Part shown: positions 1 to 64,000 of the stretch, piece by piece
Numbering within the stretch: the first letter of the stretch is position 1
Layout: each line of letters opens with the position of its first letter
NCBI RefSeq assembly: GCF_004346205.1
Contig: NZ_SMAM01000001.1
Coordinates: 124,001 to 188,000, forward strand
Length of the DNA stretch: 64,000 nt
Source: Bibersteinia trehalosi
GTDB taxonomy: Bacteria > Pseudomonadota > Gammaproteobacteria > Enterobacterales > Pasteurellaceae
Direction of reading: 5' to 3'
Program-made: the position numbers and the translations under genes
The notes under the pieces: generated by a model
What the model saw: the letters and a program-made list of their open reading frames with translations, nothing else
What the model was told of the DNA's origin: nothing
The model's database searches: none

Positions 1-580
1 CATCTTGTGGTAAACGATTTTCACTGATATCTAGTTTGGCTAATAGTTTCAGACGAGAAAGTAAACGACTTGAAAAATGGGTGGGTAAGGTTTTATAAAG
101 TTGGAGTACACCATCAATACGCAGACGAATCATTAAATGCTGTTTATGGGGCTCAATGTGAATATCAGAAGCATTTTTCTGTAAACAGAATTTAAATAGA
201 TTATCTAGAGTGCGAATAATCGGATCATTAAAATCAAGTCCGTCAGAGAATGTTTGCTCATCGATATGTAGAGTTTGAAATTCATCAAAGTCTATTGCTA
301 CCTCATTTTCAGGGGATAACTGATTAAGTAAAAATTTCAATTCCTCGCTTTCAACTAATACAGGTTCAACCTGTTTATGCGTGAGAAAAGTAAAAATTTC
401 ACAAGCATTTAGATTATTTTCATCATCAAGCGCCAGCCAGATTTTCTGCTCATTTTCCTGCAGAGGCATAGCAAGATAACGGCGTAGTAGTTGCTTTTCA
501 TCGCAGTTTTTTTGCCATTGTCGTTCACTGATTTCAAACTGGGTTGATGAGTTGAGTGCGCAGATGGTGTATTTAGACAT
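1..580 (-). CDS. pilB: Type IV pilus assembly ATPase PilB/ApfB, N-terminal part (runs off the left edge)
   Basis: Cytoplasmic hexameric ATPase that drives type IV pilus extension. Reading back from the ATG at 578-580 gives about 193 residues before the window ends. The protein starts MSKYTICALN and near its middle contains the segment KNASDIHIEP, the hallmark of the GspE/PulE/PilB family just before the RecA-like ATPase core. It continues with MIRLRIDGVLQLY and then meets the edge, so the Walker motifs lie outside the window. A ribosome site (aaggaa) precedes the ATG. It lies 58 bases downstream of the pilin gene on the same strand, the usual pilA-pilB order of Pasteurellaceae. Family assignment is firm; the rest of the operon cannot be seen. 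Confidence 0.9.
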   Translation of the reverse strand, partial: MSKYTICALNSSTQFEISERQWQKNCDEKQLLRRYLAMPLQENEQKIWLALDDENNLNACEIFTFLTHKQVEPVLVESEELKFLLNQLSPENEVAIDFDEFQTLHIDEQTFSDGLDFNDPIIRTLDNLFKFCLQKNASDIHIEPHKQHLMIRLRIDGVLQLYKTLPTHFSSRLLSRLKLLAKLDISENRLPQD

Positions 581-597
581 AGGTTTTCCTTGGTGAT

Positions 598-620
598 AAC
601 AAGGGGCGTTCCCCCTTGTT
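598..620 (-). terminator. Hairpin between pilA and pilB (attenuator-like)
   Basis: Inverted repeat aacaagggg / cccccttgtt around a short loop in the gap between the two pilus genes. There is no T-run after it in the minus direction, so it is more likely an RNA stabiliser or partial terminator that lets pilin mRNA exceed pilB mRNA than a full stop. This role is inferred. Confidence 0.45.
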
Positions 621-638
621 TGTATGATTCAAGTCGTG

Positions 639-1085
639 TTATTCCGAACTACAGAAATTAGCAGGGAATAAGCCTGTGTCTGCTCCAGTGCAATTGACTG
701 ACCAAGTAATATTGTTGTTAGCAAATTTAGGTGTCATGGTATAGCTATATCCATCAAGGCTGCCTTTACCTTCAACATTAATAATGCCATTAGTGACAGA
801 GACTGATTTCAAATATTTTGTATCACTACTCTCTGTTTTCGCAGCTTGAATTCCATTTGATCCTGCGGAGCAGTTGGTAGTAGCCCCTGTGTTATAAATA
901 CAAATTTCCACATCTGATTTGTAAGAGGCAGAAGCACGTAACATTTCAGAGAGAGCCGCTTTTTGAGTATAGTTGGTATAAGATGGAATCGCGATAGTAG
1001 CGAGAATCGCAATGATCGCAATCACGATCATGAGTTCAATTAAAGTAAAGCCCTTTTGAAGTGGGCGAAAGTTAGAAATTTTCAT
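639..1085 (-). CDS. pilA: Type IV major pilin PilA/ApfA
   Basis: Pilus structural subunit, 148 residues from the ATG at 1083-1085, which has a good ribosome site (aaagga) just upstream. The open frame extends a further 34 codons upstream, but that stretch has no pilin character. The protein has a class III leader MKISNFRPLQKG cut by prepilin peptidase before Phe13, and the mature N terminus FTLIELMIVIAIIAILATIA is the conserved hydrophobic assembly helix with Glu5. C-terminal cysteines (VNC...NFC) would form the D-region disulfide loop. It closely resembles ApfA of Actinobacillus pleuropneumoniae as I remember it. It acts in adhesion, twitching and possibly DNA uptake. It is first in the operon with pilB. 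Confidence 0.95.
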   Translation of the reverse strand: MKISNFRPLQKGFTLIELMIVIAIIAILATIAIPSYTNYTQKAALSEMLRASASYKSDVEICIYNTGATTNCSAGSNGIQAAKTESSDTKYLKSVSVTNGIINVEGKGSLDGYSYTMTPKFANNNITWSVNCTGADTGLFPANFCSSE

Positions 1086-1259
1086 AGCATATCCTTTTGG
1101 CTGAACGTAAAATTTACGCACTAATAGTTTGCAAAATTGGCAAAAAATTGCGAACAGTAAAAATGCTTTTTGGGATCGCCATCCCAAAAATAGAAAGAGT
1201 CCTGTTCATTTATACACTATTTTGTTAATATTTGCGAAATTTTTTGATGGAGTAAAGGA

Positions 1260-2639
1260 ATGGCAAAAGCACCGAAAACCGCTTATGTATGTAGTGATTG
1301 TGGCGAAGAGTATTCAAAATGGATGGGGCAATGTCGTGCTTGTTTAGCATGGAATACGATTAGTGAAGTACGGTTAATTTCGTCAAAACAAGAAACCAAA
1401 GGTGCTCGCTTTAGTGGCTACGCGGGGCAAACTTCTGGTAAGGTACAAACGCTTTCAGAGATCAGCTTGCAGGAAGTACCAAGGTTTAGCAGTGGCTTTA
1501 ATGAACTAGATCGAGTATTAGGCGGAGGGATTGTACCTGGAAGTGCAATTTTAATTGGCGGGCATCCCGGGGCAGGAAAAAGCACTTTATTACTCCAAGT
1601 TATGTGTGGCTTGTCATCAAGATTGCCAACACTCTATGTAACAGGTGAAGAGTCATTACAACAGGTTGCCATGCGAGCAAATCGTTTGGGGTTGCCAACC
1701 GAGCATTTGAAGATGCTTTCAGAAACCTCTGTTGAGCATATTTGTAATCTTGCAGATCAGGAAAAACCCAAATTGATGGTTATTGATTCTATTCAGGTCA
1801 TGCATCTTGCTGATATTCAATCTTCTCCAGGGAGTGTTGCACAGGTGCGAGAATGTGCTTCTTTTTTAACTCGTTATGCGAAAACCCGTCAAGTAGCGAT
1901 TATTATGGTTGGACATGTGACGAAAGATGGCACCTTAGCAGGTCCAAAAGTGTTAGAACATGCCATTGATGCATCATTATTGCTAGAAGGAGAAGCAGAT
2001 AGTCGTTTTAGAACCTTGCGTAGTCATAAGAACCGTTTTGGTGCAGTGAATGAACTCGGTGTGTTTGCTATGACTGAGCAAGGTTTACGTGAAGTGAAAA
2101 ATCCATCAGCGATTTTCTTAAGTCGAAGTGAAGAACAAACTTCTGGCAGTTCAGTTATGGTGCTTTGGGAAGGAACACGTCCATTATTAGTGGAAATTCA
2201 GGCATTAGTTGATCACTCTATGCTTGCCAATCCTCGCCGAGTTGCAGTGGGATTAGAGCAGAATCGTTTATCTCTATTGCTCGCTGTTTTGCATCGTCAT
2301 GGTGGCTTACAAATGTCCGATCAAGATGTATTTGTCAATGTCGTTGGCGGAGTAAAAGTGACTGAAACTAGTGCAGATTTAGCCCTGCTGTTAGCCTTGC
2401 TTTCTAGTTTTCGTAACCGACCATTGCCTCATGATCTGGTGGTTTTTGGCGAAGTAGGGCTAGCAGGCGAAATCCGCCCAGTACCAAGTGGACAAGAGCG
2501 TATTAGTGAAGCCGCAAAACATGGATTTAAGCGCGCGATTGTCCCTGCTGGAAACATACCAAAGAAATCAATTAAGGGGATGGAAGTGCTTGGTGTGAAA
2601 AAGCTAAGTGATGCGTTGGATATTGTTGCGAATCTTTAG
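1260..2639 (+). CDS. radA: DNA repair protein RadA
   Basis: RecA-like ATPase that helps branch migration in recombinational repair and, in competent bacteria, in transformation. 459 residues, the normal family length. An N-terminal C4 zinc finger uses Cys11, Cys14, Cys25 and Cys28. Walker A is GGHPGAGKST at about residues 100-109. The RadA-specific KNRFG motif is near residue 257. The last 150 residues form the Lon-protease-like domain. The start at 1260 is preceded by ggagtaaagga. It is transcribed divergently from pilA with a 174-bp shared promoter region, and ends at a strong hairpin shared with the next, convergent gene. Confidence 0.97.
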   Translation: MAKAPKTAYVCSDCGEEYSKWMGQCRACLAWNTISEVRLISSKQETKGARFSGYAGQTSGKVQTLSEISLQEVPRFSSGFNELDRVLGGGIVPGSAILIGGHPGAGKSTLLLQVMCGLSSRLPTLYVTGEESLQQVAMRANRLGLPTEHLKMLSETSVEHICNLADQEKPKLMVIDSIQVMHLADIQSSPGSVAQVRECASFLTRYAKTRQVAIIMVGHVTKDGTLAGPKVLEHAIDASLLLEGEADSRFRTLRSHKNRFGAVNELGVFAMTEQGLREVKNPSAIFLSRSEEQTSGSSVMVLWEGTRPLLVEIQALVDHSMLANPRRVAVGLEQNRLSLLLAVLHRHGGLQMSDQDVFVNVVGGVKVTETSADLALLLALLSSFRNRPLPHDLVVFGEVGLAGEIRPVPSGQERISEAAKHGFKRAIVPAGNIPKKSIKGMEVLGVKKLSDALDIVANL

Positions 2640-2681
2640 GGGCTGTTAGTAACAAATTTGAATGACTAATAACCCAAGCTA

Positions 2682-2716
2682 AAAGCCAGATTGTTTTCTT
2701 AATCTGGCTTTGTACT
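2682..2716. terminator. Bidirectional terminator between radA and the lysine transporter gene
   Basis: Perfect 11-bp stem (aaagccagatt / aatctggcttt) with an 8-base loop and T-rich sequence after it. It lies between convergent genes and has A/T tracts on both sides. Confidence 0.8.
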
Positions 2717-2729
2717 TTTTAGTAGAAAA

Positions 2730-4274
2730 TTAAGCGCTTGCTTTTTTGCGAGCTTTAAAAATGAGGATTAATCCTGCTAAAACCACTGCTGTTACTACAA
2801 AGGCAAGCGGCGCTGAAAGGGTAAATCCAAGGACTAGATAACCAACAACAGTTGCCGTTGCGATAGTCAATGCATAAGGTAGTTGTGAAGTAACATGGTC
2901 CATATGGTTACATTGAGCCCCCGTTGAGGACAGAATCGTTGTATCCGAAATTGGAGAACAGTGGTCGCCGCATACAGCTCCAGCCATTACTGCCGAAAGG
3001 CTTGGTAACAGTAGTGCGGGTTCTGCATTGGCTGCCATTGCTGCTGCAATTGGTAACATAATGCCAAAGGTTCCCCAACTTGTGCCAGTTGAGAATGCCA
3101 TAAATGCCCCAAGCACAAATAAGATTGCAGGTAAGAAAGCAGGGTTTAATGTACCAGCTACTAAGGTAGAAAGGTAAGTTCCTGTCTGCATATCTTTTAC
3201 AATGCCATTGATAGTCCAAGCAAAGAAGAGAATTGTGATTGCGCCAAGCATAGATTTTACGCCAATTACGTAAGACTTGAAGTAATCCACAACACTGATT
3301 TTAGGGCCAATGCTTAAGAGAATGCAAAGTGTTGCGACAACAATAGCACTTATCCCACCAACGACTAATGAGATCCCAACAGTAGTATTTTCAAAGGCAC
3401 CTAGAATAGAGAAAGCTTTGTCATCAGAAGCTAAAGCTTGTCCTCCAGTATAGAGCATCATGGCAACGGTTGAGGCAATTAATGTTAGCATAGGTAATAC
3501 GAGATTACGCATGCGTCCGATAGGCACTTCGTCATTTTGAGTATCTTCATGATGTGCTTGCTGTAATGCTTGTTGCTCAAATCGTGCCATTGAACCTAAA
3601 TCAAATGAAAAATAAGCGACAAAGAATACCATTACGATAGAGAAGATCGCATAGAAATTCATTAAACTCATTTCAATAAATGCGCCCAGTGGTGTATAGC
3701 CTGTAATGCCATAAGTAGTGAGTAATCCTGCGATGAGAGTAATAATATAAGCTCCCCAACTAGAAACAGGCATCATCACACACATTGGTGCAGCAGTTGA
3801 GTCTAGAATATAAGCCAGTTTCGCTCTAGAAACGTGAAATTTATCGGTCACAGGACGCGCAATAGCACCGACAGCAAGGCTATGGAAGTAATCGTCAATA
3901 AAAGTAACGAATACCAAACATGCTGCCATTAGCTTTGCGCCCCGTCTATCTTTAATTCGTTTTCTTGCCCAATTCGCAAAGGCTTGATTACTGCCCGAAA
4001 TACTCAATAAAGCTGTTAAAATGCCGAGTAAGATTAAGAAAAGAACGATATTGACGTTATCAAAATCAATACCATCATCATAAACTAAGCCAATGACTTT
4101 CTTGATGAGATAACTTATCGCATCTAATGGATTACCTGCATTGAGCATAAATGCACCAGCAAGAATGCCGAGACTCAGCGAGATAAGTACCTTGCGTGTA
4201 ACAATTGCTAATAATAATGCAAGTAACGCAGGCACAACCGACCACAATGATGTGGAATAATTTACTAATTCCAT
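2730..4274 (-). CDS. NhaC-superfamily antiporter-like permease, predicted lysine transporter
   Basis: Polytopic inner-membrane protein of 514 residues from the ATG at 4272-4274 (ribosome site agagg; start MELVNYSTSLW). An upstream in-frame extension of 70 codons lies inside the riboswitch and is not likely to be translated. The sequence has about a dozen hydrophobic segments and the NhaC-family stretches FIDDYFHSLAVGAIARP and CGDHCSPISDTTILSS. By sequence alone it would be called a Na+/H+ antiporter. The lysine riboswitch in its leader points instead to lysine uptake. The literature I recall predicted such a transporter (LysW) in Pasteurellaceae on the same grounds. Substrate is inferred from regulation, not from residues. 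Confidence 0.85.
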   Translation of the reverse strand: MELVNYSTSLWSVVPALLALLLAIVTRKVLISLSLGILAGAFMLNAGNPLDAISYLIKKVIGLVYDDGIDFDNVNIVLFLILLGILTALLSISGSNQAFANWARKRIKDRRGAKLMAACLVFVTFIDDYFHSLAVGAIARPVTDKFHVSRAKLAYILDSTAAPMCVMMPVSSWGAYIITLIAGLLTTYGITGYTPLGAFIEMSLMNFYAIFSIVMVFFVAYFSFDLGSMARFEQQALQQAHHEDTQNDEVPIGRMRNLVLPMLTLIASTVAMMLYTGGQALASDDKAFSILGAFENTTVGISLVVGGISAIVVATLCILLSIGPKISVVDYFKSYVIGVKSMLGAITILFFAWTINGIVKDMQTGTYLSTLVAGTLNPAFLPAILFVLGAFMAFSTGTSWGTFGIMLPIAAAMAANAEPALLLPSLSAVMAGAVCGDHCSPISDTTILSSTGAQCNHMDHVTSQLPYALTIATATVVGYLVLGFTLSAPLAFVVTAVVLAGLILIFKARKKASA

Positions 4275-4387
4275 AAAACCTCTAAGATTGTTTTTTGTTA
4301 TTGATTTGTCAAACAAAGAAAGAGATCTACTGAATAAATTTATACGAATAGAGAAGTATAAAAGGAAGGGAGGTATGAATAAACCCA

Positions 4388-4558
4388 GCCTAAACAGTAG
4401 CACTCCACAGCGTTGCTGTGACAGTGTCGTTCCTTTCGGTAACGACCCCAACCGATTAAGATGACGCTTAATCGATTTCGGCAAATACCCCTTTCCGCCT
4501 TTTTCATCGCTTTCCGCTCTAAAGGAATACTTATGGCATTCGCACCTCTACAATTTGT
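4388..4558 (-). promoter_or_regulatory. Lysine riboswitch (L-box)
   Basis: Read on the minus strand, the leader shows the L-box blocks in order: GTAGAGGTGCGAA, then AAGTA, GCGGAAAGCGATGAAAAAGG, then GGCGGAAAGGGGTATTTGCC, and at the 3' side a CTGTCACAGC/GCTGTGG helix followed by GAGTGCTACTG, whose CTAC pairs with the 5' GTAG to close P1. It sits about 115 bases before the transporter start. No clear U-tract terminator follows. Instead the linker has acctccc (4368-4374 on the plus strand: gggaggt), which can pair with the agaggt ribosome site at 4278-4283, so control is probably translational. A CTACTG/CAGTAG alternative pairing (4395-4400 with 4327-4332) is also possible. Confidence 0.92.
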
Positions 4559-4778
4559 AGGACGGTAGATAGCTTACCTGAAATAGGTATTTTTGCAATA
4601 GAAACTTGTAAATTATGTTTGGCTATTTGGCAATATGGCATTTTTCTGGAAAGAAAATTAAAATAGAGGATAAATTTTAAAATTAAATTATTTACCCCAG
4701 AAAATAATTAGGCTAATATATTTAGTGTTTCAGAATCACTGAAATAGACTTTTAAATTTATAATAGGAGATTACTAAG

Positions 4779-5180
4779 ATGTCAGATATGTTAAAAGTAC
4801 TTAACAATATTCGTAGCTTACGTGTTTTTGCTCGTGATAATACGTTGGAGACATTAGAAGGTATTGCTGAGAAATTAGCGATTGTAATTGAAGAAAAACG
4901 TGAAGCATTGAAAGCGCAGGAGCTTGAGAATGCAAAACGTTTAGAAGGCTTAAATAAATATAAAGAATTACTTGCTCAAGACGGTCTTTCTATTGAAGAA
5001 TTAGCTTTCTTATTAGGTGGGGGAGAGATGAGCACTAAAAAACGCGAATCTCGTCCAGCAAAATATAAATTCATTGATGAAAATGGCAATGAAAAAACTT
5101 GGACTGGTCAAGGTCGTACACCAAAAGCATTACAAGCCGCATTAGATGCAGGTAAATCCTTATCAGATTTTGAAATCTAA
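4779..5180 (+). CDS. hns: H-NS-family nucleoid protein
   Basis: Small DNA-bridging protein that silences AT-rich DNA. 133 residues. The N-terminal half is a charged, helical oligomerisation region (MSDMLKVLNNIRSLRVFARDN and following coiled coil). The C-terminal half carries the DNA-binding loop TWTGQGRTPKAL, the family signature. Ribosome site aggag lies 8 bases before the ATG. A small hairpin (tttcag/ctgaaa, about 4729-4743) lies in its leader. It is a single-gene unit, with a terminator just downstream. Whether it silences the toxin island in this window is an open inference. Confidence 0.95.
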   Translation: MSDMLKVLNNIRSLRVFARDNTLETLEGIAEKLAIVIEEKREALKAQELENAKRLEGLNKYKELLAQDGLSIEELAFLLGGGEMSTKKRESRPAKYKFIDENGNEKTWTGQGRTPKALQAALDAGKSLSDFEI

Positions 5181-5189
5181 TTCTAGTTT

Positions 5190-5222
5190 AAAAAGAGAGC
5201 TCCGATGAGTTCTCTTTTTTAT
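5190..5222 (+). terminator. hns terminator
   Basis: Stem aaaagagagctc / gagttctctttt (one G-U pair) with the loop cgat and a run of T's directly after. Confidence 0.85.
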
Positions 5223-5406
5223 ATCAAAAGAATATATCTTTATTCATTATATTTAAATACTATTTTTCTTTTCTCATTACGTGAATTTTTCTTTTAATAA
5301 TCCACATTATTCTAATGATGTTTATAGACATTTGTGTTAAACGAGATTATAAATGTAGTGCTTATTACTATCTGTAACAAGGTGTTAAGGAGAAATCTAG
5401 ATGTCT

Positions 5407-5436
5407 TTGTGGCTTGGAATAAAATTGTGGTACTAT
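5407..5436 (+). promoter_or_regulatory. Predicted sigma70 promoter upstream of rnhA / small RNA
   Basis: A -35-like TTGTGG (5407-5412) and a -10-like TACTAT (5431-5436) are 18 bases apart and predict a start near 5443. The rest of 5223-5406 is AT-rich spacer in which I see no gene. Confidence 0.4.
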
Positions 5437-5442
5437 ACGGAC

Positions 5443-5515
5443 AGCGTAGCTTAGAGCGTGCTCTAGAATAGAGAGATTTTACAAAACGTGGGTAACATAC
5501 TCACGTTTGTTTTTT
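5443..5515 (+). ncRNA. Candidate small RNA or rnhA leader ending in a strong terminator
   Basis: The predicted transcript is about 70 bases long. It ends in a hairpin with a 10-bp stem (aaacgtgggt / actcacgttt, one G-U, loop aacat) followed at once by gtttttt. This is a canonical intrinsic terminator that ends only about 10 bases before the rnhA start. Either this is an independent small RNA, or rnhA is controlled by attenuation. A further inverted repeat (gagcgtgctc) lies in its 5' half. I do not recognise an Rfam family. Confidence 0.4.
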
Positions 5516-5521
5516 AGAAGT

Positions 5522-5980
5522 ATGAAGACAGTTGAAATTTTTACAGATGGTTCTTGTTTAGGTAATCCTGGTAAAGGTGGTATAGGTATTTTATTACGTT
5601 ATAAACAGACTGAAAAAACCTTAAGCAAAGGCTATTATTTGACCACAAACAATCGAATGGAACTGCGGGCAGTAATTGAAGCTCTTTCATTGTTAAAAGA
5701 GCCTTGTAATGTGATTTTGCATAGTGATAGCCAATATATGCAAAATGGCATCCAAAAGTGGATTTTTAATTGGAAAAAGAACAATTGGAAAACAAGTAAT
5801 AAAACACCAGTGAAGAATCAGGATTTGTGGATAGCGCTAGATAATGAAATTCAGCGCCACCAAATTGAGTGGCGATGGGTGAAAGGGCATTCTGGACATA
5901 GAGAAAATGAGATTTGTGATGAATTGGCTAAAGCAGGGGCAAATAGCCCTACTTTAGATGATACTGGCTATGAAACTTAG
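5522..5980 (+). CDS. rnhA: Ribonuclease HI
   Basis: Degrades RNA in RNA-DNA hybrids. 152 residues from the ATG at 5522; the five upstream in-frame codons overlap the T-tract of the terminator and are unlikely to be used. The catalytic residues are visible: Asp in [11 protein letters not shown], Glu in NNRMELRAV, Asp in [11 protein letters not shown], then His and Asp in [16 protein letters not shown]. Length matches E. coli RNase HI (155). It has no obvious strong Shine-Dalgarno site and may depend on read-through of the preceding terminator. Confidence 0.95.
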
Positions 5981-5991
5981 GGCGTTTTCTG

Positions 5992-6013
5992 ATTTCGTGA
6001 ACTAGATCACAAA
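5992..6013. promoter_or_regulatory. CRP (cAMP receptor protein) site
   Basis: GTGA-actaga-TCAC with flanking T and A matches the CRP consensus (TGTGA-N6-TCACA) closely. Its centre is about 70 bases before the predicted start of the ABC operon, a helical-phase position used for class I activation. Confidence 0.65.
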
Positions 6014-6025
6014 TGTAATTTGTTA

Positions 6026-6066
6026 TTGAGATAAATCATTGACTTGGTATTGCTTAGTGCTATGAT
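6026..6066 (+). promoter_or_regulatory. Promoter of the ABC-transporter operon with an FNR-like box
   Basis: TTGACT (6039-6044) and TATGAT (6061-6066) have 16-base spacing and predict a start near 6073. TTGAG-ATAA-ATCAT (6026-6039) matches the FNR box TTGAT-N4-ATCAA at 8 of 10 positions, and its centre falls at about -41, the class II activator position. The combination predicts activation in low oxygen and low glucose. Inferred from sequence only. Confidence 0.55.
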
Positions 6067-6170
6067 AATTTCAATCCATTTTGGGTTTTCTTTTTGATTA
6101 AATCACTTCAAATTCGATTGTTCAGTTTGAGTTGTATTGAACAATAAACTACAACACCTCAAAGGAGTCT

Positions 6171-7763
6171 ATGATGACTAAACATTTCGAACATAATGAA
6201 TCTCGCCGTCATTTTATGAAACTAATGGCGGGGGTTGGTGCTGGTTTCGCTTTTAGCGGTACATTAGGCACATTTTCTCCAAATGCTTTTGCAGCACCAG
6301 TTGCAGGCTCAACGATAGAAGCAGGGATTGCTTACCCAATCTCTACGGGGTTTGACCCTCTGACTTCAAGTGGCGCTTCCTCTTTAGCAGCTAACTTACA
6401 TATTTTTGAAGGTTTAGTTGATTTACATCCAGCAACACGTCAACCATATCTTGCACTGGCAGCAAAAGAGCCAGAACAAATTGATGATACTACTTGGCGT
6501 ATTGAACTGCGTGAAGGGGCGATATTCCATAATGGTAATGCGGTGACAACGGAAGATGTTGTTTATTCTTTTGAGCGTGTACTCGATCCTGCACAGGCTT
6601 CGCTTTTTGCACAATTTATTCCATTTATTGAAAGTGTGAAAGCTATTGACGATAAAGTGGTGGAATTTAAACTCAAATATCCATTTGCACTATTTAAAGA
6701 GCGTTTAACTATCGTCAAAATTGTGCCAAAAGCACTCATTGAGGCAAAAGGTCAGCAAGCGTTTGACGCTCATCCAGTCGGCACAGGTCCATATAAATTT
6801 ATTTCTGCAGTGAAAGATGACCGTATCGTCTTTGAAGCATTTGATAAATATAATGGCATTTATCCTGCAACCGTAGAAAAAATGACATGGTTCTTACTTT
6901 CTGATGATGCAGCCCGAGTCACGGCTCAGGAGTCAGGTCGTGTACAAGCGATTGAAAGTGTGCCATATCTTGATGCGGAACGCCTAAAACGTAAAGGTGT
7001 AGTAGATTCGGTTCAATCTTTTGGTTTAATGTTCTTAATGTTTAATTGTCAAAAAGCGCCATTTGATAATGTTAAGGTACGTCAAGCTTTACATTATGGT
7101 ATGGATACACAGAAGCTGATTGATATCGTTTTTCTTGGTAATGCAAAAGCGGCAAGTTCTTATGTGCAAGATACTCACCCTGACTATGTGAAAGCGGATA
7201 GCCAGTACGATTACGATAAAGAAAAAGCGGTAGCACTATTAAAAGAAGCTGGCATTGAAAAATTAGAATTTGAATTACTCGCAACAGATCACTCTTGGAT
7301 CAAAGAATGTGCGCCGCTCATTCTTGAGTCTTGGAATGCAATCCCTGGAGTTAAAGTGACCCTTAAACATCTGCAATCAGGGGCATTATATGGTGCGCAC
7401 GTAGATAAAGGCGCATATGAAGTAGTGATAGCACCGGGGGATCCATCAGTATTCGGTAACGACTTAGACTTACTATTAAGCTGGTGGTATCGTGGTGATG
7501 TATGGCCGAAAAAACGCTTTGGCTGGGCAGAAACTGCAGAATATGCTGAAGTTCAAGAATTACTTGATGCAGCAGTGCGTGCTAAATCGAAAGAGGAAGC
7601 TAAAGAAGCTTGGACGAAAGCGATTAATATCATTGCACGTGAAGTTCCGCTTTACCCAATTGTTCATCGTAAACTACCTACAGCTTGGAATGATAAAGTA
7701 TTGGATGGTTTCCAATCTTTACCAACCACAGGTATGTCATTCTTAGGCGTGAGCCGCAAATAA
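6171..7763 (+). CDS. Tat-exported ABC transporter solute-binding protein (SBP_bac_5 family)
   Basis: Periplasmic binding protein of the peptide/nickel/opine importer family. 530 residues, starting at one of two adjacent ATGs behind aaaggag. The N terminus has a twin-arginine signal, SRRHFMK at residues 11-17, a hydrophobic stretch and a cleavage site after NAFA (about residue 41), so it should be exported folded by the Tat system. The mature part has the family fold markers ([59 protein letters not shown]). It is the first gene of a five-gene operon. The ligand cannot be read from sequence. Tat export of a binding protein is unusual and may mean it folds around a metal or complexed ligand. 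Confidence 0.88.
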
Positions 7764-7828
7764 CCCGCAAAGGGGAATAATTCAGCAGAGGATAATAATG
7801 CATCATCTCTGCGCGATAAGGAGAAGTT

Positions 7829-7883
7829 CAAGCGGTCAGATCGTAAAAAATTTTGCAAAATTTTGCGCTAATCTGACCGCTTG
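7829..7883. terminator. Inverted uptake-sequence pair; intra-operon attenuator
   Basis: Exact 13-bp inverted repeat caagcggtcagat / atctgaccgcttg, each arm carrying most of the uptake core. The loop contains the palindrome aaaattttgcaaaatttt. It lies between the binding protein and its permease and probably keeps the binding protein in molar excess. Confidence 0.6.
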
Positions 7884-7901
7884 TTGATTTCTGGAGTACT
7901 T

Positions 7902-8855
7902 ATGGAAATTATCTTACGTTTATTATTGCGTCGTTTAATGGCGTTGCCGGTGATGATGTTAGGGGTTACCGCCCTTGTATTTGTCGTATTGCAGTTTACC
8001 CCTGGAGATCCCGCCACGATTGCTCTGGGCGAAAGTGCCAGTGAAGCAGCAAAAGCACTTTATCGTGAACAACACGGTTTAAATGATCCGATTATCGTGC
8101 AATATTTTCGTTTTATTGGCAACTTATTGCAATTTGATTTTGGTATGACCACGCCCCCCGCTCAACCGATTGTAGATATGATTGGCCAAGCATTCCCTCT
8201 CACTTTACAGCTGACTTTTATTGGCGTATTGCTTGCGGCGGTGATCTCGTTTAGTTTAGGTGTAACGGCTGCGCTTTATCGAGATCGAATAGCAGATCAA
8301 ATTATTCGTTTTCTCTCGGTTGCAGCCGTTGCAACGCCCTCTTTTTGGCTGGGTATTTTATTAATTCAATGGTTCTCTTTAGAACTGGATTGGCTTCCTT
8401 CTGGTGGTTTTATTCCATTTAGTAAAAGCCCAAGTGGTTATTTTCGTTCAATGGTATTACCTTCTCTTGCCTTAGCAATTCCTGTGTGTGCGTCCTTAAT
8501 TCGTGTCGTACGTACTACTATGGTGGAAGAGATGGATAAAGACTATGTTCGCACTGCGATAGGTAACGGTGTGCCTTATGCAACCGTGATTCGCCACAAT
8601 GTATTGCGCAATGCCTTAATTACACCGGTTACGGTATTAGGTTTACGAGTAGGCTATTTATTAGGTGGTGCAGTGGTAATCGAGCAAATTTTCGACTTAC
8701 CAGGTATGGGAAAACTGATTTTTAATGGCATTGTGAACCATGATTTAAATTTAGTACAAGGGGTGGTTCTCACTATTGCCTTTACCTTTGTCGTGGTGAA
8801 TATCATTGTGGATATTCTCTATGTTTTGATTAACCCTAAAATTCGGAGTCTATAA
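7902..8855 (+). CDS. ABC transporter permease, DppB/OppB type
   Basis: First membrane subunit of the importer, 317 residues from the ATG at 7902, which has ctggagt upstream. The family N terminus MEIILRLLLRRLMALPVMML, the segment LQFTPGDPAT and six hydrophobic helices are present. The EAA loop that docks on the ATPase is around DYVRTAIGNGVPYATVIRHNVLRNA. The stop codon overlaps the start of the next gene (TAATG), so the two are translationally coupled. Confidence 0.92.
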   Translation: MEIILRLLLRRLMALPVMMLGVTALVFVVLQFTPGDPATIALGESASEAAKALYREQHGLNDPIIVQYFRFIGNLLQFDFGMTTPPAQPIVDMIGQAFPLTLQLTFIGVLLAAVISFSLGVTAALYRDRIADQIIRFLSVAAVATPSFWLGILLIQWFSLELDWLPSGGFIPFSKSPSGYFRSMVLPSLALAIPVCASLIRVVRTTMVEEMDKDYVRTAIGNGVPYATVIRHNVLRNALITPVTVLGLRVGYLLGGAVVIEQIFDLPGMGKLIFNGIVNHDLNLVQGVVLTIAFTFVVVNIIVDILYVLINPKIRSL

Positions 8856-10819
8856 TGTTTCGTCAAGAATTAGCAGAACGTCTTGCTGCTGGCGGAGCAA
8901 GATTTAAAGCCTTACCGACAAGTTCAAAAATTGCCTTAATTTTTTTAGTCTTTGTTGCGCTGGTAGCGATTTTTGCCCCATTGGTCGCACCTTATGATCC
9001 ATTACAAACACTACGCCCAATACAAGCACCACAAGCGGATTATTGGTTTGGGACAGATCGTTTAGGGCGAGATGTCTTTTCTCGGATTGTTTATGGGGCA
9101 CGAACTTCATTGTTTATTGGTCTCGGTGCAGTTGCTTGTGCGATTGTTTTCGGGAGTATTTTAGGGGCAACAGCGGCAACAGCCCAAAAATTTGGTAATG
9201 AAGTGATTATGCGTTCTATGGACGTATTAATGGCATTCCCTGGCATTGCACTGGCAGCAGTATTACTGGCTACTTTTGGTAATTCAGCCCCTGTTATTAT
9301 CATTACCATTGCCATTGTTTACACGCCACAGCTTGCTCGTGTTGTGCGTGCCAATGTCGTTTCTCAATGGGAAGAAGATTATGTGCGTGCAGAGCGAGTC
9401 ATCGGCGGAAGTCGAACTTATATTTTGCTCAAACATGTCGTACGTAATACCGCTGCGCCAGTATTAGTGTTTGCGACAGTGATGGTTGCTGATGCAATCG
9501 TTTTAGAAGCCTCACTCTCTTTCTTAGGTGCTGGAGTTCAACCTCCTTTCCCATCTTGGGGGAATATTCTGTCTGAAGGCCGTAATCTCGTATTAAGTGG
9601 ATTTTGGTGGGCAACAACCTTTGCTGGTATGTGCATTTTACTCACCGTACTTGCCTTAAACATTCTTGCTGAAGGGCTAACCGATGCACTGGTGAATCCG
9701 AAACTCAAACGTTCTCCAACCAATAAAGCGAAAGATGATGTCTCTAAACCGCTTTCAACCGATGTACAAGAAGCAATGGCGGAAAGCCTTGCCTTAAAAC
9801 GCTATTTGCTTAAATTACAGGAAAAAGAGACAACTCGTACTGATAGAATGGTATTAAACCCGCATGCGAAGCCGATTTTGCAAGTCAAAAATCTTTCTAT
9901 CCGTTTCCCCAATCGCTATGGCGATATTCCACTTGTGGATAACATCAGCTTTACCGTTCACGAGGGAGAAACGATGGGATTAGTAGGTGAATCTGGCTGC
10001 GGTAAATCGATCTCAGCATTCTCTATCATGGGGCTGTTACCAAAAACTGCTCAAATCACAGGGGAAATTTTATTTACGGATAGAGCAGGCAATCAGTACG
10101 ACTTATTAAAAACAGATAAGCTCAATGAGTTACGAGGACACGAGATTGCGATGATCTATCAAGATGCATTGAGTGCATTAAACCCATCAATGCGAATTAA
10201 AGATCAAATGGCACAGCTCATTTCTCGGGGAGGAAAACAGTCTGCCGAAACCTTATTACAATGGGTAAAACTTGATCCAGAGAAAACATTAAACCGTTAT
10301 CCACACGAATTATCAGGTGGACAGCGCCAACGTGTGCTCATTGCAATGGCATTAGCCCGAGAGCCTAAATTATTAATTGCCGATGAGCCAACAACAGCAC
10401 TTGATGTGACTGTTCAAGCTGAAGTGATCAAACTACTCAATGAATTGCGTGAGAAACTCGGGTTTGCGATGGTCTTTGTCAGCCACGATTTAGCCCTTGT
10501 TGCACAGATTGCTCACCATATTACAGTCATGTATGCAGGGCAAGTGGTGGAAGCAGCACCAACCACGCCACTATTAGCGAATCCAATGCACGAATATACG
10601 CGTGGTTTGCTTGGTTCGGTGCTTTCAACAGAATGCCGTGCAGAGCGCTTGTATCAAATTCCAGGCAGTGTGCCATCCCCATTTGATTTTGCAAAAGGTG
10701 ACCGCTTTGCCAGCCGTTCATTACGTCCAGATGCCAACCCAGAACAACGTCTTAAACTTGTACCAACAGGCGATCATCCACAGCATATTTGGGCATCACA
10801 TTTGGAGGATAGAGTATGA
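8855..10819 (+). CDS. Fused ABC permease and ATP-binding protein (DppC-DppD type)
   Basis: 654 residues made of two units that are separate in E. coli Dpp/Opp systems. Residues 1 to about 290 form the second permease, with family segments [17 protein letters not shown], the EAA loop ([19 protein letters not shown]) and [16 protein letters not shown] charged linker follows. From about residue 335 comes an ATPase with Walker A GESGCGKS, signature LSGGQRQRV, Walker [13 protein letters not shown] and H-loop SHD, ending in the oligopeptide-type C-terminal extension. No frameshift is seen, so the fusion looks genuine. Its stop overlaps the next start by 4 bases. Confidence 0.93.
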
Positions 10820-11622
10820 GTATGAAACATATTGAGCCCCAGCCGATTATTGAGTTGGAAAATATCGTGGTGCAGTTCCCCTCCCGTGATGGCAACTGGT
10901 TTAACCGCAAAAAATTTACCGCGGTAGGGGGCGTGAGCCTAAAAATTAATGCAGGAGAAACCGTAGGGCTTGTGGGGCAGTCGGGGTGTGGCAAATCCAC
11001 TCTCGCTAATGTGATCATAGGCTTGCAAAAACCGACAGCAGGTTCGGTTAAATTTAACGGCTTACAAATGAAATATGGCAGTACCGAAGCACGCAAACAG
11101 TTTGGACGGCAGGTCTCGGTGATTTTCCAAGATCCCGCTACTGCACTGAATCCAAGAATGCGAGTGTTGGATATTTTGAAAGATCCGATGGATATTCATA
11201 ATATCCTTGAACCCCAAGAAAGGGAAAAACGCGTCTATGAACTACTTAATCGGGTTGGCTTACCGCGTTCGGCAGCATTGGTTGAACCTACTCGTTTATC
11301 AGGTGGGCAAAAACAGCGCGTAGCAATTGCTCGAGCATTAGCACTCAATCCCAAATTAATTGTGGCGGATGAACCAACTTCTGCGCTCGATGTATCTGTT
11401 CGGGCTCAAGTGCTTAATTTGCTTGCGGATCTGAAAAAAGAGTTAAATTTATCCATGGTGTTTATCTCCCACGATTTACAAACTGTCCGCCAAGTTTCTG
11501 ATCGCATTGTCGTGATGAATGCTGGACAAATCGTAGAGCAAGGTAGAGCAAGCGATGTTTTTGAACATCCGACTCAGGAATATACCCGCATTCTGCTTAA
11601 TGCAGCCCCATCTCTACTCTAA
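10816..11622 (+). CDS. ABC transporter ATP-binding protein, DppF/OppF type
   Basis: Second ATPase of the importer, 268 residues. Walker A GQSGCGKST, signature LSGGQKQRV, Walker B LIVADEPTSALD and the switch histidine in ISHD are all present. The ATG overlaps the previous stop, and ggaggat lies 8 bases upstream. A second ATG three codons in is possible. With the fused protein it forms the usual heterodimer of ATPases. It lacks a long C-terminal peptide-type extension. Confidence 0.93.
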   Translation: MSMKHIEPQPIIELENIVVQFPSRDGNWFNRKKFTAVGGVSLKINAGETVGLVGQSGCGKSTLANVIIGLQKPTAGSVKFNGLQMKYGSTEARKQFGRQVSVIFQDPATALNPRMRVLDILKDPMDIHNILEPQEREKRVYELLNRVGLPRSAALVEPTRLSGGQKQRVAIARALALNPKLIVADEPTSALDVSVRAQVLNLLADLKKELNLSMVFISHDLQTVRQVSDRIVVMNAGQIVEQGRASDVFEHPTQEYTRILLNAAPSLL

Positions 11623-11626
11623 TAAA

Positions 11627-11652
11627 GCAAGGGGGATTCCCCTTGTTTGCTT
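11627..11652 (+). terminator. Hairpin between the ATPase and flavoprotein genes
   Basis: Stem caagggg / ccccttg around gatt, with more A/T pairing outside. A weak T-tract follows. It probably attenuates rather than ends the transcript, because the flavoprotein gene starts 9 bases later. Confidence 0.4.
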
Positions 11653-11660
11653 ATTGATCT

Positions 11661-13244
11661 ATGAATGCGATTCAAATTACCCAAACTATCTCCGCCGATC
11701 TCTTGATTGTCGGTTCAGGCATTGCAGGCTTATCTGCCTGTGTTGAAGCCCACTCGAAAGGCTTAAATCCTACGCTAATAACAAAAACAGTGATAGGGAG
11801 TGGTGCGAGTTATTTTCCCTTGAAAGCGACATTGGGTATTCAGATTACTGGTGAACAAGATGAGGATAAATTTAGACAAGATATCGAACGAGTCGCACAG
11901 GGGCAGAATAACCCGAAAATTGTTCAAGCCTATATTGAAGATTCACCACAAGCGATTAACTTACTCTCTCGCATTGGCTTTCAGGCTTGGCTGCGTGATG
12001 ACAATCGTCCTGCCTGTTTTGCTCAACATTCACGCCCTATTTATCTGATTAACAACTGGCAACGTGCAGCACAAAAAGCAAGAGAAATTATCGCAGCCCA
12101 ACAAACGCCTGTTTATGAAAATGCAACACTACTTTACATTGCAACTGTAAACCAGCAAGTGCAAGGGGCGGTATTTTCTTTCCGAGCAAGCGGTAAAATT
12201 TGCTACATTTTTTGCAAAACATCACAAATAATTTTAGCTACTGGTGGCATTGCTGGCTTATATAAAGACAACCTTTATCCAGCCGATGTGATTGCTTCTA
12301 GTCATTATCTGGCACAGCTTGCTGGTGCAGAATTGATTAATTTAGAATTTATTCAATTTATCCCAGCTTTTGTTGAACCAAAATATAAAGTGTTATTTGG
12401 TGAGCATACGCTGAAATATGTGGAAAAAATCACGGATAGCCAAGGGAAAAACCTTTTCGCACATTTAAATCAGACAGAATTTAAACAGATGATGACAGAG
12501 CGAAGTCGCTATGCGCCATTCAGCATTGATTTTAATTGTGTTGAATTTGATTTGGTGATGATGCAGCATTTGCTTGAAAATCCACGAGCAAAAGGCATTT
12601 ATCTGCACTATTCTCCCAAACTTTATCAAGATAAAGAGGCATTTTATACGGTTTATCTCCATTGGCTCAAACAAGAAGTTGGTATTGATTTGCTCAAGCA
12701 GCCGATAGCTATCGCCCCTTTTGCACATAGTTGTAATGGCGGTGTCGTGATCGATGAATTTGCTCAAACTCGAGTAAAAGGGCTGTTTGCCGTAGGGGAA
12801 GTGGCATCTTGTATTGAAGGCGCAAATCGTTTAGGCGGTAATTCGGTGGGGGGCAGTTTGGTTTTTGCTCAGCGTGCCATACAACAGATTTTGCAAAATT
12901 TAGCTGAAAAGCCACCGCTTGTGATGAGTGAACAGAGTATAAAACAGGCAGAAGATTATTTCCGTTCGTTACAAAATCAAAACAGTGATAGAATGCTCCG
13001 TCCGAGCGATGTCTTAACGCTAATTCGCTCACAGATGGCAAATTATGCAAATGTCTATCGCACTCGTGCAAATTTGCAGGCATTAGCAAAAACGTTAGTA
13101 CAAATTGAACAAGATTTTTGCCCGATTAAACAAGCAGAATTTCACGGCATTGAAATTTATCACGCATTGAAATCCGCACAACTTATTGTGCAAGCAATGC
13201 TACAACGGCAACAGAGTTTAGGTGCACATTATCGTGCAAATTAA
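11661..13244 (+). CDS. FAD-binding protein related to fumarate reductase / L-aspartate oxidase flavoproteins
   Basis: 527 residues. The N-terminal Rossmann motif (LLIVGSGIAGLSACVEAHSKG) binds FAD. The second FAD/dicarboxylate motif is near residue 380 (GLFAVGEVASCIEGANRLGGNSVGG), as in SdhA/FrdA/NadB, with HSCNGG corresponding to the HxxMGG region before it. The family's central catalytic Arg region is not recognisable to me, so the substrate may differ from fumarate or aspartate. No NadA or NadC lies nearby, which argues against NAD synthesis. It follows the ABC importer genes directly and is probably co-transcribed, so it may reduce or oxidise the imported compound. Function is inferred from context. 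Confidence 0.75.
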   Translation: MNAIQITQTISADLLIVGSGIAGLSACVEAHSKGLNPTLITKTVIGSGASYFPLKATLGIQITGEQDEDKFRQDIERVAQGQNNPKIVQAYIEDSPQAINLLSRIGFQAWLRDDNRPACFAQHSRPIYLINNWQRAAQKAREIIAAQQTPVYENATLLYIATVNQQVQGAVFSFRASGKICYIFCKTSQIILATGGIAGLYKDNLYPADVIASSHYLAQLAGAELINLEFIQFIPAFVEPKYKVLFGEHTLKYVEKITDSQGKNLFAHLNQTEFKQMMTERSRYAPFSIDFNCVEFDLVMMQHLLENPRAKGIYLHYSPKLYQDKEAFYTVYLHWLKQEVGIDLLKQPIAIAPFAHSCNGGVVIDEFAQTRVKGLFAVGEVASCIEGANRLGGNSVGGSLVFAQRAIQQILQNLAEKPPLVMSEQSIKQAEDYFRSLQNQNSDRMLRPSDVLTLIRSQMANYANVYRTRANLQALAKTLVQIEQDFCPIKQAEFHGIEIYHALKSAQLIVQAMLQRQQSLGAHYRAN

Positions 13245-13253
13245 GAGGTTTTT

Positions 13254-13748
13254 ATGGTTGATGCAATCATTATTGGCATTATTGTTTTTTCGCTGATGGT
13301 CAGTTTATGGCGAGGTTTTATCCGCGAAGTCCTTTCGCTTGCGGGTTGGGTTGTTGCCTTTTTTATCGCCAGTAAATTTTATCCGAATTTAAGTGCTGTA
13401 TTACTTGGGTTAGATTCCCCATATTTACAGAATGAATACTTACGCAATGGTATTGCGGCTGCAATTTTATTTATTGCGGTGTTAATTATGAGCGGGATTG
13501 TGAATACCTTGCTTTCTCAATTAGCGGATAAAACAGGCTTAACAGGTACAGATCGAGTATTAGGCGCGGCATTTGGTGTACTGCGTGGTGTATTTATTGT
13601 AGCCGGTTTGCTCTTCTTTATTGGGCGATTTACCTCATTTGATCAAAGCGATTTATGGAAAGAATCACAGCTGATCCCTCATTTTGATTTTATTGTGGCA
13701 TGGTTTTTTGAACAGCTGGAAGCCAATAAACATCTCATCCAATCCTAA
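13254..13748 (+). CDS. cvpA: CvpA family membrane protein
   Basis: 164 residues with four predicted membrane helices and the family N terminus (MVDAIIIGIIVFSLMVSLWRG, then IREVLSLAGWVVAFF). In E. coli CvpA is needed for colicin V production and bile/envelope tolerance and sits before purF. Here purF is absent and cvpA follows the flavoprotein gene by 9 bases, so it may share the upstream operon. A terminator follows. Confidence 0.88.
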   Translation: MVDAIIIGIIVFSLMVSLWRGFIREVLSLAGWVVAFFIASKFYPNLSAVLLGLDSPYLQNEYLRNGIAAAILFIAVLIMSGIVNTLLSQLADKTGLTGTDRVLGAAFGVLRGVFIVAGLLFFIGRFTSFDQSDLWKESQLIPHFDFIVAWFFEQLEANKHLIQS

Positions 13749-13764
13749 TTTCAAGTTCAACAAG

Positions 13765-13806
13765 CGGCACAAATTTTGTAAAGTTTTGCAAATTGTGCCG
13801 TTTTTA
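13765..13806 (+). terminator. Terminator after cvpA, built on a variant uptake sequence
   Basis: Stem cggcacaa(a)tt / aattgtgccg followed by ttttta. The left arm starts in acaagcggc, one base away from the uptake core. Confidence 0.75.
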
Positions 13807-13975
13807 TCGTTATCTTTATTTGAGAGTGATTATAATCTTTGCCCGATTCATTCCCTTCGGGAAACGTGAGGTGAGTTTTTTCGCCTTGATAGCATTGCGC
13901 CATGTGTTAGTTAGACGACTTTAGCTGTTTCGATTCCATCGTAGGGGTTGTAATAGTTTTTAGGCAGGATTAACT

Positions 13976-15871
13976 ATGAACAAGCAATGTTTCCGCGTTA
14001 TTTTCAGTAAAACACGCCAACGTTTAGTGGTGGTCTCTGAACTCGCAAAATCAGAAGGTAAATCTAGCGAACCATCCTCTTTTTCTGTTTTGCCACTTTT
14101 TGCCAAAATTCGACCGCTTACCTTTAGCTTATTTTGTGCGCTAGGTTTTGTCATGTTTTCGGATGCAGCATTGGGCGAGACATTAATTATTCGAGCCGAT
14201 AAATCCGCCCCGAAAAACCAGCAACCCATTATCCTTTCGACCGCCAACGGCATTCCGCAAGTCAATATTCAAACCCCAAACGATAAAGGGCTTTCCCATA
14301 ATAAGTATTCGCAATTTGATGTCGCTGAAAAAGGGGCAATTTTAAATAATAGCCGAACAAATACTCAAACTCAGCTTGCGGGGCAGGTTGCGGGCAATCC
14401 TTATCTGGCACGCGGTGAGGCGAAGGTGATTTTAAACGAAGTCAATTCTAGCAAGCCTTCGGTCATGAAAGGCTATGTGGAAGTGGCAGGCAAAAAGGCG
14501 GAGGTGATTATTGCTAACCCAAGCGGTTTACATTGTGAAGGCTGTGGGATTATCAATTCAGACCGTGCGACATTAACCACAGGCAAACCGCAAATTAAAC
14601 ACGGTCATTTAGACAGTTTTGTGGTGGAAAAAGGCAAGGTGAAGGTTTCAGGCAAGGGGTTGGATAATAGCCGTGTGGATTATACGGAGATTATTAGTCG
14701 TCATGTGGAAGCCAATGCGGGCATTTGGTCGAAAAAAGAGACCCGCGTCATTACGGGGAAAAACACTGTCAAGCGGTCAGATTCCGACAAAAATTTGCAA
14801 ATTATTCACACAAAGCAAGCGCTTGCAGGGGAGTCAAAACCGCAGGTGGCCATTGATGTGGGCGAGCTGGGCGGTATGTACTCGGGCAAAATCCATTTGA
14901 TTGGCACGGAACAGGGCGTGGGCGTACGTAACGCAGGGCATATTGGGGCAAGCGCTGAGACGCTCACCATCGACAGTCAAGGGCGGATTGTAAACAGCGG
15001 CACGCTCAATGCGCAAAAGCCCGTGCAACTGACGGCGCAAAACGGCATTGATAACCAAGGCAAAATTGAAAATAAACAGGGCGATATTCAGCTTAACTCG
15101 AAAGCCGATATTCAAAATAGCGGTTCAATTGTGGCGAGAGGCGGCAATATTCAGCAACAAGCCAAAAGCGATATTAAACAACGCGGTGAAACGGTGGCAA
15201 AAGGCAATATCACCTACACCGCCCACCAAATTCACGCCGATAAAAATTCACTGATTGCCGCAGGGGTAGACGTAACCGACACTGCACAAGGCGAAGTGCG
15301 GAAGCTGGAAACTCAATCTGCGGCAGGAAAAACCATTCAGCTCACTTCTACAGAAAAAACAGCCGTACAGGGTAAAAATATCGCTTCGGGTAAAATTAAC
15401 GTTTCGGCGGCTAGCATTGATGCCAATCAGAGTCAAAACAGTGCCCATACCGTTGAATACAGTGCCAAATCGGGGGATATTCAGGCGAATAACGCCCGTT
15501 TAACGGCAGAGCTAATTCATTTAACTACGCCAAACGTACTTTCTACGCAAGGCAGTTTTTTAACGGCAAAAGCGATAAACACTTCACAACAATTCTTAAA
15601 TGCACAAAATGCGGTGTGGAAACAAACGGGCGAGCAAGATTTTCATTTAACGGGAGAGAGTGTTAATACGCAAGGGGGTGAGTTTAGCACACAAGGTAAT
15701 TTTTTCGTTAATGCTACGCAATTAGACAATAATCAAGGTACGCTAAGCAGTGGAAAATCACTCTTTTTGGATTTAAAAGGTGATTTAAATTCGGCTGATG
15801 GAACATTATTTGCAGGTGAAAATCTCACACTTAATAGCCAACACTTAAATAATGACAACGGCTTAATTTAG
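13976..15871 (+). pseudogene. fhaB: Filamentous haemagglutinin FhaB (TpsA), 5' part, cut short by an internal deletion
   Basis: 631 codons, against several thousand for intact TpsA proteins. The N terminus has an extended signal peptide region (MNKQCFRVIFSKTRQRLVVV, then SELAKSEGK), followed by the hydrophobic signal with cleavage near FSDAALG (about residue 66). Next comes the TPS secretion domain with NPYL and NPSG motifs and two cysteines (HCEGCG), then beta-helix repeats rich in N, G and Q (IQNSGSIVARGGNIQQQA). It stops at TAG 15869-15871 straight after LNNDNGLI, in the middle of the repeat region. The 3' part of fhaB then continues in another frame. No fhaC/tpsB partner lies in this window. 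An uptake core lies inside at about 14770. Probably a non-functional remnant. Confidence 0.85.
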
Positions 15872-17117
15872 TGATGGAATATTTAATATTCAGGATGTAG
15901 AAGGGCAAGAAAATCTAGACCGAATTACAAAATCAATAGTAGAACAAACAAATCATTTAGATAAACCTGATTATCAATCGTTGAGAAAAGACGTGGAAAC
16001 GGATTCATCTATTAAACGACAATTCTTTTCGAATATAGCAGGGTTTACGGATGAGGCTTATCGGACGATGTTTATCGCTGAACATAGAATGATGACTGCG
16101 GAAGTTGATGAAAAAGGAAATCCGATAAAAGATAAACAGTTGGAAAAAGCCCTAGATAATGAGGCTCGTAAAGAGATTGATAAAAAATTAAGTAAGGGAG
16201 AAATTACCCAAGCCGAATATAACAAAGAAGTTAATAAATATAAAAAAGATGAATTAGGTAAAGGTCGTAATATTTATCAGTTACGCGAAATTTCTGATCA
16301 GGAGCGAAATAACCTGCAAAAAGTAACTTATACAGATCCTCTGACAGGAAAATCGGAAACAAGGTATGTGGTGGCGTTTAACGGTATTTTTAATGACGAA
16401 AATGCAGCAGCTAAATTTGCTTGGCAAAACTATATGGCTAAAGAAAGTGAATCAGGAAAAATAGACAGCCGAATTTATAAAGATGTCTATTTTGTTCATC
16501 ATCCAGAAGCAAAAAATCCTATTTCTGAGTTATTGGTTGCAGGTTATGAAAAAATGTTTGAAGGTTCTTTTGGTAACTTATTGGGAATGGATAATTCCAG
16601 TTTACAAGCAAAAGATATTATGACTAAGTATGGTAAAGATAATCTGTTTATTGGCTCACACAGCCGTGGTACTTTAACCGTTGCTAATGCATTAAGTGCA
16701 TTAAATACCAAAGAAAATCGTGAGGCTAAACTACTATCTGATACAAAAGTTAAAATGGTTGGTCCAGCAGCAAATGTAACCAATTCAGATAATACATTAA
16801 GCCAATTACAAACAGGTTCTTCAAGAAATGAGGAAAATAAAAATGGCTCTATTCGTATTGAAAATCATAAGTTAGATCCTGTTGGTAGTTTACCGATTGT
16901 ATTGGGCGGAAATCTAGCTACGATGAATGATAATGTCCATGATAGAGGCGTAGTCAGACGAATCCTTGATATGTTCGGACCTGATTCATCTATGCATAAC
17001 TGCTATGGTTTAGGGCAGGAGCAGTGTGTAATGGATGGTTATCGTAAAGAAAACGATTTAATCATGAATAAAGAACAAACTATTTATGATTTGAATAGAA
17101 ATTCAAACAATAAATAA
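15867..17117 (+). pseudogene. fhaB: FhaB 3' part: pre-toxin region plus lipase-like C-terminal toxin domain
   Basis: Open from 15867 in a different frame from the fhaB 5' part, with no clear start codon until well inside (TTG at 15981; first ATG later). The first residues (FSDGIFNIQDVEGQENLDRI) resemble the region before toxin domains of TpsA/CdiA proteins. The toxin region has a nucleophile-elbow motif IGSHSRGTLT, then HKLDPVGSLP and then SMHNCYGLG. These supply Ser, Asp and His in the order of an alpha/beta-hydrolase lipase triad, and DPV-LP resembles class 3 lipases. I infer a lipase/phospholipase toxin. It ends 12 bases before a lipoprotein gene. As it stands it is probably untranslated unless a frameshift restores the join. 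Confidence 0.7.
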
Positions 17118-17129
17118 AGGAGAAATACG

Positions 17130-17468
17130 ATGAAAGCATTCACGGTCATTTTTAGTATTTTCCTTTTAATTGGTTGTTCATTTGGTGGGTTTAGACCTCC
17201 TCCACGATATTATGTTTGGTTTTCTAAAGACAAGACATTTGACTCATTAGTTGAATTAGTTGCTACGAGAAAGAAAGAGATGTTAGCTTGCGGAATGGAT
17301 CCAGTGCTAGGAGAAAGTGGTAATTCTAAAGTTAATTTATGTTTCGAATCAAAAGGTTGGTATTTAAAAGGTGGCCCTGTATGTGAAAATAAATTGATGT
17401 GGAATGATGAATTATGTATCAAATGGCGAGCGAAATATAGTAAACCGAATGCGAAACCATGGGGGTAA
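17130..17468 (+). CDS. Small lipoprotein, probable immunity protein for the adjacent toxin (copy 1)
   Basis: 112 residues behind aaaggag. Signal peptide MKAFTVIFSIFLLIGC has a lipobox (LIGC), so it should be anchored to a membrane facing the periplasm. The body has four conserved cysteines in ACGMDPVLGES, NLC, GGPVC and CIKW, and ends SKPNAKPWG. No database family comes to mind. Two further paralogues follow within 1.1 kb, each after toxin DNA or remnants, the layout of toxin-immunity arrays. A periplasmic lipoprotein is the usual immunity type for phospholipase toxins (for example Tle/Tli pairs), which fits the lipase-like toxin. The immunity role is inferred from position. Confidence 0.7.
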   Translation: MKAFTVIFSIFLLIGCSFGGFRPPPRYYVWFSKDKTFDSLVELVATRKKEMLACGMDPVLGESGNSKVNLCFESKGWYLKGGPVCENKLMWNDELCIKWRAKYSKPNAKPWG

Positions 17469-17492
17469 TCATTCTAGATAGTAGCCCATTAA

Positions 17493-17735
17493 GATCATGT
17501 CGGTAGCTTACCTATTGTATTGGGCGGAAATCCATCCACACTGAATGATAACCACGAAAATAGAGGAGCAATACAACGAATGATTGATATGTTCGGAGAT
17601 AACTCATCTATGCATAATTGCTATGGTCTAGGTCAGGTACAATGTATCAAAGATGGATACCGACAAAAAGGAGATTTAATGATGAATAAAGAACAAACAA
17701 TTTATGATTTAAATAGAAATCAAAACGGTAAATAA
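17493..17735 (+). pseudogene. Orphan C-terminal tip of the same lipase-like toxin
   Basis: An open stretch after a TAA, with no toxin N terminus, reads DHVGSLPIVLGGNPSTLNDN and continues to SSMHNCYGLGQVQC and YDLNRNQNGK. It repeats the last 80 or so residues of the toxin at 15867-17117 (DPVGSLPIVLGGN to the end), including the putative catalytic His but not the Ser. It is a displaced toxin tip left by duplication or recombination, of the orphan CdiA-CT/MafB-CT kind. Confidence 0.75.
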
Positions 17736-17746
17736 AAGGAGAAATA

Positions 17747-18109
17747 GTGATGAAAATATTTAGTATTATTGTTGGTGTTTTCTGTCTGATTGGATGCTCA
17801 TTCGGTGGATTTAAACCACCTCAGCCGTATTACAAATGGCGTCTTCATGACTCAATAAAATTATATCCGCCTTCACAAGAAGGTAGCTTTTTTGAATTAT
17901 TAACTCATCGTGAGAATGACATGAGATCTTGTGGTATGGATCCTGTATTAGGCGAAAGCGATAAACTTAAAGTTAATTTGTGTATGGAAAAAAAAGGATG
18001 GTATCTAGAACAGGGTCCGGTGTGTGAGGAAAAAGATGTATGGAATGAGCCAGAATGTATTAAATGGCGTGCAAAACATAGTAAACCCAATGCGAAGCCG
18101 TGGGGGTAA
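17747..18109 (+). CDS. Small lipoprotein, probable immunity protein (copy 2)
   Basis: 120 residues behind aaaggag, with lipobox signal MKIFSIIVGVFCLIGC. Clearly a paralogue of the gene at 17130: it shares SFGGF-PP, RSCGMDPVLGES, KKGWYL, GPVCE and CIKWRAKHSKPNAKPWG, with all four body cysteines. It has about eight extra residues after the N-terminal third. It follows an orphan toxin tip, so it is probably the immunity gene of that displaced variant, kept because it may protect against toxins of neighbours. Confidence 0.7.
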   Translation: MMKIFSIIVGVFCLIGCSFGGFKPPQPYYKWRLHDSIKLYPPSQEGSFFELLTHRENDMRSCGMDPVLGESDKLKVNLCMEKKGWYLEQGPVCEEKDVWNEPECIKWRAKHSKPNAKPWG

Positions 18110-18160
18110 CTCATCTGCGTATACCTCCGATGGTATTAATAAAAAGTAAGGAATGAAACT

Positions 18161-18572
18161 ATGAAAAAATTTTTTATTTTGCTAAGCCCATTGCTTCTCA
18201 GTGGATGTCTGTTAGCTACAATCTTTCCAAATGATTACTATAAATGTGCTTAGTGGATGGTGTAAAGAGAAACCAGAACGACAAAATTATGTTTGGAATC
18301 TGCGTTCTAGTGAAAATCATAGATTGCCTGCAGCTACTGATAACAACTTTATCTCTGCCTATCTAACAGTACGTAAGGAGGATATGAGATCTTGTGGAAT
18401 GGATCCAGTATCAGGTTATAGTAATGATATAGAACCTAGCTTATGTTTAGAGAAAAAAGGATGGTATTTGAAAGGTGGTCCTGTTTGTGAAAGCAGAACA
18501 AGATGGGATAATCCTAAGTGTGTATCATGGCGTTCGAAATATAGTAAACCAGATGTAAAGCCTTGGGGATAA
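18161..18572 (+). pseudogene. Third immunity-like lipoprotein gene, frameshifted
   Basis: The ATG at 18161 opens a lipoprotein signal MKKFFILLSPLLLSGC and continues to NDYYKCA, where a stop follows. The rest continues in another frame: GWCKEKPERQNYVW, RSCGMDPVSGYS, LCLEKKGWYLKGGPVCE, and the end SKPDVKPWG. Together they rebuild a complete paralogue of the two lipoproteins upstream, so a single indel near 18235-18255 broke it. A sequencing error cannot be excluded. Confidence 0.75.
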
Positions 18573-18592
18573 TGAATTAAATAATAAGTAAG

Positions 18593-18657
18593 AAGCGGTT
18601 AGATTCTCTAAAAATTTTACAATAAATTGTAAAATTTTTAAGAAATTTGACCGCTTG
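18593..18657. terminator. Inverted uptake-sequence pair with nested hairpin
   Basis: Outer arms aagcggt (18593-18599) and accgctt (18650-18656). The nested inner stem is a perfect 14-bp repeat taaaaattttacaa / ttgtaaaattttta (18609-18640) with loop taaa. It probably terminates the toxin-immunity transcript. Confidence 0.65.
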
Positions 18658-18720
18658 TTATATGAAATAGTATAAAAATATATATGGTTATTTTAATCAC
18701 AATAATTTAATGATGTGTAA

Positions 18721-18783
18721 CCTTTTACAAATCCTAATTTTGTAGAGGATGAAAAAAGTACGGTTGGAACAGTATCAAAATAA
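18721..18783 (+). pseudogene. Short orphan fragment, possibly the tail of another FhaB toxin tip
   Basis: The frame between two stops reads PFTNPNFVEDEKSTVGTVSK. It ends 15 bases before the small membrane protein gene, just as a toxin tip precedes its immunity gene. Too short to assign; inference only. Confidence 0.3.
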
Positions 18784-18798
18784 AAAGGATGGTAAATA

Positions 18799-19017
18799 AT
18801 GATAAGAAATGTGATAGCAGTTCTTATTATTATGCTTATGTCCTATATATTGTGTTTTTTGGCGTTTGCGATAATTTTTGCTGCACTTGAGTTTATTCCA
18901 TTTGGCGGAGACATAAATGAATATCTCTTAGATTTAAAGGAAATTGCAGAGCGAAGTGTTATATTCAGTATCGTAGTAGGAATTAGATACTTCCTTTTAA
19001 TATTTTTCAAATTTTAG
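18799..19017 (+). CDS. Small inner-membrane protein, possible orphan immunity protein
   Basis: 72 residues behind aaaaaggatgg. Two hydrophobic segments flank a short acidic stretch (FGGDINEYLLDLKEIAERS), so it is probably an inner-membrane protein with two helices. I recognise no family. Its place between a toxin-tip remnant and fha remnants suggests an immunity protein against a different, lost toxin. A simple membrane protein of other function is equally possible. Confidence 0.5.
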   Translation: MIRNVIAVLIIMLMSYILCFLAFAIIFAALEFIPFGGDINEYLLDLKEIAERSVIFSIVVGIRYFLLIFFKF

Positions 19018-19059
19018 CAGTAAATCAACCGCTTGTTTGGTAAGAGCGAGGACGCTCGC

Positions 19060-19310
19060 ACCATCGGGGGGCAAAAGGTCAGGCAGCGAAGCAAGAAATG
19101 GAGAAAGCCATTAGAGAGTATATCGAGAAATAACATCCAACTATTTATCAAACGGCGGAGGATGTTTATCTGAAAGGGGGATTACGTTTGAGTGCCAAAT
19201 TGGTGTCGATGCAATTACGGTAGCAGTGGAGTATTAGAACGAGAGTTATTACAGAAAAGCCTCTGGTAAGTTGGCTAAAAATTTAAGCACAGCAGAATAA
19301 GCAGTGGTGT
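19060..19310 (+). pseudogene. Scattered remnants of fhaB-like coding sequence
   Basis: No intact frame, but broken pieces can be read: AKGQAAKQEMEKAIREYIEK, then TAEDVYLKGGLRLSAKLVS, then VEY(stop)NESYYRKASGKLAKNLS. The pieces lie in order on the plus strand and look like TpsA/CdiA body sequence. This accounts for the gap of about 400 bases between the small membrane protein and fadI. Confidence 0.4.
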
Positions 19311-19322
19311 TTACGTTTTAGC

Positions 19323-19369
19323 AAGCGGTGCGATTTGTGAAAAATTTTGCAAATCGTACCGCTTTCTTT
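19323..19369 (+). terminator. Terminator closing the toxin island, uptake-sequence based
   Basis: Stem aagcggtgcgatttg / caaatcgtaccgctt (one G-U) around a short A/T loop, followed by tctttt. Confidence 0.75.
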
Positions 19370-19420
19370 TACAGGCATGCTAGAATTAGCGCCATTTTTC
19401 GGTAGGCAGCTTACTTTTCT

Positions 19421-20725
19421 ATGGCAAAACAGCATCTTTTAACTGTGGGTGGCGAGCGTGTGGCAGTTGTCAGCGGCGTGCGTACGCCATTTGTCGATCG
19501 TGATGGGGGATTTAAATCTTCTTATGCGACAGATCTTGGTACTATGGTCACTAATGAACTTTTAAGTCGTAGTGCTTTAGCCCATCAGCAAATTGAGCAA
19601 TTAGTCTTTGGGCAGGTGATTCAGCAACCTGATATTCCCAATCCTGCACGGGAAATCGCTTTGGCATTGAATATGCCCACGACCCAATCTTATACGCTGA
19701 GTAGTTCTTGTCTTTCAGGGTTGCAAGCTTTGGTTAATGTTACTGGGAGCATTGTAAGTGGGTCGATTTCGGTTGGTATTGCAGGGGGGGCAGACTCAAT
19801 TTCTAATGCACCATTTAGTATTAGTCCGCGAGTGGTTTATCAGCTGAAGAATATTTTGAAAGCACCGACTTTAGAAGAAAAATATCGTCGGTTTAGAGCC
19901 TTTTCTTGGCGAGATTTAAAGCCGCATTCAGTGGATTTGAAAGACTATATGACTCGGCTTTCTGTTGCTGAAATTTCGGAACAGATGGCTCAACAGTTTC
20001 ATATTAGTCGTGCAGATCAAGATGCGTTTGCGCGCCAGTCCAATATTAAGGCTCAAGATGCTTGGAAAATTGGGCTGTTTAAAGAAGAAGTCATCCAGGC
20101 ATTCCCTCGTCCTTATACTGATTTTGTGGTATCAGATACTCTGTCTTCACAAGCCTGCCGTATGCGTTTTTATGAGCGTGCACCGACAATGCTAAATAAA
20201 AGCTATGCCACTGTGACAGAAGCTAATATTCCAAAAGTAAAAGATGGGGCGGCGGCTGTGCTGTTAATGCGTGAGAATAAAGCAAAGGATTTGGGATTAC
20301 AGCCTTTGGGGTATATTCGTAGCTATGCGGTTACTGGTAACGATATTTGGCAAAACATGTTTATGGGAGCGGTCATCTCAAGTAACGAAGCGTTGAAACG
20401 AGCAAACTTAGCTCTGCAAGATATGGATTTAATTGATATTCATGAAACTTCAGCCAGTCAAATTTTGGCGAATATGCAATTGTTCGAGAGTGAAAAATTT
20501 GCAAAAGATCAGCTAAATCGTACCGCTTGTTTGGGACGAATTGATATGAGCAAGTTAAATATAAATGGTGGCTCAATTGCTTTTGGTAACCCGAGAGCAG
20601 CAACTAGCCTACGTATTTTAATCCAATCATTGTATGGCTTAAAACGACGAGGTGGCGGCTTATCATTAGTGGCTTCTAGTGGATTAGGTGGATTAGGTGC
20701 GGCAATGGTACTGGAGAGCGAATAG
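19421..20725 (+). CDS. fadI: FadI-like thiolase with altered catalytic residues
   Basis: 434 residues, co-linear with E. coli FadI (436), the 3-ketoacyl-CoA thiolase subunit of the anaerobic fatty-acid oxidation complex. The acyl-accepting Cys97 is kept (SSSCLSG), and so is the His of HETSA (341). However, the GHPxAATGAR motif reads GNPRAATSLR, so the catalytic His is Asn390. The C-terminal catalytic Cys (ACAAGGLG in E. coli) is Ser420 (ASSGLGGLG). Family thiolases need these residues for deprotonation, so normal thiolysis is doubtful. The next gene, fadJ, starts 8 bases later and shows parallel losses. The start has no clear Shine-Dalgarno site. Confidence 0.85.
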   Translation: MAKQHLLTVGGERVAVVSGVRTPFVDRDGGFKSSYATDLGTMVTNELLSRSALAHQQIEQLVFGQVIQQPDIPNPAREIALALNMPTTQSYTLSSSCLSGLQALVNVTGSIVSGSISVGIAGGADSISNAPFSISPRVVYQLKNILKAPTLEEKYRRFRAFSWRDLKPHSVDLKDYMTRLSVAEISEQMAQQFHISRADQDAFARQSNIKAQDAWKIGLFKEEVIQAFPRPYTDFVVSDTLSSQACRMRFYERAPTMLNKSYATVTEANIPKVKDGAAAVLLMRENKAKDLGLQPLGYIRSYAVTGNDIWQNMFMGAVISSNEALKRANLALQDMDLIDIHETSASQILANMQLFESEKFAKDQLNRTACLGRIDMSKLNINGGSIAFGNPRAATSLRILIQSLYGLKRRGGGLSLVASSGLGGLGAAMVLESE

Positions 20726-20733
20726 GATAGTGT

Positions 20734-22878
20734 ATGGAATTAAATCAAACGCAAATTGAACAAACGCAATCTGCTTTCCAAGTGGAAATTGACCGTAATA
20801 GGATTGCGATTGTGACCATTGATGCCCCAAATAGTATATTGAATTGGTTGCCAGATAATTTTGTGGATGCACTGAGAGAAGTGATTGGTACCGTGATTTA
20901 TCAGCAAGCGCGTGGGGTTATTTTAGTCTCTGGTAAGCCAAATCATTTTATTCAAGGCTATCGACCAAGCCATTTATTGTCATTGAGCCGAGAACAACTC
21001 ATTGCATTTTCAAATAATGCTCAACTGGTGATGCGAGAAATTAATACGTTAAAAATGCCAGTGATTGCAGTGATTGATGGTGAATGCTATGGCTTAGGTT
21101 TGGAGCTCGCTCTTGCGTGTGATTATCGTATTGCCAGTGAATCAGTGCATACTCGTTTTTCTATGCCGCAAGTGCGTTCGGGTATTTTGCCTTTTGCTGG
21201 CGGTACACAACGTTTAACGCGTTTAATTGGTTTGCCAAATGCCATGACAATGTTGCTTTCAGGGCAGAAAATTGGGGCTGAGAAAGCATTAAGTTTGGGA
21301 CTGGTCGATAAATTAATTCCCGCTTCTAATTTATTTGAAACGGCGTATTCTCTCTTGCTCAACAACCAAGTGCAAAAAATTGACCATAAACGACCGCTTG
21401 TCCGTTTTAAGCACTGGCGTAAACAGATTGAATCTATTCCATTGATTCGTAATAAATATCTTGCCATGGTCGAGAATCGGGTATGGTATAAAACTTTTGG
21501 TAATTATCCTGCGGTAACAAAATTATTAGAGCTGTTAAAAGAACCTCATTTTAAGCAAGGATTGGCATTGGAGCAGCAGGCTCTGGCTGAATTGCAAGCT
21601 ACTGAGCAAGCAAGAGTGTTGATCAATCTAAAAGTCACAGAGCGGGAAATGAAATCGCAATATGTCAATTTGGCACAAGTGCAAGATGTAAAGCAGGTAA
21701 GTATTCTTGGTAGTGGCTATATGGGGGCTGGGATTGCGTATATTACGGCAAACTATGCCCAAATTCCTGTGCGGATTAAAGATATTCATCCACTAGGCAT
21801 TCAAAAGGCTTTGCGTTCTTGCTATTTGCTAATGCAAAAAGCGGTGAATCAAAAACGTATTTCGCATGGAAATATGATTCAGCGAATGAATTTAATCACA
21901 GGCGGAGAGCGTTTATTAGCGGCTAAATCGACTGATTTTATTATCGAAGCCGTCTATGAAAATTTGGAACTAAAACAGCAAATGGTGCGAGAGAGTGAAG
22001 CGTATTATAGCGAAAATACGATTTTTGCCACGAATACTTCAACCTTTGCAATTCGTGATATTGCATCAGTGGCAAAGCGTCCAGAAAATGTGATTGGTTT
22101 GCACTATTTTAGCCCTGTGACTAAACGGAAAATGGTTGAGATAGTCCCTCATGAAAAAACTTGTGAGAACACCGTTGCAACCGCGATTCATTTTGCTATT
22201 CAGCAAGGTAAAATTCCGCTACTAGTTTCTGATAGTGAAGGCTTTTTTATCAATCGTATTTTAACGCCCTACCTATTAGAAGCGATTGAATGTGTGGTGG
22301 AAGGGGAGGCAATTGAATTTATCGATCGTTCACTGCTGGAATTTGGTTTTAAAATTGGGCCTTTGGCAATGATCGATGAAATCGGCTTAGACGTATTGGC
22401 AAAATCTATCCCTGCGATGGTAGAAAAGCTGGGCGAACGATTTAGTTTGCCGGAAAAAGTAACGTATTTGATCGATAACGATCGTAAAGGGCGCAAAAAC
22501 CGTCGTGGTTTTTATCTTTACGACAGCAAAGGTAAACGTAGCCAAGAAGATAAAAGTATTTATCATGTGATGGAAACCATCACGACCAATGATCTTGAAG
22601 CGGAGCAGATTGCCCGTCGTTGTTTGTTGCGTATGATTAATGAGGCGTGCTGGTGTTTGCAAGATAAGGTGATTCGTAGTACCGATGAAGGCAATGTTGC
22701 TTCGGTATTTGGGGTGGCGTTCCCTGATTTTCGTGGCGGCATTTATGCTTATATCGAAAAAATTGGGGCAAGTGAGATCGTAAATCAGCTTCGTAAACAT
22801 GTTCAGATTTACGGTAGCCGTTTTGAGCCATGTGAATGGCTAATCAAACAGGCTGAACAAGCGGTACAAAATCAATAA
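20734..22878 (+). CDS. fadJ: FadJ-like multifunctional protein with a degenerate hydratase half
   Basis: 714 residues, as in E. coli FadJ. The N-terminal crotonase-like domain should hydrate enoyl-CoA. Here the oxyanion motif AGADI is replaced by QGYRP (residues 74-78), and the second catalytic Glu (LPEVQLG) is Gln146 (MPQVRSG), while Glu124 in GLGLELALAC is kept. The second half, 3-hydroxyacyl-CoA dehydrogenase, looks intact: NAD motif GSGYMGAGIA, FIIEAVYENLELKQQM, GLHYFSPV with catalytic His, and the C-terminal DRKGRKNRRGFYLY. With FadI it would form the alpha2beta2 complex. The present enzyme may only keep the dehydrogenase step or bind acyl-CoA. Confidence 0.87.
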   Translation: MELNQTQIEQTQSAFQVEIDRNRIAIVTIDAPNSILNWLPDNFVDALREVIGTVIYQQARGVILVSGKPNHFIQGYRPSHLLSLSREQLIAFSNNAQLVMREINTLKMPVIAVIDGECYGLGLELALACDYRIASESVHTRFSMPQVRSGILPFAGGTQRLTRLIGLPNAMTMLLSGQKIGAEKALSLGLVDKLIPASNLFETAYSLLLNNQVQKIDHKRPLVRFKHWRKQIESIPLIRNKYLAMVENRVWYKTFGNYPAVTKLLELLKEPHFKQGLALEQQALAELQATEQARVLINLKVTEREMKSQYVNLAQVQDVKQVSILGSGYMGAGIAYITANYAQIPVRIKDIHPLGIQKALRSCYLLMQKAVNQKRISHGNMIQRMNLITGGERLLAAKSTDFIIEAVYENLELKQQMVRESEAYYSENTIFATNTSTFAIRDIASVAKRPENVIGLHYFSPVTKRKMVEIVPHEKTCENTVATAIHFAIQQGKIPLLVSDSEGFFINRILTPYLLEAIECVVEGEAIEFIDRSLLEFGFKIGPLAMIDEIGLDVLAKSIPAMVEKLGERFSLPEKVTYLIDNDRKGRKNRRGFYLYDSKGKRSQEDKSIYHVMETITTNDLEAEQIARRCLLRMINEACWCLQDKVIRSTDEGNVASVFGVAFPDFRGGIYAYIEKIGASEIVNQLRKHVQIYGSRFEPCEWLIKQAEQAVQNQ

Positions 22879-22904
22879 TTTTTTACAAAATAAAAGGAAA
22901 CATT

Positions 22905-24272
22905 ATGAAATTTTCTAAAATTGCCTTATCAGTTGCTGCTATTGTTAGTGTTATTGCAGTAGGCGGAAGCTGGTACACAGGAAAACAAGCCGAAAGCCGT
23001 TATCAACAGTTGGTAGAGCTTTCGAATAAGCAACTTAAAGGGCTAGAAAGTCATGGCATTTTCGCTGAAATTAAAGATGTAAAATTAGAGCGTCATTTTT
23101 TTAGTTCGGATGTGGCTTATCGTTTAGAAGCTAAAGTTGATGGTGAGAAATTTGTCGTAGATGGGCAAGATAAGCTCTATCACGGGCCATTCCCATTAAA
23201 TCGATTAAGCCAATTCAAATTATTCCCTGTTGTTGCCAGTTTACAATCAAAATTCATTTTACCAGAGCAATGGCAGCAAAAATTGCAACGTACGGAATTA
23301 GGAGAAGGTGTTGCTGATTTTGCTTATAGTGGTGCGATTGATGGTGTATTTACTGTTCCCGCATTGAGTTATCAAGAAGATATGGGCGATAAGCTTGAGC
23401 TTGCCGATGTTACGATGAAATATAGCTATCACCAGAATTTGAACGGGGGACAAGGGGAGATCTCGACTGATCTCGTGAAGCTTTCTGATGATTACGGTAG
23501 TCATACTGAGATTTCAGGGGTGACTTACCATTTTGATTATAAGCCAAATTCAAATTATGCTTTGCTGGGCGATAGTAATGCTAAAGTCAACGTTAAGCAG
23601 ATCAAAGGTGGTAAAGGAGATAGTATTGAAATAAAAGATTTTGAATTAGACTTTGACGGCAAAGTGGAAGGAGAGCGAGCTTTATCGGATGTTTTACTAA
23701 GCTTTAAGTCGTTAATGGTTAATGGCACAAATAATTTCGGTTCAATGCAGTTGAAAAGTGATTGGAATGTGGATGCCGCACTTTATCAGCAATTTTTAGA
23801 TTTAAGTGCTTCTGGTGAAGTTGAGACAGAAATCATTGGCGATGTGATGCTGAAATTATTGGCTAAACAAGCAAGTTTCAACATTAAAGCACTTAAATTA
23901 GAGAATAAAGGCGGTAAAGCAAATTCAGCACTCTCATTGAATTTTAATACATTTTCTCCAGAAAAATTCGCTAATACTGACTTAACGAATGTGTTAAAAG
24001 CATTAAGACAATCTTCTTTAGATGTTGCTTTAGATAGAGATTATGTCGCTCATCTTATGCAAGCGGGGGGGGATTCAAAAGAAGATGCCCAAAAAGCGGC
24101 TGAAGAATTCTTTGCGACATTGAAAATGTTTTCCCTTGTATCGCAAGAAGAAAATAGAGCAAAATTGGCATTAGCCATTGATAATGGCAAAGTCACATTA
24201 AATGGCAAAGCGCTATCAGATGATGATTTGCAAGGATTATTATTTATGTTAGCAATGATGGCTGCTTTTTAA
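22905..24272 (+). CDS. YdgA family protein (DUF945)
   Basis: 455 residues behind aaaagga. An N-terminal hydrophobic helix ([21 protein letters not shown]) is followed by the family start [12 protein letters not shown] and a long periplasmic domain. The C terminus ([21 protein letters not shown]) is typical of the family. Its role is not known to me; E. coli YdgA-type proteins sit in the inner membrane facing the periplasm. It lies 26 bases after fadJ and 19 before ttcA, so the genes may be co-transcribed. Confidence 0.8.
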
Positions 24273-24291
24273 ACGGAAAGTAAAAATTTTT

Positions 24292-25215
24292 ATGACTGAA
24301 AAAAAAGAACAATACAACTTAAATAAACTTCACAAACGCTTACGCCGTAATGTTGGCAATGCGATTGCAGATTTCAATATGATTGAGAATGGCGATAAAG
24401 TGATGGTGTGTCTTTCAGGCGGGAAAGATAGCTATACTTTATTGGATATTCTGCTTAATCTTCGCCTAAATGCTCCAATTCATTTTGATATTGTGGCAGT
24501 TAATTTAGACCAAAAACAACCAGGGTTTCCTGAACACGTTTTGCCAGAATATCTTGAAAGCATTGGGGTAGAGTACAAAATCGTGGAAGAGAATACTTAC
24601 GGCATTGTGAAAGAGAAAATTCCAGAAGGAAAAACGACTTGTTCGCTCTGTTCGCGCTTACGTCGGGGCATTTTATATCGTACCGCAACTGAACTCGGGG
24701 CAACTAAAATCGCACTTGGTCACCATCGTGATGATATGCTGGAAACGCTCTTTTTAAATATGTTCTACGGCGGTAAATTAAAATCAATGCCACCTAAGTT
24801 AATGAGTGATGATGGTAAGCAGATTGTGATTCGTCCTCTTGCGTATTGTAAAGAGAAAGATATTGAGCGTTATGCTGAGGCAAAAGCGTTTCCGATTATT
24901 CCATGTAATTTGTGCGGTTCACAGCCGAATTTGCAGCGCCAAGTGGTTAAAGAAATGTTACAAACTTGGGATCGTCAATATCCAGGACGTATTGAAACGA
25001 TGTTCTCGGCATTACAAAATGTGGCACCATCGCATTTGTGTGATCCAAATCTCTTTGATTTCAAAAATATCAAGCGTGGGCGATTGCCAGAAGGTATTGA
25101 AGGAGATATTGCCTTTGATAAAGCAGAAATTCCAGCCGTGCCAGCGGTACAAGATGAAGATGATGAAATTCGAGATTATCGAGGAAATGGAGTGATTAGC
25201 TTTAAAGCGGTATAA
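24292..25215 (+). CDS. ttcA: tRNA 2-thiocytidine(32) synthetase TtcA
   Basis: Inserts sulfur at cytidine 32 of some tRNAs, using ATP and an iron-sulfur cluster. 307 residues. The PP-loop SGGKDS adenylates the tRNA, and the two cysteine pairs CSLC and CNLC that bind the cluster are present. Additional family segments: [21 protein letters not shown] and [14 protein letters not shown]. Start ATG at 24292; the upstream Shine-Dalgarno site is weak (ggaaag). Confidence 0.96.
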
Positions 25216-25295
25216 AATTGAAAAAATTTTGCAAAACCGTTGCTTTTCCATATGGGCTAAGTTATATTCTCATTCATTCAATTTTGGAGCTAATT

Positions 25296-25340
25296 ATGAA
25301 CACATTGAACACTCTGCATCATCACCATTTCCCTGAATAG
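25296..25340 (+). CDS. Histidine leader peptide (HisL-like) for the downstream transporter
   Basis: A 14-residue ORF, MNTLNTLHHHHFPE, with four consecutive His codons, behind ttggagc. Stalling at these codons when charged tRNA-His is scarce would prevent the terminator at 25418 from forming. A hairpin tcggaag/cttccga (25363-25380) lies between and is a candidate pause or antiterminator element. The controlled gene is a transporter, not hisG, so this leader should tie histidine supply to uptake. Confidence 0.85.
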   Translation: MNTLNTLHHHHFPE

Positions 25341-25417
25341 TCTTTCGGGCGTTTTGGTATGTTCGGAAGATAACTTCCGAGCGAGAGTGTTAGAATTAGC
25401 TAGCAAATACTGATTTC

Positions 25418-25454
25418 ACCCCTTGGAAGTTTACTTTCGAGGGGTTATTTTTTA
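25418..25454 (+). terminator. Attenuator terminator of the histidine leader
   Basis: Stem accccttgga / ttcgaggggt (10 bp with two G-U pairs) followed by tattttttat, located 78 bases after the leader peptide stop and about 50 before the transporter gene. Confidence 0.8.
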
Positions 25455-25502
25455 TCTCTGGATTGAATATTTTGCGTTTAATTTAATAAAGAGGACAAAT
25501 AC

Positions 25503-26873
25503 ATGTTATCGAACGAAGTCGTTATCTCGATTATCGTGTTGCTCGCATTAAGCTTAATGCGGATCAACGTGGTAATTGCGTTGATCATTGCTGCTTTAAC
25601 TTGCGGCATTATTGGCAATGCTGGCAATGGTATGGCATTAGGCGAAGCGCTAAATGCGACTGTGAAGAGCTTTACTGGTGGTTTAGGTGGTGGCGCTGAA
25701 ACTGCAATGAATTATGCGGTGTTAGGGGCATTTGCTGTTGCTTTATCAAAATCAGGCGTAACGGATTTACTCGCCTATAAAGTAATTAAAGCTTTTGGCA
25801 AACGGCCGTCAGGGCGCTCAGTCTTTTGGTTTAAATACACGGTGTTATTTACGTTAGTTGCGTTTTCAATTTCCTCACAAAATGTTATCCCTGTTCATAT
25901 TGCTTTTATTCCAATCGTTGTGCCACCTTTATTGGGTGTAATGAATCAGTTAAATATTGATCGTCGAGCGGTAGCTTGTGCCATCACATTTGGTCTAACA
26001 GCAACCTATATGTTTATTCCTGCAGGCTTTGGTCAGATCTTTATTGAAAATATTTTGGTGAAAAATATTAATCAAGCCGGCGAGGCTTTTCAGCTTTCTG
26101 CGGATTTAGCCAGTGTTGCCAAAGCGATGAGTATTCCTGTCATGGGAATGGTATTGGGCTTATTATTTGCTTTATTTGTAAGTTATCGTAAGCCAAGAAG
26201 CTATATTGCTCGTGTTGAAGTAACACAAGATGATTTAGCAAATAGAGTGGCAAAGGTTTCTCAATTTCATATTGCAGTAAGTATTGCTGCAATTGTTGCA
26301 ACCTGTGTGGTACAGTTGAGTTGTAATTCTACCATTTTAGGGGGCTTAGTAGGTTTAATTATTTTTGCAGCAGGTGGCGTATTTAAGCTTAAACAGAGTA
26401 ATGACATTTTCCAAGATGGTTTACGCTTAATGGCGATGATTGGCTTTGTCATGATTGCAGCCTCTGGGTATGCTAGTGTAGTGAATTCTACAGGTGGTGT
26501 GTCAGCATTAGTTGAGAGCCTAAGCAGTGCAATTAGTAGCAAGGAAACCGCTGCATTTCTAATGTTATTAGTCGGCTTATTGGTGACAATGGGGATTGGC
26601 TCTTCCTTCTCAACGGTGCCGATTTTGGCTTCAATCTATGTGCCTTTGTGTGTTTCTTTCGGTTTTTCACCGCTTGCCACGATTGCCATTGTTGGTGTTG
26701 CAGCAGCACTTGGCGATGCAGGGTCACCGGCTTCCGATTCTACCTTAGGCCCAACATCAGGCTTAAATGCAGATGGTAAGCACGATCACATTTGGGATTC
26801 TGTTGTGCCGACTTTCTTGCACTATAATATTCCGCTTTTAGTGTTTGGTTGGATTGCGGCAATGGTGTTATAA
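25503..26873 (+). CDS. Antiporter-like permease, predicted histidine transporter (YuiF type)
   Basis: 456 residues with about 11-12 membrane helices, in the Na+/H+ antiporter-like (NhaC/CitMHS related) group. Recognisable stretches include GGLGGGAETAMNYAVLGAFA, SISSQNVIPVHIAFIPIVVPP and the re-entrant motif GDAGSPASDSTLGPTSGLN. Nothing in the sequence alone proves the substrate; the His leader and attenuator directly upstream make histidine by far the best guess, as proposed by comparative genomics for Pasteurellaceae relatives. Ribosome site gagga. It is monocistronic, with a terminator just after. Confidence 0.82.
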   Translation: MLSNEVVISIIVLLALSLMRINVVIALIIAALTCGIIGNAGNGMALGEALNATVKSFTGGLGGGAETAMNYAVLGAFAVALSKSGVTDLLAYKVIKAFGKRPSGRSVFWFKYTVLFTLVAFSISSQNVIPVHIAFIPIVVPPLLGVMNQLNIDRRAVACAITFGLTATYMFIPAGFGQIFIENILVKNINQAGEAFQLSADLASVAKAMSIPVMGMVLGLLFALFVSYRKPRSYIARVEVTQDDLANRVAKVSQFHIAVSIAAIVATCVVQLSCNSTILGGLVGLIIFAAGGVFKLKQSNDIFQDGLRLMAMIGFVMIAASGYASVVNSTGGVSALVESLSSAISSKETAAFLMLLVGLLVTMGIGSSFSTVPILASIYVPLCVSFGFSPLATIAIVGVAAALGDAGSPASDSTLGPTSGLNADGKHDHIWDSVVPTFLHYNIPLLVFGWIAAMVL

Positions 26874-26892
26874 TCCACTTGTTTTTTAATAG

Positions 26893-26921
26893 ACCGCTTG
26901 CTTTGCAAGCGGTTTGTTTTT
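26893..26921 (+). terminator. Terminator made of a paired uptake sequence
   Basis: Perfect 9-bp stem accgcttgc / gcaagcggt with loop ttt, then tttgttttt. Confidence 0.85.
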
Positions 26922-26937
26922 ACAGGAAATTTGCAAA

Positions 26938-27741
26938 ATGAAATTTATCTCTTTTAATATTAATGGCTTACGCGCTAGACCTCATCAGCTTGAAGCGATT
27001 ATTGAAAAACACCAACCAGATGTGCTGGGTTTGCAAGAAATCAAAGTGGCAGATGAAGATTTTCCCTATGATTTAGTTAGTCATTTGGGCTATCACGTTT
27101 TCCATCATGGGCAGAAAGGGCATTATGGCGTTGCATTATTAACTAAGCAAAAGCCATTAGCAGTACGTAAGGGGTTCCCTACGGATGCCGTTGATGCACA
27201 AAAACGAATGATTATGGCAGATATCGAAACACCATTTGGCATACTTACTGTATTAAATGGCTATTTTCCTCAAGGGGAAAACCGTAGTCACGAAACAAAA
27301 TTCCCTGCAAAAAAGAAATTCTATGCGGATTTACAGCACTATTTAGAAAGTGAATTGAAACCTGAAAATCCAATCGTGATTATGGGCGATATGAATATTA
27401 GCCCAACAGATTTAGATATTGGCATAGGCGAGCCAAACCGTAAACGTTGGTTACGTGATGGCAAATGTTCTTTTTTACCAGAAGAAAGAGCGTGGTTAGC
27501 AAAGCTGCACGGTTATGGCTTGGTGGATACTTTCCGAGCAATGCATCCAGCTACTGAAGATAAATTTTCATGGTTTGATTATCGCTCAAAAGGGTTTGAT
27601 GATAATCGTGGTTTACGTATTGACTTAGTTTTAGCATCTCACTCACTGGCTGACCGCTGTGTGGAAACAGGAATTGATTTAGAAATTCGAGCAATGGAAA
27701 AACCATCTGATCATGCGCCAGTCTGGGCGGTATTTAAATAA
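26938..27741 (+). CDS. xthA: Exodeoxyribonuclease III
   Basis: AP endonuclease and 3'-5' exonuclease of base-excision repair. 267 residues from the ATG at 26938 (E. coli 268); codons upstream of this ATG overlap the preceding terminator. The EEP fold motifs are present: [19 protein letters not shown] (catalytic Glu), [33 protein letters not shown] (Asp, Asn), RIDLVLAS and the final [10 protein letters not shown] with catalytic His. Single-gene unit bounded by terminators on both sides. Confidence 0.96.
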
Positions 27742-27746
27742 TTGCT

Positions 27747-27782
27747 AACGGCTTAGAAGTAATTCTAAGCCGTTATTTTTTT
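27747..27782 (+). terminator. xthA terminator
   Basis: Stem aacggcttaga / tctaagccgtt followed by attttttt. Confidence 0.88.
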
Positions 27783-27812
27783 GATCTATTTCTCATTTTT
27801 TCTTTTTCCCTC

Positions 27813-27860
27813 TTGTTATTCCTCATACAAAAGCCTATGCTATGGAGCATATTTTTGCTC
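27813..27860 (+). promoter_or_regulatory. Promoter and possible operator of the sialic-acid cluster
   Basis: TTGTTA (27813-27818) and TATGCT (27836-27841) with 17-base spacing predict a start near 27848. An inverted repeat gagca-tatttt-tgctc (27845-27860) covers that start, a typical repressor position. It may be the site of the RpiR-type regulator encoded two genes downstream. Inference. Confidence 0.4.
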
Positions 27861-27887
27861 ATGTAATGTAAGAGTGGAGCAAAATAA

Positions 27888-28385
<498 letters not shown>

Positions 28386-29252
28386 ATGTCGGCTAGAGGA
28401 AGAATTCTAGATACTATCGGTTCATTACAAAATAGTTTAACTAAAACAGAAAAAAAAATTGCACAGTCGATACTGTCTCATCCTGAATTATTGAGTCAGT
28501 GCTCGTTATCTGAAGTTGCTCGCCAGCTAGATGTAGGTGAAGCAACTTTTATCCGTTTTTGTCGTACTTTAGGTTTTAAGGGATATACCGATTTCAAATT
28601 AGATTTAGCGATTGAATTGGCAACCCAAGAAAAAAATAGTAATGCATTACTTGATACCGATATTTCTGAGCAGGATACACCGAAAGAAATTGCAATAAAG
28701 CTACAGACGGTTTTGAGCAATGTTATGAGTGAAACGGTTAATTTATTAGATTATGCGGCGTTAGAGCAAGTAGTAAATGAAATTCGTGTGGCTAAACGGA
28801 TCTTTTTATTTGGTGTAGGTTCCTCTGGCTTGATGGCAGAGGATGCCAAGCACAAGCTAATGCGAATTGGTTTACAAATAGACGCAGCAACCAATAACCA
28901 CTTTATGTATATGCAAGCTTCTCTCTTAAGAGAAGGGGATGTGGTGATTGGTATCAGTCATTCAGGCTATTCAGAAGAAACAATTAAAGCCATGCGAATT
29001 GCGCGTGAAAATCAAGCTAAAACTATTGCGATTACGCATAACCTGCGTTCGCCCATTACAGAAGTCGCAGATTATGTATTAATTAACGGTAATCGACAAG
29101 GACAGATGCAAGGAGGATCGATTGGCACAAAAATTGCTCAATTATTTGTGGTTGAGTTAATTTATGCCTTGTTAGTTAAAGCGGAACCGGAACAGGCTGT
29201 GCGCCATAAACAGAAAACGCTAGATGTGATTATGGAACATCGAGCGAAATAG
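28386..29252 (+). CDS. RpiR-family transcriptional regulator, probable sialic-acid regulator (NanR/SiaR type)
   Basis: 288 residues. The N-terminal helix-turn-helix (SEVARQLDVGEATFIRFCRTLGFKGY) is the HTH_6 fold, and residues 125-260 form a SIS sugar-phosphate domain (RIFLFGVGSSGLMAEDAKHKL, VVIGISHSGYSEETIKAM). Haemophilus SiaR has the same architecture. Its position between nanQ and nanA supports control of sialic-acid catabolism, probably with an amino-sugar phosphate as effector. Ribosome site ggaggg overlaps the end of nanQ. Confidence 0.85.
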   Translation: MSARGRILDTIGSLQNSLTKTEKKIAQSILSHPELLSQCSLSEVARQLDVGEATFIRFCRTLGFKGYTDFKLDLAIELATQEKNSNALLDTDISEQDTPKEIAIKLQTVLSNVMSETVNLLDYAALEQVVNEIRVAKRIFLFGVGSSGLMAEDAKHKLMRIGLQIDAATNNHFMYMQASLLREGDVVIGISHSGYSEETIKAMRIARENQAKTIAITHNLRSPITEVADYVLINGNRQGQMQGGSIGTKIAQLFVVELIYALLVKAEPEQAVRHKQKTLDVIMEHRAK

Positions 29253-29329
29253 TGTCACAAGCGGTAATTTTTGGCAAAACTTTTGCAAAGTAATGTCAGT
29301 TTATCGCTTCTCTATAAAAGGGAATAAAA

Positions 29330-30211
29330 ATGAAAAATTTAAAAGGTATCTTCAGTGCTTTATTGGTTTCTTTTAATGAAGATGGTTCAATAAATGAGCA
29401 AGGGTTGCGTCAAATTATTCGTTACAATATTGATAAAATGAAAGTCGATGGTTTGTATGTTGGTGGCTCTACTGGCGAAAATTTTATGCTCTCGACTGAA
29501 GAGAAAAAGGCGATTTTCCGTATTGCCAAAGATGAAGCGAAAGATCAAATCGCCCTTATTGCTCAAGTAGGTAGTGTCAATTTAAAAGAAGCGGTTGAAT
29601 TAGGTAAATATGCCACAGAATTGGGCTATGATAGTTTGTCGGCGGTGACACCCTTCTATTACAAATTTAGCTTTCCGGAAATTAAAAACTTCTATGAGAC
29701 AATCATTCGTGAAACTGGCAATAAAATGATTGTTTACTCTATTCCATTTTTAACAGGTGTAAATATTGGCGTGAGTCAATTTGCGGAATTATTTGAAAAT
29801 CCGAATATTATTGGCGTGAAATTTACGGCAGGCGATTTCTATTTATTAGAAAGATTACGTAAAGCTTTCCCAACGCATTTAATTTATGCAGGCTTTGACG
29901 AAATGATGTTACCTGCTGCAGTATTAGGCGTTGATGGTGCAATTGGTTCGACTTTTAATGTGAATGGTATTCGTGCGAGACAGATTTTTGAGCTAGCGCA
30001 GCAGGGTAAAATTAAAGAAGCTCTGGCTATTCAAAATGTTACCAATGATTTAATTGAAGGCATTCTTGGTAATGGTTTATACCAAACTATCAAAGGATTA
30101 TTAGAAGAGGAAGGTATTCAGGCTGGTTATTGTCGAGAGCCGATGACAAAAGCATTAAGCGAGACGCAAAAAGCTGTAGTGAAAGAGTTAAAAGCGAAAT
30201 ACCTTTCATAA
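29330..30211 (+). CDS. nanA: N-acetylneuraminate lyase
   Basis: Aldolase that splits sialic acid into N-acetylmannosamine and pyruvate. 293 residues, DapA superfamily TIM barrel. Schiff-base Lys164 (GVKFTAGDFY) and Tyr136 (MIVYSIPF) match E. coli Lys165 and Tyr137. The pyruvate-binding GGSTGENF is at about residues 46-53. No kinase, epimerase or SiaPQM transporter lies in this window, so the rest of the pathway must be elsewhere. An uptake core (acaagcggtaattttt, about 29258) lies in the gap before it. Confidence 0.95.
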   Translation: MKNLKGIFSALLVSFNEDGSINEQGLRQIIRYNIDKMKVDGLYVGGSTGENFMLSTEEKKAIFRIAKDEAKDQIALIAQVGSVNLKEAVELGKYATELGYDSLSAVTPFYYKFSFPEIKNFYETIIRETGNKMIVYSIPFLTGVNIGVSQFAELFENPNIIGVKFTAGDFYLLERLRKAFPTHLIYAGFDEMMLPAAVLGVDGAIGSTFNVNGIRARQIFELAQQGKIKEALAIQNVTNDLIEGILGNGLYQTIKGLLEEEGIQAGYCREPMTKALSETQKAVVKELKAKYLS

Positions 30212-30340
30212 GGTAGAAAATTACTGAATTGCTTGGCGATTTCCTCCTTTATTTTGCTGAAAAATAAAGCGGCTGTAGGTAAATATCAAAAATCTACTTG
30301 CAACTCAAAAATGAAATCGTTAGTATGCTTACTATTAGAG

Positions 30341-30370
30341 CAAATTCCGCATCAATGCGGAATTTTATTT
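30341..30370 (+). terminator. Terminator upstream of secG
   Basis: Stem aaattccgc / gcggaattt with loop atcaat, followed by tatttt. It probably ends nanA transcription. Confidence 0.7.
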
Positions 30371-30399
30371 TGGACAGAATATAGAATTAAGAGAGAATA

Positions 30400-30723
30400 A
30401 TGTTAATTAATTTACTTACTGGAATTTATCTCTTTGTTGCCATCATTCTTGTATGGTTTGTATTAATGCAGCAAGGCAAAGGCGCAGATGCTGGAGCATC
30501 TTTTGGTGCTGGCGCAGCAGGCACAGTGTTTGGTTCAGCAGGTTCTGCGAATTTCTTATCAAGAACGACTGCTATCTTGGCTGTCATTTTCTTTGCTATT
30601 AGCCTAGTGATTGGTAACTTAACTTCGAATAATGAAGCGCCGACTAGCCAATTTGAAGACCTAAGTGGTGTAGAGCAGAAGCAAGAAGTTCTTCCTAACG
30701 AGAATAGCGATATTCCACAATAA
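30400..30723 (+). CDS. secG: Protein-export membrane protein SecG
   Basis: Small subunit of the SecYEG translocon, 107 residues. Two membrane helices ([20 protein letters not shown] and [19 protein letters not shown]) flank the family's glycine-rich loop [25 protein letters not shown]. The tRNA-Leu gene follows directly, an order also seen in E. coli. Confidence 0.95.
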
Positions 30724-30737
30724 GTTAATATTTTTGC

Positions 30738-30822
30738 GCTCTGGTGGTGGAATTGGTAGACACGCTGTCTTCAGGTGGCAGTGTCTTCGGATGTGCGAGT
30801 TCGAGTCTCGCCCAGAGCACCA
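30738..30822 (+). tRNA. tRNA-Leu (anticodon CAG)
   Basis: 85 bases with encoded CCA. Acceptor strands gctctgg and ccagagc pair fully. The anticodon arm ctgtc-ttCAGgt-ggcag gives CAG. A long variable arm (tgtcttcggatgtg region) marks it as class II, and the T-loop gagttcgagtctc is canonical. Confidence 0.97.
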
Positions 30823-30831
30823 AATAAGCAG

Positions 30832-30857
30832 AACCCGACATTATGTCGGGTTTTTGT
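30832..30857 (+). terminator. Terminator after tRNA-Leu
   Basis: Stem aacccgaca / tgtcgggtt with a 3-base loop and a T-run (tttttg). Confidence 0.9.
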
Positions 30858-30873
30858 TACAAGTTTGTAAAAA

Positions 30874-31884
30874 ATGAAAGAAAATCAACCGCTTGCTGAG
30901 CCTCAAAAAGCGGATTGGCTTGCCGATCTTGCTCTCGCTTTTAATGATCCCGTCTCATTACTTCATTATTTAGAATTGCCTGTTGCTGAATTTGAACAAG
31001 CTATTCAAGCTCGTAAACTATTTGCTTTACGCGTGCCACGCCCTTTTGCGGCAAAAATGCAAAAAGGCAATCGCAATGATCCGCTTTTTTTACAGGCGAT
31101 GTCACAGGAAAATGAATTTTTAGCCGTTGAAGGTTTTTGCAAAGATCCTCTTGAAGAACAGCATTCTCCTGCGCCTAATATTTTGCATAAATATAATAAT
31201 CGATTGCTATTTATGCTGAAAAATAGTTGCGCAATTAACTGCCGTTACTGTTTCCGACGCCATTTTCCTTACCATGAAGTGAAAAGTGGTAAGGTGAGCT
31301 GGCAACAGAGCTTGGCCTATATTTCTGCGCATACTGAAGTGGACGAAGTGATCTTATCGGGGGGAGATCCATTAATGGCGAAAGACCATGAAATGGATTG
31401 GCTTTTAACGGAGTTAGAGCAAATTCCGCATATTCGAACTTTGCGTATTCATAGCCGTTTACCAGTCGTGATTCCAAATCGAATTACTGAGCAATTGTGT
31501 GAGCGTCTCCAACGTAGCCATTTAAAAATTGTACTTGTTAATCACATTAACCATGCAAATGAAATAGATGCTTTTTTCGCAGAAAAAATGCAGAAGCTGA
31601 AACAATCAGGTGTGATTTTACTGAATCAGTCGGTGTTATTAAAAGGGGTTAATGATAGCGCTCAAAGCTTAAAGCTGTTAAGTGATAGGCTATTTGATTG
31701 CGGAATTTTACCCTATTATTTGCATTTACTTGATAAAGTAGAAGGGGCTGCACATTTTTATCTAGATGATAAAACCGCGCAGGAGATTTACACCGAATTA
31801 CAGCGAATTAGTTCAGGATACCTAGTCCCTAAATTGGTGCGAGAAATCGCACATGAGCCAAATAAGACATTGTTGGGACGTTAA
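30874..31884 (+). CDS. epmB: EF-P beta-lysylation protein EpmB (lysine 2,3-aminomutase-like)
   Basis: Radical-SAM enzyme that makes (R)-beta-lysine for the modification of elongation factor P. 336 residues. The cluster motif is C119-x3-C123-x2-C126 (CAINCRYCFRRHFPY). PLP-binding and family segments follow (VILSGGDPLMAKD, RIHSRLPVVIPNRIT, YYLHLLDKVEGAAHF). E. coli EpmB has 342 residues. The start overlaps an uptake-like core (accgcttgc at about 30885). Confidence 0.94.
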   Translation: MKENQPLAEPQKADWLADLALAFNDPVSLLHYLELPVAEFEQAIQARKLFALRVPRPFAAKMQKGNRNDPLFLQAMSQENEFLAVEGFCKDPLEEQHSPAPNILHKYNNRLLFMLKNSCAINCRYCFRRHFPYHEVKSGKVSWQQSLAYISAHTEVDEVILSGGDPLMAKDHEMDWLLTELEQIPHIRTLRIHSRLPVVIPNRITEQLCERLQRSHLKIVLVNHINHANEIDAFFAEKMQKLKQSGVILLNQSVLLKGVNDSAQSLKLLSDRLFDCGILPYYLHLLDKVEGAAHFYLDDKTAQEIYTELQRISSGYLVPKLVREIAHEPNKTLLGR

Positions 31885-31886
31885 AA

Positions 31887-31912
31887 AATACCCCTGATTT
31901 AAATCAGGGGTG
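31887..31912 (-). terminator. Terminator of ycaO (and possibly epmB)
   Basis: Palindrome acccctgatttaaatcaggg around tttaaa. The T-run is on the minus strand (attttttaa), so it mainly ends the minus-strand gene. Confidence 0.75.
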
Positions 31913-31920
31913 GTGAATAT

Positions 31921-33684
31921 TTAACGCTGGATTGGAGTCACCTTCGCTTTTTGCACTTTACGATAAGCATTAAGCAATTTTTGGTGGGCAGGCATATTAT
32001 TTAGACTTTCATCCGAACCTTGTAAACCGTGGAATGGATTTCCGCCTTGTACAGCATTCCAAGCAAATTCCACGGCTTCTTTGCCATACATTTTCTCAAA
32101 TACTGCGCGATATTGTGCTGGTTCTCTGGTGTCGTCAAGGAATAACTCGATACTGTTGATTAAACAACGGTAGTAGTTATTTCGTTCAGGTGTAAAGACA
32201 CTTGCGTTCATATTGGCGGTCCATGTTGCCCAATCAAGAGCCTCTTCTAAATTACCAGAAGCAAGATGCAACATAGATTTTAATTCACCAATACGTAGTG
32301 TTTGCAGCGCAGAACCTTTTTCTGCCACAATACCAAGAAATTCGCGTACACGCGTCATATCATCAATGCTCTGTTCATCTAATTCGTCAAGCAGCTCTTG
32401 GTAAGTTTCTTTGTCATGATGGAAATAAGGTAAATCAAGCAAAATTTCACGCCAACCCATTCCCATATTATTATTAGCGTAAATTAAGTCATCTGATGGG
32501 TAGATATTTGACATGCCAGGTGCAAGAATACGGCAAGCATATACGCCGAGATGTTCGTAATCCATAATATAGATCTCTTGCTCTAGCTCATTGAAAATTG
32601 CCATTAATTTGGCAAATTCTTGCTCTGTTGTGCCAGAGAAATCCCAGTGAACGAAAGGATAATCAGCATCTTTTTTGAATAAATCCCATGAAATTAGACC
32701 GCTTGAATCAATGAAGTGAGTTTCAATATTTGCGTGATCGGCCACTTCATCATTGTTAAATGATGGTGGTGCGAAGACATCTAAATCTTTTAGACCTCGA
32801 CCTTGCAATAATTCAGTCACTGTGCGCTCAAATGCGACTTGGAAATTTGGATGAGCACCAAATGAAGCAAAACAAGTACCATTACTTGGATTTAGCAAGA
32901 TTACGCAGATAACAGGATATTTACCGCCAAGAGATGCATCATAACAAAGAATAGGGAATCCTTCTTTTTCTAGCGTCTCAATTGCCTCTTTAATGCTAGG
33001 GTAACCATCAATCACGGCTTGTGGGATTTCAGGAAGGCTGATTGCTTCGGTAACAATGCGATGTTTAATCGCTCGTTCAAAGATTTCGGACAAAGCTTGT
33101 ACTCGAGCTTCATTTTTAGTGTTCCCAGCCGACATTCCATTTGATACAAATAGATTTGCGATGATACTTTGTGGGATATATACCGTTTCACCATCTGACT
33201 GACGAGTGTAAGGTAACGCTACTATGCCGCGGTCAGGATTACCAGATTGGAGATCAATCAGCAACTCTGGGGTTAAATCGCCATACGGGTCAAAATAAGA
33301 GAGCAGATATGAATCTAATATGCCTTCAGGTAAATTTTCATCGTCTTTAATTTCGAACCATTTTTCATTCGGATAGTGAACAAAATCACTGTCTGCCATC
33401 TCTTTGCCAAGGTAGAAATCAGCCCAGAAATAGTTGGTAGAAAGACGCTCAAAATACTCACCTAGTGCTGAAGCTAATGCCGCTTTCTTGGTTGCACCTT
33501 TCCCATTAGTAAAGCATTGAGGGCAATCCTTATCACGGATATGCACTGACCAAACATGAGGTACAGGGTTTAGCCAAGAGGCTTCTTCAATCTCAAAGCC
33601 GAGTTGTTTAAGTTTAGTTTGAAATTTTTCGATGCTCACTTCAAGGGCTGCATCCTTGCCCGTAATAAAGGTTTGTTCGAACAT
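31921..33684 (-). CDS. ycaO: YcaO: ribosomal S12 methylthiotransferase accessory factor
   Basis: 587 residues (E. coli 586). YcaO is the founding member of the ATP-dependent cyclodehydratase superfamily; E. coli YcaO supports RimO-dependent beta-methylthiolation of S12. Visible family features include the N-terminal GKGATKKAALASALGEYFERL, the ATP-site region AGNTKNEARVQALSEIFERA and a helical C-terminal TPR-like part. No precursor-peptide or dehydrogenase genes flank it, so it is the housekeeping form and not a natural-product cyclase. An FNR box upstream may serve both it and nrdD. Confidence 0.93.
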   Translation of the reverse strand: MFEQTFITGKDAALEVSIEKFQTKLKQLGFEIEEASWLNPVPHVWSVHIRDKDCPQCFTNGKGATKKAALASALGEYFERLSTNYFWADFYLGKEMADSDFVHYPNEKWFEIKDDENLPEGILDSYLLSYFDPYGDLTPELLIDLQSGNPDRGIVALPYTRQSDGETVYIPQSIIANLFVSNGMSAGNTKNEARVQALSEIFERAIKHRIVTEAISLPEIPQAVIDGYPSIKEAIETLEKEGFPILCYDASLGGKYPVICVILLNPSNGTCFASFGAHPNFQVAFERTVTELLQGRGLKDLDVFAPPSFNNDEVADHANIETHFIDSSGLISWDLFKKDADYPFVHWDFSGTTEQEFAKLMAIFNELEQEIYIMDYEHLGVYACRILAPGMSNIYPSDDLIYANNNMGMGWREILLDLPYFHHDKETYQELLDELDEQSIDDMTRVREFLGIVAEKGSALQTLRIGELKSMLHLASGNLEEALDWATWTANMNASVFTPERNNYYRCLINSIELFLDDTREPAQYRAVFEKMYGKEAVEFAWNAVQGGNPFHGLQGSDESLNNMPAHQKLLNAYRKVQKAKVTPIQR

Positions 33685-33787
33685 GGTTGTTCTCCGTGAA
33701 TAAAAACGGCGTGCAGACTATCAAATTATTGCAGGAAATCAAAGCCTGCCGATGAGAAAATTAAGCGGAAATTTTTTGCATTTAGAT

Positions 33788-33801
33788 TTGATCTAAATCA
33801 T
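33788..33801. promoter_or_regulatory. FNR box between ycaO and nrdD
   Basis: TTGAT-CTAA-ATCAT matches the FNR consensus TTGAT-N4-ATCAA at 9 of 10 positions. It lies 176 bases before nrdD and 104 bases before ycaO (divergent). The region 33685-33976 is otherwise AT-rich regulatory sequence without a gene. Confidence 0.65.
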
Positions 33802-33976
33802 AAAAATAAGCCGATTATTTTTGAGAATTGCTTATTGACAAAAAAATTCTACTGCAAAAGCAATTAATTGCTAACTTTTTAACGTATTTTTAATCGATTT
33901 TCAACAATTGATCTTAAGGCAGAACCCGATATAGTAACTAATACGTTTAACTCACCGATGATAAATAGGAAGGTAA

Positions 33977-36103
33977 ATGAGTACATTTTTTGTAATCAAA
34001 CGAGATGGGGCGCGAGCAACGTTTGAAATTCAACGTATTGTTAATGCAATAAAAAGAGCTGCGCAGTCCGTGGATATTCAAGATGAGCGTTATTATCATC
34101 AAGTTGGGCAGCAAGTGTGTAACGACATTTTTAGCCAGTATGAGCACGAAGTAGATATTAGTCAAATTCAGCGTATTGTTGAAGACCGCCTAATGGCAAG
34201 CGCGTATCCGCAAGTTGCTCGTGCCTATATTGAGTATCGGCATGATCGTGATTTAGCACGTGAAAAACGTAGCCGTTTAACAAGAGAAATTGAAGGTTTA
34301 ATTGAACAGAGCAATGTAGAACTACTGAATGAGAATGCGAATAAAGACGCAAAGGTTATTCCAACACAGCGAGATCTATTAGCTGGCATTGTAGCAAAAC
34401 ATTATGCCAAAAATTATTTGCTGCCAGCGGATGTTGTAGCTGCACATGAAAGGGGAGAAATCCACTATCATGATTTAGACTACGCGCCATTTTTCCCAAT
34501 GTTTAATTGTATGCTAGTCGATCTCAACGGCATGCTAACTCAGGGGTTTAAAATGGGGAATGCGGAAATTGAACCGCCAAAATCCATTGGTACCGCCACC
34601 GCAGTAACAGCACAAATTATTGCACAGGTAGCAAGCCATATTTATGGAGGCACAACGATTAATCGAATTGATGAAATCCTCGCGCCTTATGTTCAGCTAA
34701 GCTATGAAAAACATTTAAAAACGGCAGAGCAATGGCACATTCCTAACCCGTTACAATATGCTCAGGCCTTGATTGAAAAAGAGTGTTTTGATGCCTTTCA
34801 ATCACTTGAATATGAAGTAAATACATTACATACCGCTAATGGGCAAACCCCATTTGTCACCTTTGGCTTTGGTTTAGGTACGAGCTGGCAAGAACGTCTT
34901 ATCCAGCAGTCTATTTTAAGAAATCGTATCCGAGGTTTGGGCAAAAACCATAAAACCCCTGTTTTCCCGAAATTAGTATTTACAATTAAAAAGGGCGTTA
35001 ATCAAGCGAAAGGTGACCCCAATTACGACATTAAGCAGCTGGCGTTAGAATGTGCTTCTAAACGGATGTACCCAGATATTTTGAATTACGATCAAGTAGT
35101 GAAGGTGACCGGTTCTTTTAAAGCACCAATGGGCTGTCGTAGCTTCTTAGGTGCGTATGAATATAACGGAGAGCTGCAGCATGACGGACGTAATAATTTA
35201 GGTGTGGTTAGTTTAAATCTACCGCGAATAGCTCTTGAAGCTAAAGGTTCTGAAAGTGAATTTTATCGTCTTTTAGATGAGCGTTTAGCAATAGCTAAAA
35301 AAGCGTTAATGACTCGCATTGCTCGATTAGAAAACACAAAAGCACGAGTTGCGCCGATTTTATATATGGAAGGCGCTTGTGGGGTTCGCTTAAAATCAGA
35401 TGATAATATTGCGGAAATCTTTAAAAATGGGCGAGCTTCTATCTCCTTAGGTTATATTGGTATTTATGAAACAGTGAATGCGCTTTATCAGCAAGGACAC
35501 ATTTATGATAGCGCAGAATTACGCCAAAAAGGTATTGATATTGTGATGTATCTCGCGCAGGCTGTGCAACAATGGAAAGCTGAAACAGGATATGCATTCA
35601 GCCTTTATTCTACGCCGAGCGAAAATTTATGTGATCGTTTTTGTCGCTTAGATACCAAAGCTTTTGGCGTAATTGATGGTGTTACGGATAAAGGCTATTA
35701 TACGAATAGTTATCATCTTGATGTAGAGAAAAAGGTAAATCCTTACGATAAAATTGATTTTGAAATGCCTTATCCACCGTTAGCTAGTGGGGGATTTATC
35801 TGTTACGGTGAATATCCGAATATTCAACATAATCTTAAAGCATTGGAAGATGTTTGGGACTATAGCTATGAACGAGTTCCTTATTATGGTACGAATACTC
35901 CGATTGACGAATGCTATGAATGCGGTTTTACCGGTGAATTTGAGTGTACCAGTAAGGGCTTTAGTTGCCCTAAATGTGGTAATCACGATAGTGAGAAAGT
36001 TTCGGTAACTCGCCGTGTTTGTGGTTATCTTGGTAGCCCAGATGCACGTCCATTTAATGCAGGTAAGCAAGAAGAAGTGAAGCGGCGAGTAAAACATTTA
36101 TAA
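33977..36103 (+). CDS. nrdD: Anaerobic ribonucleoside-triphosphate reductase
   Basis: Glycyl-radical enzyme that makes dNTPs without oxygen. 708 residues. An N-terminal ATP-cone occupies residues 3-95, followed by the barrel. The C terminus carries zinc cysteines (CYECGFTGEFEC, CPKCG) and the radical loop RVCGYLGSPDARPFNAGK with the radical on Gly683. Ribosome site aggaagg. It forms an operon with its activase nrdG, 12 bases downstream. A predicted FNR box lies upstream. Confidence 0.97.
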   Translation: MSTFFVIKRDGARATFEIQRIVNAIKRAAQSVDIQDERYYHQVGQQVCNDIFSQYEHEVDISQIQRIVEDRLMASAYPQVARAYIEYRHDRDLAREKRSRLTREIEGLIEQSNVELLNENANKDAKVIPTQRDLLAGIVAKHYAKNYLLPADVVAAHERGEIHYHDLDYAPFFPMFNCMLVDLNGMLTQGFKMGNAEIEPPKSIGTATAVTAQIIAQVASHIYGGTTINRIDEILAPYVQLSYEKHLKTAEQWHIPNPLQYAQALIEKECFDAFQSLEYEVNTLHTANGQTPFVTFGFGLGTSWQERLIQQSILRNRIRGLGKNHKTPVFPKLVFTIKKGVNQAKGDPNYDIKQLALECASKRMYPDILNYDQVVKVTGSFKAPMGCRSFLGAYEYNGELQHDGRNNLGVVSLNLPRIALEAKGSESEFYRLLDERLAIAKKALMTRIARLENTKARVAPILYMEGACGVRLKSDDNIAEIFKNGRASISLGYIGIYETVNALYQQGHIYDSAELRQKGIDIVMYLAQAVQQWKAETGYAFSLYSTPSENLCDRFCRLDTKAFGVIDGVTDKGYYTNSYHLDVEKKVNPYDKIDFEMPYPPLASGGFICYGEYPNIQHNLKALEDVWDYSYERVPYYGTNTPIDECYECGFTGEFECTSKGFSCPKCGNHDSEKVSVTRRVCGYLGSPDARPFNAGKQEEVKRRVKHL

Positions 36104-36115
36104 CCGTCTAGTAAT

Positions 36116-36595
36116 ATGAATTATCTTCAATACTATCCTGTCGATGTGGTAAATGGTGAAGGCACTCGCTGTACCTTGTTTGTTAGCGGCTGTACCCATT
36201 ATTGTAAAGGTTGTTACAATCAAAAAAGTTGGTCATTTGATGCTGGTGTTCCTTTTGATAAAGCAATGGAAGAACAAATTCTAGCAGATTTAAAAGATAC
36301 CCGCATAAAGCGGCAAGGGCTGAGTTTAAGTGGTGGAGATCCTCTTCACCCGCGTAATGTAGAAACTTTGCTGCCATTGGTACAGCGGATTAAGCGAGAG
36401 TGCCCAGATAAAGATATTTGGCTGTGGACAGGGTATACGCTTGCCGAGTTAAATAATGTGCAACGGGCAATGTTACCTTATATTGATGTGCTGATTGATG
36501 GCAAATTTATTCAAGCGCAAGCTGATCCCGCTTTACTTTGGCGAGGCTCAGCAAATCAAGTAATTTATCGTTTTTCAGCGGATGAGATTTCTTGA
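36116..36595 (+). CDS. nrdG: Anaerobic ribonucleotide reductase activating protein
   Basis: Radical-SAM activase that puts the glycyl radical on NrdD. 159 residues. Cluster motif Cys26-x3-Cys30-x2-Cys33 (GCTHYCKGCYNQ), glycine motif LSLSGGDPLHPRN and the C-terminal RGSANQVIY are present. Poor Shine-Dalgarno spacing (gtctagtaat) suggests coupling to nrdD translation. Confidence 0.96.
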   Translation: MNYLQYYPVDVVNGEGTRCTLFVSGCTHYCKGCYNQKSWSFDAGVPFDKAMEEQILADLKDTRIKRQGLSLSGGDPLHPRNVETLLPLVQRIKRECPDKDIWLWTGYTLAELNNVQRAMLPYIDVLIDGKFIQAQADPALLWRGSANQVIYRFSADEIS

Positions 36596-36689
36596 TTAAA
36601 TTCAGGTTTTGTAAAAATTTTACTAAAAACAAGCGCTTGTAGTGCTAAAATTAGAACATGTCCGACAAGTTTAAGTAAAGCGATAAAAA

Positions 36690-38165
36690 ATGGATTGTAC
36701 AGAGTTATTAGTGAATGTAACGCCAAGTGAAACACGCGTAGCATTATTAGAAAATGGTTTGTTAAAAGAATTACATATTGAGCGAGAAGCAAAAAGAGGG
36801 ATTGTAGGTAATATTTATAAAGGCCGTGTTACCCGAGTATTGCCAGGTATGCAGTCGGCATTTGTGGATATAGGGTTAGATAAAGCTGCCTTTTTACATG
36901 CCTCAGATATTGTTTCGCATACTGAATGTGTCGATGAAAATGAGAAAAAACAATTCATTGTAAAAAACATCAGTGAATTAGTACGGGAAGGGCAGGATAT
37001 AGTTGTACAAGTGGTTAAAGATCCATTAGGGACAAAAGGTGCGAGATTAACTACTGATATTACATTGCCTTCTCGTTATTTAGTTTTTATGCCAGAAAAT
37101 AGCCATGTTGGCGTTTCTCAGCGTATTGAAAGTGAAGATGAGCGAGTACGCTTAAAAAGCCTAGTTGAGCCATATTGTGATGAACTAGGTGGTTTTATTG
37201 TACGTACTGCAGCTGAGGACGTTAGTGAAGAGAGTTTACAACAGGATGCCAATTTTCTGAAACGACTATGGCGTAAGGTATTAGAACGCAAAGAGAAATA
37301 TCCCGCAAAATCTATGCTATACGGGGAATTAGCATTGGCACAGCGGATTTTGCGTGATTTTGTCGGCACAAGGATTAATGCTGTACAGATTGACTCGAAA
37401 AATACTTGTGAAAAAGTAAAAGAGTTTTTGGCGGAATTTATGCCCGAATTAACGGAAAGTGTTAATCACTATACGGGGGCTCAACCACTTTTTGATGCTT
37501 ATCGAATTGAAGAAGGGATTCAAAAGGCGCTTGATAAACGTGTTGATTTGAAATCAGGTGGATATTTGATCATTGAACAAACTGAAGCGATGACGACCAT
37601 TGATATCAATACAGGGGCGTTTGTTGGGCATCGAAATCTTGCTCATACCATTTTTAATACCAATATTGAAGCAACACAGGCAATTGCTCAGCAACTCCAA
37701 TTACGGAATTTAGGTGGTATTATCATTATTGATTTTATTGATATGCAAGAAGAAGAACATCGCCAAAGGGTATTAGAGTCTTTGCAGCAAGCACTAAAAG
37801 GTGATCGTGTAAAAACGAATGTGAATGGATTTACACAGTTAGGACTAGTTGAAATGACGCGTAAGCGTACGCGGGAAAGTTTAGAACGTGTTTTGTGCTG
37901 TGACTGTGAATCATGTAAAGGTAGAGGTACGATAAAAACAGTAGAAACAGTCTGTTATGAAATTTTGCGAGAAATTGTACGTGTACACCATTTATATAAA
38001 GCAGATCGTTACGTTGTGTATGCTTCGCATTTAGTCGCTGATTACTTGATTAATGAAGAATCCCATGCTCGGCTTGCAGAATTAGAGGTCTTCATTGGGC
38101 GCAAAGTAGAGATTAAAACGGAACCTTATTATCATCAGGATCAATTTGATGTTGTTGTAATGTAA
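36690..38165 (+). CDS. rng: Ribonuclease G
   Basis: Endoribonuclease of the RNase E/G family, for 16S rRNA 5'-end maturation and mRNA decay. 491 residues (E. coli 489). The S1 domain (GNIYKGRVTRVLPGMQSAFV), the DNase I-like catalytic site with two Asp (TTIDINTGAF and IIIDFIDMQ) and the zinc link (CCDCESCKGRG) are all present. The usual neighbour maf is not in front of it. Confidence 0.96.
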   Translation: MDCTELLVNVTPSETRVALLENGLLKELHIEREAKRGIVGNIYKGRVTRVLPGMQSAFVDIGLDKAAFLHASDIVSHTECVDENEKKQFIVKNISELVREGQDIVVQVVKDPLGTKGARLTTDITLPSRYLVFMPENSHVGVSQRIESEDERVRLKSLVEPYCDELGGFIVRTAAEDVSEESLQQDANFLKRLWRKVLERKEKYPAKSMLYGELALAQRILRDFVGTRINAVQIDSKNTCEKVKEFLAEFMPELTESVNHYTGAQPLFDAYRIEEGIQKALDKRVDLKSGGYLIIEQTEAMTTIDINTGAFVGHRNLAHTIFNTNIEATQAIAQQLQLRNLGGIIIIDFIDMQEEEHRQRVLESLQQALKGDRVKTNVNGFTQLGLVEMTRKRTRESLERVLCCDCESCKGRGTIKTVETVCYEILREIVRVHHLYKADRYVVYASHLVADYLINEESHARLAELEVFIGRKVEIKTEPYYHQDQFDVVVM

Positions 38166-38251
38166 GCGGTTGTTTTTTATCAAAAGTTTGCAAAATATAA
38201 ATGACAGAATAAAAAAACATCAAAATGATGATAAATTTCTTGCAAAATATA

Positions 38252-38278
38252 GGGGGGGGCTTAGAATGCCCCCCGTCT
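38252..38278 (+). terminator. GC-rich hairpin before potD
   Basis: ggggggc / gcccccc with loop ttagaat, then gtcttt. It ends rng transcription or lies in the potD leader. A second small hairpin gttgga/tccaac (about 38304-38319) follows. Confidence 0.6.
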
Positions 38279-38350
38279 TTCATTGTTTAGAAAGATTTAA
38301 CCATGTTGGAATCCTCCAACCCTTTCTTTCATCATTTAGGAGAAACTGAA

Positions 38351-39388
38351 ATGAAAAAATGGGCTGTAGCTTTATCAAGCGTAGCAATGTTTGGTGCAAC
38401 AAATGCGTTAGCAAATGAGACTGTTCACCTTTACACTTGGACAGAATATGTGCCAGAAGGCTTATTAGAGCAATTTACTAAAGATACAGGTATCAAGGTT
38501 GAGGTTTCAACACTTGAATCAAATGAAACAATGTATGCTAAGTTAAAAATCCAAGGGAAAGATGGTGGTTATGATGTGATTGCACCAACCAACTACTTCG
38601 TGTCTAAAATGGCGCGTGAAGGTATGTTAATGGAGCTTGATCATAGTAAATTACCAGTGATTGCTGAACTTGATAAAGATTGGTTAGACAAGGATTATGA
38701 CAAAGGCAATAAATACTCCTTACCGCAATTGTTAGGCGCGCCGGGTATTGCATTTAATACGGATTCCTATAAAGGGGAGCAATTTACCGCTTGGGGTGAT
38801 CTTTGGAAAGAAGACTTTAAGGGTAAAGTACAATTATTAGATGATGCTCGCGAAGTATTTAATATCGCTCTATTAAAATTAGGTAAAAGCCCAAATACTC
38901 AAGATCCAGCAGAAATCAAAGCGGCTTATGAAGAATTGTTAAAATTACGTCCAAACGTATTATCATTTAACTCCGATAATCCTGCTAGCTCGTTTATTGC
39001 AGGTGAAGTTGAAGTGGGACAACTGTGGAATGGTTCTGTTCGTATTGCGAAGAAAGAGCAGGCAGCAGTAGATATGGTGTTTCCAAAAGAAGGTCCTGTG
39101 TTATGGGTGGATAACTTAGCGATTCCATCAAATGCAAAAAATCCTGAAGCAGCTCATAAGTTAATTAACTACTTATTAAGTGCGCCAGTTGCAGAGAAAT
39201 TAACTCTTGAGATTGGTTATCCAACTTCTAACGTCAAAGCATTAGAAGTATTGCCAGAAGAGATCACTAAAGATCCAGCAATTTACCCAACCTCAGAAGT
39301 ATTACAAAATAGCCAATGGCAAGATGATGTTGGTGATGCAATTGAGCTCTATGAAAAATACTATCAAGAGTTAAAAGCAGCACAATAA
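38351..39388 (+). CDS. potD: Spermidine/putrescine-binding periplasmic protein
   Basis: 345 residues from the ATG at 38351, behind taggaga; an in-frame ATG 48 bases earlier would spoil the signal peptide. The signal MKKWAVALSSVAMFGATNALA precedes mature NETVHLYTWTEYVPEG, typical PotD. Polyamine-site acidic/aromatic segments include WTEY and WNGSVRIAKKEQ. The PotABC membrane and ATPase subunits are not adjacent, so this is a stand-alone binding protein that would feed a transporter elsewhere. Confidence 0.92.
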   Translation: MKKWAVALSSVAMFGATNALANETVHLYTWTEYVPEGLLEQFTKDTGIKVEVSTLESNETMYAKLKIQGKDGGYDVIAPTNYFVSKMAREGMLMELDHSKLPVIAELDKDWLDKDYDKGNKYSLPQLLGAPGIAFNTDSYKGEQFTAWGDLWKEDFKGKVQLLDDAREVFNIALLKLGKSPNTQDPAEIKAAYEELLKLRPNVLSFNSDNPASSFIAGEVEVGQLWNGSVRIAKKEQAAVDMVFPKEGPVLWVDNLAIPSNAKNPEAAHKLINYLLSAPVAEKLTLEIGYPTSNVKALEVLPEEITKDPAIYPTSEVLQNSQWQDDVGDAIELYEKYYQELKAAQ

Positions 39389-39420
39389 TTTCATGCTGAA
39401 TAAATAAAAAGACTCTTATT

Positions 39421-39476
39421 GATCTGCACCCCAAAAGTTGGACGAAACAACCAACAGATTAAGGTGCAGATTTTTT
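39421..39476 (+). repeat. Inverted repeat after potD: terminator or relic of an IS end
   Basis: Arms atctgcacc and ggtgcagat enclose a nested gttgg/ccaac stem, followed by a T-run, so it can act as the potD terminator. The left arm continues as tgcaccccaaaagttggac, which resembles IS3/IS150-group terminal repeats, and the right arm is an imperfect inverse copy. It may be the remnant of an insertion element with its middle lost. Uncertain. Confidence 0.5.
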
Positions 39477-39532
39477 ATGGCTAATACAAATAGTCTATTT
39501 TCCTCTATTCAAAATATTTAGGAGGCGGAGAG

Positions 39533-39604
39533 ATGAAAAGAAAGAGAACTCTACAGAGCTTGAAACCTTTGTATAGTCTGAATGAATCTATTCAGTTGAA
39601 ATAA
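39533..39604 (+). CDS. Very short ORF, 23 residues, unassigned
   Basis: MKRKRTLQSLKPLYSLNESI and three more residues, behind a good taggagg site. Basic N terminus, no family recognised. It may be a relic belonging to the preceding inverted repeat. Low confidence that it is a gene. Confidence 0.2.
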   Translation: MKRKRTLQSLKPLYSLNESIQLK

Positions 39605-39639
39605 AGGACTCAGCCCTATATATACAGAGCTCAGTCCTT
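39604..39639. terminator. Bidirectional terminator between potD region and the minus-strand phosphate operon
   Basis: Arms aaggactcagc / gctcagtcctt (one mismatch) around an A/T-rich loop, with T/A-rich flanks on both sides. It lies between convergent units. Confidence 0.65.
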
Positions 39640-39676
39640 AAATTCGTTTACTTATAATCGCTTTTCTTTTTTAGGA

Positions 39677-40282
39677 TCAATGCCAGCCATTATGTCGTTT
39701 ACGACGAGGCAGAATGGCAGGAAGAATTAACCCAAGTATTAATCCAATACCGAGAACAGAACCACCATAAATAAAATATTGGATCATAATTTCTCGTGCT
39801 TCCGCATTTTGTAATGCTTCGAGATCTCGGTTTTTGTTTTTCAGAATATCAAGCTCCCGTTTAAGCAGAGCATTTTGTTCAAGCAGTTCGCTACTTTGTT
39901 GATCAGCTTGTTGTGCGCGGCGTTGCATTTCAACGGTACGTTGTTGCCACTCTTTATCAATATTGTTTAATTTTAAGGTTAATTCTTGCACTTGCTGCTG
40001 CAGCTGTGGTGTTAATATTTTAGAACTGGGTGTATTACTGATTTCAGCAGTTAATATCCAGCCTTCGCGATTACGACTATCTCTTATTAATGTGTAACGC
40101 TCTTTTCGATCTAATACTGTTACTTTATCGCCAGCAGCAATTGTACCTGCAATTTTAAATTGATCACCAGGCCCTTTACGTAGGTAAGTATTTAAGTTTT
40201 CTGTGACATATTGAGTTTGTGCATTTGCTGAGAAAGAGAGGCTGAATAGTAATGTTGCTATGGCTGTAGAGATTTTCTGCAT
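39677..40282 (-). CDS. SH3-domain membrane protein (YgiM/TIGR04211 type)
   Basis: 201 residues from the ATG at 40280-40282 (MQKISTAIATLLFSLSFSANA signal peptide). An SH3b domain (YVTENLNTYLRKGPGDQFKIAGT) is followed by a long coiled coil rich in Q and E, a C-terminal membrane helix (YFIYGGSVLGIGLILGLILP) and a basic tail. Topology: periplasmic SH3 and coil, anchored in the inner membrane. It is last in the phosphate-transporter operon, though E. coli YgiM sits near cca. Its function is unknown to me. Confidence 0.8.
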   Translation of the reverse strand: MQKISTAIATLLFSLSFSANAQTQYVTENLNTYLRKGPGDQFKIAGTIAAGDKVTVLDRKERYTLIRDSRNREGWILTAEISNTPSSKILTPQLQQQVQELTLKLNNIDKEWQQRTVEMQRRAQQADQQSSELLEQNALLKRELDILKNKNRDLEALQNAEAREIMIQYFIYGGSVLGIGLILGLILPAILPRRKRHNGWH

Positions 40283-40362
40283 ACTGACATAATCCTGTAA
40301 AGCGAAGGGAAGGCCTAAGACTTGATTTATTATCAAACCTTAGAGCTTCCTAGTAGATTTAA

Positions 40363-41625
40363 TTAAAGAAAAATAAGTTTAAGAATATAGTAAATAATAA
40401 TAGCGAGAATAGCACCAGCAGGTAGAGTGATCACCCAAGAAGCAACAATATTACGGATTACGCCTAAATTTAATGCTGCAATCCCTCGGGCAAAACCAAC
40501 GCCTAGCACAGCTCCAACAAGCGTTTGTGTCGTAGAAATTGGCAAGCCGGTACCGGATGCCAAAACCACTGTAATTGAACAAGCAAACTGAGCAGCAAAA
40601 CCACGGCTAGGGGTGAGATCCGTAATCCCTGTGCCAATCGTTCCCATTACTTTATGCCCCATAATCGCAAGTCCTGTTGCAATCCCGATAGCACCTAATG
40701 GAAGCACCCAAGGTGCCATAATGGTTTTTCCTTCAATCACACCGCCATTATCAACAATAGATACTACGGCAGCTAAAGGCCCAATAGCATTTGCAACATC
40801 ATTTGAGCCATGCGCAAAAGCCATAGCACAGGCGGTAATGATCATCAAAATGCTAAATACCCGTTCAACACCACTAAATCCTTTTGATTGCAGATTAGAT
40901 TGGAATGATTTTGTTTTTAAATAAAAGACACAAGCAATTGCCGAAACCAAAGCTAATAGCGCTGCAAGTAATGCGGTTTCTTTGCCTGAGAGGTTTAGGC
41001 CAACATGCTTTAATCCTTTATCTAAAGTAACAATACAAATAATAAAGACAGTTAAAGCTGTATAGTAGGGGGCATATTTTTTCGCATTTTTAAGAGGTTT
41101 ATCGGTATCAAAAATTAACTTCTGGGTAGAGATAAAAATACCAAAAGCAATGATGCCAGCAATAAATGGCGTAATAAACCAGCTTCCTACAATGCCACTG
41201 AACTCAGACCAACGAACAGCTTCCATACCTACCGTGATACAAGCAAAGCCTACGATTGCACCAATAATCGTATGTGTAGTGGATACCGGCCAGCCCATTT
41301 GTGAAGCGAGAACCAGCCATACGCCCGCAGCAAATAATGCTGACATCATGCCCAAAGTAAGTATTTCTGGATGCCCTAAAAACGCATCAGAGGCAATCAC
41401 ACCACTTTTAATTGTTTCTGCAACCTCTCCACCAGCGAGATAAGCCCCACAAAATTCAAATACTAAGGCAATATACACGGCTTGTTTCGCTGTAATTGTG
41501 CCAGAACCCACAGAGGTTCCCATAGCATTTGCAACATCGTTAGCACCAATACCAAATGCCATGATAAAGCCGAAAATTGCCGTAATAATTACCAGAATAA
41601 ATCCGTAATTATGAATCAAGTCCAT
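40363..41625 (-). CDS. PiT-family inorganic phosphate transporter
   Basis: 420 residues, about 10-11 membrane helices. Both PiT signature repeats are visible: GANDVANAMGTSVGSGTIT near the N terminus and HGSNDVANAIGPLAAV in the second half. This family moves phosphate (often as a metal-phosphate complex) with protons or sodium. The DUF47 gene precedes it by 11 bases, a standard pair in bacteria. Confidence 0.92.
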   Translation of the reverse strand: MDLIHNYGFILVIITAIFGFIMAFGIGANDVANAMGTSVGSGTITAKQAVYIALVFEFCGAYLAGGEVAETIKSGVIASDAFLGHPEILTLGMMSALFAAGVWLVLASQMGWPVSTTHTIIGAIVGFACITVGMEAVRWSEFSGIVGSWFITPFIAGIIAFGIFISTQKLIFDTDKPLKNAKKYAPYYTALTVFIICIVTLDKGLKHVGLNLSGKETALLAALLALVSAIACVFYLKTKSFQSNLQSKGFSGVERVFSILMIITACAMAFAHGSNDVANAIGPLAAVVSIVDNGGVIEGKTIMAPWVLPLGAIGIATGLAIMGHKVMGTIGTGITDLTPSRGFAAQFACSITVVLASGTGLPISTTQTLVGAVLGVGFARGIAALNLGVIRNIVASWVITLPAGAILAIIIYYILKLIFL

Positions 41626-41636
41626 AAGTCCCCCTA

Positions 41637-42317
41637 TTATGAACGAGCTAACATTAATTCAATGCGAGAGCCAATGCGTTGCGCTTGATCAGCTAAAACA
41701 CCAACCCATTCAATAATTTTGTATAAAATCATAATATCAATAGGATTATGCTGATCTTCAATACTAAAAATTGCTTTACGTAGCATAATTTGTAACTGAT
41801 CGGTATCGTCCTCGATAGTATCGAGTTCGGTAATCATTGTATTTACAAAATTTAACTCGCGACCACGGAAACCTGTTTCAAGTAAGTGATCCATTTCACT
41901 AATCACCTTCCCGACTTGAACAGTCGCATCTAAGCTACGAGAAAGGAAATGCATAAAAGTTGCTTGGGTTTCAGTAGGAATAATGAGTTGGCGGCCGATA
42001 ATTCGGCCAGAAATATCTTTAGAAAAGTTGGCAAGTTTGTCGAGTTGAGTAACCAGCTCTAAGAGATCTGAACGATCAACGGGCATAAATAAGCCGCGAG
42101 GTGATTTTAGACGGATTTCACGTTTGAGTAAGTCGGCACGGTGTTCTAAATCAGTAATTTGGCGACGAATTTCCTCTGCCTTTTCCCAGTCTTGCTCAAA
42201 GCTAGCTTGAAAAAAAGGCACTAATAGCCCACAACACTCCGTAACTTTTTTGGCATGTTTCTGTAACGGTTTCAAAGGGGATTGGGCGAATAAACCCAAA
42301 ATATTATTCATTGCCAT
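41637..42317 (-). CDS. DUF47 / PhoU-like phosphate transport accessory protein
   Basis: 226 residues of the TIGR00153 family. All-helical PhoU-like fold with family landmarks GLLVPFFQA, HRADLLKREIRL and GLFMPVDRSDLLELVTQLDKLANFS. Such proteins regulate the neighbouring PiT transporter. The start is MAMNNILGLF or the second Met. First gene of the three-gene minus-strand unit, divergent from pheS. Confidence 0.9.
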   Translation of the reverse strand: MAMNNILGLFAQSPLKPLQKHAKKVTECCGLLVPFFQASFEQDWEKAEEIRRQITDLEHRADLLKREIRLKSPRGLFMPVDRSDLLELVTQLDKLANFSKDISGRIIGRQLIIPTETQATFMHFLSRSLDATVQVGKVISEMDHLLETGFRGRELNFVNTMITELDTIEDDTDQLQIMLRKAIFSIEDQHNPIDIMILYKIIEWVGVLADQAQRIGSRIELMLARS

Positions 42318-42562
42318 CGCAATGTTCTCCGTAAGTTTTTAAATATTCATGTTTGCTCTAGACAAAACGCCCCACATTTTACTTTATGTTTTAGGGAAGA
42401 TCACGGATTAAAATTTACAAGCGGTTAAAAACTGAAAGAAATTTACAAAATCTCGTGAGGGCTATTATAAATCAATACGTTAGCGCGATTTTAAATTTAC
42501 AATGGGGCGGAGAAGTATTATCATTCAAAACATTTTTATTCTACAACGGTTATTTTTATTAG

Positions 42563-43555
<993 letters not shown>

Positions 43556-43561
43556 TGTAAG

Positions 43562-43721
43562 CTCCCCTCTTTAGCAAAGAGGGGCTGGGGGAGATTTGGC
43601 AGAAGTGATAAACGGAGAAAATAAGTGAATAAGGCAAAAGAATATGAACATTATTCACACTCTCACTTCGCAAATTTCTCCTGTCAAATCTCCCTTAACC
43701 CCTCTTTGCTAAAGAGGGGAA
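43562..43721. repeat. 160-bp MITE-like palindromic element between pheS and pheT
   Basis: Arms of about 40 bp at 43562-43602 and 43681-43721 are inverse copies at roughly 34 of 39 positions. Each arm itself contains the hairpin cccctctt-tagca-aagagggg and the block gagattt. The 77-bp centre continues the palindrome (gtgaataa/ttattcac; aagtga/tcactt), so the whole element can fold into one long hairpin. It codes for nothing. Confidence 0.8.
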
Positions 43722-43743
43722 CAATATAGAAGGAAAATAAACA

Positions 43744-46131
43744 ATGAAATTCAATGAATCTTGGTTGCGTGAGTGGGTAAATCCTGCAATTAGCACAGAG
43801 CAACTCTGCGACCAAATTACGATGTTAGGTTTAGAAGTAGATGGTGTTGAGCCAGTTGCTGGTGAGTTTAGTGGCGTGGTTGTGGGTGAAGTGGTGGAAT
43901 GTGCCCAACACCCCGATGCGGATAAATTGCGTGTGACCAAAGTTAATGTTGGCGGTGATCGCTTATTAGATATTGTGTGCGGTGCGCCAAATTGCCGTCA
44001 AGGATTAAAAGTCGCTTGTGCGGTTGATGGTGCAGTATTACCAGGTAATTTTAAAATTAAGAAAACCAAATTACGTGGTCAGCCGTCAGAAGGTATGCTT
44101 TGTTCTTATTCTGAATTAGGCATTAAAGAAGATCATAGCGGGATTATTGAATTGCCAGCCGATGCACCAATTGGCACAGATTTTCGTGATTATTTAAATT
44201 TAAATGATCAAACGATTGAAATCAGCTTAACGCCAAACCGTGCGGACTGTTTAAGCATTGCAGGGATTGCTCGAGAGGTGGGTGTTATTAACCAAGCAGA
44301 AGTGAAAGCACCTGAAATTCAACCAGTGCCTGCAACCATTAGCGATAAAGTGGAGGTGAAATTAGACGCACCGGAAGCTTGCCCTCGCTATTTGGCACGT
44401 GTGATTAAAAATGTAAACGTGAAAGCACAATCACCATTGTGGTTACAAGAAAAACTGCGCCGTTGTGGTATCCGTTCTATTGATCCTATCGTGGATATTA
44501 CCAATCTTTCTTTATTAGAACTTGGTCAGCCAATGCACGCTTTTGATGCGGCGAAAATTAGTGGTGCAATTCAAGTGCGTATGGCTCGTCAAGATGAAGA
44601 GTTAGTATTACTTGATGGCACAACCGCAAAATTAAAAGAAAATACATTAGTCATTGCTGATGAGAAAGGTGCATTAGCCATGGCAGGCATTTTCGGTGGT
44701 GAGCATAGCGGTGTATCTGAAACAACAACCGATGTGATTTTTGAAAGTGCATTCTTTGCGCCGCTTGCGATTGCAGGCCGTGCAAGACAATATGGTTTGC
44801 ATACAGACGCATCGCACCGTTTTGAGCGTGGTGTTGATCCTGAACTTGCTCGCAATGCAATGGAACGAGCAACGGCGTTGCTCTTAGAAATTTGTGGCGG
44901 TGAAGCAGGGGAAATTGTAGAAGCGGTCAATAGCGAATGTTTACCAAAATCACACCGCTTGCAATTGCGCCGTGAAAAATTAGATAGCTTACTCGGTCAT
45001 CATATTCCAACCAATACGGTAACAGACATTTTCACTCGTCTTGGTTTCCAACCAGAATATGCGGATGGTGTATGGACGGTGCAATCGCCAAGCTGGCGTT
45101 TTGATATTGAGATTGAAGAAGACTTGATTGAAGAAGCAGCGCGTATTTATGGCTATAACAGCATTCCAAATAAAGCACCGCTTGCTCACTTGCAAATGAA
45201 AGGTGTGCCAGAGAAAATTTTAGAAGCACTGCGTGTTCGTACCGCATTAGTGGATAGCGATTATCAAGAAGTGATTACGTATAGTTTCGTTGATCCAAAA
45301 GTGCAACAATTATTGCACCCTGAGCAAGAAGCATTGATTCTGCCAAATCCAATTTCTAGCGAAATGTCGGTAATGCGTGTTTCACTCCTAACAGGTTTGT
45401 TGAATACAGTGGCTTATAACCAAAATCGCCAACAAAATCGCATTCGTATTTTTGAAACAGGTTTACGCTTTATCCCAGATAGCCAAGCGGAAAGTGGTGT
45501 TCGCCAAGAAATGGTCTTTGGAGCTGTGATTGTCGGTGATAAACGTCCAACCCATTGGGAAAATAAAGGTGAAAATGTCGATTTCTTTGATTTGAAAGGG
45601 GATTTAGAACGTATTCTTTCACTCACCAAAGCACGCAATGATGTGCAATTTGTGGCGAAACAATTCCCTGCATTACACCCTGGGCAATCTGCGGCAATTA
45701 TGCTTGATGGTAAAGAGATCGGCTTTATCGGTACAATTCACCCGAAAGTAGTACAACAATTAGGCTTATCAGGTAAACCCGTTGCTTTTGAATTGCTTGC
45801 TGAAGCGATTGCTGAACGCCCAATTCCAGCAGCAAAAGAGATTTCTCGCTTCCCTGCGAATAAGCGTGATATTGCCGTTGTGGTTGAGCAACATGTGCCG
45901 GCGGGTGAGGTGTTAGCGGCATGCCAGCAAGCAGGAGGTAATAAACTGGTTAATGTGACCCTGTTTGATGTGTATCAAGGCGCTAATTTACCGGAAGGTA
46001 AGAAAAGTTTAGCGATAAGCTTAACAATTCAAGATACGGAAAAAACGTTGGAAGAAGAAGAAATTAATGCGGTAATGCAAAATGTGATTAGCGCATTAGG
46101 GGAAAAATTCCAAGCAACATTAAGAGATTAA
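43744..46131 (+). CDS. pheT: Phenylalanyl-tRNA synthetase beta subunit
   Basis: 795 residues (E. coli 795). N-terminal tRNA-binding EMAP-like domain ([21 protein letters not shown]), B3/B4 editing domain, B5 domain, core-like domain and C-terminal ferredoxin-like anticodon-binding domain ([14 protein letters not shown]). Ribosome site aaggaaa at the edge of the palindromic element. Works as an (alpha-beta)2 tetramer with PheS. Confidence 0.97.
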
Positions 46132-46141
46132 GGCGGTTACT

Positions 46142-46438
46142 ATGGCACTTACCAAAATTGAGATGGCAGACAATCTGATGGAAAAATGCGGATTGGATAA
46201 GCGTGAAGCAAAGCAGTTTGTTGAGCTTTTTTTTGAAGAAATTCGTTTATGTCTAGAGCGTGGCGAAGAGGTCAAACTCTCTGGTTTTGGTAATTTTTCT
46301 GTCCGTGATAAAAAAGCAAGGCCGGGTAGAAACCCGAAAACTGGCGAAAGTGTAGCTGTTTCAGCTCGTCGAGTTGTTGTGTTTAAAGCTGGACAGAAAA
46401 TGCGTGATCGCGTTGAAAATGCGAAAGTAACAGCTTAA
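46142..46438 (+). CDS. ihfA: Integration host factor alpha subunit
   Basis: DNA-bending HU/IHF protein, 98 residues. The family stretch [20 protein letters not shown] contains the intercalating Pro arm, and [20 protein letters not shown] is the IHF-alpha N terminus. It follows pheT by 10 bases, the same pheST-ihfA order as E. coli. Confidence 0.97.
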
Positions 46439-46453
46439 TTAACAAATAGATAT

Positions 46454-46483
46454 GGCATTCCGTTGCTCGGAATGCCTTTTTTG
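46454..46483 (+). terminator. Terminator of the pheST-ihfA operon
   Basis: Stem ggcattccg / cggaatgcc with a 5-base loop and tttttt. Confidence 0.92.
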
Positions 46484-46492
46484 TGAGATTGT

Positions 46493-47035
46493 ATGTGGAA
46501 ATTAACTAAAAAAAGCATTGCTATTGCCTCATTACTTGGTTGTACACTCATTCTAACGGCTTGTACAGCCTCATCGACCTCTTATTCAAAGCATAAGAAT
46601 GCACCTTTTAGCAGCGAAGCACGGCAGGCTAAATCACAATATAAGGCGAGCCTTTCCGACCCGATTATGGCAATTAGCCGTTTGAGTGAACATCAACAAG
46701 AATGGAAAGGAACACGCTATCGTTTAGGTGGGACAACAAAACGAGGTGTTGATTGTTCCGGTTTTACGCAGCTGACTTATCGGGAATTGTTTGGTATTAA
46801 TCTGCCAAGAATGACGGTTGATCAGGCTAAAGCGGGTAGAAAAATCGCTAAAAGCCAATTACGTACAGGCGATTTGGTCTTTTTTAACACAGGACGAGGT
46901 CCAAATGGCAAGCATGTAGGGATTTACGTGAAAGGAGATCAATTTTTACATGCCTCCACCAAAGGGGGGGTTATTTACTCTAGCTTGAACTCACCTTATT
47001 GGTCAAAAGCCTTCTGGCAGGCTCGTCGGTTGTAA
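46493..47035 (+). CDS. NlpC/P60 lipoprotein (Spr/MepS-like peptidoglycan endopeptidase)
   Basis: 180 residues. The lipobox LTAC ends a signal of about 24 residues. The catalytic NlpC/P60 domain has Cys in VDCSGFTQLTYRELFG, His in GKHVGIYVKG and a second His in QFLHASTKGGV. Cuts peptide bonds in murein cross-links. It begins 10 bases after the ihfA terminator, so its promoter probably overlaps that region or transcription reads through. Confidence 0.9.
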   Translation: MWKLTKKSIAIASLLGCTLILTACTASSTSYSKHKNAPFSSEARQAKSQYKASLSDPIMAISRLSEHQQEWKGTRYRLGGTTKRGVDCSGFTQLTYRELFGINLPRMTVDQAKAGRKIAKSQLRTGDLVFFNTGRGPNGKHVGIYVKGDQFLHASTKGGVIYSSLNSPYWSKAFWQARRL

Positions 47036-47105
47036 TTTTGAGAACTAGATCACAAAGTTAATAAAAAATCGTTAGATTTCAATGAAATGGTTTGATAATC
47101 AAGGT

Positions 47106-47204
47106 GATTTAACGTAATCTTGTGCCCAACAAAACAAGTGTTGTATCAAACAACCGTTTCATAAATTTGCTTTCCGAGTAGCCACTGATACAGTGGCTTT
47201 TTTT
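47106..47204 (+). ncRNA. Candidate small RNA between nlpC/P60 and yejM
   Basis: Predicted promoter TTAGAT-16-GATAAT (47072-47099) with a CRP-like element gaactagatcacaaa at 47042-47056. The transcript of about 100 bases ends in a perfect terminator (agccactg-ata-cagtggct, then ttttttt). No ORF of note. The same 15-base CRP-like string occurs before the ABC operon at 5999. It could be only the 3' end of the nlpC transcript. Confidence 0.35.
47180..47204 (+). terminator. Strong terminator upstream of the convergent yejM gene
   Basis: 8-bp perfect stem agccactg / cagtggct, loop ata, seven T's. Confidence 0.9.
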
Positions 47205-47246
47205 CTGCCTGATACAAGCGCTCCATTTCGCAATAAAATTTACAAA

Positions 47247-48962
47247 TTATTTTTCGATGAATTGATTACTGTGTTGAATTAATTGCAAGAATAGCGCTAA
47301 TGGTGGTCGTGATCCTTGAAGTTTCTCGCCATTTTGATCGTAATGCTCAAAATCACCTTTTGCATCAACATGGAATTGTTCGCCATCCGGCATAATTGCC
47401 ACATTCCGTTTATAGTTTGAGCTAAGTAGCCATTTACGCTCATTAGGCTGAGTGAGATCAATCCCTTGTGAATAGTCACTGATTGGTGAGCTCACGCCAA
47501 AGAATTGTCTGAGAATGGTTGGAAGGATATCTAAATGGCTAGTCATTGCCGTATAGCGGCTCGCTTCGCCTTGCCAATACATGAGCATAGGAACTTGGAT
47601 ACGTTTTTTATCAAACATATTTGGTAAGCTTTCAAAGCTCGCGAGATCCGCGGTAATGACCACTAAAGTACGAGAGAGCAGAGAGTGTTGCTCTAATGCT
47701 TGCCAAATTTGTGCAATTTGATTATCTAATGTTGGTAATGGCACCAGCGCATCTAATTCTAAATAGCTAAAGAAAGGCTGCTCAGCGCGATTTTCTAGCC
47801 ACTGTTGCCACTGCGCAATACTTTGCTGATTACCTTGGGTTTGAGGGAGAGAAAAATCTTTAAATAAAGCACGTTGATAGATAGGCTCAGCAAAACCATT
47901 GTGTGAAAATAAACCAAATTGATAATGCGCTTTTTCTAAGCTTGTCACTAGCGCAGAAGGCTCCTGTTCATTCAAAATAGCATCAACATATCGCCCGCTA
48001 ATACCATAAAATAGGCCAGCAATACCCGCAGTAATATTATCACCGCTGCTGTAATGTTGCATAAAACGACGTGATTTTACTGCAATATTTGACAGATGAG
48101 GCATTTGCGCTGTTTGAATAGCCTCATTCGACAGGCCAGAGAGATTAATAAATAAGAGATTTATTGGCGCAGGTACATTTTGGTAGCGTAATGTATGGCG
48201 CGGATAGTTGAGGTAGAACGTATCTGGACGACCTTGCTCTTCGAGTTTCTGTTCAAAGCTGACACGATCAAGTAAGTTGTGTCGTTCAAGAAAACTACGC
48301 GCAGTCATTGGATAGGAAAGCGGATAATTCGCTTTTTGTGCCGTAATAGGGCGATAAAGCATCAAATCTGCACTAGCGTATAACAGGTGAGTAGCACTGA
48401 AGCAGCTTAAGAAAAATAGCGCAACATATTTGCCCCAACGTTGGCGACTTAAGCTACGCAATTTTTGCCAAGACCAGCGGGAGAATAACATTTCAGCCAA
48501 AAAAATGAGAGGCATTGGCACGAAAAGCAATTGCCATTTGCGAGAAAGCTCGGCTTCATCTGGGTTAATTAATAAATCCCAAACTAATGGCGATAAATGC
48601 AAAAAGAAACGCTTGAAAACCTCAGTGTCTAACAACAAAAATGCCATTCCTACTGTTGCGATTAATACAGAAATAGAACGATAAGTTTTGCTATTTTTAA
48701 TCACAAAACTGAGTGGAAAAAGCAATAAAAGATAGATTGCAAAGACTACAAAGCTGAAGTGGCCAAATAAGCTTACAAAAAAGTAGAGTTTACCCGCTAA
48801 AGTATTTGGCCAGTCACTATTGAATGCATAACGACTGGCAATAATTAAAGCAATGATAATGTTAAACAGCGCAAACCAGTGCCCCCAAGTAATGCGTTGT
48901 GAGATTTCCTCGCGGTATTGGCGTGAGTTTTCTGGCAATAGCTGGTGCAGGCGGTTTAACAT
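47247..48962 (-). CDS. yejM: Inner-membrane sulfatase-fold protein YejM (PbgA/LapC)
   Basis: 571 residues. Five N-terminal membrane helices (DUF3413) are followed by a periplasmic alkaline-phosphatase/sulfatase-fold domain (NLLFINLSGLSNEAI). E. coli YejM/LapC senses lipopolysaccharide and tunes LpxC proteolysis through LapB. As in that protein, the metal-site nucleophile of true sulfatases is not obvious. The small yejL gene lies 7 bases upstream in the same unit. Confidence 0.93.
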   Translation of the reverse strand: MLNRLHQLLPENSRQYREEISQRITWGHWFALFNIIIALIIASRYAFNSDWPNTLAGKLYFFVSLFGHFSFVVFAIYLLLLFPLSFVIKNSKTYRSISVLIATVGMAFLLLDTEVFKRFFLHLSPLVWDLLINPDEAELSRKWQLLFVPMPLIFLAEMLFSRWSWQKLRSLSRQRWGKYVALFFLSCFSATHLLYASADLMLYRPITAQKANYPLSYPMTARSFLERHNLLDRVSFEQKLEEQGRPDTFYLNYPRHTLRYQNVPAPINLLFINLSGLSNEAIQTAQMPHLSNIAVKSRRFMQHYSSGDNITAGIAGLFYGISGRYVDAILNEQEPSALVTSLEKAHYQFGLFSHNGFAEPIYQRALFKDFSLPQTQGNQQSIAQWQQWLENRAEQPFFSYLELDALVPLPTLDNQIAQIWQALEQHSLLSRTLVVITADLASFESLPNMFDKKRIQVPMLMYWQGEASRYTAMTSHLDILPTILRQFFGVSSPISDYSQGIDLTQPNERKWLLSSNYKRNVAIMPDGEQFHVDAKGDFEHYDQNGEKLQGSRPPLALFLQLIQHSNQFIEK

Positions 48963-48969
48963 AGATGCT

Positions 48970-49185
48970 TTATTTCAATGAATTTTTTAATGCAGAGGCA
49001 AAACTGTCCGCAACTGCGTGACGTTGAGCCTCGGTTTGAAAATTGTTTTTTAAAATATTAGTGACAAGGTTACCCAGTGCCATTAAAGAGAGATCCGCAG
49101 GAGCTTTGTGTTTTTCTAAGGCGATAATGAGATCATTCACTAGCGCATCTAGTTGTACGTCTTGGTATTTTGATTTGATAGCCAT
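48970..49185 (-). CDS. yejL: YejL family protein (UPF0352)
   Basis: 71 residues from the ATG at 49183-49185 ([20 protein letters not shown]), the family start; the longer open frame upstream runs through a terminator hairpin. All-helical small protein (E. coli 75 residues) of unknown function, regularly found before yejM. Confidence 0.9.
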
Positions 49186-49223
49186 ATGTATTTTCCATAA
49201 AAATTGAGTCGTCATACTAGCAC

Positions 49224-49250
49224 AAAACCACCATGCAAGCGGTGGTTTTT
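49224..49250 (-). terminator. Hairpin between can and yejL containing an uptake core
   Basis: Stem aaaaccacc / ggtggtttt with loop atgcaagc; T/A-rich on both sides. It ends the can transcript on the minus strand. Confidence 0.6.
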
Positions 49251-49285
49251 GCACAAAAATTTGCAAAATAGTGAAAGTATGGTGG

Positions 49286-49981
49286 TTAAAGTTGCTCGTT
49301 TTTTGCTTGTTCGATTTGAGTAGCAATTTCATCGGCTTCTGTCATCAGTTTTGCAATGGCATTGCGGTATGTTATTTCAAGGCTTTCTCGGCTAGTGGCG
49401 ATAACACCCTGATCATGTAAGAAACCATCATTTACATCATAAACCCAACCATGTAGAGAGAGCGTTTTCCCTCGCTCCCAAGCTGATTTTACGATGGATG
49501 AACGTCCGAGGTTATAGACTTGTTCTGCGACATTTAATCGTGCCAACATATCGGCACGACGTTCACTTGGAATTTTACCGATAAGATGGCTATGTTTAAA
49601 TAGCAGATCCCGAATGTGTAATAGCCAGTTACTAATTAACCCGTGATCTTTTGTGCCAATTGCAGCTTTAATTCCGCCGCAATTGGTATGTCCGCAAATA
49701 ATGATATGTTCAATATCTAGTACATCGACCGCATATTGCACAACGGATAAGCAATTAAGATCAGTATGAATGACCAAATTAGCAACATTACGATGGACAA
49801 ATAATTCCCCCGGCTCTAGGCCTGTTAGCTTTTCTGCAGGTACACGACTATCGGAACAGCCAATCCATAAATAAGTAGGGTTTTGGTGTTCAGCGAGCTG
49901 CTTGAAAAAATCGGATTGCTCATCTTTCATCTGGGTTGCCCAGGCATGATTATTGGCAAACAAACGTTCAATTTTTTTCAT
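49286..49981 (-). CDS. can: Beta-class carbonic anhydrase
   Basis: 231 residues. Zinc ligands Cys and Asp in [10 protein letters not shown] and His/Cys in [13 protein letters not shown]. Hydrates CO2 to bicarbonate, needed for growth in air. The allosteric bicarbonate-site residues typical of the E. coli/Haemophilus enzymes lie in the segment after [10 protein letters not shown], but I did not check each one. Confidence 0.96.
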
Positions 49982-50041
49982 TTATTATTTCTCTGAATTT
50001 CAACGGCGGGGGATTCTAACAGAAATAGATGAGGATGAAAA

Positions 50042-50063
50042 ATGATGCCCCTTACGGGGCATT
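50042..50063 (-). terminator. Terminator of the cold-shock gene
   Basis: Stem atgcccc / ggggcat with loop ttac; the T-run (atttttc) is on the minus strand. Confidence 0.8.
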
Positions 50064-50065
50064 GT

Positions 50066-50275
50066 TTATTCAGGAAGGATAATAAGTTTGGTTACGCTTG
50101 CTCCTTTATCGCTATCTACAAACTCAATTTGTACTTTTTGCCCCATTTTCAGTGTACGGTAGCCTTCACCTTCTATCGCACTAAAATGAACAAAAATATC
50201 ACCATCAAAACTGTCACAGGTTACAAAACCAAAGCCTTTAGCATTATTAAACCATTTGACACACGCTTGCTCCAT
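50066..50275 (-). CDS. cspD: Cold-shock domain protein, CspD-like
   Basis: 69 residues from the ATG at 50273-50275 behind caggaga. RNA-binding motifs RNP1 (KGFGFVTC) and RNP2 (DIFVHFSAI) in a five-strand OB fold, start MEQACVKWFNNAKG. The length and the end GASVTKLIILPE fit CspD, a stationary-phase inhibitor of replication in E. coli, better than CspA. No clpS follows, as it does in E. coli. Confidence 0.85.
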   Translation of the reverse strand: MEQACVKWFNNAKGFGFVTCDSFDGDIFVHFSAIEGEGYRTLKMGQKVQIEFVDSDKGASVTKLIILPE

Positions 50276-50373
50276 TCTCTTCTCCTGATTTGCTATGTAA
50301 GTCACCATATCTTAGAGTAAAACAAAATTGGCTCAACTAGCAAAATCAAAAATTTCGAAGCAGATCACAAAAT

Positions 50374-50943
50374 TTAGAAGATTTGTGTTTCTAAACGTAA
50401 TGCTCCTTTTTCCACCACAATCGCTTTACCGAATTTTTTGATTAATGCCTCTTTGGTTTTGTTTTCATCAAGAGTATAAACAGGCGTGTTATTTAAAACA
50501 TGGGCAATACCATCGGCAAGAAAAGGTAGAAACATTTGCAATTCATGACGATATTTATCGTGATCTGCATGCCAACTTAATAGGCGCACATCCTTTAAGT
50601 AAATCGCCCCTTCTTCTGCTTGATAATAAGGCACAGTATCAAGATTTAGCTGTAGTTGAATCGCATATTTTTTGCCACGAGCAGTCAGTTGGCTGTCAAT
50701 GATGCCTGTCAGTTCTACACGTTGAGCAGCATTTTGTCCAATTTGAGTGCTCAAATTATGTAAATGATAATTTAACTGAAACAAGCCGGGTACACCGACT
50801 TTATCTTGCAATGGCACTTTTTCAGTAAGATGGGTAGCGAGATATTGATTAATTTCTTTTTCACTAATACTGAGCAGTGAAGCATGTAAATTGGGTGCAA
50901 GTAGCAGTAAACAGAACAAGGTTATGCGGGATAACGCTTTCAT
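50374..50943 (-). CDS. YceB-like periplasmic protein (DUF1439)
   Basis: 189 residues with an N-terminal signal (MKALSRITLFCLLLLAPNLHA). Family-like start of the mature part (SLLSISEKEINQYLATHL) and alternating beta strands in the body. There is no lipobox Cys after the signal, so unlike E. coli YceB, a lipoprotein, this one may be soluble. Function not known to me. Confidence 0.7.
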   Translation of the reverse strand: MKALSRITLFCLLLLAPNLHASLLSISEKEINQYLATHLTEKVPLQDKVGVPGLFQLNYHLHNLSTQIGQNAAQRVELTGIIDSQLTARGKKYAIQLQLNLDTVPYYQAEEGAIYLKDVRLLSWHADHDKYRHELQMFLPFLADGIAHVLNNTPVYTLDENKTKEALIKKFGKAIVVEKGALRLETQIF

Positions 50944-51016
50944 AAATATCTCCTTTTCAGTAAAATGGCTAAATCATACGATGGCACAATAATAGTTTGA
51001 TTTTAAGGAATTAGAA

Positions 51017-51148
51017 ATGAAAAAACTGATTTTTTGTGTGCTCGCATTATCGTTAGTGGCTTGTAGCGTTGGCGGTAATGTGAGTGCAGGTGGCGGCTCA
51101 AATGGAGTTGGAATGGGCTTTGGTATTGGTACGGGATTCCGTTTTTAA
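51017..51148 (+). CDS. Tiny glycine-rich lipoprotein, 43 residues
   Basis: The ATG at 51017 has aagga upstream. The protein reads MKKLIFCVLALSLVAC as a lipoprotein signal with lipobox LVAC, then a mature part of only 28 residues made mostly of Gly, Ser and Val (SVGGNVSAGGGSNGVG and so on) ending GTGFRF. The terminal Phe resembles outer-membrane-directed ends. It stands between a divergent yceB-like gene and lolA, whose product carries lipoproteins. No family recognised. Confidence 0.6.
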   Translation: MKKLIFCVLALSLVACSVGGNVSAGGGSNGVGMGFGIGTGFRF

Positions 51149-51212
51149 GAACTTTTAAGTTAAGTGCTGTCAAAGGCGAGTATCTCATTTATACATAGGA
51201 ATGCATAACAAG

Positions 51213-51860
51213 ATGAAACAGTTAATGAAAAAATCACTGCTTGGGGTTAGTTTGCTTTGTGCAACGCAATTGGCTTTTGCTGATGCAGCCGCGGTAGCTG
51301 AGCTACAAAAACGTTTAGAACTTGCCAGTCAATACAGTGCAGATTTTGACCAAACTGTGCGCTCAAATAAAGGGAAAGAGATTCAGAAGGGGAAAGGCAA
51401 ATTTTATGTAAAACGCCCAAATTTATTCCGTATGGATACCCAAAGCCCACAGGAAAATTTGATTGTCTCTGATGGTCAAACACTATGGTTCTTTGATCCT
51501 TTTGTGTCACAAGCAACTGCGAGTTGGGTGAAAGATGCGGTAAACGATACGCCTTTTGTGTTGCTCACCAGTAATGAAAAAAATCATTGGGATCAATATG
51601 ATGTGACACAGAGTATGGACAGCTTTGTGCTTAAACCGAAATCGAAAAAGAGTAGTATCAAACAATTTGATATACGAATCGACAATAATGGCTTGTTAAA
51701 AGGGTTTAGCACGATTGAACGGGATGGACAAAGTAATTTATATGTGTTGCGTAATATTTCAACTGCAAATGTGGCAAATGATCTATTTAAATTTAATCTG
51801 CCAAAAGGGGCAGAGCTAGACGACCAACGTAATGGTAAAAGTAAGAAAGCCAAGAAATAA
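51213..51860 (+). CDS. lolA: Outer-membrane lipoprotein carrier protein LolA
   Basis: Periplasmic chaperone moving lipoproteins from LolCDE to LolB. 215 residues from 51213; starts at 51201 and 51225 are also open, and the Shine-Dalgarno site (aggaa) does not decide. Signal peptide to AFA, then [26 protein letters not shown], the typical start. The central [18 protein letters not shown] and [14 protein letters not shown] are family hallmarks. Confidence 0.94.
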
Positions 51861-51865
51861 CAGCA

Positions 51866-51923
51866 ACAAGCGGTTTCATTTTTACATAATTTTGTAAATT
51901 ATGTTGTGTTTTTGACCGCTTGT
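51866..51923. terminator. Inverted perfect uptake-sequence pair after lolA
   Basis: acaagcggt (51866-51874) and accgcttgt (51915-51923) with a nested 9-bp stem acataattt / aaattatgt. Terminator-like and a strong uptake target. Confidence 0.7.
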
Positions 51924-51951
51924 GCTTTTAGGATTTTAAGCATAAATCACT

Positions 51952-52260
51952 ATGAAAGCACTTTTTAATCAACGTGATCCGCAAGAGTGGCAACAATTTA
52001 TTAGTTTGCTCACCCAAGCGGTACATGAAAATAAAACGGAAGCGTTACTTGCCATGTTATTAACCGCTGATGAACGCACTTCTCTCGGGCTTCGGGTGCA
52101 AATTACGCGTGAATTGTTGAATAACCAACATTCACAGCGAGAAATTCAACAGAGGCTAAACACCAGTGCTGCAACGATAACACGTGGTTCAAATATGCTG
52201 AAAACAGTTGAACCAGAAATTTTAAGCTGGGTAAGCGATAAATTGAATGGCAAAGCGTAA
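51952..52260 (+). CDS. trpR: Trp operon repressor
   Basis: 102 residues. The helix-turn-helix REIQQRLNTSAATITRGSNMLK and the dimer core LLTADERTSLGLRVQITREL are clear TrpR features. Binds DNA with L-tryptophan. It overlaps mtgA by 14 bases, the same pair as in Haemophilus influenzae. Confidence 0.96.
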   Translation: MKALFNQRDPQEWQQFISLLTQAVHENKTEALLAMLLTADERTSLGLRVQITRELLNNQHSQREIQQRLNTSAATITRGSNMLKTVEPEILSWVSDKLNGKA

Positions 52261-53032
52261 AACAAAAAGAAAGGCAAAACGCCGTTCTTGGTTGGGAACG
52301 ATGCTACGTTTTTTCTTACCGGAACCCTTATCTTCCTTGAAAGAATGGATCTGGTTTTTCTTTAGCCGAGTCGGGTTACCGATTGCGGCTTTTTATCTTT
52401 CTCTCACGCTGATTTTTTCAGTCGTTCCTGTGCCGTTTTCAGCCTATATGGCACAGAAAAAAATAGAAAGTCTCTGGCAAGCACAGCCATACCACCTTCA
52501 CTATCAGTGGGTAAGTTTAGATAAAATCTCGTGGCAGATGCAAATGGCAGCAATTGCAGCTGAAGACCAGAAATTTGATAGTCATTTTGGTCTCGATCTT
52601 TATGCGATCCAGCAAGCGCTAAAACGCAATGCCAGAACGGATAAAAAAGCGATGGGCGCTTCTACTATTAGTCAGCAAACGGTAAAAAATCTCTATTTAT
52701 GGCATGGTACAAGCTGGGTGCGTAAAGGGCTAGAAGTGCCATTAACCTTACTAGCGGAAAGCATCTGGAGTAAAAAACGGGTACTTGAAATTTACCTCAA
52801 TATTGCAGAATTTGGGACGGGTATTTTTGGTGTAGAGGCTGCAGCACAGCACTACTTTAAAAAATCGGCGAGTAAATTAACACTGCAAGAAAGTGCTTTG
52901 CTAGCCGCTTCATTGCCAAATCCGCTGATTTATCGCGTGAAAACACCGAGTAAAACGATGACTCACCGACAGCAATGGATTATACGCCAAGTGCAAAATC
53001 TTGGTGGAAGGCAGTATTTAAATAAATTGTAG
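52247..53032 (+). CDS. mtgA: Monofunctional peptidoglycan glycosyltransferase
   Basis: 261 residues. A very basic N terminus (MAKRKTKRKAKRRS) precedes one membrane helix, then the GT51 domain with motifs AAEDQKFDSHFGLD (catalytic Glu), GASTISQQTVKNLYLW, RKGLEVPLTLLAE and KKRVLEIYLNIAEFG. Polymerises lipid II glycan chains. Translationally coupled to trpR by overlap. Confidence 0.96.
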   Translation: MAKRKTKRKAKRRSWLGTMLRFFLPEPLSSLKEWIWFFFSRVGLPIAAFYLSLTLIFSVVPVPFSAYMAQKKIESLWQAQPYHLHYQWVSLDKISWQMQMAAIAAEDQKFDSHFGLDLYAIQQALKRNARTDKKAMGASTISQQTVKNLYLWHGTSWVRKGLEVPLTLLAESIWSKKRVLEIYLNIAEFGTGIFGVEAAAQHYFKKSASKLTLQESALLAASLPNPLIYRVKTPSKTMTHRQQWIIRQVQNLGGRQYLNKL

Positions 53033-53039
53033 GAAGATA

Positions 53040-53945
53040 ATGCGATTATTACAACTTTGCCGAGAACCTCGCCTGTATAGTTGTCAGCGATTAACACAAG
53101 CGGCAGAAAAAGCGGGATATGCGATGGATATTCTTGATCCGAATCGTTTTCTGCTAAAAATTACCCAAGGGCATCTGCAAGCCTACTACCAAACTTGTGA
53201 ACCTTTTCAAAAAATACGTGAAGTACCGCAGCCTATTGCTGAATATGTAGGGGTTATTGGGCGTTTTGGCAGCTCAAGTACCGAGCAAGGTTGTCGCGTT
53301 TTATTACATTTTGAGCGACAGCAGATTGCTTGCCTCAATCGCGCAAATGCGTTTGCTATGGCACGGGATAAATGGCTGAGTCTGCAAACCTTGGCCAGTG
53401 CAGGCATTGCTGTACCAGATAGTTTGATTGCGGGAGATTTATTAAAAGGCGCAGATCTTAGCGTACAATTACCAGCACCAATGGTGATTAAAACGCTTAT
53501 CGGCTCTCAAGGAGTAGGTGTAATGTTGGCTGAAGGCGAAAAATCTGCTCAGAGTTTATTCGATACGTTAATTGCAAGCAAAGTGGCTAGTCTCGCTCAA
53601 GCATTTATTCATGAGGCTCAAGGACATGATATTCGGGCTTTTGTGGTAGGTGGAGAGGTGGTAGCCGCAATGCAACGTATAGGACAGAATGGTGATTTTC
53701 GCGCTAATATTCACCAAGGTGGTCGTGCTAGAGCAATAAAATTATCTGTGGAGGAACAAGCTCTCGCGATCAAGGCTGCGAATGTCATAGGGCTAGATGT
53801 TGCTGGGGTTGATTTAATTCGCGCGAAACATGGTGTAATGGTGCTTGAGGTGAATGCTTCACCAGGATTGGAGATGATTGAAAAAGTGAGTGGGGTAGAT
53901 ATAGCAGGTAAAATGATAGCCTCTCTACTGGCAAAAAAATCCTGA
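53040..53945 (+). CDS. rimK: Ribosomal protein S6 modification protein RimK
   Basis: ATP-grasp ligase that adds glutamate residues to S6. 301 residues (E. coli 300). ATP-grasp landmarks: MVIKTLIGSQGVGVMLAE, IRAFVVGGEVVAAMQR and VMVLEVNASPGLEMIEKVSG. It starts 7 bases after mtgA and is probably in the same operon. Confidence 0.95.
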   Translation: MRLLQLCREPRLYSCQRLTQAAEKAGYAMDILDPNRFLLKITQGHLQAYYQTCEPFQKIREVPQPIAEYVGVIGRFGSSSTEQGCRVLLHFERQQIACLNRANAFAMARDKWLSLQTLASAGIAVPDSLIAGDLLKGADLSVQLPAPMVIKTLIGSQGVGVMLAEGEKSAQSLFDTLIASKVASLAQAFIHEAQGHDIRAFVVGGEVVAAMQRIGQNGDFRANIHQGGRARAIKLSVEEQALAIKAANVIGLDVAGVDLIRAKHGVMVLEVNASPGLEMIEKVSGVDIAGKMIASLLAKKS

Positions 53946-54057
53946 AAATCAAGCGCTTGCTTATGCCATTTTTAAGCGATAGTACCAATTCATTTGAATT
54001 GTCGGCTGAGCCTAGGTTACAATACGCCCTATTTTTGAAACGCCTAAGATAGATTGC

Positions 54058-55395
54058 ATGATGTATAACGAATTGGCACAAACGTTGCCAGAATTAATTG
54101 ATTGGACGAAAGAACGTGAATTTTCCCTTTCGCTGAGCACAGAACGTTTAGCATTTTTATTAGCAATTTCGCTATATAATAATGAAAGAACGGATGGTGA
54201 ATTGCTCGAAAGTGATCTGCAGGATCTATTTCGGCATATCTCTAAAGCCTTTGAACAATCTGAAGCAACTCTTGCTCAACGCGCTAATAATGCGATCAAT
54301 GATTTAGTCAAACAGCGTTTTCTTAACCGTTTTTCCAGTGAATTTACCGAAGGTCTAGCCATTTACCGTTTAACACCACTTGGTGTGGGCGTATCTGATT
54401 ACTATATTCGCCAACGTGAATTTTCTTCTTTACGCCTCTCTATTCAACTTTCTATTGTTGCAGATGAAATTCAGCGTGCATCGACTTCAGCAGAAGAAGG
54501 TGGCGATGAACGTTTCTGGCGCAATCAGGTTTTTGCGCCCTTGAAATACTCGGTGGCTGAAATTTTCGACAGCATTGATCTTTCCCAACGAATGATGGAT
54601 GAAAACCAGCAACAAATTAGAGAAAGAATCGCCGCACTCCTTAGTCAAAATTGGTTTGAAGCAATTGAAACCTGCCAGCAACTGTTAGATGAAACGTCAG
54701 GCAATCTGCGAGAGTTACAAGATACGCTCAATGCTGCAGGAGATAAACTTCAAGCGCAGTTACTTCGTATTCAAAGCTGCTTAATTGCAGAGCAAAATTT
54801 AGATTTGGATTTTGTCGATCAGCTAGTGGTTAATTTGCAGAATAAACTTGACCGTATTATCAGTTGGGGGCAGCAAGCGATTGACCTTTGGATCGGCTAC
54901 GATCGTCATGTGCATAAATTTATTCGTACCGCGATTGATATGGACAAAAATCGGGTATTTGGGCAACGCTTGCGTCAATCGATTCAAGGTTATTTTGATA
55001 ATCCATGGCTGCTTTATATGGCGAAAGCGGAAAGCTTATTAGATTTGCGCGATGATGAAAGCGAGTTAAACGAGGCGGAAGCAGTGGGTGAACTGCCAAG
55101 TGAACTGGAATATGAATCCATGAGCCAAGTACAAGAGCAGATCGTGGCAATTATGCAGGCGCATTTAGCCCCATTCCGAGAGCAGGGTAAACCGATTGAT
55201 TTAGGTTTGATTTTGCGTGAGCAACTGGCGCTTTACCCTGATAGTCGTCATTTTGATGTAGCAAGAATTATTGTTGATCAAGCGGTTAAGTTAGGTATGG
55301 CAAGTCTTGATAGCCAAGCAGTTTATCCAGAATGGCAGACAATTAACCAAACTGGCGCAGAAGTGCAGGCCAATGTAATTGACCAATATAAATAA
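54058..55395 (+). CDS. mukF: Condensin subunit MukF (kleisin)
   Basis: 445 residues (E. coli 440). N-terminal winged helix ([24 protein letters not shown]), a helical middle and the C-terminal winged helix that binds the MukB head. The start is one of two adjacent ATGs. First gene of mukFEB; the E. coli neighbour cmoM is absent. Confidence 0.96.
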
Positions 55396-55468
55396 TTATA
55401 GGGTGCTATTGTTGCGCCATCATCTTTAAGCACGGGGCAATATGTTGCACCTTACTCGAGAAAATAAA

Positions 55469-56200
55469 ATGACAGAAAGTATCCAAGATTTTATTTCAAC
55501 CAAATTGGCACAAGCGATTGCCAATCCGATTTTTCCTAGCCTAGATAGTCAATTGCGTGCAGGTCGGCATATTAGCCTCGAGCATTTGGACGAACACGCC
55601 TTTTTAATGGATTTTCAAGCTGAACTAGAGCAGTTTTACCGTCGTTATCACGTGGAACTCATTCGTGCACCAGAAGGTTTCTTTTATTTGCGTCCGAAAG
55701 CTACAACACTGATTGCACGCAGCGCAATGTCGGAAATGGAAATGTTAGTGGGCAAAGTATTGTGCTATCTCTATCTCAGCCCAGAACGCCTTGCTCAACA
55801 AGGGATTTTCAGCTATGACGATGTTTATGATGAACTGCTTAATCTTGCTGATGAAAGCAAACTGCTCAAAGCGATTAATCCTCGTTCAACTGGTTCGGAT
55901 TTGGATAAAGCCAAATTACAGGAAAGAGTGGGCGGGGCATTACGCCGTTTAGCACGTATTGGTATTGTCACTCGTGTTGGAGAGCAAAACAGTAAGAAGT
56001 TTATTATTTCAGAATCGGTATTTCGCTTTGGCGCGGACGTACGTACAGGTGATGATCCTCGAGAGGCGCAATTGCGTTTAATCCGCGATGGGGAAGCGAC
56101 CACGCCAGAATTATTAAGCCAACAAGCGCTTGAATTAGCAGAAAATTCTGCAAACAGTGAAGAAAATGAACAAGATGAATTGGAGAATGAGGAAGCCTAA
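55469..56200 (+). CDS. mukE: Condensin subunit MukE
   Basis: 243 residues from the ATG at 55469; an in-frame ATG at 55442 would add nine residues, and neither has a strong ribosome site. The E. coli protein starts nearer the family block [22 protein letters not shown]. Two winged-helix domains and an acidic tail. The stop overlaps the mukB start by one base (TAATG). Confidence 0.94.
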
Positions 56201-59200
56201 TGGAAAGTCAAACTTTGCAAAATAATGAAATAATCGCACCGCTTGTCCGTCAAGACAGTGTTGTGCGAGGTAAATTCCGTTCTCTGACATTGATTAACTG
56301 GAACGGCTTTTTTGCTCGTACTTTTGATTTAGATGAATTAGTTACCACGCTTTCTGGTGGTAACGGCGCAGGTAAATCAACCACAATGGCTGGCTTTGTT
56401 ACCGCGCTTATTCCGGATTTAACTTTGCTCAATTTCCGTAATACGACAGAAGCGGGTTCAACCTCGAGCAGTCGAGATAAAGGCTTATACGGTAAGCTGA
56501 AAGCAGGTGTTTGTTATGCGGTGTTAGAGAGCGAAAACTCCCGTGCTCAGCGTATTTTGACCGGTGTGCGTTTACAGCAAATTGCAGGGAGAGATAAAAA
56601 AGTTGATATTCGTTCATTCTCTTTACAAAACATTGAGCAAAATCAAAGTGTTATCAGCGTATTTACAGAACAGCTGGGGGAAAAGGCTCGCGTGCTTCCT
56701 CTAAATGAGTTGAAAGAAAAATTTGATGAGAGTGAAGTACTGTTTAAACAATATCACTCTATCACCGATTACCACTCATTTATGTTTGATCTGGGGGTGA
56801 TCCCAAAACGGTTACGTTCATCGTCAGATCGCGCCAAATTCTACAAACTGATTGAAGCCTCTCTTTACGGCGGCATATCCAGCGTGATTACGAAATCGCT
56901 ACGTGATTACTTATTGCCGGAAAATACAGGCGTTCGCCAAGCATTCCAAGATATGGAATCGGCACTGCGTGAAAACCGAATGACTCTGGAAGCGATTAAG
57001 GTTACGCAGTCCGATCGTGATATGTTTAAAAAGTTGATTACCGAATCCACGAACTATGTTTCTGCTGACTATATGCGACACGCCAACGAACGCCGTGGCA
57101 ATGTACAAAATGCGCTAGAAAAACGCCAAGAGTGGTATCAGGTGCAATCTAAATTAACTCTTGAGCAGCAACGCTTGGTTGAATTTAGCCGTGAAGTAGC
57201 GGAATTAAGTGAAGCAGAAGGCGGCTTAGAGACAGAATATAATAGTGCGTCCGATCATCTCAATTTGGTGCAAAATGCGCTTCGTCATCAAGAAAAAGTG
57301 GAACGTTATCAAGATGAAGTTGAAGAACTGCAAGGCAAAATTGAAGAGCAACAGATGGCAGTGGAAGAGATTGCCGGAAAAGTGGAAACATTGCAAGGAC
57401 GCTCGGATGAAGCAGAAGATGTTGTGGAAGAGTTGCGGAGCCAAATGGCAGATTATCAACAAGCTTTGGATGCGCAACAAACTCGAGGCTTGCAATATCA
57501 GCAGGCGGTTGCGGCATTGGAAAAAGCAAAACAGCTTTGTGGTTTGCCGAATTTGGATCTGAATAATATTGAAGATTACCACGCTGAATTTAGTGCGCAA
57601 CTTGATGAAATTACCGATCAGGTGTTTGATTTAGAGCAGCGTCTATCCGTATCGGAAATGTCGAAAACGCAGTTTGATAAAGCGTATGAATTAGTTTGCA
57701 AAATTTCGGGAGAAATTGACCGCTTGCACGCATGGGAAATGGCTCGAGATTTACTGGCTGAATTCTCCAACCAAAAAGCACAAGCGCAACAAGCGGTAGG
57801 GCTTCGCCAAAAACTTGCCGAATTAGAGCAACGCTTGCAATTGCAACAGAGTGCAGAACGTTTATTAGCTGAATTCAATCAAAAAGCGCAAATGCAGCTT
57901 GAGACAACTGATGAGCTAGAAAACTTCTTTGATGAGCAGCAAGCACGCCTTGAAGATTTAGAAAGTGAATTGGCGGAGCTAGTCGAGCATCGTTCAAGCC
58001 AGCGCCAACAACGAGAACAACTTAACCAACAATATCAGCAGCTTGCGAGCAATGCGCCTGCGTGGCATACCGCACAGTCTGCATTAAACCGTTTACAAGA
58101 GCAATGTCATGAAACCTTCGAAAATAGTCAAGCTGTGATGCAATTTATGCAGAATACGCTTAGCCGTGAAAGGGAAATGACACTTGAACGAGATGAATTA
58201 GCTCGCCGTGAACAGCTGTTAGATGAACAAATTTCGCGTTTGAGTCAGCCAGACGGTTCAGAAGATGTGCGTTTAAATCATATTGCTGAAAAATTTGGCG
58301 GTGTGTTGCTATCTGAATTGTATGATGATGTATCGCTTGAAGATGCGCCTTATTTCTCTGCACTGTATGCCGAAGCTCGTCAAGCTATTGTGGTGCGAGA
58401 TTTAGAAGCGGTTAAAGCACAGCTTTCACAGCTTGATGATTGCCCTGATAATCTCTATTTGATCGAAGGTGATCCAAATGCCTTTGATGATAATGTATTT
58501 GCCAGCGAAGAACTGGGTGACGGGGTGGTTGTGCAGCTTTCTGATCGTCAATGGCGTTATTCTAAATTCGCTGAATTTGCGGTATTTGGTCGCGCTTCTC
58601 GTGAGAAACAGTTGGAAAAACTGAAAATTGAGCGTGATGAAACCGCAGAGCAGCACGCAGAACGAGCCTTTGAGGTGCAAAAATGTCAACGATTACACCA
58701 ACATTTAAGCCAATTTGTGGGGACGCATTTGGCTCTTGCCTTCCAGCCTGATCCGGAAAGTGCTATGCAAGAAATTGCACAAAAACGGGTTGAATTGGAT
58801 CGAGAATTAAATCAAGCACAAGGGCAAGAAAGCCAACTTCGTCATCAATTAGAGAACACTAAAGGTCTGTTACAGCTTTTAAATAAAATTATTCCGCAAA
58901 TTGGATTATTAGCGGACGATAGTTTAGTTGAACGGGTAGAAGCTTGTCGTGAGCAATTATTGGAAGCTCAAGAAGATGAGCAATATATCCGCCAATTTGG
59001 CAACTATTTAAGCCAGCTAGAGCCGATTGCAGTAGCGTTAAAGAGTGATCCAACGCAATTTGAACAGCTTGAAAATGATTACAAACGCTCGGTTGAACAC
59101 CAAAAATTACTCAATCAGAAAGTATTTACTTTAGCTGATGTGAACAATCGCCGTTTACATTTCAGTTACCAGGAAACGCTTGGGACAGAAGGTTCTGCGC

Positions 59201-60660
59201 TTACAGAACAACTTCGCCAACGTTTAGAAAATGCTCAACGAGAACGTGAACAAAGCCGTGAACAGCTTCGCCAAGCGCAAACACAATATAGCCAATATAT
59301 GCAGGTGTTGACCTCATTAAAAAGTGCATTTGATGCAAAAAATCAGATGTGGCAAGAGTTGTTGCGTGAAATGGACGAATATGGCATTCGTAATAATGAC
59401 ACCTCTGCGCTTGAACGAGCAGAAAATCGAAAAGAAGAAAGCTATCAACGTTTAAGCCAATTACGTACTCGCAAAGGTTATTTAGATAAACAACTTGCGG
59501 TGATTGAAGCAGAAATGGATAACCTCAATCGTACAGTACGTAAAGCAGAACGAGATTATCATACCCAACGTGAGATTGTGGTGCAGGCAAAAGCAAGCTG
59601 GTGTTTAGTGCAAAAACTCTCTCGCAACAGCGATGTGGAAAAACGCTTAAATCGCCGTGAACTCGCTTATCAATCAAGTGATGAGTTGCGTTCTATTTCG
59701 GATAAAGCATTGGGGGCGTTGCGCCAAGCGGTGGCGGATAATGAATACCTGCGTGATAGCTTGCGAGCGTCAGAAGACAGCCGTAAGCCTGAAAATAAAG
59801 TCGCATTCTTTATTTCGGTTTATCAGCATTTACGTGAACGTATTCGCCAAGACATTATCAAAACTGATGATCCGATTGATGCGATTGAGCAGATGGAGAT
59901 TGAACTCTCTCGTTTAACCAATGAGCTGACTAGCCGTGAGAAAAAATTGGCGATCAGCAGTGAAAGTGTGGCAAACATTTTGCGTAAAACCATTCAGCGT
60001 GAGCAAAATCGTATTCTGCAATTGAACCAAGGCTTGCAAAATATTGCTTTTGGTCAGGTAAAAGGTGTGCGTTTGGTTGTAAATATTCGTGAAACCCACG
60101 CGATTTTATTGAATGCATTATCAAGCGAACGAGAGCAACATTCTGATCTGTTTGAAAACCAAAAACTTAGCTTCTCGGAAGCGCTTGCCATGTTGTATAA
60201 ACGAGTAAATCCACATATTGAGATGGGACAACGTACACCACAAACTATCGGTGAAGAGTTACTGGATTATCGTAATTATTTAGATCTAGAAGTGGAAACG
60301 TTTAGAGGGGCTGATGGTTGGATGCGAGCAGAGAGTAGTGCACTTTCCACTGGTGAGGCGATTGGTACGGGGATGTCTATCTTATTGATGGTCGTACAAA
60401 GTTGGGAGGAAGAATCTCGCCGTTTACGTGCTAAAGATCTTCTACCTGCTCGTCTATTATTCCTTGATGAAGCCGCCCGTTTAGATGCTACTTCAATTAA
60501 CACGTTATTTGAACTCTGTGAACGTTTAGATATGCAATTGTTAATTGCCGCACCAGAAAATATTAGCCCAGAACGAGGCACAACTTACAAATTGGTACGT
60601 AAGATTAGCCATAATCAAGAGTACGTACATGTGGTTGGATTGAAAGGCTTTGGTCAGTAA
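56200..60660 (+). CDS. mukB: Chromosome partition SMC-like ATPase MukB
   Basis: 1486 residues (E. coli 1486). Head domain with Walker [10 protein letters not shown] near the N terminus, two long coiled-coil arms around a hinge near the middle, and the C-terminal head with signature [12 protein letters not shown] and Walker [12 protein letters not shown]. Forms DNA-loop-extruding complexes with MukEF for chromosome segregation. Three uptake cores lie in the gene (about 56238, 57718 and 57787). Confidence 0.98.
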
Positions 60661-60665
60661 TCGCT

Positions 60666-60697
60666 AAAAGAGAGAATGAAAATTCTCTCTTTTTTTG
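60666..60697 (+). terminator. mukB terminator
   Basis: Stem aaaagagagaat / attctctctttt with loop gaaa and a long T-run. Confidence 0.88.
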
Positions 60698-60736
60698 ATG
60701 ATTGGCATACTGCCGGCAAAGTACATTAAAGCTTAA

Positions 60737-61454
60737 GGGGCTGTCCTAGATAACTAGCTCAAACTCCTCTTAACTAATTGTTTTAAAAAGGAAATTTGAG
60801 ATTTTAAGTCACTGTGATTAAAACGCCATTCACATTCCTTCAAATACAGCTCAAAATGGGCTTTGGGAATGCCGTTAAACTTACGTAAATGGCGTTTTGC
60901 TTGGCTCCAAAAATTCTCAATTCCGTTAATATGGTTTTGATTTTCAGCGAAGTGCGTGCAGTGGTTGATGCGAAAATGATTAAATTCGCTCACATCAAGC
61001 ACATCATAGCTTCGATAGAAATCTGTGTAAACAATGCTGTCCGGTTTCACTTTCTCTCGAATTATCGGCAAAAGTGTGGCAGATTGCATGTTCGGTACGA
61101 CAACGGTGTAAACCTTGCCGTCACGCTTTAACAGCCCGAATAAGGCGGTTTTGCCTGCGGCGCCACGACCTCGTTTGCCTTTTCTAGCACCACCGAAATA
61201 GCTTTCATCCGCTTCAATTTCGCCCTCCAACATTTCCAAATGAGGGCTATGTTGATAGATGAGTAGTCGCAAACGGTGAAAATAATAGGCTGCGGTGGTT
61301 TTGTTTACATTCACCAACTCAGACGCTGTTAGAGCAGTTACGCCTGCGACAAACAGCTCGATGAGCTTATGTTGTTTGTACTGACTTAGACGACTTTTTC
61401 TCATTAGGTTATCTTAACCTAAATGGAGTTTTAGTCGTTATCTAGGACAGCCCC
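60737..61454 (-). mobile_element. IS1016-like insertion sequence (IS1595 family), complete, copy 1
   Basis: 718 bp bounded by ggggctgtcctagataac and its inverse gttatctaggacagcccc. It contains one intact transposase gene on the minus strand. The left flank ends aagcttaa; the right flank (atgttttt) does not repeat it. The matching aagcttaa is instead found beyond copy 2 at 62722-62729. Confidence 0.92.
60754..61404 (-). CDS. IS1016-like transposase
   Basis: 216 residues, intact. DDE-type catalytic residues: Asp in EADESYFGGARKGKRGRGA, Asp in IVYTDFYRSYD and Glu in HINGIENFWSQAKRHLRKFNG, the ISXO2-like core. IS1595-family transposases of the IS1016 group lack a long zinc-ribbon N terminus, as here. 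Ends only 17 bases from the left terminal repeat. Confidence 0.93.
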   Translation of the reverse strand: MRKSRLSQYKQHKLIELFVAGVTALTASELVNVNKTTAAYYFHRLRLLIYQHSPHLEMLEGEIEADESYFGGARKGKRGRGAAGKTALFGLLKRDGKVYTVVVPNMQSATLLPIIREKVKPDSIVYTDFYRSYDVLDVSEFNHFRINHCTHFAENQNHINGIENFWSQAKRHLRKFNGIPKAHFELYLKECEWRFNHSDLKSQISFLKQLVKRSLS

Positions 61455-61569
61455 ATGTTTTTTTATACTCAGCCTTAATACGAGGAATATCCTCAGGGCA
61501 ATATTTCTTCATTTGAGAAAATTGGAAAAATGGTATATCAAACGGGCTGCAAGATTGCGAGGTAAGCAT
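61438..61569 (-). pseudogene. Gene start of unknown function, truncated by IS1016 copy 1
   Basis: The ATG at 61567-61569 has an excellent ribosome site (aaggag). It reads MLTSQSCSPFDIPFFQFSQM and continues through KKYCPEDIPRIKAEYKKTW to the IS end, where the frame closes in the terminal repeat (GCPR stop). The first 39 or so residues are native. It follows the lipoprotein gene by 13 bases, so the two formed an operon. No family recognised. Confidence 0.55.
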
Positions 61570-61582
61570 AAAATCTCCTTAT

Positions 61583-62269
61583 TTAATTCCCCAATGCCCA
61601 CAGCAATAATGGTAATTGACCTACTGCGACAAACGGAAGAAAAATAATTGAAGCAGGTTCTTCTACAACAATATCCATAGCATCCCCTACGATCGTGGAT
61701 GACTTAGTCTGAAACCACATATCTTGCTTGGCTCGAGCAATTTTAAACGGTTGGCTAAATTTGAATTTCTGCAAGATTTCCTCTCGATTACTGATCGAAA
61801 TTACTTGCCCGCCATCTAATATTCCCCAAGCATATAACGCATCTGAAGGTTCATTGTTTTCACGCCCGATACTAAATGGTGCTTGATCTTGAATTTTCTC
61901 TGCCGAGAGTAATTGCTGTCTTTCTGTGTTCGATAGTCTATTTGCAGGCATGATACCCCGATAAATAAAAGTCACCACAGGTTTTGCGTGCTTATCTTTC
62001 TTCGTTAGCCAAATTTCAGGATAGCTATCTGTAAGCCTTTTTCTATAAACTTTATCAAAACTCACAATAGTTGAAAAAGCATCAATATTCTCTTTCCCTT
62101 CAAACGCATAAGAATACGTTTGCCCAATAACAATTAACTTATTCTCCACCACACCTGCGGCAAGAATTTTTTCATCATAAAATCGCACAGTTCTATGATC
62201 TTTCGTTGATGTACAGGCAGCAAGAAACAAACTGACTAATAACAGTATTTTATGAAGCAATTTCATCAT
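61583..62269 (-). CDS. Lipoprotein of unknown function carried between two IS1016 copies
   Basis: 228 residues from the first of two ATGs at 62267-62269, behind agaggaa. The lipobox signal LLHKILLLVSLFLAAC is clear. The mature part has alternating beta segments (LAAGVVENKLIVIGQTYSYAF) and a hydrophobic C-terminal helix (SIIFLPFVAVGQLPLLLWALGN). I recognise no domain. It is cargo of the composite insertion and was probably brought in with it. Confidence 0.75.
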   Translation of the reverse strand: MMKLLHKILLLVSLFLAACTSTKDHRTVRFYDEKILAAGVVENKLIVIGQTYSYAFEGKENIDAFSTIVSFDKVYRKRLTDSYPEIWLTKKDKHAKPVVTFIYRGIMPANRLSNTERQQLLSAEKIQDQAPFSIGRENNEPSDALYAWGILDGGQVISISNREEILQKFKFSQPFKIARAKQDMWFQTKSSTIVGDAMDIVVEEPASIIFLPFVAVGQLPLLLWALGN

Positions 62270-62353
62270 AAATTCCTCTTGTTTATCGTGTAACTTGAGT
62301 TCGTTAAGCATTATATTTGCGAAATAGCAAGCGGTTGAATTTGTAAAATTTTT

Positions 62354-62721
62354 GGGGCTGTCCTAGATAACTAACCTAAACTTCTCTTAACTAATTGTTT
62401 TAAAAAGGAAATTTGAGATTTCAAGTCGCTGTGATTAAAACGCCATTCGCATTCCTTCAAATACAGCTCAAAATGGGCTTTGGGAATGCCGTTAAATTTA
62501 CGCAAATGACGTTTTGCTTGGCTCCGAAAATTCTCAATTCCGTTAATGTGATTTTGATTTTCAACGAAGTGCGTGCTGTGGTTGATGCGAAAATGATTAA
62601 ATTCGCTCACATCAAGCACATCATAGCTTCGATAAAAATCGGTGTAAACAATGCTGTCCGGCTTCACTTTTTCCCGAATAATCGGCAAAAGGAAGTTTTA
62701 GTCGTTATCTAGGACAGCCCC
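62354..62721 (-). mobile_element. IS1016-like element, internally deleted, copy 2
   Basis: 368 bp with both terminal repeats intact. The transposase 3' half (residues PIIREKVKPDSIVYTDFYRS onward) remains, but the 5' half is gone: the join is at cggcaaaag/gaagttttag near 62691, removing about 350 bp relative to copy 1. It can no longer make transposase but could move with copy 1's enzyme. Same orientation as copy 1. Its right flank is aagcttaa. Confidence 0.9.
62371..62694 (-). pseudogene. Transposase fragment in IS1016 copy 2
   Basis: About 105 codons equal to the C-terminal half of the intact transposase, with small changes (for example ENFRSQ for ENFWSQ). The N-terminal catalytic Asp is lost with the deletion. 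Confidence 0.88.
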
Positions 62722-63726
62722 AAGCTTAATGTTTCGCACTAAATCATGAATTAATTTAGGGCCTTGGTAAACCATGGCAGAGTAGAGTTGTAATAAACTT
62801 GCGCCGGCGGCAATTTTCTCTTGTCCGGATTGTACGGAATGGATCCCGCCGCTACCAATAATAGGGATACGCCCTTTTAACTCCATATTAAGGCGAGCTA
62901 AGGTTTGCGTGCTTAATTGGTGTAATGGCTTACCGCTTAGCCCACCCTGTTCCTGTGCAAAAGGTTGCCCTTTTACCATATCTCTGGCTAGTGTGGTATT
63001 GCCAGCAATAACGCCATCAATCTGATGCCGTATAAGGCTATCTGCGACAGCAATGATTTCACTTTCTGTTAGATCAGGGGCGATCTTTAGTACAAGAGGT
63101 TTATAGGTTTGGTAGGTCTCAGCAAGATTTTTTTGTTCTGTTTTAAGCCGAGCAAGGAGATCATCTAATGCTTCGCCATATTGTAAGGTTCGTAAGTTTT
63201 TTGTGTTTGGCGAAGAGATATTTACCGTAATATAACTTGCATAGGGATAAACTTTGCGTAAACAGGTTTGATAATCATCGAAACTATTTTCTATCGGTGT
63301 CAGTGCATTTTTACCAATATTAATTCCTAAAATATCTCGATATTTTGCCTGTTTTATATTTTCAATTAATACGTCTACACCTAGGTTGTTAAAACCATTA
63401 CGGTTAATAATGCCTTGTGATTCCAGCAAACGAAATTGGCGTGGGCGAGGGTTACCTTCTTGCGCTTTTGGGGTAATGGTCCCTACTTCAATAAACCCAA
63501 AACCAAGCTTCGCAAAGCCATCAATAGCTTCGCCATTTTTATCTGCACCAGCAGCTAGGCCGATCGGATTTTTAAAGCGTAATCCCATCACTTCAACAGG
63601 ATGGTCGGGTAGGTTAGGCAGAGGGGATAAAGGCAGCTTACCAAGTAAGCTGAGGGCTCGAATGCTGAAATGGTGAGCGTTTTCTGCATCCATTGAGAAT
63701 AGGGCTTTACGAATTAAACAGTACAT
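62698..63726 (-). CDS. pyrD: Dihydroorotate dehydrogenase (quinone), C-terminus altered by IS insertion
   Basis: Class 2 membrane-associated enzyme of pyrimidine synthesis. 342 residues from the ATG at 63724-63726 (MYCLIRKALFSMDAENAHHF). FMN-site segments GLAAGADKNGEAIDGFAKLGFGFIEVGT and NISSPNTKNL, with catalytic Ser nearby, and IPIIGSGGIHS, are typical. The last seven residues (GAVLDND) and the stop come from the IS1016 terminal repeat. Without the insertion the gene would read ...VRNIKL then TAA, 335 residues, close to E. coli's 336. The added tail is short and at the C terminus, so activity probably survives. Confidence 0.95.
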   Translation of the reverse strand: MYCLIRKALFSMDAENAHHFSIRALSLLGKLPLSPLPNLPDHPVEVMGLRFKNPIGLAAGADKNGEAIDGFAKLGFGFIEVGTITPKAQEGNPRPRQFRLLESQGIINRNGFNNLGVDVLIENIKQAKYRDILGINIGKNALTPIENSFDDYQTCLRKVYPYASYITVNISSPNTKNLRTLQYGEALDDLLARLKTEQKNLAETYQTYKPLVLKIAPDLTESEIIAVADSLIRHQIDGVIAGNTTLARDMVKGQPFAQEQGGLSGKPLHQLSTQTLARLNMELKGRIPIIGSGGIHSVQSGQEKIAAGASLLQLYSAMVYQGPKLIHDLVRNIKLGAVLDND

Positions 63727-63804
63727 GTTGTAAATTTTCCGAGAAAAATCACCGCTTGTTAGATTTCGTCTAATCTGCATGATCATAGACTTTTAAAACA
63801 ATAA

Positions 63805-63829
63805 AAAGCCCAATCAATAGATTGGGCTA
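63805..63829 (-). terminator. prs terminator
   Basis: Stem agcccaat / attgggct; the T-run (tttttat) is on the minus strand. Confidence 0.85.
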
Positions 63830-63837
63830 AATGAATG

Positions 63838-64000
63838 TTAGTGGCTAAACATGGCTGAAATGGATTCTTCGTTACTGATACGGCGAATCGCTTCCGCTAG
63901 CATGCCAGATAAAGTTAATTGGCGCACTTTATTTAATGCGCGGATTTCCGCAGAAAGTGGAATAGTGTCGGTGATTATCACCTCATCTAAGGCTTCATTT
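63838..64000 (-). CDS. prs: Ribose-phosphate pyrophosphokinase, C-terminal part (runs off the right edge)
   Basis: The last 53 codons read [20 protein letters not shown], then a region ending SISAMFSH before TAA. This is the conserved C terminus of PRPP synthetase (E. coli ends ISAMFEH). Makes PRPP for nucleotide and histidine synthesis. The rest lies outside the window. Confidence 0.93.

Follow-up and report, generated by a model that had tools for sequence, protein, structure and literature searches.

A FadI/FadJ-type gene pair with remodelled active sites in Pasteurellaceae

The FadI/FadJ-like gene pair

In the analysed window, a 64,000-nucleotide stretch of a Bibersteinia trehalosi contig, two genes separated by 8 bp code for relatives of E. 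coli FadI and FadJ, the subunits of the anaerobic beta-oxidation trifunctional enzyme (8bnr, 8bnu, 6ysv). All features described here lie on the + strand and are given in window positions. The first gene (19421..20725; 434 aa) encodes a FadI-like thiolase (beta) subunit with a remodelled active site, and the second (20734..22878; 714 aa) a FadJ-like (alpha) subunit that combines an altered hydratase half with a 3-hydroxyacyl-CoA dehydrogenase half. Both ORFs are intact, as the first-pass annotation had stated. Gene order, length, domain order and predicted fold are the same as in E. coli, with 46% (FadI) and 41% (FadJ) identity in structural alignments, and single-chain AF2 models of the FadI-like (pLDDT 92.6) and FadJ-like (pLDDT 89.2) proteins match E. 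coli FadI (8bnr_A) and FadJ (6ysv_A) with TM scores of 0.92 and 0.90, respectively. The FadI-like protein exceeds the cut-offs for both thiolase Pfam domains (PF00108 and PF02803) and for the general acyltransferase model of NCBI. Unlike E. coli FadI/FadJ, however, the pair remains below the curated NCBIfam cut-offs, with 449.4 bits against 711.55 for TIGR02446 and 474.7 against 560 for NF006516 in the case of FadI, and 690.6 against 968.45 for TIGR02440 and 731.7 against 869 for NF008363 in the case of FadJ.

Of 140 Pasteurellaceae genomes, 49 (among them that of the window) have an adjacent pair of this kind, and the other 91 lack it. Carriers account for roughly one third of the species sampled from this family of animal-associated bacteria. 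The frames are open and full-length in 48/49 FadI and 49/49 FadJ copies; the exception is the FadI of one genome (G001), which is broken by an in-frame TGA. This genome was omitted from the tree and from the tallies of differently conserved sites and of loop conservation, but the table of dehydrogenase residues keeps all 49. In total, 48 FadI and 49 FadJ variants were readable. The canonical comparison set from outside the family comprised 46 FadI and 40 FadJ sequences, E. coli included; at the threshold applied, no FadJ was detected for 6 of 45 outside loci. Residue equivalences refer to E. coli K-12 FadI/FadJ (Ec) aligned with the window proteins, and those that the first-pass annotation had given hold against this reference. 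The same alignment rejects the possibility that catalytic residues are supplied from shifted positions, as the motif windows are gap-free in the window proteins.

The thiolase active site

The nucleophile Cys97 (19709..19711; Ec C99) is kept in all 48 readable variants and all 46 canonical sequences, and is present also in the broken FadI, whose break comes further on. His341 and Glu342 of the HEAF motif, which now reads HETS (20441..20446), are likewise kept in 48/48. Around these residues the site has been altered in a consistent manner. Ser344 (20450..20452) replaces the HEAF Phe in 48/48 variants and Arg392 (20594..20596) replaces the Phe of GHPF, now GNPR, in 48/48, whereas both positions are Phe in 46/46 canonical sequences. 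The GHP His (Ec H392; His in 46/46 canonical FadI) has become Asn390 (20588..20590) in 41 variants and Ser in 7. The base Cys (Ec C422; Cys in 46/46) is replaced by Ser420 (20678..20680) in the window and is absent from 45/48 variants, with Ser in 38, Gly in 7 and Cys in 3. In sum, the Cys-His-His-Cys set of the canonical thiolase site is now Cys-His-Asn/Ser; the base position holds Ser or Gly, rarely Cys, and an Arg has been added. The retained Cys97 and the replacements at positions 390 and 420 are those named by the first-pass annotation.

Among FadI sites that are at least 95% conserved in both groups but hold a different residue in each, 8/9 lie in the four catalytic loops, as compared to 10/61 of the unchanged sites (Fisher p = 3.6e-5); this count and those on loop conservation depend on the canonical sequences returned by the scan and on motif windows of our own choosing. 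Within the variants, each of the four loops shows higher conservation than the remainder of the protein. The CxG and GHP loops stand out, with only 11/425 and 32/424 equal-length windows as conserved, and the Cys (80/428) and HEAF (109/425) loops, which are also less conserved in the variants than in canonical FadI, do so to a lesser degree.

The hydratase and dehydrogenase halves

In the alpha subunit, the first hydratase Glu (Glu124; 21103..21105) is kept in 49/49 variants. The second (Ec E140), which is Glu in 40/40 canonical FadJ, is replaced by Gln146 (21169..21171) in 49/49, and the nearby Ser149 (21178..21180) replaces a Leu with the same consistency (Ser 49/49; Leu 40/40). The AGAD motif of the oxyanion loop (Ec 67-70) aligns with QGYR (residues 74-77; 20953..20964). 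Both QGYR and Gln146 had been recognized in the first-pass annotation. The oxyanion hole of crotonases is made of backbone NH groups, and the AGAD change alone is thus no proof of lost activity; AGAN occurs in its place in one of 40 FadJ from outside the Pasteurellaceae. The exchange of Glu for Gln is the stronger point for loss. Conservation within the variants exceeds that of the rest of the protein in seven of the eight FadJ loops checked, and only 2/700 equal-length windows are as conserved as the Gln146 loop; the QGYR loop is the only one of the 12 loops in both subunits that is less conserved than the remainder. The position of Gln146 presumably corresponds to the hydratase Glu that was changed in alpha-E141A of the M. 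tuberculosis trifunctional enzyme. According to the entry titles (7o1i, 7o1k) that mutant was designed, whereas the variants are natural in 49/49.

The dehydrogenase half has retained its NAD-binding motif GSGYMG (326-331; 21709..21726), as judged from the alignment, the catalytic His457 (22102..22104; Ec H446; 49/49) and the catalytic Glu469 (22138..22140; 49/49), which bears out the first-pass annotation with respect to the NAD motif and the His. The window protein also has the catalytic Ser and Asn and hence all five elements. In seven of the 49 genomes the Ser is replaced by Leu or Asn, and in three the Asn is lost. The seven genomes without this Ser are the same seven in which Asn390 of FadI is Ser. 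It had been proposed that the complex may perform only the dehydrogenase step; the remainder would then be packaging needed for assembly. The conserved NAD motif, His and Glu would fit this explanation, as would the finding that strong 3HCDH_N matches in the family come from the FadJ of the pair only (49 at E < 1e-37; next 9e-7), leaving the carriers without another strong match to this dehydrogenase family. However, it leaves unexplained why the thiolase gene is retained beside FadJ in 49/49 genomes (48 with open frames) and why new invariant residues occupy thiolase and hydratase loops, most of which exceed the remainder of the proteins in conservation. Together with the loss of the Ser in seven genomes, these points weaken the proposal, which we regard as unlikely.

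Evolutionary history and selection

In a contig scan of the best 80 of 98 relatives, all 45 loci from other bacteria were canonical, compared with 32 Pasteurellaceae loci. A search for this type of pair across the order (394 genomes, 281 matching) revealed no members outside the family; the 17 outside copies with loci were all canonical, and the best outside match scored 541.7 bits whereas the lowest of 13 Pasteurellaceae matches reached 739.8 bits. In the phylogenetic tree, the variants fall together on one side of a single branch with a support of 100/100. This branch is long, with 0.95 and 0.44 changes per column on either side of the midpoint root. Judged from these sequences, the active sites appear to have been rebuilt once, near-identically in all carriers, on one ancestral branch.

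A defect confined to the genome of the window can be rejected, since the same changes extend across the Pasteurellaceae copies in one clade. The window copy has a long tip branch (0.26). Relaxed selection in this copy was rejected as well: among positions that are invariant apart from at most one copy, the window copy is never the deviating one (0/107 in FadI and 0/164 in FadJ). Among close pairs, dN/dS ranged from 0.010 to 0.054 for FadI and from 0.019 to 0.083 for FadJ, based on the 20 of 22 pairs that yielded a value per gene, several with dS above 1. These values indicate strong purifying selection, in agreement with the earlier suggestion that selection keeps the proteins, and they contradict the view that the pair is decaying after the loss of a beta-oxidation pathway. 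The absence of the pair from 91 genomes and the in-frame TGA in G001 could be taken as signs of such decay, but the open frames in nearly all copies are not expected of a remnant. Neither is the similarity of FadI between the window and five relatives (77.6-79.3%), which lies above that of NadB (69.4-72.2%) and at about the level of CvpA (76.2-76.8%), though below that of an ABC-transporter ATPase (88.8-90.3%; three relatives). We therefore regard decay as extremely improbable. The initial claim that catalytic residues have been lost stands; simple decay, in contrast, does not. The claim had not foreseen that the change is common to the entire clade of Pasteurellaceae pairs.

Metabolic and genomic context

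None of the 49 genomes with the pair has a match to the acyl-CoA dehydrogenase family PF00441, which makes ordinary beta-oxidation in these organisms very unlikely. In the family as a whole, PF00441 matches occur in 8/140 genomes (7 over the cut-off), and FadD and FadL-family matches in 140/140. The next gene downstream (22905..24272; PF06097) has the same direction and codes for a DUF945 (YdgA-like) protein. A DUF945 gene lies directly 3' of the pair in 28/49 pair genomes. As a dedicated partner it was rejected, because the family has matches in 135/140 genomes irrespective of the pair, and it probably is a neighbour and not a functional part. Upstream of fadI, matches to FNR, CRP, ArcA and FadR sites were found in 4, 4, 1 and 0 of 49 genomes, below the respective single-base shuffle means of 11.95, 5.9, 2.35 and 0.7; the scan covered 250 bases (122 in G036). 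Among the literature matches listed, no title concerned a FadI/FadJ pair in Pasteurellaceae. Papers such as PMC10137656 and PMC11201931 mention fadI or fadJ together with the name of a member of the Pasteurellaceae, and PMC1805755 contains a table with a fadIJ row of four zeros, in columns that presumably stand for Pasteurellaceae.

Comparison with other thiolase-fold enzymes

The set of Cys97, His341 and Asn390, present in 41/48 variants, is reminiscent of the Cys-His-Asn triad of KAS III. The last loop of KAS III enzymes (FabH with the related BioZ and PqsD), judged by the FabH sequence, is without the base Cys, as in most variants. The putative positional equivalence is based on a forced profile alignment, which placed His341 onto FabH His244 and Asn390 onto FabH Asn274 and was non-significant (P about 0.06, posterior cut-off off); a whole-profile comparison with FabH aligned the N-terminal half only. 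Unlike KAS III, the variant is, in overall sequence and fold, a thiolase of the FadI type, and its gene order ties it to a FadJ-like subunit. All 15 members scanned gave strong matches to the thiolase families and weak ones to the related PF00109 (best E 1.1e-4), while one each reached the KAS III families PF08545 (E 0.049) and PF08541 (E 0.071). The likeness to FabH is one at the superfamily level only. PMC7645780 contrasts the Cys-His-Asn triad of FabH with Cys-His-His in FabB/FabF.

Alternatively, the pair could represent an ordinary FadI/FadJ that tolerates the substitutions and still carries out a degree of thiolysis, hydration and dehydrogenation, with an unusual or short-chain substrate. 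In Z. ramigera thiolase, changes of His348 reportedly hurt thiolysis less than condensation, which would favour this explanation. According to their entry titles, the variants H348N (2wl5) and N316H-H348N (2wl6) of this thiolase combine a thiolase fold with Asn at the GHP His position, and in 2wl6 the NEAF position is His as well, like in the window protein; these were made in the laboratory and presumably retain the wild-type Cys378, whereas the Pasteurellaceae variants are natural and mostly have lost the base Cys too. Further support for tolerated substitutions comes from PcaF, for which PMC7337054 reports 30% residual activity for H356A and 5% for H356A-C386A. Such laboratory mutants warn against labelling a thiolase 'dead'. 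However, tolerated substitutions would hardly account for simultaneous, clade-wide changes at several sites, for scores of both subunits under the curated cut-offs, and for the lack of acyl-CoA dehydrogenase matches in the carriers. We thus give this explanation little credence. The same paper describes that PcaF without the equivalent His forms a Cys-CoA disulfide, which blocks the site, rather than a useful acyl-enzyme; Z. ramigera H348A did not form this disulfide.

A more serious, though still rather unlikely, alternative is a silent acyl-CoA-binding pair of pseudoenzymes, serving as sensor, buffer or scaffold, for example in defence against free fatty acids or in supplying phospholipid synthesis. 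Residues of the dehydrogenase would then persist only for binding NAD and acyl-CoA. This would be consistent with the alteration of two of the three active sites at key residues in every readable copy, the less conserved oxyanion loop, the only moderately elevated conservation of the Cys and HEAF loops, the partial loss of the dehydrogenase Ser and Asn, and the presence of FadL and FadD without an acyl-CoA dehydrogenase match. A precedent is MsTLP1, which is described in PMC3406046 as a thiolase-like protein that has neither the catalytic residues nor thiolase activity. According to PMC3406046 and PMC12329534, MsTLP1, Ltp2 and Sal, a group of thiolase-like proteins and aldolases, share with the variants a thiolase fold in which catalytic motifs have been replaced; the MsTLP1 motifs are conserved among its homologues, and Sal has turned thiolase residues to a new reaction. 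Unlike the variants, which keep the nucleophile Cys, these proteins belong to the SCP2-type branch; Sal and Ltp2 have DUF35 partners and a YDC/YDH motif, and MsTLP1 is monomeric. A pure scaffold would, however, need neither the invariant Cys97, His341, Glu124, His457 and Glu469 nor CxG, GHP and Gln146 loops that are among the most conserved stretches. The blocking disulfide of PcaF and the only moderate conservation of two catalytic loops nevertheless raise our confidence in a scaffold and lower it for a new function.

A possible function of the complex

The explanation that we favour, at close to even chances, is a neofunctionalised FadI/FadJ-type acyl-CoA complex that has a single origin in the Pasteurellaceae, does not perform beta-oxidation, and combines a rebuilt Cys-His-Asn thiolase half with a working dehydrogenase half. 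The invariance of the new residues (Gln146, Ser149, Ser344 and Arg392) points to a new constrained role rather than mere loss. The alpha-beta complex would still form and bind long-chain acyl-CoA made by FadD. It would be unsuited for beta-oxidation, as no acyl-CoA dehydrogenase was found that could provide enoyl-CoA, the second acid/base residue of the hydratase is missing, and most thiolase copies have lost the base required for thiolysis. Cys97 might still accept an acyl group, with the His341/Asn390 pair serving acyl transfer or decarboxylative-type chemistry instead of thiolysis, and the dehydrogenase half would interconvert 3-hydroxy- and 3-ketoacyl-CoA with NAD(H). Hence, the pair probably no longer burns fat but may carry out other chemistry on fatty acyl-CoA. 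Observations that speak against this neofunctionalised complex are the non-significant FabH alignment, the Ser at position 390 in 7/48 variants, whose genomes also lack the dehydrogenase Ser, the base Cys kept in 3/48, and the blocking disulfide seen in PcaF. Moreover, the drop in conservation of the AGAD loop, and that of the Cys and HEAF loops relative to canonical FadI, resembles decay.

In a more specific and rather improbable scenario, the complex would have turned synthetic and elongase-like. Cys97 would be loaded from FadD-made acyl-CoA and condense the acyl group with a carboxylated extender of the malonyl type, held by Arg392, with loss of CO2. The dehydrogenase half would then reduce the 3-ketoacyl-CoA to (S)-3-hydroxyacyl-CoA, which would leave the complex because the hydratase is no longer able to dehydrate it, and a dedicated methyltransferase in three genus groups would modify the product or carrier.

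Implications

Natural experiments of this kind are uncommon in enzyme evolution: two active sites of a multienzyme complex appear to have been rebuilt on a single ancestral branch and maintained since. The pair leads to a testable prediction as to which reaction a thiolase fold carries out with a Cys-His-Asn site. Annotation rules would call the pair a thiolase and beta-oxidation enzymes and thereby imply a pathway that the carriers seem to be without. Whichever explanation holds, carriers such as Actinobacillus, Glaesserella and Gallibacterium would need to have their metabolic models checked.

Catalytic Residues of the Gene Pair

The FadI-like ORF (19421-20725, 434 aa) and the FadJ-like ORF (20734-22878, 714 aa) are separated by 8 bp, and both are intact, as the first-pass annotation had described them. 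Both proteins far exceed the Pfam domain cut-offs and stay well under the curated NCBIfam cut-offs for FadI (449 and 475 bits against 712 and 560) and FadJ (691 and 732 bits against 968 and 869). Residue equivalences were set by comparison with FadI and FadJ of E. coli K-12, which confirmed every substitution that had been proposed. In the FadI-like protein Cys97 (E. coli Cys99) is kept, Asn390 and Ser420 stand in place of His392 and Cys422, and the motifs HEAF and GHPF have become HETS and GNPR. In the FadJ-like protein QGYR (74-77) replaces AGAD (67-70) and Gln146 replaces Glu140, while the dehydrogenase half retains its NAD motif, GSGYMG, and the catalytic His457 (His446). The original observation is confirmed and is stronger than first stated.

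The AlphaFold2 model of the FadI-like protein (pLDDT 92.6) has its best PDB match in E. coli FadI (8bnr_A, TM 0.92, 46% identity), and that of the FadJ-like protein (pLDDT 89.2) in E. coli FadJ (6ysv_A, TM 0.90, 41% identity). In a second structure search with the FadI-like model, every one of the 50 matches listed was a thiolase (Z 55.9-58.9); they include two laboratory variants of the Zoogloea ramigera enzyme, H348N (2wl5) and N316H-H348N (2wl6). By its entry title, 2wl6 is a laboratory-made His and Asn arrangement that is natural in most Pasteurellaceae copies.

Distribution of the Remodelled Copies

The FadJ-like gene occurs in 49 of the 140 Pasteurellaceae genomes searched and in 24 of 43 genera, that of the window included (other 48 copies at 47-76% identity); the same 49 genomes, hereafter carriers, have an adjoining FadI-like gene (other copies at 51-79%). 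Carriers among the scan matches listed include Actinobacillus capsulatus, A. ureae, A. minor, A. indolicus, Glaesserella australis, Haemophilus sputorum, and members of Muribacter, Nicoletella, Ursidibacter, Otariodibacter, Gallibacterium, Testudinibacter, Chelonobacter, Spirabiliibacterium, Volucribacter, Lonepinella, Conservatibacter, and Cricetibacter. Genome G001, which belongs with A. capsulatus and A. ureae to the Actinobacillus genus group, has one in-frame TGA that breaks its FadI-like gene (locus L067, G001:C1:542913-544214), but its FadJ frame is open.

Residues of the Pasteurellaceae (variant) FadI were counted in 48 copies, with G001 left out. Cys97, His341, Glu342, Ser344, and Arg392 are invariant; the GHP histidine is Asn in 41 copies and Ser in seven, and the base cysteine is Ser in 38, Gly in seven, and still Cys in three. 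All 49 variant FadJ have Gln for the second hydratase Glu and Ser149 for a Leu, and all keep Glu124 and the dehydrogenase His and Glu; the dehydrogenase Ser is kept in 42 and the Asn in 46. Outside the family, the catalytic positions are canonical in 46/46 FadI (45 from the profile scan, best 80 of 98 relatives, plus E. coli), and the second hydratase Glu is present in 40/40 FadJ (39 loci of the same scan, best 80 of 98 relatives, plus E. coli). When 394 genomes from the order were searched with the variant profile, the 13 Pasteurellaceae copies scored 740-801 bits and the best outside copy 542, and all 17 outside copies examined carry canonical motifs. The residue changes are thus a trait of the Pasteurellaceae copies and not of one genome alone. 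In seven carriers (G034-G037 and G132-G134) Ser in place of Asn390 goes together with loss of the dehydrogenase catalytic Ser (to Leu or Asn), a linked change in two active sites on different subunits.

Single Origin and Selection

In a maximum-likelihood tree of 94 FadI (48 variant, 46 canonical) all variants fall on one side of one branch with a support of 100/100. A midpoint root, used for drawing only, divides this branch into 0.95 changes per column towards the variants and 0.44 in the opposite direction. Within the variant clade dN/dS is low (FadI 0.010-0.054, FadJ 0.019-0.083; 20/22 close pairs yielding a value for each gene), although some ratios are rough because dS exceeds 1 in some pairs; this bears out the earlier suggestion that selection keeps both proteins. 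Compared with five relatives, the FadI of the window is 77.6-79.3% and the FadJ 73.2-76.0% alike; NadB lies below FadI (69.4-72.2%), CvpA at about its level (76.2-76.8%), and an ABC-transporter ATPase above it (88.8-90.3%, three relatives).

Sites conserved to at least 95% within both groups, but for different residues, are concentrated in the active sites of FadI: the four catalytic loops hold eight of the nine, compared with 10 of 61 same-residue sites (Fisher p = 3.6e-5). Of 12 such columns in FadJ, five belong to a C-terminal motif and two to the Gln146 loop of the hydratase half; one is a gap column. Mean conservation among the variants is higher than in the rest of the protein for all four loops of FadI (0.82-0.93 vs 0.74) and for seven of the eight loops of FadJ (0.84-0.91 vs 0.68), the AGAD loop (0.60) being under it. 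Few equal-length windows are as conserved as the CxG (11/425), GHP (32/424), and Gln146 (2/700) loops; the Cys and HEAF loops stand out less (80/428 and 109/425). Except for the CxG loop, most loops are less conserved in variant than in canonical proteins. On balance, the active sites were rebuilt and then held, a pattern that neither decay nor a purely scaffolding role predicts well.

Genomic Neighbourhood

A DUF945 gene lies downstream of fadJ in 28 of the 49 carriers; because this family has matches in 135/140 Pasteurellaceae genomes, the neighbourhood is no evidence of a link to the pair. A class I SAM methyltransferase (PF08241, E up to 1e-20) matches in exactly 11/140 genomes, all of them carriers, and in 11/11 directly follows fadJ (e.g., loci L072, L070, L083, and relatives). 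These genomes belong to the genus groups g10 (Testudinibacter, Chelonobacter, Pasteurella testudinis), g16 (Gallibacterium), and g40 (Spirabiliibacterium), and seven of them are the carriers named above that combine Ser390 with loss of the dehydrogenase Ser. The methyltransferase may be a dedicated partner of the pair in these three groups. In 15 carriers of the second group, the gene immediately upstream of fadI runs on the opposite strand and was judged by eye to be SmpB-like (L072, L070, L077, L080, L082, and relatives).

The region 13976-18572 of the window begins with an ORF that, by eye, looks truncated and filamentous-haemagglutinin-like; after it come an ORF of 378 aa and three small ORFs that resemble one another and are lipoprotein-like (17130-17468, 17747-18109, 18231-18572). 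The latter four ORFs had no Pfam match over cut-off. The Actinobacillus-type DNA uptake signal, ACAAGCGGTC, occurs four times, at 7875, 18649, 21392, and 51914 (0.08 copies expected), once inside fadJ; the Haemophilus-type signal, AAGTGCGGT, has 0 copies in the window (0.49 expected). A terminator-like 19-pair hairpin upstream of fadI (19323-19364) has AAGCGGT at both ends, as if two uptake-signal cores were used as terminator; in a scan, such sites were no commoner than in shuffled sequences.

Metabolic Context and Possible Function

The acyl-CoA dehydrogenase family PF00441 had no match in any of the 49 carriers (E. coli control positive); its matches in 8/140 Pasteurellaceae genomes, one under cut-off, are all in non-carriers. 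All 140 genomes contain matches for FadD and for FadL-family porins, a few in pieces. H. influenzae reportedly has fadL and fadD and is without fadE, fadB, fadH, fadA, and complex II (PMC5932069). Therefore, carrier cells seem able to make long-chain acyl-CoA but unable to start beta-oxidation. Within the family, strong 3HCDH_N matches come from the FadJ of the pair alone (49 at E < 1e-37, the next at 9e-7). Besides this protein, the window genome encodes one further member of the crotonase family.

The canonical FadI site consists of Cys99, His343, His392, and the base Cys422, whereas in the variant Cys97 and His341 are accompanied by Asn390 (Ser in 7/48), with the base mostly gone. One study reportedly changed the base Cys378 of the Z. 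ramigera thiolase. PcaF H356A is reported to keep 30% activity and its double mutant with the second Cys 5%; in H356A a Cys-CoA disulfide blocks the site, which was not seen in Z. ramigera H348A (PMC7337054); the effect of losing the GHP histidine is not simple. FabH (KAS III) has Cys-His-Asn, in contrast to the Cys-His-His of FabB and FabF, its His and Asn being critical for decarboxylation, and in BioZ an Arg side chain was suggested as the likely partner of the substrate carboxylate (PMC7645780). When the profiles of the two C-terminal halves were forced to align, His341 fell on FabH His244 and Asn390 on Asn274, non-significantly (P about 0.06), and the canonical FadI profile did not give the same match. 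Unforced, the variant-FabH comparison aligned the N-terminal half alone; we assume the positional equivalence of these residues across the superfamily.

The first-pass annotation read a lost function from these residues, which is right for beta-oxidation but overlooks the age and conservation of the pair as a rebuilt complex. Judged by its residues, the beta subunit would be an acyl-transfer or condensing site and no longer a thiolase, the hydratase half would no longer hydrate, and the dehydrogenase half would still be able to use NAD.
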